23,822 nt of DNA, taken from positions 1 to 23,822 of the IMG/VR virus record IMGVR_UViG_3300010316_000049; one strand, written 5' to 3'. Under the pieces are notes generated by a model. That model did no database searches. It had not been told where the DNA came from and saw only the letters and a program-made list of their open reading frames with translations. This document shows, in pieces, positions 1 through 23,822 of this stretch. Both the position numbers and the translations under genes were made by a program. The DNA is from a virus. Each line of letters opens with the position of its first letter. Positions within the stretch are counted from its first letter, which is position 1.

Positions 1-66
1 CTTATCGCGGGTACGCTGGGGCGAATCTTCCAACAGGGCACAAACCCCAAATGGGAGTGGCTCAGA

Positions 67-600
67 TTGTCAGCAGTCGTTGTTGCAATAACTTTACTGG
101 CTGTACTAGCTACATCACAAGCATACGCACAAGCGACAGAAAAACAAACAATGGACGTAGCTGTTCCGTTTGTCGGCGGTTGGGAGGGCAAGCGTAATAG
201 AGCTTACCTAGACACTATAGCAAACCCCCCTGTGTGGACTGTGTGCTACGGAGAGACACGGGGCGTTGGCCCAAATGATTACAAAACAGATGTACAATGC
301 TTGGGCATGCTCCGCGCAGGGCTGGCGGAGTTTCGGGGTAAGCTGCACACGTATTTTTCAGTCTTCACAAAAGCTGACCGGTTAACACCAGAGCGTGACA
401 CAGCATATCTATCCCTTGCGTGGAACGCAGGTGTTGGTGGTATTGGCAAGTCAACAGCAGTGAGACGGTTGAACGCTGGGGATATCGCAGGTGGGTGTAC
501 AGCGCTCACATGGTGGAACAAAGCCGGGGGTCGTGTTATCCGCGGGCTGGTTAACCGCCGCACAGCTGAAGCTAAACTTTGCCGCAAAGGATTAGGATAA
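67..600 (+). CDS. GH24 endolysin, R21/P22-like (signal-anchor or secreted)
   Basis: Muralytic enzyme that would cleave peptidoglycan glycan strands at lysis. Residues 4-22 form a hydrophobic Ala/Val/Leu segment ending AYA-Q, which could be a cleavable signal or a SAR anchor as in phage 21 R. The GH24 triad fits E40 (in GGWEG), D49 and T58 (in VWTVCYGET); the D-T spacing is three residues longer than the usual E-x8-D-x5-T. The C-terminal half keeps family features: AWNAGVGG, RRLNAGDIAGGC and GLVNRR followed by a Cys. The start is uncertain. TTG at 67 has GGGAG at 53-57 with nine bases between, and the length (177 aa) fits the family, but the frame is open to base 1 with no ATG or GTG, so an upstream start outside the window is possible. 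The next gene begins in a TAATG overlap. The enzyme assignment is secure; the export mode is inference. Confidence 0.88.
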   Translation: MSAVVVAITLLAVLATSQAYAQATEKQTMDVAVPFVGGWEGKRNRAYLDTIANPPVWTVCYGETRGVGPNDYKTDVQCLGMLRAGLAEFRGKLHTYFSVFTKADRLTPERDTAYLSLAWNAGVGGIGKSTAVRRLNAGDIAGGCTALTWWNKAGGRVIRGLVNRRTAEAKLCRKGLG

Positions 601-857
601 TGGAAAAGCTATATGAAGCGGGCAAAGTATTATCAGGTGCAATTACTGCAGGCGCGATTATCATTGGATCGTCTTGGTACATTGCGAAACCCCACGCAGA
701 GAACTTTATCAAAGAAACAGTGGAAGACGAAGTTACTAAACTCAAGCACCAACTGGAAGCTGTTACGACAACGCAAAGCACACTGGTTACTCAACAGCAG
801 TTGATCTTAGACCTACTACGGGCAAAAGAGCGTGCTGAGCTGGAGGATGGACAATGA
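600..857 (+). CDS. small single-TM protein, holin candidate
   Basis: 85 residues. ATG at 600 overlaps the lysozyme stop (TAATG) and has AAAGGA at 586-591, so a longer TTG start at 579 is unlikely. Residues about 11-29 form one membrane segment rich in Ala, Gly and Ile. The rest is charged and probably a coiled-coil helix (VEDEVTKLKHQLEAV and following). The position between two lysis enzymes, the small size and the single TM suggest a class II/III-type holin or another lysis timing factor. No family is recognised from sequence, so the function rests on context. The end overlaps the next gene by ATGA. Confidence 0.7.
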   Translation: MEKLYEAGKVLSGAITAGAIIIGSSWYIAKPHAENFIKETVEDEVTKLKHQLEAVTTTQSTLVTQQQLILDLLRAKERAELEDGQ

Positions 858-1315
858 GGCTTATACTCATATTAGTGCTCAGCATCATCACAACTACGGC
901 TCATGCAGGGCTGGTAGCTACAGCGCAGAAATACGAAGGCCTACATGAGCGCGCTAACTACAGCCGTGTGAAAGCTATCGTCGGGCATAACCCGAAGCGC
1001 ATACCTTGGTGTGGCACGTTTGCGTGCCACGTCCTTAAGAAGAACGGGTACAAGTGCCCGCCCTCAAAAGCATCAGCCCGGTCTTATTTAGAGCTGGGTA
1101 AAAAAGTTTCGCTGTCGCAAGCGCGCCGGGGCGACTTGGTTGTATACGCGCGCAGGTCCGGCGGGCACGTTGGGTTCTTTGTAAAATCCACTGGCCGGGG
1201 CAAGATAGAGATGGTATCAGGTAACGACGGTAACGCTGTGAAAACACGTGTGCGTAGCACCAAGGGTGTTATCGGTGTTCGACGCGTAGTAGGATACAAG
1301 AATCGAGGTTCTTAA
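854..1315 (+). CDS. secreted NlpC/P60-like peptidoglycan peptidase (TIGR02594 type)
   Basis: 153 residues with a clear signal peptide (residues 1-18, ending AHA-G). The rest matches the pattern of TIGR02594-type phage/bacterial cysteine peptidases: PWCGTFACHVLKKNGY with the candidate nucleophile C53, then RRGDLVVY, GGHVGFFV with H105, and VSGNDGNAV with N124 as the likely third residue, followed by a GVRRVVGY end motif. The expected role is cutting peptide cross-links or amide bonds in the cell wall, complementing the glycosidase encoded just upstream. TGGAGG at 841-846 sits seven bases before the ATG, and the ATGA overlap with the preceding gene implies translational coupling. Two exported muralytic enzymes in one lysis cassette is a notable redundancy. 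The fold is confident; the exact bond cleaved is not known. Confidence 0.82.
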   Translation: MRLILILVLSIITTTAHAGLVATAQKYEGLHERANYSRVKAIVGHNPKRIPWCGTFACHVLKKNGYKCPPSKASARSYLELGKKVSLSQARRGDLVVYARRSGGHVGFFVKSTGRGKIEMVSGNDGNAVKTRVRSTKGVIGVRRVVGYKNRGS

Positions 1316-1729
1316 GTGGCCATTTTTTGGAGCATATTATCTTGGCAGTTGAGGCTACCCCTGTATGTTCTACTAGGAGTGCCAACTGCGATATACCTTG
1401 CGTGGACATTTTCTGAAGGTATGGCCGTGCGGGCCGCTGTTAAAGATTACGCTGTAAAGTTTGTTGCTGCTGCTGAGATTAGTAGTCTTGAGGCTGAGGT
1501 GCAGGCTGAGAAAGATTTGGTGACTTCCTTAACAGGGCTAGCCAAGCAGAGACAGCAGATGATTGACGCTCAACAAGATGCTATACGGTTACTGAATGTG
1601 GCTGCTATATTGTCAGATGAACGCAGGCAGGAGCAAGACGATGAGATTGACGAAATTATATCCGTCCGGGTTGGGTTCATACCTACTCTTGGTGAGCTTG
1701 GTATTTACAACCGGCTGCGAAACAGATAA
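1316..1729 (+). CDS. inner-membrane spanin (Rz-like)
   Basis: 137 residues starting at GTG, directly after the preceding TAA, with GAGG at 1305-1308 and a seven-base spacer. Residues about 14-32 are a membrane segment. They are followed by a long charged helix (EISSLEAEVQAEKDL through IDAQQDAIRLL) typical of the periplasmic coiled coil of i-spanins. The position after the endolysin genes, and the gene starting inside its 3' end in another frame and encoding a lipoprotein-like product, are the classic Rz/Rz1 arrangement. The predicted role is to span the periplasm with the outer-membrane partner and disrupt or fuse the outer membrane at the last step of lysis. Spanins diverge strongly in sequence, so the call rests on architecture and context. 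Confidence 0.72.
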   Translation: MAIFWSILSWQLRLPLYVLLGVPTAIYLAWTFSEGMAVRAAVKDYAVKFVAAAEISSLEAEVQAEKDLVTSLTGLAKQRQQMIDAQQDAIRLLNVAAILSDERRQEQDDEIDEIISVRVGFIPTLGELGIYNRLRNR

Positions 1730-1991
1730 AGCGATTAAGAGGGCTGCAGAGTTAGCAGCTAAAGAATCACAGGTGTCGTCAACTGCTAGGACCATAGATG
1801 CTATCACCGAAGCAGCACAGCCACCAAAGTTGCCAGAGTTACCGGCCTATTGCCGAGGTAAAGAGTACGCCGGAGTAACACAAGACACACCAGCAGATGT
1901 CGGGGTTGTTAAGTACGACCAGGCGCTGACTAGAGAGCATAAACGGACTGACGCTTGTGCTGCACTATATGACAAACTGACTAGACGCTAA
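1641..1991 (+). CDS. outer-membrane spanin (Rz1-like lipoprotein)
   Basis: 116 residues starting at ATG 1641, supported by CAGGAG at 1628-1633 with a seven-base spacer; an upstream in-frame ATG at 1596 lacks this support. The first 89 bases overlap the i-spanin gene in a different frame. Residues 1-25 look like a lipoprotein signal (MRLTK, then a Leu/Val-rich core) ending at C26 in VFTTGC. The lipobox is imperfect because position -3 is Thr instead of Leu/Val/Ile. The mature part has a proline-rich stretch (QPPKLPELP) as in Rz1 proteins. The predicted product is an outer-membrane lipoprotein that pairs with the i-spanin. Its mature length, about 91 residues, is longer than lambda Rz1. Architecture supports the call; lipidation is inference. 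Confidence 0.72.
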   Translation: MRLTKLYPSGLGSYLLLVSLVFTTGCETDKAIKRAAELAAKESQVSSTARTIDAITEAAQPPKLPELPAYCRGKEYAGVTQDTPADVGVVKYDQALTREHKRTDACAALYDKLTRR

Positions 1992-2008
1992 TATTGAAAG
2001 TGCAGATC

Positions 2009-2284
2009 ATGAGCGGTGAAAAACCAGTTAACATATCGCGGGACCACTGGACGATTAGCCGGCAAATTCCCGCAGCGTTACTGTTTGCAATCGCGCTGCA
2101 GACAATCGCGTTTTCATACTGGATGGGTACAGTGTCCTCACGGGTCACGGAAGTAGAGAACAAAGTATCTTTCCGAGCGTCTGACCCAGAACGTATAGCC
2201 AAACTCGAAGTACATATTAACTCTATAAAGGAAGCGATCCTCAGAGTTGAGCAAACATTACAGACTAAAGGTGCACAGCAATGA
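2009..2284 (+). CDS. small TM and coiled-coil protein, second holin candidate
   Basis: 91 residues from ATG 2009, with GAAAG at 1996-2000 upstream; in-frame GTG 2000 and TTG 1994 would add a few residues. A cytoplasmic-looking N-terminus (MSGEKPVNISRDHW) precedes one hydrophobic segment at about residues 18-39. After it comes a charged amphipathic helix (VTEVENKVS, then RIAKLEVHINSIKEAI) with heptad-like spacing. Small single-TM plus coiled-coil proteins of this shape are common in phage lysis regions and often annotated as holins. With the gene at 600 also fitting, one may be a holin and the other an antiholin or pinholin-like partner. The end overlaps the next start by ATGA, indicating coupled translation. 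Confidence 0.65.
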   Translation: MSGEKPVNISRDHWTISRQIPAALLFAIALQTIAFSYWMGTVSSRVTEVENKVSFRASDPERIAKLEVHINSIKEAILRVEQTLQTKGAQQ

Positions 2285-2727
2285 AGGCTATAATCGCAAC
2301 ATACATAGCAGCAGCGTCGTTTATAACCGGGGCTATCTCCTACGCCGTGTTTAGTATCGCCGCTCGCCCACCGGTTATGACTTATATTAGTTTTGAGGCA
2401 ACACAAGATTCAGCTAAGGCTGGGGATAAAGTACCCTTTGCTGTGACCGCAATATGGAACACGCAGTGCGCTGCTACTATCTACCCAATATGGACAGACG
2501 CCGACACTGGAAATCTAGTGTACAGAAATAAACCCCGCATGGGTGGGATTGCTGGTGCAGCTGCCGAGGTTAAAAGGCGGTATTACCCTCAAGACATCCC
2601 ATCATTTGACCAGTATGGCCGCCCTCTATCAGATCGTGTATGCCTCCAAGTGCAGCATGTTCACACATGCAGCTGGCCACACTCAACAACACTCAGCCCG
2701 AAGGCTTGTATCAACATAGAAAAGTAG
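2281..2727 (+). CDS. membrane-anchored hypothetical protein
   Basis: 148 residues, not recognised. ATG 2281 overlaps the preceding stop as ATGA and AAAGG at 2267-2271 precedes it. Residues about 3-27 are hydrophobic (TM anchor or uncleaved signal) and end before ARPPVM. The rest looks like a periplasmic beta-rich domain (TYISFEATQDSAKAGDKVPF, WNTQCAATIYPIW) with four Cys residues in all (one in TQCAATI, one in RVCLQV, one in HTCSW, one in KACINI), enough for two disulfides. It sits between the lysis genes and the tail appendage genes. A lysis accessory, superinfection-exclusion or host-envelope role would be a guess. Confidence 0.65.
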   Translation: MKAIIATYIAAASFITGAISYAVFSIAARPPVMTYISFEATQDSAKAGDKVPFAVTAIWNTQCAATIYPIWTDADTGNLVYRNKPRMGGIAGAAAEVKRRYYPQDIPSFDQYGRPLSDRVCLQVQHVHTCSWPHSTTLSPKACINIEK

Positions 2728-2735
2728 GAACTATC

Positions 2736-3518
2736 ATGGGCGTTCAGTTCGCAAACAATGCATACAGCACACTGGCATCTAGTATCAATTCGTCGGTCAC
2801 AACAGTAACACTCGCGTCGGGCGAAGGTGCTCGATTCCCAGCAGCATCTGTTGCGTCGGGCAATTACTTTTATGTTACGATAATTGACACCTCTAACGTG
2901 GTTGAGATCGTGAAGGTCACAGACAGAACGTCTGATGTACTGACCGTAGAACGAGGCGCAGATGGTACGACAGCATCAAGTTTTGCGTCTTCAGACAGGG
3001 TCGAGCTGCGGGTTGTGGGTGCAGCACTAGAAGAACTACGAGACTCCGAGCGCGTTCCCCCTGATGAAGCTGTGACAATCGCAAAGCTAGCAACTGCAGT
3101 TGCTGCGTATCTAAGAGAGGAATCAACTACTGCTGAGATGCGAGACGGCACGGGCGGTGTTGTAGTCACCCCAGAAGTAGTGGTTAATGCCGCAGCTGAA
3201 GTGACAATTACTGACGCTGCAACAATAGCACTAGACTGGGAAACATTCATCAATGGTGTAGTTACTTTAGGTGCTAGCCGAGTATTAGGCTTCCCGACGA
3301 ATGTGCAAGCGGGAACTTGGCGGCGTTTGCGAGTTGTTCAGGATGGTACTGGGTCACGTGCATTAGATTTCACAGCAACAGGTTACTACTCCCCCTCAAC
3401 AACGGCACCATTCTTACCAACTGCAGCTGGAGCAGATGCAACCATTTACCTATACGCACGCACAACGTCGATCGTTGAAGTTTATGCGTCCGGCAGCACA
3501 TGGGGGCAGATAGTATGA
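2736..3518 (+). CDS. putative tail fiber/appendage protein
   Basis: 260 residues from ATG 2736, with AGGA six bases upstream; a frame extension back to 2640 lies over the previous gene and is unlikely. The N-terminal ~95 residues (FANNAYSTLASSINSS, then TVTLASGEGARFP, EIVKVT, VERGADGTTASSF) are a recurrent beta-rich module seen at the start of phage tail-fiber and appendage proteins. A helical segment follows (VGAALEELRDSE). The C-terminal part is again beta-rich (TWRRLRVVQDGTGSRALDF), typical of receptor-region or minor structural domains. It probably forms part of the tail or host-contact apparatus. It is short for a full fiber and may work with the next gene, whose start overlaps its stop. 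Confidence 0.68.
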   Translation: MGVQFANNAYSTLASSINSSVTTVTLASGEGARFPAASVASGNYFYVTIIDTSNVVEIVKVTDRTSDVLTVERGADGTTASSFASSDRVELRVVGAALEELRDSERVPPDEAVTIAKLATAVAAYLREESTTAEMRDGTGGVVVTPEVVVNAAAEVTITDAATIALDWETFINGVVTLGASRVLGFPTNVQAGTWRRLRVVQDGTGSRALDFTATGYYSPSTTAPFLPTAAGADATIYLYARTTSIVEVYASGSTWGQIV

Positions 3519-4234
3519 TGCTACCCGGCTTTTTCCCAGGAGGTGCTATGAGCGGCGGCAGCGCTATGACTTATCTAGGTTCTAGCACTATAGCATCACT
3601 CACGTCAGACCGATTCTTTACAAACATAAACACCCAGCATGTTTATGCTCTAACAATGCTATACAGCACCAACAACAGTACGGTGTTTACTTCTGGTAAG
3701 TTAGACCAAGACGGTAGTAACTTAGGCGATATGACGATGATAAACAGCCACGCTACAGCGCTGGGTGGCGGGACATATTACCTAGCAATCTGGAAATCTG
3801 ATGCCGTAATTACATTTACCGACGGAGGCTCCGGGTTTAATTTTATATTCACGGCTAATAAAGGTATTAGTAATATGTATGTTGCGTCATACGCGCTGGG
3901 CTATGATACTCTCGAAGACACCGGGTCAGCTAGCGGGGGCGGTGGAGTAGGCGCAGTTACAGCTGGTGTAGCTAATCCTTCCCCCGGTGGGGTCATACTA
4001 GGTATAGGGTGGTGCCCTAGTGGGTTCGGAGGTGGTACTGCAACATATACTGATGTAGCGGGGGCCGGAGCATTAAAACAATCAGGTGTCGCATTCACTG
4101 GATCTAATATAGCCACTATATCAGCCCAAGCAGACCCAGTGGTTGGTGATGTAGATGTTGAGTTAGATTGTGTTGGGAGTGCCGGTAGTGTATTCGGTTT
4201 TGAAATGGCACAAATATTAGCTTCTATAAGTTGA
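3515..4234 (+). CDS. Gly-rich minor structural protein, probably tail-associated
   Basis: 239 residues if started at ATG 3515, which overlaps the previous TGA (ATGA) and follows GGGGGCAG. ATG 3500 and ATG 3518 are alternatives. The N-terminus MMLPGFFPGG resembles small phage minor structural proteins that start MLPG. The body is rich in Gly, Ser and Thr with beta-type hydrophobic alternation and contains SGGGGVGAV and GIGWCPSGFGGG. There is no signal or TM segment. The context (between a fiber-like and a nozzle-like gene) suggests a tail appendage or adhesin tip. The precise role is not recognisable from sequence. Confidence 0.6.
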   Translation: MMLPGFFPGGAMSGGSAMTYLGSSTIASLTSDRFFTNINTQHVYALTMLYSTNNSTVFTSGKLDQDGSNLGDMTMINSHATALGGGTYYLAIWKSDAVITFTDGGSGFNFIFTANKGISNMYVASYALGYDTLEDTGSASGGGGVGAVTAGVANPSPGGVILGIGWCPSGFGGGTATYTDVAGAGALKQSGVAFTGSNIATISAQADPVVGDVDVELDCVGSAGSVFGFEMAQILASIS

Positions 4235-4242
4235 GATAAACC

Positions 4243-6855
4243 ATGGCCCCTAGAAAGATAACAAAGTTCCTCGGTATAGCCCCTAAGCTGTCTCCAGAGT
4301 TATTGCCAGACGCAGCAGCCCAGATCGCAGTGAATGTAAAACTGTATTCTGGGGACTTAATTCCCTATAGGGAGTCAGAGTCTGTTGGGAGTGTAGGTAG
4401 AAGTGGGGAACTTAAAACTATCTACCCGCTTAGCGACCCAGACACTGGCGTAAAGTCGTGGCTATCGTGGACTACAGACGTGGATGTTGCAGTCGCATCG
4501 TCATCCAATGATGATGATCAGCGTGTGTACTACACTGGAGACGGTGCGCCCAAAGTAACAAACTGGCGGACAGCTATATCAGGGGCTGGGCCTTACCCAT
4601 ATGCAGCTTATGATTTGGGCCTCCCGCTGCCGACCACTAAGCCTGTTGCTACTCCCGCGACTATCTCAGCTGTTGATATAATAAACGTGTCCCGTGACTC
4701 TGACAACATTGCTACGTATGAAACTGCCTCAGCGCATAACTTTCAGACTGGCGATGAAGTATCTGTGACAGGGTTCACTCATTTGACACTTAGTGCTACA
4801 GGCTCTTCATCAACAGATGATATTGTTGTGACAACATCTGATATGACCTTCGGTGTAGGCAGCAACGTAGACTGGATACATAAAGGTGGTAACCTGACAT
4901 CTGGGTACTTCACAATCTCCGAGGCTACATCGTCTACATTCACAGTTTCATTAGAGAACGGCGTTACATCTGGCACAGAAAACATCGAACTCAACATGCG
5001 TGGTTTTAATATTAAATCTGCATCTATTATAGTCATTGACTCTACACACTTTACAGCTTTCAGCGCTGGCCCGGAGATGACTGAGCATAGTACACCAGCA
5101 GATTTTGATACTGACTTCGGCGCTGGCATTGAGGTAGAACTCTCAGGCAAAGAACTATCCCGCGCGTATATCTACACGTGGGTAACGCCGTTCCTAGAGG
5201 AGTCAATACCTAGTGACCCTTCAGAAGATGCTTATGTGCGTGAGGGGCAGGACGTGACATTGTCATCGCTACCGACTGCACCACCCGCAGGAGATAACTT
5301 CATACGCGGGATACGGCTGTACCGCACGGTGACAAGTGCGTCGGGGTCCACATATTTCCTACTCAGAACATGCTGGTTCCCAATACAGCTAGTCTCAGCT
5401 GGACGAAGCGGGACTACAGTTACTGTCATAACAACTGACCCACACAACTTGGATGTGGATGACCTATTTAAGATCAGCGGCACAGAGTTTGGTGGAGTAG
5501 CAGATGCTACATTCGACATCACAGACGGCGTGGTGCTCAGCGTGGTAGACAACTACTCTTTTACATACACAAAAGCTGGTTCAGCTAAAGCGGTGACTGC
5601 TTGCACTGATGGAACACTGTACTCTGATGTTGCAGAATATGATTCAGGTGACAGCACTTACTATGAAGGCAGCACATTCCTGGACAACTACGATGTAGGT
5701 GGACTAGCTGTTGAGCTGTCTAGCCTTGATGCAGACGCTCCTGATCCAGCGATGCAAGGATTAATATCCGCCCACAACAACATGCTGGTCGGTTTTGTCG
5801 GGAACGAGCTGTGCTTTTCAGAGCCTAACAAGCCATGGTCTTGGCCGATTAAATACAGGCAGGTGTTTAGTGCAGACATCGTAGCTATTGCGGCTGTCGC
5901 TGGAGCCATTATCGTTTTGACAGATAAGTACCCACATATTGTTCAAGGTAGTACGCCAGCTAATATGTCTCAGTCTAGGGCTGACACATTAGCACCCTGC
6001 ATTGCCAAGCGCGGTGTGGTCAACATGGGGTACGGCGTAGTTTATCCGTCGCATGGGGGGCTTGCGTTCTACAGTCCATCCTCTGGGCTAGAGTTTGTGA
6101 CCAAGTCTATCCAAGACTGGGACACTTGGGACTCTGTCTACGTGCCGGAAACAATAGCAGCAGAGTTTTTTGATGGTAAGTATTTTGCTTCGCATTCTGC
6201 GGGGGCATTTATTTTTGAACGTGATGACGAAGTAGGGGGTATGCATGTAGACATACCAGCAAAGTGGTACGCAGCTTACTACGATGCTGCTGAAAGTTTA
6301 TTTTATTATACGTCAAATACGTCTGGTCAGCTGAAAGTGTGGGACGCAGAGGGGGGGTTACCCCTGTCGATCGAGTGGAAAAGTAAAGTCTTTGTAGATC
6401 CTGCGTATACGACTGTTGGTGCGATGCGCGTAGTAGCGGATTATGAGGAAGACGAGAGCACAGCCTTAGCGGTGTTAGCTTATAATACAGCTACCCCGGC
6501 TTACAACCAAGCATGGTGGGACTTACTTGACGATTTAGGCACAATAAATGCTCAGCATGATTACGACGACCCGGACACAGCCGAGCGCATAGTCATGTAT
6601 AACGGGTTGAATGATTCAGTCATTAACGGCACCCCACTTACACGCAACCTGCTGTCGCTAACAGGTGTCAGTGCTGTAACTGTTCAAGTGTGGGCAAATA
6701 AAACTCTCCAACACGCAGTCACTGTAACCAGCTCAGATATATTTAGGTTACCATCAGCGTATAAATCTGATACATTCGAAGTCTCAGTATCCGGGGCTGT
6801 GCGTGTACGGGCGATACACATGGCTGAAACCCCGTATGGGCTGAAAGGAATATAG
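4243..6855 (+). CDS. putative tail nozzle / tail-tube-associated virion protein
   Basis: 870 residues. The N-terminus (ITKFLGIAPKLSPELLPD, then AAQIAVNVKLYSGDLIPY) is characteristic of a family of podovirus tail proteins. Around residue 511 it has HNNMLVGFVGNELCFSEPNK followed by PWSWP, matching the FSEP-x-AWP signature of that family. Residues about 590-606 (RGVVNMGYGVVYPSHGG) add a further repeat-like beta segment. Inserted Ser/Thr-rich beta segments (about 145-290 and 375-460) probably form exposed domains; two carry similar SxHNF and TDPHNL motifs. The size and position before the ejection genes fit a nozzle comparable to P22 gp10 or T7 gp12, which forms the distal channel for DNA exit. 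The RBS is weak (GAGAT about six bases before ATG). The family call is from pattern memory; the nozzle role is inference. Confidence 0.65.
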   Translation: MAPRKITKFLGIAPKLSPELLPDAAAQIAVNVKLYSGDLIPYRESESVGSVGRSGELKTIYPLSDPDTGVKSWLSWTTDVDVAVASSSNDDDQRVYYTGDGAPKVTNWRTAISGAGPYPYAAYDLGLPLPTTKPVATPATISAVDIINVSRDSDNIATYETASAHNFQTGDEVSVTGFTHLTLSATGSSSTDDIVVTTSDMTFGVGSNVDWIHKGGNLTSGYFTISEATSSTFTVSLENGVTSGTENIELNMRGFNIKSASIIVIDSTHFTAFSAGPEMTEHSTPADFDTDFGAGIEVELSGKELSRAYIYTWVTPFLEESIPSDPSEDAYVREGQDVTLSSLPTAPPAGDNFIRGIRLYRTVTSASGSTYFLLRTCWFPIQLVSAGRSGTTVTVITTDPHNLDVDDLFKISGTEFGGVADATFDITDGVVLSVVDNYSFTYTKAGSAKAVTACTDGTLYSDVAEYDSGDSTYYEGSTFLDNYDVGGLAVELSSLDADAPDPAMQGLISAHNNMLVGFVGNELCFSEPNKPWSWPIKYRQVFSADIVAIAAVAGAIIVLTDKYPHIVQGSTPANMSQSRADTLAPCIAKRGVVNMGYGVVYPSHGGLAFYSPSSGLEFVTKSIQDWDTWDSVYVPETIAAEFFDGKYFASHSAGAFIFERDDEVGGMHVDIPAKWYAAYYDAAESLFYYTSNTSGQLKVWDAEGGLPLSIEWKSKVFVDPAYTTVGAMRVVADYEEDESTALAVLAYNTATPAYNQAWWDLLDDLGTINAQHDYDDPDTAERIVMYNGLNDSVINGTPLTRNLLSLTGVSAVTVQVWANKTLQHAVTVTSSDIFRLPSAYKSDTFEVSVSGAVRVRAIHMAETPYGLKGI

Positions 6856-7206
6856 ATGCCATTTGTAGCCACCCCAGCAGTGCCACTGTCCGGTTTGACC
6901 GAGCAGGAGTTCCGTGTCCTCTCAGCTATAAAAGAGAACATGGACTTACTAACCGGTGTTTCAAACGATAAAGATTTCAAAGCCACACTAACTGGCCAGT
7001 TTACAGTACTGACGCTGGAGAGTCTAAACTCATCTCCTGTGCAGACATCCGGTAGGGCTTACGATGTAGGCGACGGCAAGCTAGTCCCATCGCTTGAGGA
7101 TTTTAATACCTTGCTAACAGCAGTAAACGCCATTACACAGGACGTTAAAAATTTGCAGGACATATTAAACGCACTCATCACACAAGCTAAAGGTAAGCAG
7201 ATATGA
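6856..7206 (+). CDS. small hypothetical structural protein
   Basis: 116 residues, start directly after the previous TAG with AAAGGAA five bases before it. It is not recognised. The N-terminal ~45 residues are mixed (LTEQEFRVLSAIKENMDLL is helical). The middle is beta-like (KATLTGQFTVLTLESLNSS) and the C-terminus is a helix with heptad spacing (FNTLLTAVNAITQDVKNL and onward), suggesting an oligomer, perhaps a trimer. The location inside the tail block and the tight ATGA coupling to the next gene suggest a small tail or head-tail component. Confidence 0.65.
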   Translation: MPFVATPAVPLSGLTEQEFRVLSAIKENMDLLTGVSNDKDFKATLTGQFTVLTLESLNSSPVQTSGRAYDVGDGKLVPSLEDFNTLLTAVNAITQDVKNLQDILNALITQAKGKQI

Positions 7207-8006
7207 ACAAGCCAAACACACCTCCAGGGTTAGCTAAGCTGTTTGCGTCGTCTAAAGCACCAGCTTCGCCCGCCCCATCTCGTCCAGTTTACAGCCTACC
7301 GACGGCAGCTACTACTAGCTACGGCGCTGCTCCTGCGGGAGTTACACAGGGAGTGGCACCATCATTCGCAGGTTTCCGCAAAGGATACGCAGACGGCGGG
7401 ATGGTAACACCGCAGGGACCAATGACTGGTCAGCCACCGGCTCAAGCTCCGGGTGTCCAGACGACCCCGCAGTCAATACCTTCTGATCAGCTCCAAGCTG
7501 AGCTTCAGCAGTTTATCCAGTCTAACCCACAGGTTATCCAGAAAGTACGGGAAGCACTTGAGGAAGCGTTAGCCAGTGGAGCAGTCACTCAACAAGAGCT
7601 TGACATGGCAGTTCAGATGGCTGTTGCAGCCGCACAGAACCCAGAGCTTTACCCCCGCTTACGCCAGATGGCTATCCAAAAGGGGTTGGCTGGCGAAGCA
7701 GATATCCCAGAGGCCTATGACCAAGGGATCGTATTCGCACTAATGGTCGCTGGCGCAGCACTGTCCAGTGGAGAGGGTCAAGCACCCGCAGCTCCACAAG
7801 CAGCCGCAGCCCCAGTAAACATGTCAAAGGGCGGGCTAATACCACCTGCTGCATCTCCGACGGGGGACAACACAGGGCGTGCTGATGACGTGCCGATTAA
7901 TGCATCAGCGGGAGAATACGTAATCCCTGCAAAAGTTGTGATGCAAAAAGGTACTGACTTCTTTGACAAACTAACAGGTAAGGAAAAGGAGCAAGGTGTT
8001 GCGTGA
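7203..8006 (+). CDS. virion-associated protein with GEYVIPAKVV motif
   Basis: 267 residues with ATGA overlap upstream and AAAGG at 7189-7193. The layout is a Pro/Ala-rich low-complexity N-terminus (1-100) containing GFRKGYADGGMV, a helical middle (about 98-185, Gln/Ala-rich), an Ala-rich linker, then MSKGGLIPP and ADDVPINASAGEYVIPAKVV followed by QKGTDFFDKL. The YADGGMV and GEYVIPA...GTDFFDKL signatures recur in structural or internal proteins of many aquatic phages, sometimes at the C-terminus of tape-measure-like proteins; their molecular function is not established to my knowledge. The position just before the ejection genes suggests a virion component or an assembly factor. Confidence 0.68.
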   Translation: MNKPNTPPGLAKLFASSKAPASPAPSRPVYSLPTAATTSYGAAPAGVTQGVAPSFAGFRKGYADGGMVTPQGPMTGQPPAQAPGVQTTPQSIPSDQLQAELQQFIQSNPQVIQKVREALEEALASGAVTQQELDMAVQMAVAAAQNPELYPRLRQMAIQKGLAGEADIPEAYDQGIVFALMVAGAALSSGEGQAPAAPQAAAAPVNMSKGGLIPPAASPTGDNTGRADDVPINASAGEYVIPAKVVMQKGTDFFDKLTGKEKEQGVA

Positions 8007-8553
8007 GGATAATGTCGTCAATATAGTCAGGCCAGATGGCCTAGCAATAGACGCACATGAACCTGTGCAGCAATATCCTGCGCTTACTGCATTTGAACCT
8101 GTCCAGCTAGCGACTCCACAATTACTGCATACATTCTGGCCGCACGTAGAGCCACTGTTTACAGAGTGTGTTAACCGAGCATTGCATGGAGAGTTCGAAG
8201 CATCTGACTTACTTGACCGCGCCCTTTCGGGCCAGATATCCATCATGGTCATAGCTAATGACCGGACAGGAACGAACCCTAACCTAGAAGTTAAGCTGGC
8301 AGCTGCGCTCGAAGCTATTATCTATCCGAAGTACGCCAACATAAATATTCTGGCTTTTGGCGGTAGAGATGTGCGTAACATGGCAGATAAGTTTTGGGTC
8401 ATGTTTAAAGGATGGTGCCTGATGAACGGCGCCAGAAGCATAGAAGCATCAGTTAACCCATACATGGAAAGACTATTGCGTCCATTAGGGTTTAAAGTTA
8501 TGTACCGTAATGTACGTTGCTCACTCACGGAGAACTCCAATGGCGACAGTTAA
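7996..8553 (+). CDS. GNAT-like protein in the T7 gp13 position
   Basis: Up to 185 residues. It overlaps the previous gene by 11 bases. The start is GTG 7996 or TTG 7999; AAGGAG at 7986-7991 is four bases from the GTG and seven from the TTG, so the TTG is better spaced. Residues about 127-175 (FWVMFKGWCLMNGARSIEAS, then NPYMERLLRPLGFKVMYRNV) match the C-terminal part of GNAT folds found in phages, where a helix and the GF/Y strand follow a position-in-host-like beta strand. An obvious acetyl-CoA-binding R/Q-x-x-G-x-G/A loop is not visible. Directly upstream of gp14-, gp15- and gp16-like genes, it occupies the place of T7 gene 13, also GNAT-like. An assembly or internal-virion role is therefore more likely than catalysis. 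Confidence 0.62.
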   Translation: MLREDNVVNIVRPDGLAIDAHEPVQQYPALTAFEPVQLATPQLLHTFWPHVEPLFTECVNRALHGEFEASDLLDRALSGQISIMVIANDRTGTNPNLEVKLAAALEAIIYPKYANINILAFGGRDVRNMADKFWVMFKGWCLMNGARSIEASVNPYMERLLRPLGFKVMYRNVRCSLTENSNGDS

Positions 8554-9733
8554 TTTTGATGGTATCCATCACAGCCCCACAACACTACGCGACTCTAGCT
8601 GCATGACACCCATGGTGTATGGCGGCGGGGGGTGGAAGAAAAGCCTAGGGCTGGTTGTTAGCGTGGTGGCTGCTATCGCTATTCCATTTGTGGCCCCAAC
8701 AATAGCAGCCACTATCTTCGGAGCAGGCTCGGTCATGGGCAGCGCAGTTGTAGGCGCGGGCCTAGGTGGCCTGGCAGGCGCAGCGTCAGGCGCGTTATCT
8801 GGTCGAGACATATTCAAATCAGCACTCGTTGGCGCAGCAGGTGGTGCCCTCGCAGGTGGCATCGGTGCAGCAGGCCAAGGTGCTTCACTATTCGGGAATG
8901 GCATGACAGCTGCACCCGGCGTAGCTAACCCAGCAATAGCTGCAGCTCCGGGCGCTGACCCATGGTCAACAATCGCGGGCGGATCACTCCGCACAGCAAC
9001 AGCAGGCGCAGCAGGTGCAGCAGGCGGTGCAGCAGGCGGTGTAACAGCAGGTCTTAACACTGCAGGCGTTGCAGGTGCAGCACCCACAACAACCACAGTA
9101 AACGGGGTTGCCACTCCGATGTCTAAGATTACAGACTCACTCCTGAAGATGGCCCCACAACTCGTTGGTCAAGCTGCGGCTGCGATGGGCGGTGACGAGA
9201 AAGCAGCCTACATGGCTCAGCTGGAAAAAGAAATGCAAAGCCTTAAGGGCAAAGACGAGGCCGCTTACCAGCAGCGTATGCAGATATACCAGCAGTTTAT
9301 GGCTGAAGCTGCTAACACAGACTCCACTTATGAGGCTAAAATTGCACAGGCTGAGGTGAAGCGTAACCAGTCTAAACAGTCCCAACAACGCCAAGACGTC
9401 CTCAATACAGGCACTGCAAACACAGCAGTTCTCGATGCAGAGGCGCGCCGGTTCTCAGTTGAGGCACCACTTACTCAGTATGCAGCTGGTGTGCAGGCTC
9501 GCGGGGCGGCTGACAAACAACGAGCAGGTCTACTAGCACAGGCGGGAAGCGCCATTCCTGATGCTAACGGGCGGGGCTTAGGCTACACACAGCGGATGTA
9601 TCAGATGGCACAGGCGGAAAACGACGCTGTAGCTGAAGGCGCATCTTCAATGACGTCGCAGCTCCTGCTACCGCATCTGTCAAACTACAAGCTCGGTGCC
9701 CCAGACCCAAATCAGAAAAGTATGTATAGTTGA
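8540..9733 (+). CDS. internal virion/ejection protein, T7 gp14-like in architecture
   Basis: 397 residues from ATG 8540, chosen because ACGGAG at 8527-8532 precedes it by seven bases; a frame extension to 8510 lacks support. Residues about 35-110 are hydrophobic and Gly/Ala-rich with glycine-zipper spacing (SLGLVVSVVAAIAIPFVAP, then VGAGLGGLAGAASGAL). A low-complexity AGAAG region follows to about 185. Residues about 210-330 are a Gln/Glu-rich helix (AAYMAQLEKEMQSLKGKDEA and on). This membrane-plus-helix layout and the gene position fit gp14-type proteins, which form an outer-membrane channel during genome ejection. No direct family motif is recognised, so the call is architectural. It overlaps the GNAT-like gene by 14 bases. 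Confidence 0.65.
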   Translation: MATVNFDGIHHSPTTLRDSSCMTPMVYGGGGWKKSLGLVVSVVAAIAIPFVAPTIAATIFGAGSVMGSAVVGAGLGGLAGAASGALSGRDIFKSALVGAAGGALAGGIGAAGQGASLFGNGMTAAPGVANPAIAAAPGADPWSTIAGGSLRTATAGAAGAAGGAAGGVTAGLNTAGVAGAAPTTTTVNGVATPMSKITDSLLKMAPQLVGQAAAAMGGDEKAAYMAQLEKEMQSLKGKDEAAYQQRMQIYQQFMAEAANTDSTYEAKIAQAEVKRNQSKQSQQRQDVLNTGTANTAVLDAEARRFSVEAPLTQYAAGVQARGAADKQRAGLLAQAGSAIPDANGRGLGYTQRMYQMAQAENDAVAEGASSMTSQLLLPHLSNYKLGAPDPNQKSMYS

Positions 9734-9743
9734 GGAACGTAAC

Positions 9744-11753
9744 ATGGTTGGACTATCTACATTTTTCTCTGCGGCTGTACCCGCCGCGCGCGGGGCAGCT
9801 ATTGGCCGTCAAAATGCTATCGGTATTGAGAAAGACATTAATGAGTTTGATGAAATCCATCGGAAGCGAGATGTCGAGAGGCTTATGTCTGATGGCCCCG
9901 GCCCAGGTGCAGCCCCAGGATTGGACGTCGGCATGGGACTTGACATACCAGCGAACTCCCCAGCTCCACCTGCACCCGGCGTCGATGGTCCGTATCCAAC
10001 GGCTCCGGCGGGCGGCGACTCGGAGATCCGCAGTCGGTTTATGGAAACAGTTAAAACCGGAGTGAACAACCCGTTCGCACTGGCTACCATTGCAGCTTAT
10101 GGTCAGCATGAGAGTGGCTATCAAGCTAAGAATGTTTATGGTCGCTGGCCAGACCCATCCGAGAGCGGGGAAGAAGGCGAGTCTGGAGGAGTGATGTCGC
10201 TACGTGATGGTGAGAAATCCAAGCGGCTGACTAACATGCTCAACTTCGTAGCCCTCAATGATGGTGATATTAACGCTCCATCGCCTGAGTTACAGGCACA
10301 GTTCCTGCTCGCAGAAAACCCGGACCTTATTAAGAAGCTGAACGCTGCTAAGAGTATTGAAGAAGCCAACCAGATCATGGCCGATGCATGGAGATTTGCA
10401 GGGTATGACCAGCGGGATGACCCCAATGGTGAGTACCAGTCACGGCTTCGCACATCGCAGACTGTACTTGGCAATCTTATGAATACTATTGAGTCTGCGT
10501 CCAGTTCGTCTGATGCAGACTTTGGCCCAGACACGCCGCCTATTGCAGGGTTGAACCGTCAGCTAGCCGATCAGGCCACTGGTGCTGACTTGATGACTGA
10601 CCTTGAGCAGATCAATGTTAACCTCAGAGGCGGCAAGCGTATGCCACTCGGTGCTGTTGCCGACCCACGTTACGAGGCTGCCCAGTTCTACAAAACTGAC
10701 GAGGCTGTACAGTACTTTGAGCAGTACCCAGAAGATATTGAAGAAGCGAAGGCTGATCCACTTGGGTTTTATAATTCTAAGTTTGCAGGCGGTGACCGTA
10801 CTGCCCTCGCAAATAGGTTCGCTGGCGACAAGCCCACACCGGAACAGATCGCTGACATTGAAAACCAAGAGCCTCTCCCTCCGGGGCAGGAAGAAGCCGT
10901 AACCACATCCGACTCAGAGCCAGATGTACCAGAGGCTATCAAGTCTGTATTGAAGCGCCCATCTAATCTGGTGAACTTCGAACTTGAGCGAGCCAAAAAA
11001 CGCATTGAGAACGCGAAGAGACTAGCCGAGGGGGAGTACGGAAGTCTAATAGGTCGTCGTAATCATGCTCTACATAAAGCTGAGGTGGCCCGCCGGACAG
11101 GCTCTGCCACTCTGCGCGAGGAGGCACTTGACACCATCAATGATATTGACAGTCAGATACGGAAGTTGAACGCAGGCATACAGACAGCCCATGATGCTGG
11201 CGTCAATGATGTTGTCAAGCTCGAAGCCGAGCTGGCTGTTCGTGATTTGATAGCATCTGGTGATCCACGCCGCATCGAGAAGCTGTGGCAGTATCTTGGT
11301 GGTACAGACGTGACTGTCAGACAAGCAGCCGGTGGTAAGTTTGTTGTCTCCTATGTAGGCGAGGACGGCAAGCGGGTGTCAACACTCACAACTAAGAACG
11401 AGATTGCTTCCAGCTTCTGGGCAGATATCTCCTCCGACTACCGCAACACAACAGCAGCGACAGCAGCATCACGCGCGGGTGCTGAGTTTGAGTCTATGAT
11501 CAAAAGGATTGAGAAACAAGCAGAGCAAGTAGGTGCGTCAAAAGCTGAGTTACTGTTAGAGAGCTTAAAGCAGCAGGGTATGGACGCGAGGGGAGACCCC
11601 CAAACAGGTACAGTAATATGGTCCACAAATGGTGATCTTTTCGAGTATAATCCTAACCCCGGTACAAATGCGAATGGGGTGGCAATGAAGAAATTAACAG
11701 TATCCCGCATCCCAAGAGTTGGGCAAGCGGGGCTAAGGACACCGAATGGCTAA
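9744..11753 (+). CDS. virion protein with lysozyme-like domain (gp15-position ejection protein)
   Basis: 669 residues from ATG 9744, with TGAGGAA at 9731-9737 and a seven-base spacer. Residues 1-50 are helical, 51-92 a Gly/Pro linker. Residues about 94-245 resemble the phage-tail lysozyme/transglycosylase-like fold: NPFALATIAAYGQHESGYQA with E123 as the candidate catalytic acid, GGVMSLRDGEKSKRL in place of the GIAQW region, then LQAQFLLAENPDL and MADAWRFAGY. The rest is mostly long helices (for example residues 430-560 with RAKKRIENAKRLAEG). In T7 the muralytic domain sits on gp16; here it is on the preceding protein, which could open the wall locally as the tail extends. It overlaps the giant gene by eight bases. 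Fold call moderate; role inferred from position. Confidence 0.7.
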   Translation: MVGLSTFFSAAVPAARGAAIGRQNAIGIEKDINEFDEIHRKRDVERLMSDGPGPGAAPGLDVGMGLDIPANSPAPPAPGVDGPYPTAPAGGDSEIRSRFMETVKTGVNNPFALATIAAYGQHESGYQAKNVYGRWPDPSESGEEGESGGVMSLRDGEKSKRLTNMLNFVALNDGDINAPSPELQAQFLLAENPDLIKKLNAAKSIEEANQIMADAWRFAGYDQRDDPNGEYQSRLRTSQTVLGNLMNTIESASSSSDADFGPDTPPIAGLNRQLADQATGADLMTDLEQINVNLRGGKRMPLGAVADPRYEAAQFYKTDEAVQYFEQYPEDIEEAKADPLGFYNSKFAGGDRTALANRFAGDKPTPEQIADIENQEPLPPGQEEAVTTSDSEPDVPEAIKSVLKRPSNLVNFELERAKKRIENAKRLAEGEYGSLIGRRNHALHKAEVARRTGSATLREEALDTINDIDSQIRKLNAGIQTAHDAGVNDVVKLEAELAVRDLIASGDPRRIEKLWQYLGGTDVTVRQAAGGKFVVSYVGEDGKRVSTLTTKNEIASSFWADISSDYRNTTAATAASRAGAEFESMIKRIEKQAEQVGASKAELLLESLKQQGMDARGDPQTGTVIWSTNGDLFEYNPNPGTNANGVAMKKLTVSRIPRVGQAGLRTPNG

Positions 11754-14700
11754 AGCACCAGCATACTTCAACCCAACAGACTTCCTCTTCGGGGGGTCAC
11801 CGCCTGCACAACCCGCAGGGATTGCTCCTCCGACAGCCTCGCCACAAGCGGGGCTTAGTGGCTTTGATGATCTCGCTGCAGAGTTCGGATTGGGTAATCA
11901 AGCTGGGCCTTCTACACCTGAAGTGATGTACAGCCCTACGAAGGCTGCATACTTTGTACCCGGCTTCGGCGAAGTTGAGGGTGACGACGCTGAGAATCTA
12001 CTGCGCTCTATGGAGGGTGGTAACCCAGACGCAGTTGCGCCTGATGGTAATGACTGGACACCTGTGGACCAAGATAGTTTCCTGTCGTTCCTAGAAGGTA
12101 TTAAGAACCCATCGAACAGTACCGCCATGTCAAAGAACTGGGATCTTGCTGTTGATGGTGGCCAGCGGATGATCGGGGCTGGGCTGCAGTTCCTAGGTGC
12201 CGAGGAGATAGGCACCAGAATGGTCGAGGGGAATACCGAGGAGATACGCAAAAACTCTCCGTACCAGCGTCAGTTTACAGACATAGGGTCTACCCCTAAC
12301 CATACAGTAACTCAGTGGTTCTTGGCCAACCTCGCGCAGGCAGGACCAAGTATCCTTGAGTCTGCAGTGACAGGTGCTCTGGGCTTCGTTGCCGGGTCTG
12401 CCGCAGGCGGGGGTCTCAACCCGTTCACAGGAGCAGCGGGTGCGGTTTTATCGTTCACTGGTAAGGCAGCGCTTAAGAAGACACTAACAGAGGTAGCCAA
12501 AAAAGCTAGGAACGGTGTAGCCTATGAGGCACTGAAAGATGCTGAGAAAAAAGCAGTCCGGTCCGCAGCTGGTATCTTTGGCGCAGCTGTAGCGACCACT
12601 GCCAACAACTACGCAACAGGCGTAGCAGATATCTACGGTGAAACACGCGACTCTGGTGACGGCACCGGTGATCGAGGGAAGGCTCTGCTCGGTGGCGCTT
12701 TGTATGCTGCGCTTGAAACGGTACCTGAATTTATACTGGCAGGCCGCTTGTTCGGTGACCTAGGTAGCAAAGCCCTAGGCAAAGCAGCCCCAACCACATG
12801 GCGTGGTAAGGCGACGAGCCTGTTGGGCAAGGCTACTAAAGGTGTTGGCGTCGGTGCTGGGCTTGAAGGGTTTACAGAGGGTGGCCAAGAAGCACTGCTG
12901 CTCGCAGCTAACCCTGACGTGGACTGGGACTCACCAGAGGGTATCAACAGATTAATAAATTCATTCGCAGCAGGCGCAGGCGTTGGTGGTACGATCGGTG
13001 GTATCTCGAACTTGAAGCCTGTTGACCTGATGCAACCTAATTTGTCTGCGGAGCCAACTCAGCTGCAGCTTGAGGATTTCAGCACCCCACAGCTGCAGAT
13101 CGAAAACTCAGGTGCCCCCAAGCTCCTCGAATACCACACCCTTACACCTCCACCACCGAGTGGACCGCCAGATGTTATTAACCAAGGAGGCCCGATCGGG
13201 CCACCACCTGCACCGATAGCAGATGCACCACTTGATATAAGCGAAGCGCCTGCACTAGGTGGCTACGGAGCGCCGACTTCATCTGGCTCGCTAGACGTTA
13301 CTCCCCCTTCATCTGGCACTCCAGTGGTTTCTCCTCCCCAGACCACACTGGAAGCCCCTGCCCAACCTTTACGGATGGGAGATGAGAGTCAGCTGGGTGT
13401 GCCAAACTCCTCCCCAGTGGCACCTCAGCTGGCTGTTGTTCCTGACTTACCGTCGTTCTCAGTAGAGGACGCAGCCGGAGCGATGCTGCCTGCTGTTAGG
13501 CCTGCCAGTGGCCAGCGCCCACCTATACGCCCACGCGGCAGTACAGCACAGACAGACACACCACCGCCTATACGCCCACGCGGCAACAGGGTTCCCCCCG
13601 GCCAGACAATGGTAGCTGAAGACGCGGCTGCTGCAGCTTCGCCTGCGTTGACAATGCCAGCTCAAGAAAAGCCAGCCCCTAAGAAGGCGCTGCGCGGGTT
13701 CCTCAAGCCGAAGGTTGAAGCAAAAGAGGAAGTAAAAGCTGACAAGCCGTTCAAGAAAGACCTTAAGACAGGAGAGTGGAGTGGCCGCGTTGGCGGTAGG
13801 GATGCTACGATCTACCGTGACACTGACCAGTTTTCGTACCCAACTTGGCATATAACTGCGGATACTGCGAAGAACTTTGGCATCGACGTAGACAAACCAT
13901 ATGTATCTACAAACTTAGGCGGCACCAAAGCCGATGCCTTAGCAAAACTAGAGGAGTTGGCAGCCGACCCAGACCTGACACCTCCCCCGTCTAAGACAGA
14001 CAAAAAGACAAAAAATAAAAAAGACTTGCGGGCAGCAGCGAGAGCAGCAGCTAAGGCTGAGGCAGCAGCTAAGGCTGAGGCAGCAGCTAAGGCTGAGTCA
14101 AAGCCAGCGCCGAAGGCTGAAGTGAAAGAGGAGTATCTCGAAGAAGCTACTCCGGTAGCTACCCCACTAGGTACTGGCAAGAGTAAACCACTGGCCGATG
14201 CGAAGCTGGATGACAGCATGAAGACTGTTGCCGAGCGCCAAGCTAGGCAAGCTGAACGGGATGGCGTCGTGCCGACCAGTGATATTCTCAGTAAAGACCC
14301 TACCAGTAGAGAGAATGCCGAGCTGGACGGGATGATATCAACTGCCCTCGAAAATCAGGACCGCCGAGAAACTGTTACCGCACTGTCTTCCATTATGGAC
14401 TATGCGTTTACACCATCCAGTTTTGACGACAATAAAAACCGTGAAGAGCGCGCACTGGCGTTCTTGCAGAACGAGGTGGATGAGAACTCTACTGAGTACG
14501 GCGACGCATTGCTCGATCATATGGGTGAGAACTATAAATTCTATAAGGATGCATCAACCCTCAAGCCAGCGTTTGAAGCACTGATGCAGGTAGGCCTGTT
14601 GAACCGCGCGTTCCGTGAGGGCGTGCTGGTTGCTGATAAGAAAACCATTGACCGCTTGGCAGAGCATAACATCATAGTTGATCAGGCGCAGGTAGTCCCA

Positions 14701-17700
14701 GACTTCGCTGGCTCCCAGATGCTCGCGGACGCTATACAGCAGTTCAATGAGTCAGGGGCTACAAGCATCCCACCACAGTCAGTAGTCGGTAAGCTCACAG
14801 CTAAGAAGAAGGGAGCTAGCATGCAGTTCCTACTGGGTGACGAGCCACTGCAAAGCTACTTCAAAGGTACGGCCCCCAACTTCGTGCGACAAGCTGATGA
14901 CACTATCCAGATCGTATCAACCAACGCGAAGGCTGGCCGCTATTCTATCGCGAGCTGGGACACCACTGCTGATATGCTGAGCAATGACGGCACGCCTGCG
15001 AAGGCAATGGCACTGGGGGAAGCGCGCCTACTCGCTAAGGCATTTGTTAACAAGCTAGGCGCTAAGATAAAGCTGCATGTATACCGTAACCAAGCTGACA
15101 TGCTAGCACGCAACCCTGATCTGCACGCACGCGCGAGCGCAGAAAGAGATGGCGATTTCGACTCGGCTCCGGCGGCGGGTTATTCGTTCGGCAAGGGCGA
15201 GGTCATTATTTTCTCCGACCAGATTATGGGCAAACAGCACTTGAACTTTGTGCTTGCGCACGAAGCCATCGGCCACCACGGATTCCGGGCAGTAGTCCCT
15301 GGTGACAAGCTGGCCTCTGTCCTGGGGGATCTATATCGCAACGGCCCGCAAGCCCTCCGGGTGGCAGTGGACGCAGCAGTGGACGCCCGCAAGATGTCAA
15401 AGGCTGAAGCAGTCGAAGAGTACATGGCTGACATGGCTGCGACATTGGATTCGAGCCTCATTGTTCGCTTCTTCTCCAAGATCAAGACGTTCCTAAACAA
15501 ATTTGGGATGACATTCTCTGATGACACATCCCGCTACTGGCTGGATCAGGCACGCCGCTACACACGCAACGGCCCGTCAGCTGGCACGATGGTGCAGAAC
15601 TCTGCCATTATGAAACGGTTGATGGACGTAGAGCGCGGGTTCGACCCACGTAACCTAGGGCGCTTCAGCCGCAATTCATGGAGTGTCACCAACCGCGCTA
15701 CTGCAGCCGTCCGACAGGAATTTGGGTACAACCCACTCGACGCACTGGATGCACTGCCAAAGCTCATAGCCAAGGCCAAGGAAAACTTCGGGAGTGTAGA
15801 CAAGTTCTTCAACGCATTCAAACTGGTCAACTATCAGGCCCGTGAGAACTTCGGGATGAAGCACGTCTACACAATACTAGAAGAGATGACAGCTACGGCA
15901 CGCCAGAAGGTGCTTAAGTATTATCGTGGTATGAACCTCACGCTGAACAGGGCAGTAGAGATTGGCAACATGAAACTCCCACTCGGTGGCCAGACCAAAG
16001 AGCAGGTGCACACTGCCAACATGATCACGTTTAACGCAGGGGAGAGCTTTTGGGGCACGTCTGAGGGGCAGCTGAATAAGCTGCATATACTCGACGGTCT
16101 TAGTGGTAAGGCTAAGCTGAAAGTAGCAGACATAGAGAAACTTGCGGCTATGGGTAGGCGCTCACCTGAAGAGATTGCTAATGGCTACAGCTTTAAAAAG
16201 CCAGAGCCGCAGCCTGTGACCGAGGCAGACCGCAAGCGCATAGAAGCGCGTCGTGATAAAGCACTGGAAGGTGCCACTAGTGACGAGCGCAAAGAAGAAA
16301 TTCGCTTAGAGTATAAGAACATGCTCGAAGAGAATATTAAAATAGTCGAGAGGACTATCCACGTAGCGCCTGTGCCCGGAATAACTGCCGATAGTGTCGA
16401 GTACAAAATGTATCTTGAAATGCTGGACGCTATGAAAGAGGCGCAGATTGACAAAGTTCTATCCCATCTTGCGAAGGCTGAGGGCCAGTGGGAGCAGGCT
16501 ATGTTCCGCGTGGCTAAGTCTTATAACAAGAAAAAGTTGGACTCCCAAGATCGTGCGTTTGTGAAACTCATGCGCGACAAGTACATGGAGATTAGGAATG
16601 CTGACGCTTCAGTCGCGGGTGATGGGTCACTGTCGCACACTGAAGAAGCGCTGAAGAACGCCACTGAATTTATAGAAACACTCAACGCTGCAATACTAGG
16701 GCGCGAGACTGATCGCTCTACAAAAGCGTCTGCGTATTTCAAAGGTAAAGAGTCTGAGGTGTTTGCCGAGATAGAACGGTTTAAAGCGGCTAACCGGCCA
16801 CTGAGAAACAGCACACTTGAGTATACATTACAGCATGAGATTCAAGTTCTAGCAGATATGGAACAGGCCAAAATGGTTGAAGCCGATAGAGCTAAGCGCG
16901 GGATTGCTGAGGGATGGGTGCCTACTGCGCGCAGAGGAGATTGGCAGGTTCGGATTGTTGCTGTCGATGCAGTATCCGGTGCTGATGTGGTTGTTGACCC
17001 AGAGCTAAGCAAGATGTTTGGCTACCACCAGTTTGAAACCGAGCAGAAGGCAACAGCTGCAGCTGAAGATATTTCCAAGGACTTCGCAAACGCAGGGGAT
17101 GGTATTTACGATATGCCAGTGCTTGAAGGCAACACATGGGAGACTAAAAAAATTAAACTTGTAGGTCGGTGGGCAGCTGTCCAGAAGGAACGTCTTGATC
17201 CGGGTCAGGGTAACATCCACGAATTTTCTAGGCTCATCACACAGTTCGGTATTCAACTTCGCCCAGAGAAGCGCGAGCAGATTACGAAGATGATGTCATC
17301 TCAGTCATCACGCCTGCGTAGAGGCTTGAGGCGTGAGGGTGTCGAAGGCGCAAATGTAGACATGGTACGCTCCGTGTCAGAGTTCCTCGAAGAGGCTGCC
17401 AGCATCGTGGCGCGCAACACGCACATGCACAAGATCGACGCGGCACTGGATAAGACCAATCCACAATTCGACGAGCTATGGTACGGCAGTGAAACTAGAT
17501 ATGCTGAGCTTGACCAGAACTGGAAGGCCGCAGAGGCGGACCCTACGCTGCCATTAGAAGCTAAGCAGAGCGCCAAGCGGGAGTTCTACGAGTATCACTA
17601 CATCTACAAGACTATGAAGTCCAAGACACAAGGCAGTAAGTATATCGACCGCGCGGTCCATCTTGTGACGTTCATCAACTCACAGAGGGACATAGCCTAC

Positions 17701-19305
17701 AACGAGTTCGCAACCGGCGAGATATCTGGGCGGCTAAGAAACCTCACAGTGGTATCCCAGCTGGGTGGTTCGTTTGCTACTGGCCTGCTGAACATCATCT
17801 CGGTCGGCACTAACACGCTACCTGCACTGGCATCATATAACCAGAAGACCAACTTCGGTGGCGGGTTCGGGTTTGGTAAGTCTGCCATGGCGCTGTCTGT
17901 AGCTGGTAACCAGGTTGGGAGGTTTACTCGCAACACTGTGGAGTATTATCAGTCGCTTAAAGACAACCCGGCTATGCGCAAGTCAGTAGGGCTTAGCGAG
18001 GTGGAAGTTAATTTCATGTACGACTTCATCAACTCTGGGCGCGGGGACTCAGCATCCTCAAACAGTTTGATGGCAACCACTCGCGGGCGGGCAACATCAG
18101 GTGCCAGCCAGAAATTCATCGAGACATTCATGTACCCGTTCACTGCCAGTGAGCAATCGTCTAGGCGCATAAGTGGCCTCGCAGCATTCCGGCTGCAGTA
18201 CGAACATTCCAAGGCTGCTGGCATGTCAGACGTTGATGCCTATAACAAGGCGAGTGCGTTCTCTATCAGGCTGATGGATGACGCGATCGGGCAGTATGCG
18301 AACTTCGGTATGCCAGCTGCATTCCGTGGCGGTGCTATGCAGTTCTTGTTCATGTACAAGGTGTTCCCAGTGACTACCTTTAACGTACTTAAGAACATGG
18401 ACTACAAAGGCAAGATCGCAATGGTGGGCGCGCTGATAATACTAGGTGGTATCAAGGGTATCCCGTTCTCGGAAGACCTTATGGACATCCTTGATACGCT
18501 GGCGCAGAAACTACTAGGTATGAAAGTTGGCTCAGTGGAAGTTGAGTTCTATAAGATGGCTGACAGCATCATGCCAGGTCTGGGCGCTATCCTAGCTCAC
18601 GGTCTTATAGATGGCGCCACTCCAGCCACTGTCTCTACACGCACACAGACTGGTAACATCATACCGGGCACATCGGGCTTCCTGCCTTATGCGGATAAGT
18701 ATCGTGAGGTTCAGGAAGTCCTTGGCCCTATGGCCTCATCCATGCAGCAGTACGTTGCTACGGCTAACAACATTGGCAAGTACATACTAGAAGCTGCAGG
18801 CCTTAAGGCTGACACCACTTCACTCAACCAGATACTCCGTGAGTCACCGATCACAATGCTTCGCGCTGTCGCAGACACATACGCGTATCAAGAGAATGGT
18901 TCGATTGTAAACCGCAGGGGATACCTCGTCAGTGACGATCTGCACTTCGGAACCTATATGGCTAGGCTGCTAGGGTTCTACCCATCAGCAGCATCGCGCC
19001 AGAACGAAGTGATCTCCATGTCTATGCGCGTCGCCAACTACAGCAAAGAGGTCAGCATCAACTTCCGCACAGCGTGGTTGAAAGCACGGGCGGTTAATGA
19101 CCTGAGTGCTATGCGTCACGTAGAGCAGCAAGTGCGGGATTGGAATGAAGGTGCAGAAGGTACAGGGCTAGAGGTTACTAACTTCCTGAAGAACGCAGCG
19201 CGGGCATACAAACAAATGATGCTGCCCGCTACTACGCGTTCTCTGAAGGCTATGCCTAAGTCTGTTAGGCCAACAGCAGAAACTATGATTAAGATTTTTG
19301 AGTAA
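11746..19305 (+). CDS. giant (2519 aa) polyvalent/ejection protein with zincin-like motif
   Basis: ATG 11746 has AAGGA at 11735-11739 and overlaps the previous stop. Layout by residue: about 1-195 soluble head; 199-420 hydrophobic Gly/Ala-rich segments with glycine-zipper character (SAVTGALGFVAGSAAGGG); 430-650 Pro-rich linker with duplicated PPIRPRG; 670-735 a small domain; 740-790 Lys/Ala-rich with three AAAKAE units; about 1085-1260 a putative metallopeptidase domain with AHEAIGHHGFRAV (H1172, E1173, H1177, H1178) and a downstream EAVEEYMAD (E1224/E1225 as possible third ligand); 1280-2000 long helices; about 2006-2030 and 2224-2241 hydrophobic helices in a C-terminal part typical of large phage polyvalent proteins. 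It sits where T7 gp16 (1318 aa) would, so it is probably injected or forms the inner part of the ejection channel. Peptidase activity is inference; H-x4-H spacing differs from HExxH. Confidence 0.78.
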   Translation: MAKAPAYFNPTDFLFGGSPPAQPAGIAPPTASPQAGLSGFDDLAAEFGLGNQAGPSTPEVMYSPTKAAYFVPGFGEVEGDDAENLLRSMEGGNPDAVAPDGNDWTPVDQDSFLSFLEGIKNPSNSTAMSKNWDLAVDGGQRMIGAGLQFLGAEEIGTRMVEGNTEEIRKNSPYQRQFTDIGSTPNHTVTQWFLANLAQAGPSILESAVTGALGFVAGSAAGGGLNPFTGAAGAVLSFTGKAALKKTLTEVAKKARNGVAYEALKDAEKKAVRSAAGIFGAAVATTANNYATGVADIYGETRDSGDGTGDRGKALLGGALYAALETVPEFILAGRLFGDLGSKALGKAAPTTWRGKATSLLGKATKGVGVGAGLEGFTEGGQEALLLAANPDVDWDSPEGINRLINSFAAGAGVGGTIGGISNLKPVDLMQPNLSAEPTQLQLEDFSTPQLQIENSGAPKLLEYHTLTPPPPSGPPDVINQGGPIGPPPAPIADAPLDISEAPALGGYGAPTSSGSLDVTPPSSGTPVVSPPQTTLEAPAQPLRMGDESQLGVPNSSPVAPQLAVVPDLPSFSVEDAAGAMLPAVRPASGQRPPIRPRGSTAQTDTPPPIRPRGNRVPPGQTMVAEDAAAAASPALTMPAQEKPAPKKALRGFLKPKVEAKEEVKADKPFKKDLKTGEWSGRVGGRDATIYRDTDQFSYPTWHITADTAKNFGIDVDKPYVSTNLGGTKADALAKLEELAADPDLTPPPSKTDKKTKNKKDLRAAARAAAKAEAAAKAEAAAKAESKPAPKAEVKEEYLEEATPVATPLGTGKSKPLADAKLDDSMKTVAERQARQAERDGVVPTSDILSKDPTSRENAELDGMISTALENQDRRETVTALSSIMDYAFTPSSFDDNKNREERALAFLQNEVDENSTEYGDALLDHMGENYKFYKDASTLKPAFEALMQVGLLNRAFREGVLVADKKTIDRLAEHNIIVDQAQVVPDFAGSQMLADAIQQFNESGATSIPPQSVVGKLTAKKKGASMQFLLGDEPLQSYFKGTAPNFVRQADDTIQIVSTNAKAGRYSIASWDTTADMLSNDGTPAKAMALGEARLLAKAFVNKLGAKIKLHVYRNQADMLARNPDLHARASAERDGDFDSAPAAGYSFGKGEVIIFSDQIMGKQHLNFVLAHEAIGHHGFRAVVPGDKLASVLGDLYRNGPQALRVAVDAAVDARKMSKAEAVEEYMADMAATLDSSLIVRFFSKIKTFLNKFGMTFSDDTSRYWLDQARRYTRNGPSAGTMVQNSAIMKRLMDVERGFDPRNLGRFSRNSWSVTNRATAAVRQEFGYNPLDALDALPKLIAKAKENFGSVDKFFNAFKLVNYQARENFGMKHVYTILEEMTATARQKVLKYYRGMNLTLNRAVEIGNMKLPLGGQTKEQVHTANMITFNAGESFWGTSEGQLNKLHILDGLSGKAKLKVADIEKLAAMGRRSPEEIANGYSFKKPEPQPVTEADRKRIEARRDKALEGATSDERKEEIRLEYKNMLEENIKIVERTIHVAPVPGITADSVEYKMYLEMLDAMKEAQIDKVLSHLAKAEGQWEQAMFRVAKSYNKKKLDSQDRAFVKLMRDKYMEIRNADASVAGDGSLSHTEEALKNATEFIETLNAAILGRETDRSTKASAYFKGKESEVFAEIERFKAANRPLRNSTLEYTLQHEIQVLADMEQAKMVEADRAKRGIAEGWVPTARRGDWQVRIVAVDAVSGADVVVDPELSKMFGYHQFETEQKATAAAEDISKDFANAGDGIYDMPVLEGNTWETKKIKLVGRWAAVQKERLDPGQGNIHEFSRLITQFGIQLRPEKREQITKMMSSQSSRLRRGLRREGVEGANVDMVRSVSEFLEEAASIVARNTHMHKIDAALDKTNPQFDELWYGSETRYAELDQNWKAAEADPTLPLEAKQSAKREFYEYHYIYKTMKSKTQGSKYIDRAVHLVTFINSQRDIAYNEFATGEISGRLRNLTVVSQLGGSFATGLLNIISVGTNTLPALASYNQKTNFGGGFGFGKSAMALSVAGNQVGRFTRNTVEYYQSLKDNPAMRKSVGLSEVEVNFMYDFINSGRGDSASSNSLMATTRGRATSGASQKFIETFMYPFTASEQSSRRISGLAAFRLQYEHSKAAGMSDVDAYNKASAFSIRLMDDAIGQYANFGMPAAFRGGAMQFLFMYKVFPVTTFNVLKNMDYKGKIAMVGALIILGGIKGIPFSEDLMDILDTLAQKLLGMKVGSVEVEFYKMADSIMPGLGAILAHGLIDGATPATVSTRTQTGNIIPGTSGFLPYADKYREVQEVLGPMASSMQQYVATANNIGKYILEAAGLKADTTSLNQILRESPITMLRAVADTYAYQENGSIVNRRGYLVSDDLHFGTYMARLLGFYPSAASRQNEVISMSMRVANYSKEVSINFRTAWLKARAVNDLSAMRHVEQQVRDWNEGAEGTGLEVTNFLKNAARAYKQMMLPATTRSLKAMPKSVRPTAETMIKIFE
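13522..13585. repeat. 19-bp direct repeat in Pro-rich linker
   Basis: A 19-base sequence beginning CCTATACGCCC occurs at 13522-13540 and again at 13567-13585, in the same reading frame, encoding two PIRPRG motifs 15 codons apart in the linker of the giant protein. The identical DNA suggests a recent duplication. Confidence 0.85.
14044..14097. repeat. three perfect 18-bp tandem repeats inside the giant gene
   Basis: The unit GCAGCAGCTAAGGCTGAG occurs three times back to back, in frame, encoding AAAKAE three times (residues 767-784). It extends a Lys/Ala-rich, probably helical or disordered, linker between the N-terminal hydrophobic half and the rest of the giant protein. The perfect DNA identity points to recent slippage and possible length variation between relatives. 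Confidence 0.9.
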
Positions 19306-19309
19306 TAAC

Positions 19310-19315
19310 AAGGAG
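19310..19315 (+). promoter_or_regulatory. Shine-Dalgarno for the repeat microprotein gene
   Basis: AAGGAG lies seven bases before ATG 19323, in the 17-base gap after the giant gene's stop. It is among the best Shine-Dalgarno matches in the window and is the main reason to accept the short ORF that follows as translated. Confidence 0.8.
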
Positions 19316-19322
19316 AAAGACT

Positions 19323-19484
19323 ATGGATAAGCAAACTAGCCGCCCAGTAATGGGTAAGAAAACTAGCCGCCCAGTAATGGGTAAGCAAACTAGCCGCCCA
19401 GTGATGGGTAAGAAAACTAGCCGCCCGGTGATGGGTACTAATTTATCTAGACCCATCATAGGACGTACCAACCAGTCTGATTAA
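19323..19484 (+). CDS. 53-aa basic tandem-repeat protein, unknown function
   Basis: ATG 19323 to TAA 19484, last gene of the plus-strand operon. After MD the product is four copies of K-[Q/K]-TSRPVMG with Q and K alternating at position 2 (Q, K, Q, K), a fifth diverged copy TNLSRPIIG, and a tail RTNQSD. The composition is 12 Lys/Arg against 2 Asp, so the protein is strongly basic and probably extended; no TM or signal is visible. In the fifth copy Ser, Arg, Pro and Gly are kept while nearly every codon differs (TCT for AGC, AGA for CGC), and changes in copies 3-4 are synonymous, which argues for selection on the protein. I do not recognise the family. Possible roles include nucleic-acid binding, a head-packaged peptide or binding of a host partner through RP motifs; all are guesses. 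Confidence 0.75.
   Translation: MDKQTSRPVMGKKTSRPVMGKQTSRPVMGKKTSRPVMGTNLSRPIIGRTNQSD
19329..19463. repeat. 27-bp tandem repeats (4 near-identical copies plus 1 diverged)
   Basis: Units at 19329-19355, 19356-19382, 19383-19409 and 19410-19436, with a diverged fifth at 19437-19463. Copies 1 and 3 carry CAA and copies 2 and 4 AAA as second codon, so the array probably arose by duplicating a 54-bp dimer. Copies 3 and 4 share GTG where 1 and 2 have GTA, and copy 4 has CCG instead of CCA. Confidence 0.95.
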
Positions 19485-20077
19485 CCGAACGGGTCTTCCT
19501 CCGCCTCTGCGGGGGTCAAGAACCCTAGGTTCTTCTGCGCATTGTTGTGTGCAGCAGTTAAGCATTTAATCTGGTGGTAGCAATCATCCAGTGCATTGTG
19601 GTGTACACCCTCACGCTTGATGTTGCGATGGTTGAACCCAGTCAACTCATATGCCATCAAGTATGCTGTGCGTGTATCGCGAAGCTGGTTGTATTCCCAA
19701 GGCGGAGTCCGGCCACCTGCAATGATTGCCCTTGCCCATATGGGCGCGTCGAAGTCCTGACCCTGTGCCCAGATATATTTAACTGGTTCACTCAGTTGGC
19801 GATACCAGAACTCAAAGCTGCGCACCACTGACGGCAACACCATCCGCTCAGTAGATGTGAATATCTTACGGGCTTCTTCTGACTGGCTCATCCACCACTG
19901 TATTGTGTCAGCGTCAAGATGTAAGCCGCACTCTTGTGAAGACACGGGGTTAATCTCTGCGTAGAACTTGTCGATGATCTTCCCACTGAGCCGGTTGAAC
20001 TGTACCGCCCCCACTGATAACACCACGGCTCCGGGCTTTGTGCCCAGTGTTTCTAGATCAAGCATTAAATCATACAT
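19481..20077 (-). CDS. DEDDh 3'-5' exonuclease, Rv2179c-like
   Basis: 198 residues from ATG 20077, chosen because GAGGAG (20084-20089, minus strand) lies six bases upstream; a longer TTG-type start at 20104 lacks this. DnaQ-superfamily motifs are clear: Exo I LMLDLETLG (D7, E9), Exo II WAQGQDFDAPIW (D110) and Exo III HHNALDDC (H160, D165), so it is DEDDh type. PGAVVLSVGAVQF and WWMSQSEEAR match the phage/bacterial Rv2179c-like subgroup, known for 3'-5' exonuclease activity. Length fits a stand-alone nuclease. It would act in nucleotide recycling, RNA turnover or proofreading for the phage polymerase (polymerase not in window). Last gene of the minus-strand module; its stop shares TTAA with the converging repeat-protein gene. 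Confidence 0.87.
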   Translation of the reverse strand: MYDLMLDLETLGTKPGAVVLSVGAVQFNRLSGKIIDKFYAEINPVSSQECGLHLDADTIQWWMSQSEEARKIFTSTERMVLPSVVRSFEFWYRQLSEPVKYIWAQGQDFDAPIWARAIIAGGRTPPWEYNQLRDTRTAYLMAYELTGFNHRNIKREGVHHNALDDCYHQIKCLTAAHNNAQKNLGFLTPAEAEEDPFG

Positions 20078-20083
20078 TGCAGT

Positions 20084-20089
20084 CTCCTC
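20084..20089 (-). promoter_or_regulatory. Shine-Dalgarno fixing the exonuclease start
   Basis: GAGGAG on the minus strand with a six-base spacer to ATG 20077. It favours this start over the in-frame codon at 20104, which has no good ribosome site. Confidence 0.8.
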
Positions 20090-20110
20090 AGTTGTGTGCA
20101 ACAATCGCGC

Positions 20111-20125
20111 TACACTTAATGTGTA
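20111..20125. promoter_or_regulatory. inverted repeat TACAC-N5-GTGTA, possible operator
   Basis: Perfect 5-bp arms around a 5-base AT-rich spacer, in the leader of the minus-strand exonuclease gene, about 35 bases upstream of its ATG. The shape fits a dimeric repressor site. No protein partner is shown; the helix-turn-helix protein encoded at 23153-23437 is the only candidate in the window. Confidence 0.4.
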
Positions 20126-20149
20126 TTCAAACGGCCTTGGTCATATATT

Positions 20150-20166
20150 TGTTCATTTCCTGAACA
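20150..20166. promoter_or_regulatory. inverted repeat TGTTCA-N5-TGAACA, possible operator
   Basis: Perfect 6-bp arms around a 5-base spacer, between the primase-helicase stop and the exonuclease start. The minus strand next to it is AT-rich (AAATATATG), which could hold a promoter element, but no convincing -35/-10 pair was found. Arm length and spacer are typical of repressor dimer sites. Confidence 0.45.
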
Positions 20167-20170
20167 TTTA

Positions 20171-20203
20171 ACCCCGCCTCCTAACAGAGCGCGGGGTCTT
20201 TTT
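20171..20203 (+). terminator. rho-independent terminator, rightward
   Basis: ACCCCGC (20171-20177) pairs perfectly with GCGGGGT (20191-20197); an inner CTC/GAG pairing adds three pairs with one bulged base and leaves a six-base loop. TCTTTTTA follows at 20197-20204, so termination is expected for plus-strand transcripts. On the minus strand the hairpin is followed by TTAAATGTTC, a poor U-tract. It ends right at the stop codon of the primase-helicase gene, so it would shield that gene from late plus-strand antisense transcription. Confidence 0.8.
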
Positions 20204-23087
20204 ATTTCACCACCTGCAGCCTATCTAGGACAGAGGTCTTCTCATTGGCACTGGCATCTACTTCGCGCAGGATACCAACCAAGTCTGCGTGGGTAAGGTC
20301 AATACCGAGCACTCTGACCTGACCAATCCTAAGCTCTGTGCCCTTGGCCAAGTATGCCTTACCAATTTTTGGGGTGCAGTCTATCTTCTCCTCGGCCACC
20401 CAGTTGGTCACATACTTGTAGTCCACACTGTTTTCGGTCAGCCACACCTTGAAGTCACGCACGTCGATAAGGACACGCCCTGCATCGGCAGGTGAAGCAG
20501 CATCCTTGCGGTCGATCTCGAAGCGCAGACGCACACCATCACGGACTGGAACCCTGTTGTAATCTATCATAGGCTTGGCACCACCGTTTGATATGGCAGT
20601 GACTGCGTTGCTCATGCGGGCATTAAAGTATTCTGACAGCACCTCATAAGGTGCCACGTATTTCTCAGAGACTGACTCACGCATCTCTGCAAGCTGGCTT
20701 CCAACCCACTGTGTAGATGCATCAGGTGAGAAAGGTATGGCCCCAATTTCGTAAGCGATCGAGCCAGCAAAGTCAGCTACCATAATAGCATTCTCCCACA
20801 TTCTTTCTGGACCTCTAAACTTAATGCCGGTCCTCTGGGTGAACTGCTCCCTGTGCTCGTTGAACTGGGCACGGACAACATCCGCACCAAGGGCCATAAT
20901 GTGTGTTAAGAATTTCTCCCCGACAAAACCATAGTGCTTCCGCACACCATGGAACATTACCCGCCCTGCCTTTGAGTCCTCCTCGAATATCGCGCGCCTT
21001 GGCAGGTCAAACTCCAGCAACCTCAAGGCCTGTGCTTCGGTCTCCATCCCCATAGAATTTAAGATGCTCATAAACGATCTGTTGGAAGACATAAGCACCG
21101 GCATATGGTACTTAAGTGTCGGGCGCTCTGTGCCATCGCGATACAGCCGAGCGGTGTCTTGGCCTTGTGCTATGTTGTACAGGTATCTGCCGACGTCCTT
21201 GATATCAAAAGTAGTAGCCTCATCAATACTGGCTACTAGGTTACAAAACCTACCGAACCTAGCATACATAGCTTTCTCAGTTGTGTTGGCCGACACGTGC
21301 AGTTCTTTCGGGTTGCCCCAAATACCCTGCGCATACAGCTGCGCTATTGTTTTACCGGCCCCTGACTTACCTGTGTAACTTATAGTTAACCCATTGAAGT
21401 CCAGCATCTCATACAAGATAGATGATAGAGATACGTTAACAGCAAACGCTGCAGGGTTCAGCTTGGCTGCGGGTATGCACTTCAGTAGCTCGTTCTGCAT
21501 ACGTGGGTCACCATTTGTGTGCCAGTCAGACTTCTTACTAGTAGATGAAACCACATTGGCAGTAGTCGTGCCCTCTTTGACAACCTTGCCATCAACCAGT
21601 TTGAATAGGGTGTCACCCAAAAGGAATTGCTCCCAGCCATTCTTCCAACCCATACTGGAGTGCAGGTTTGAAATGGTGCGGACGCGGCGGAGTTCGTGCA
21701 TGTACGCTCTAAGCATGATCTGAAACAACCCTGTCTGTTCTTTACTGTCTAGTATAATCCCTTGGTCGGCACACGCTGAGGCAAACTCACGGTGGCCATC
21801 GGTCAGGTGGGCCATCCTGATAGTCAGTTCTTGCCACCCTACATTCACCCGCTCCCAATGGAAGCGCACAACTTCGTAGTCATCGCTTCTGTCTTTACCG
21901 TAGCTAACTGCGTAGATACTGAACGGGCAGACCACAGTTTCAATGTCGTCTATTATATAGGTCATGCCGTTCTTCGTGCTTCTGAACGGGGCGGGCACTT
22001 CCACTATCGACGCTATCTCGTCAGGGGCTTTCTCTGCAATAGCCTCGTCTTCGTACTTGATGCCGAGGCGGCACGGTGTTGTGATCTTATCCTTGTACTT
22101 ACACCCATCACAACCTGATGGGTTGTTAATCATAAACGCTGCACATGTCGCTGGGCCAGTGGTGTTATCGCGCCATTGATCGAGCTTAGCCAGCGTAGTC
22201 TCTTGGTCATAGTCGGGGTGCTGGTCGCTCCATGCGATCGCTACATTCTCAGGCTCAGTGCAGTGGGCTGCGATACCCATGAGGTTATACCACTGTGGTT
22301 CACCTACGTCAGCCTGGTTTTTAACTAGGCCTTGGATCTGCTGGCACTTCTTGTATATCAGGCCAGCCTCAGCCGGTGGGAAGTCAGCTTGCACTGCCAT
22401 GTTAGCCAAGATGGAAGACTCGGATGCCTTCTTCAACGGCGCACCAGTACCTACAAATTGTTTTAAGCACGCTGCAAAGTCCTCAACGCTGACAGCAGGA
22501 GCATCTAGCACCACCTTCACTTCACCCCCACCACGGGCGTTGTGTGTGCCTACAGGGCGCAGCACCCTAGCCGTATCAGCTGGCACAGCTGGGTCATACA
22601 GCGGCTTACGATCGTGGCCTATAGGGATAACAGCTTTGAGTGCTTGGGCAATGGGTATCCACTCAGCGCGGGATAGTTCACGGTCCATGACCCAGTACAC
22701 ATGAAGCCCGTTGCCGGAACGTACCACCATTGGTTTTGGTAGGTTGTGCAGCTTGACGGTCTTGCCGAGGGATACTAACCCCTCCTTCCAAGACGGGAAC
22801 GGTTTACCCTCACCGCAATCTATATCGTAGAAAAATGTCTTGAGCGCTACTACGTTACCCGCGATGCGCTTGTTCTTTGTCCCTGCTCCATATACCTCGT
22901 CACTGAATGACGCGACCCCATAATAAACATTCTTGCCTTGCTTGTCGAACTTGAGCGCAGCAGCAGCTGCGTCCTCTATCTTAGAATAAAACTTTTGTAT
23001 TAACCCAGTGTATCCCTTTAATGGGAAGCCCACCATGTAGTTTCCTTCGACTGGCAAGACGCGTTGCAAAAAAGCTAACGTGTCCAT
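20202..23087 (-). CDS. AEP-like primase fused to DUF927-like P-loop helicase/ATPase
   Basis: 961 residues; ATG 23087 with a modest GGGA site eight bases upstream. Residues 1-210 look like an archaeo-eukaryotic-type primase: VALKTFFYDIDCG with D88 and D90 as metal ligands, RSGNGLHVYWVM with H129, and RVLRPVGTHNARGGG. About 262-308 resembles a PriCT helical domain (YNLMGIAAHC, then AIAWSDQHPDYD). A Cys cluster (C315, C326, C329, C339) may bind zinc. About 540-710 is a P-loop ATPase: Walker A GKSGAGKT (573-580), Walker B LVASIDEA (D622, E623), sensor-like MPVLMSSN (N669), as in DUF927-type helicase-like proteins. About 830-950 is a C-terminal, possibly winged-helix, region. It would prime and unwind DNA at the phage replication fork. 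Domain order is seen in the sequence; activities are inferred from families. Confidence 0.82.
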   Translation of the reverse strand: MDTLAFLQRVLPVEGNYMVGFPLKGYTGLIQKFYSKIEDAAAAALKFDKQGKNVYYGVASFSDEVYGAGTKNKRIAGNVVALKTFFYDIDCGEGKPFPSWKEGLVSLGKTVKLHNLPKPMVVRSGNGLHVYWVMDRELSRAEWIPIAQALKAVIPIGHDRKPLYDPAVPADTARVLRPVGTHNARGGGEVKVVLDAPAVSVEDFAACLKQFVGTGAPLKKASESSILANMAVQADFPPAEAGLIYKKCQQIQGLVKNQADVGEPQWYNLMGIAAHCTEPENVAIAWSDQHPDYDQETTLAKLDQWRDNTTGPATCAAFMINNPSGCDGCKYKDKITTPCRLGIKYEDEAIAEKAPDEIASIVEVPAPFRSTKNGMTYIIDDIETVVCPFSIYAVSYGKDRSDDYEVVRFHWERVNVGWQELTIRMAHLTDGHREFASACADQGIILDSKEQTGLFQIMLRAYMHELRRVRTISNLHSSMGWKNGWEQFLLGDTLFKLVDGKVVKEGTTTANVVSSTSKKSDWHTNGDPRMQNELLKCIPAAKLNPAAFAVNVSLSSILYEMLDFNGLTISYTGKSGAGKTIAQLYAQGIWGNPKELHVSANTTEKAMYARFGRFCNLVASIDEATTFDIKDVGRYLYNIAQGQDTARLYRDGTERPTLKYHMPVLMSSNRSFMSILNSMGMETEAQALRLLEFDLPRRAIFEEDSKAGRVMFHGVRKHYGFVGEKFLTHIMALGADVVRAQFNEHREQFTQRTGIKFRGPERMWENAIMVADFAGSIAYEIGAIPFSPDASTQWVGSQLAEMRESVSEKYVAPYEVLSEYFNARMSNAVTAISNGGAKPMIDYNRVPVRDGVRLRFEIDRKDAASPADAGRVLIDVRDFKVWLTENSVDYKYVTNWVAEEKIDCTPKIGKAYLAKGTELRIGQVRVLGIDLTHADLVGILREVDASANEKTSVLDRLQVVK

Positions 23088-23117
23088 GAATAAATCCCTA
23101 TGTGTGTGTTGAACCGA

Positions 23118-23133
23118 GAGGCACGGATGCCTC
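23118..23133. other. 6-bp hairpin with CGGA loop in the intergenic gap
   Basis: GAGGCA-CGGA-TGCCTC lies in the 65-bp gap between the helix-turn-helix gene and the primase-helicase gene (both minus strand), about 30 bases upstream of the latter's ATG. No U-tract follows on either strand, so it is more likely an mRNA structure or protein site than a terminator. Confidence 0.4.
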
Positions 23134-23152
23134 CCGAATTAGCGACGCTACA

Positions 23153-23437
23153 TTATTCCTGCGCTTCCATCAAGTCCGATAGATACTTCACCCTATCGGC
23201 GGGTTCCATTTCAAGAACCTCAGTGGAAGGCCAGCCTTCATCTCGCAAGACATTAACCATCTTGCGGATAGTGACGCGCAGCTTGGCAGTACGTGAGGGT
23301 CTAGGCTCAATGCCTGATACCCATGAGTAGTAGGTCTGCCTCGAAGCACCCAGTATCTTAGCCATGTCCTTAACGGTCAGTAGCATCTGCTTACGGAGTG
23401 CCTCGATAGTTTTGAAGTTTAACGGCTTACTCGTCAT
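23153..23437 (-). CDS. XRE-like helix-turn-helix DNA-binding protein
   Basis: 94 residues from ATG 23437, with GGTGAG seven bases upstream; an in-frame extension to 23485 runs over the previous gene and is not supported. Residues about 7-40 are a helix-turn-helix of XRE/Cro type: FKTIEALRKQMLLTVKDMAK, then ILGASRQTYYSWVSG, where ASRQTYYSW is the recognition helix. The C-terminal half is helical (TAKLRVTIRKMVNVLRDEG) and could dimerise. The start overlaps the stop of the acidic/basic protein gene by 11 bases, so translation is coupled. It could regulate the early/late switch or this operon; the inverted repeats at 20111 and 20150 are candidate targets but nothing in the sequence proves it. Confidence 0.78.
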   Translation of the reverse strand: MTSKPLNFKTIEALRKQMLLTVKDMAKILGASRQTYYSWVSGIEPRPSRTAKLRVTIRKMVNVLRDEGWPSTEVLEMEPADRVKYLSDLMEAQE

Positions 23438-23822
23438 CTGCCATCTCACCCAACAAGCCAGCAATCTCCTCTTCCAGATCGCCATTAGGCTCAGCTACTT
23501 TTGCAGCTGGCTTCTTAGCAGCTGGCTTCTTAGCAGCTGGCTTCTTCGGTGCCTCTACTTCATCCTCGTCGCCGTCCTCAGCTTCAAGAGCTTCCATCTC
23601 TGCCTTCATCTTGGCCAGCTTGTCAGCCTTCCGCTTCTTCTCAGCAGCAGCTGCGACTTCGGCAGGGTCTGGCTCATCCTCGGCAGCCTTAGCAGCATCA
23701 GCCTTCTTCTTGGCAATGGCAGCCCGCTTAGCCTCCAGCTGTGCCTGCAACTCAGCTTCTTCATCGTCTTCTTCAGACGACTCTTCAGCTTCCTCTTCTG
23801 GCTCTGGCTCTGGCTCTGGCTC
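23427..23822 (-). CDS. acidic/Lys-Ala-Pro-repeat protein, 5' end missing
   Basis: The frame is open to the window edge, so at least 131 C-terminal residues are seen and the true start is outside; TTG 23750 is only an internal candidate. The visible N-terminus is acidic with EPEPEPEP and a Glu/Asp/Ser run. A helical Ala/Lys-rich part follows (KRAAIAKKKADAAKAAEDE), then EDGDEDEVEAPKKP. Three AAKKP units recall histone H1-type tails, and the end is acidic again (LEEEIAGLLGEMADDE). No catalytic domain is visible. It may be the disordered C-terminal tail of a larger DNA-binding or replication protein whose folded part lies to the right. Function not assigned. Ends overlapping the helix-turn-helix start. 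Confidence 0.68.
   Translation of the reverse strand, partial: EPEPEPEPEEEAEESSEEDDEEAELQAQLEAKRAAIAKKKADAAKAAEDEPDPAEVAAAAEKKRKADKLAKMKAEMEALEAEDGDEDEVEAPKKPAAKKPAAKKPAAKVAEPNGDLEEEIAGLLGEMADDE
23503..23547. repeat. three 15-bp tandem repeats encoding AAKKP
   Basis: Unit GCAGCTGGCTTCTTA (plus strand) repeated at 23503, 23518 and 23533, with only the last base of the third copy changed. Read on the minus strand it gives the KKPAA repeats of the cut-off protein. Near-identity at DNA level suggests recent expansion. Confidence 0.9.

Follow-up and report, generated by a model that had tools for sequence, protein, structure and literature searches.

A nonapeptide-repeat microgene at a variable phage gene junction, possibly encoding a basic multivalent docking peptide

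Introduction

Is a phage reading frame built almost entirely from one nine-residue unit a gene, and if so, what might its product do? The question is raised by an ORF at positions 19323 to 19484 (+) of the virus record IMGVR_UViG_3300010316_000049, a 23.8-kb contig that is probably incomplete and that was analysed over its whole length of 23,822 nucleotides (the window). If translated, this ORF would give a clean case of a phage microprotein that consists of a single short linear motif in repeat, belongs to no known family and is encoded in a variable slot of the genome, and its binding partner would reveal how phages build multivalent docking peptides.

The setting is podovirus-like, as the nozzle and fibre genes of the window are homologous to the solved complex 8jov, which we take to be the tail of Ralstonia phage GP4 with chain A as its nozzle. 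The product of the gene at 4243 to 6855 (+) is probably the tail nozzle protein because it matches 8jov chain A (E 8e-60); the same protein falls in phrog_511, labelled internal virion protein by PHROGs. The N-terminal domain of the fibre protein is the one seen in phrog_8469 and in the 8jov tail fibre chain, and a phage lysozyme gene is found at 67 to 600. The conserved part of the late block ends with a gene (11746 to 19305, +) for a giant protein of 2519 aa, assigned from NCBIfam and from its homologues to the PLxRFG family NF032893 (129.3 bits, above the cut-off of 100), with homologues in F116-like phages at 22 to 24% identity. Inside the giant gene there is also an exact triple 18-nt repeat, GCAGCAGCTAAGGCTGAG, at 14044 to 14097 (+). 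On the opposite strand are a convergent gene for an Rv2179c-like 3'-5' exonuclease (19481 to 20104, -; PF16473, 1e-43) and a gene for a DUF927 primase/helicase-like protein (20202 to 23087, -; PF06048). A 107-aa ORF at 23427 to 23750 (-), which may run off the end of the window, combines a basic KKPAAKKPAAKKPAAK tract (a 15-nt repeat present 2.9 times) with an acidic C-terminal end and weakly matches a phage SSB family.

The repeat array and its translation

The microgene, defined by its ORF, its translation and a tandem-repeat search, encodes 53 aa (MDKQTSRPVMGKKTSRPVMGKQTSRPVMGKKTSRPVMGTNLSRPIIGRTNQSD*). The translation is as described in a sequence-only reading of this DNA, which had reported four K-[Q/K]-TSRPVMG units and a diverged fifth, TNLSRPIIG. 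Unit comparison places the units, all on the plus strand, at 19329 to 19355 (unit 1, KQTSRPVMG), 19356 to 19382 (unit 2, KKTSRPVMG), 19383 to 19409 (unit 3, KQTSRPVMG), 19410 to 19436 (unit 4, KKTSRPVMG), and 19437 to 19463 (unit 5). With a period of 27, 4.3 copies, a 93% match, and a score of 188, this is the top array that Tandem Repeats Finder reports in the window. A pattern of two in-register RP[V/I..][M/I]G units 27 nt apart gave 4 matches at the repeat ORF and none in 100 shuffles. Units 1 to 4 are identical to one another at 24 to 26 of 27 bp, while unit 5 matches each of them at 10 to 11 of 27 bases (11 with unit 4) and at 4 of 9 residues, to which the changes V>I and M>I may be added.

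The repeat ORF is probably a real, translated gene because its Shine-Dalgarno sequence is the second-strongest tested in the window, its frame has a better codon score than the other five, and its stop shares 4 nt with that of the convergent exonuclease gene. The Shine-Dalgarno sequence, AAGGAG (19310 to 19315, +), is found 7 nt before the ATG, and its anti-SD duplex of -8.5 kcal/mol ranks second of 20 starts tested, behind the gene at 854, in keeping with the strong site claimed earlier. With codon usage trained on the long genes of the window, the microgene frame scores +0.12 and the other five frames -0.2 or lower. The ATG is 17 nt downstream of the stop of the giant gene, and the microgene does end the late block directly after the giant, as had been proposed. 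That gene callers would pass over so short an ORF, as had been suggested, is doubtful, since its 162 nt exceed the default minimum gene length of Prodigal, which is 90 nt. In a simple scan, no promoter-like site was found next to the ORF, and terminator-like matches around it were no more frequent than expected by chance.

The giant/primase junction in relatives

The place of the microgene in the phage genome was approached through relatives. Alignment of giant C-termini retrieved 80 viral loci, 36 of which hold both flanks, the giant and the primase; the giant C-termini are about 40% identical and the primases are 37 to 44% identical across the 36. In 22 of these 36 relatives the two genes overlap tail to tail by 4 to 14 nt, in 8 they are spaced by 49 to 63 nt, and in 6 the junction extends over 372 to 1664 nt and holds unrelated cargo. 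The cargo includes a phage lysozyme gene preceded by a 155-aa ORF (L040, L045, and L046), an N6/N4 DNA methylase (L047), a pentapeptide-repeat protein and DUF6378 (L065), and a lipoprotein-like ORF (L060). The loci L029 to L065 form an uncultured podovirus-like phage group in which a PLxRFG giant and a DUF927 primase stand tail to tail, with variable cargo in some.

The junction of the window is 896 nt long and contains the repeat ORF and the exonuclease. None of the 36 relatives that hold both flanks has the repeat ORF at this junction, and it was likewise not found in phage relatives reached via the giant, the nozzle protein or the primase. The exonuclease is unmatched in 20 relative records. 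Neither the motif nor the peptide has a match anywhere in 34 relative records, although these are partly fragments and near-identical records may be missing from them, so that absence is not proof. Because the junction lacks both genes in relatives and holds other cargo in some, the repeat ORF and the exonuclease are, by this comparison of gene order, accessory genes at a variable junction and stand outside the conserved ejection module. The proposed tie to the ejection giant is not supported, as relatives with comparably similar giants and primases lack the repeat gene. We infer that the junction genes were gained in the lineage of the window, a direction that is not polarised by a tree.

An orphan sequence at a variable junction is also what would be expected of a young and possibly non-functional ORF that slippage or duplication created in the spare DNA separating two convergent genes. 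The near identity of copies 1 to 4 indicates that they were duplicated recently, which fits such an origin. Against it stand the strength of the Shine-Dalgarno sequence, the exact fit between the neighbouring genes, the synonymous differences between copies, and the in-register position of unit 5, and we consider this origin unlikely.

Possible protein constraint and the unit 4/5 inverted repeat

If the array is maintained for its protein, the differences between copies should bear this out. Units 1 and 3, and likewise units 2 and 4, differ only synonymously (GTA/GTG, CCA/CCG), which bears out the claim of synonymous copy differences for these pairs but not for neighbours, between which the Q/K change is non-synonymous. 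Three synonymous differences set against a synonymous share of 22% give a P of about 0.01 for a 54-bp duplication, and P is 0.05 if GTA>GTG arose once. Under a null in which the DNA identity is left unchanged, the similarity of the unit 4 and unit 5 proteins has a P of 1.2e-4.

This comparison is complicated by an inverted repeat, TGATGGGTaCTA-ATTTATC-TAGACCCATCA (19429 to 19458, +), identified from the sequence and by folding, in which the end of unit 4 pairs with unit 5. The inverted match is perfect over 8 bp and reaches 11 bp with one bulge. The hairpin has a folding energy of -16.5 kcal/mol, with a P of 0.001 against shuffled unit 5 and of 0.015 when codons are randomised with only the protein sequences preserved. 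The segment CCC-GTG-ATG-GG of the unit is near-palindromic, and for this reason an inverted copy partly resembles a direct copy; the appearance of unit 5 as the same residues in different codons is partly due to this palindromy. The likeness of units 4 and 5 at the protein level has a P of 0.014 when the arms of the hairpin are kept fixed. The S and G of unit 5 are not accounted for by the hairpin, and the probability of both is 0.009. The earlier inference of protein-level constraint thus holds insofar as the similarity exceeds that of the DNA in the simple test, but it is weakened once the inverted repeat is allowed for, and it is best regarded as moderately supported. Units 4 and 5 may be constrained at both the protein and the DNA level.

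Alternatively, the array may be a DNA or RNA element, with the open frame incidental: the 27-bp units may serve as tandem sites, or they may fold into hairpins where the late mRNA ends, between two convergent genes. Frames stay open trivially with a 27-bp period, and the CCC[A/G]-GT[A/G]A-TGGG segment gives each exact unit a stem with a GNRA loop, which, together with the stability of the unit 4/5 hairpin and the folding of the repeat region (z=-2.4), suits an element of this kind. In the exact units (19341 to 19436, +), the stem is of 4 bp, the loop is GUAA or GUGA, and the synonymous A/G change preserves the GNRA form. Set against an element are the strong Shine-Dalgarno sequence and ATG, the tight gene packing, the favourable codon score, and the S and G of unit 5 that the hairpin does not explain. 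No U tract follows the unit 4/5 hairpin, so that it is no terminator by that criterion, and the repeat region has no Rfam or tRNA match. On balance a nucleic acid element with an incidental frame appears quite improbable.

The peptide and its proposed role

The peptide is strongly basic, with a net charge of about +9.5 and a pI of about 12, as had been noted. A single-sequence structure model shows no secondary structure (pLDDT 63, pTM 0.11), and although a model of such low confidence is weakly informative, it is consistent with a disordered peptide. No match was found among Pfam, NCBIfam, or PADLOC profiles, and PHROG matches were below threshold, in agreement with the view that the peptide belongs to no recognised family; the PDB also gave no relevant match. 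The PHROGs 35026, 35124, and 36347 match the repeat weakly (E 0.004 to 0.07), and kinship with them was rejected, since motif-only probes were unmatched save for the bare double repeat against phrog_36347 (E 0.04). Look-alikes returned by tblastn from phages and plasmids show weak repeat similarity only, among them MT840024, an unannotated metagenomic scaffold with an 8-residue SARPVT[PT]RR array. Pattern-matched stretches, 20 in viral and 236 in genome collections, included none confirmed as related loci, and matches to degenerate DNA patterns, tandem or single motif, were chance frames only. A homologue was thus not found in phage, viral-contig, bacterial-genome, or plasmid collections, and the SRPVMG/SRPIIG motif, expected elsewhere in varying copy number, was searched for without success.

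The best explanation overall, which we hold tentatively, is that the microgene encodes a late, accessory, disordered, basic peptide for multivalent docking. It would be expressed late as a cargo microgene of the giant/primase junction, its array having presumably lengthened as units of 27 and 54 bp were duplicated. In each unit, S-R-P would be followed by a hydrophobic knob, V-M-G or I-I-G, and the knobs would be separated by basic spacers. Multivalent docking is suggested because short motifs with basic spacers stand in tandem, and the units might dock together on a repeated protein surface while nucleic acid is held through lysine and arginine contacts, in the way of T7 gp7.3 at the nozzle and the DNA end. 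This mechanism of docking and DNA holding, drawn by analogy, is itself somewhat doubtful. The position among junction cargo argues against a core virion role, and the DNA-level inverted repeat of units 4 and 5 counts against the docking peptide as a whole.

Resemblance to the T6SS protein TssG

A more specific docking partner is suggested by the type VI secretion system (T6SS). The feet of TssG fill the three-fold cavity of the TssK shoulder trimer with three hydrophobic residues, each of which precedes a small residue (PMC8406304, PMC6300606). In loop 1 these are M228, L236, and M242, at spacings of 8 and 6, and changes to Arg abolish TssK binding (PMC6300606). SRPVMG corresponds exactly to residues 238 to 243 of TssG from EAEC (E. 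coli). They belong to foot 1, the part that docks into the trimer of TssK, and cyclic (SRPVMG)x3, a designed peptide, binds TssK and inhibits the T6SS (PMC8406304). The same hexapeptide is found in the phage peptide, whose [MI]G steps might enter the trimeric shoulder of the phage's own fibre or of host TssK in the manner of LG repeats, in the latter case blocking the T6SS.

TssG loops were sampled from genomes of the class to which a Pseudomonas belongs and of that of a Variovorax, and several have LG-x7-LG spacing and [VI][ILM]G endings. LG-x7-LG-x4-[IL]G loops, for instance LGETPATGLLGMTAVIG, are found among the sampled genes; the peptide reads MG-x7-MG-x7-MG-x7-MG-x7-IG, and the V>I and M>I changes of unit 5 also occur in TssG. 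However, the second gap in TssG is of 4 residues and in the peptide always of 7, SRPV belongs to a variable stretch of TssG and is seen in none of the sampled loops displayed, and the phage fibre resembles an 8jov-type tail fibre, the TssK likeness of its domain being putative. The PF06996 profile is unmatched by the peptide at E up to 10, and the peptide lacks an LG-x(n)-LG-x4-LG loop, so that it was rejected as a TssG family member. A six-letter match from a text scan of 5.39 million papers can be chance, one of the three papers returned by the scan is unrelated, and the match to foot 1 may be of this kind. Docking of the TssG type is improbable; if the match is not chance, T6SS baseplate assembly would be connected to a phage accessory gene. 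The strong form of such docking, in which by analogy the phage peptide would naturally imitate the TssG foot in a multivalent way, with SRPV[MI]G repeats filling three-fold hydrophobic cavities of a trimeric shoulder domain and so disabling the host T6SS baseplate or tethering the fibre trimers of the phage itself, is very improbable.

Comparison with known systems

Returning to the basic docking peptide, several known systems offer partial likenesses. The three weakly matching PHROGs are of 46 to 50 aa and of unknown function, and their similarity to the repeat is below any sensible threshold. Accessory late cargo genes of tailed phages, or morons in the wide sense, are likewise extra genes between conserved modules at a variable junction; strict-sense morons have their own promoter and terminator, neither of which the scan detected here, and a repeat architecture is unusual among them. 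TssG foot 1 and cyclo(SRPVMG)x3 share with the peptide a hydrophobic residue plus Gly at regular steps and, for the cyclic peptide, several SRPVMG copies, but the foot spacing is 6 to 8, whereas the repeat peptide keeps 9 throughout four to five linear units, is of phage origin, and has no TssG domain. In T7, six copies of gp7.3 are found at the nozzle-adaptor junction, where their lysines touch the DNA end (PMC11784390). This 99-aa tail part docks on tail components and DNA, an action extended to the repeat peptide by analogy alone, and it has no known nonapeptide array; no sequence relation is claimed. Both are small, positively charged phage proteins, gp7.3 being mostly unresolved, and the repeat peptide is positively charged and, according to its low-confidence model, disordered. 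The microgene product may perhaps be virion- or DNA-bound in a manner similar to T7 gp7.3.
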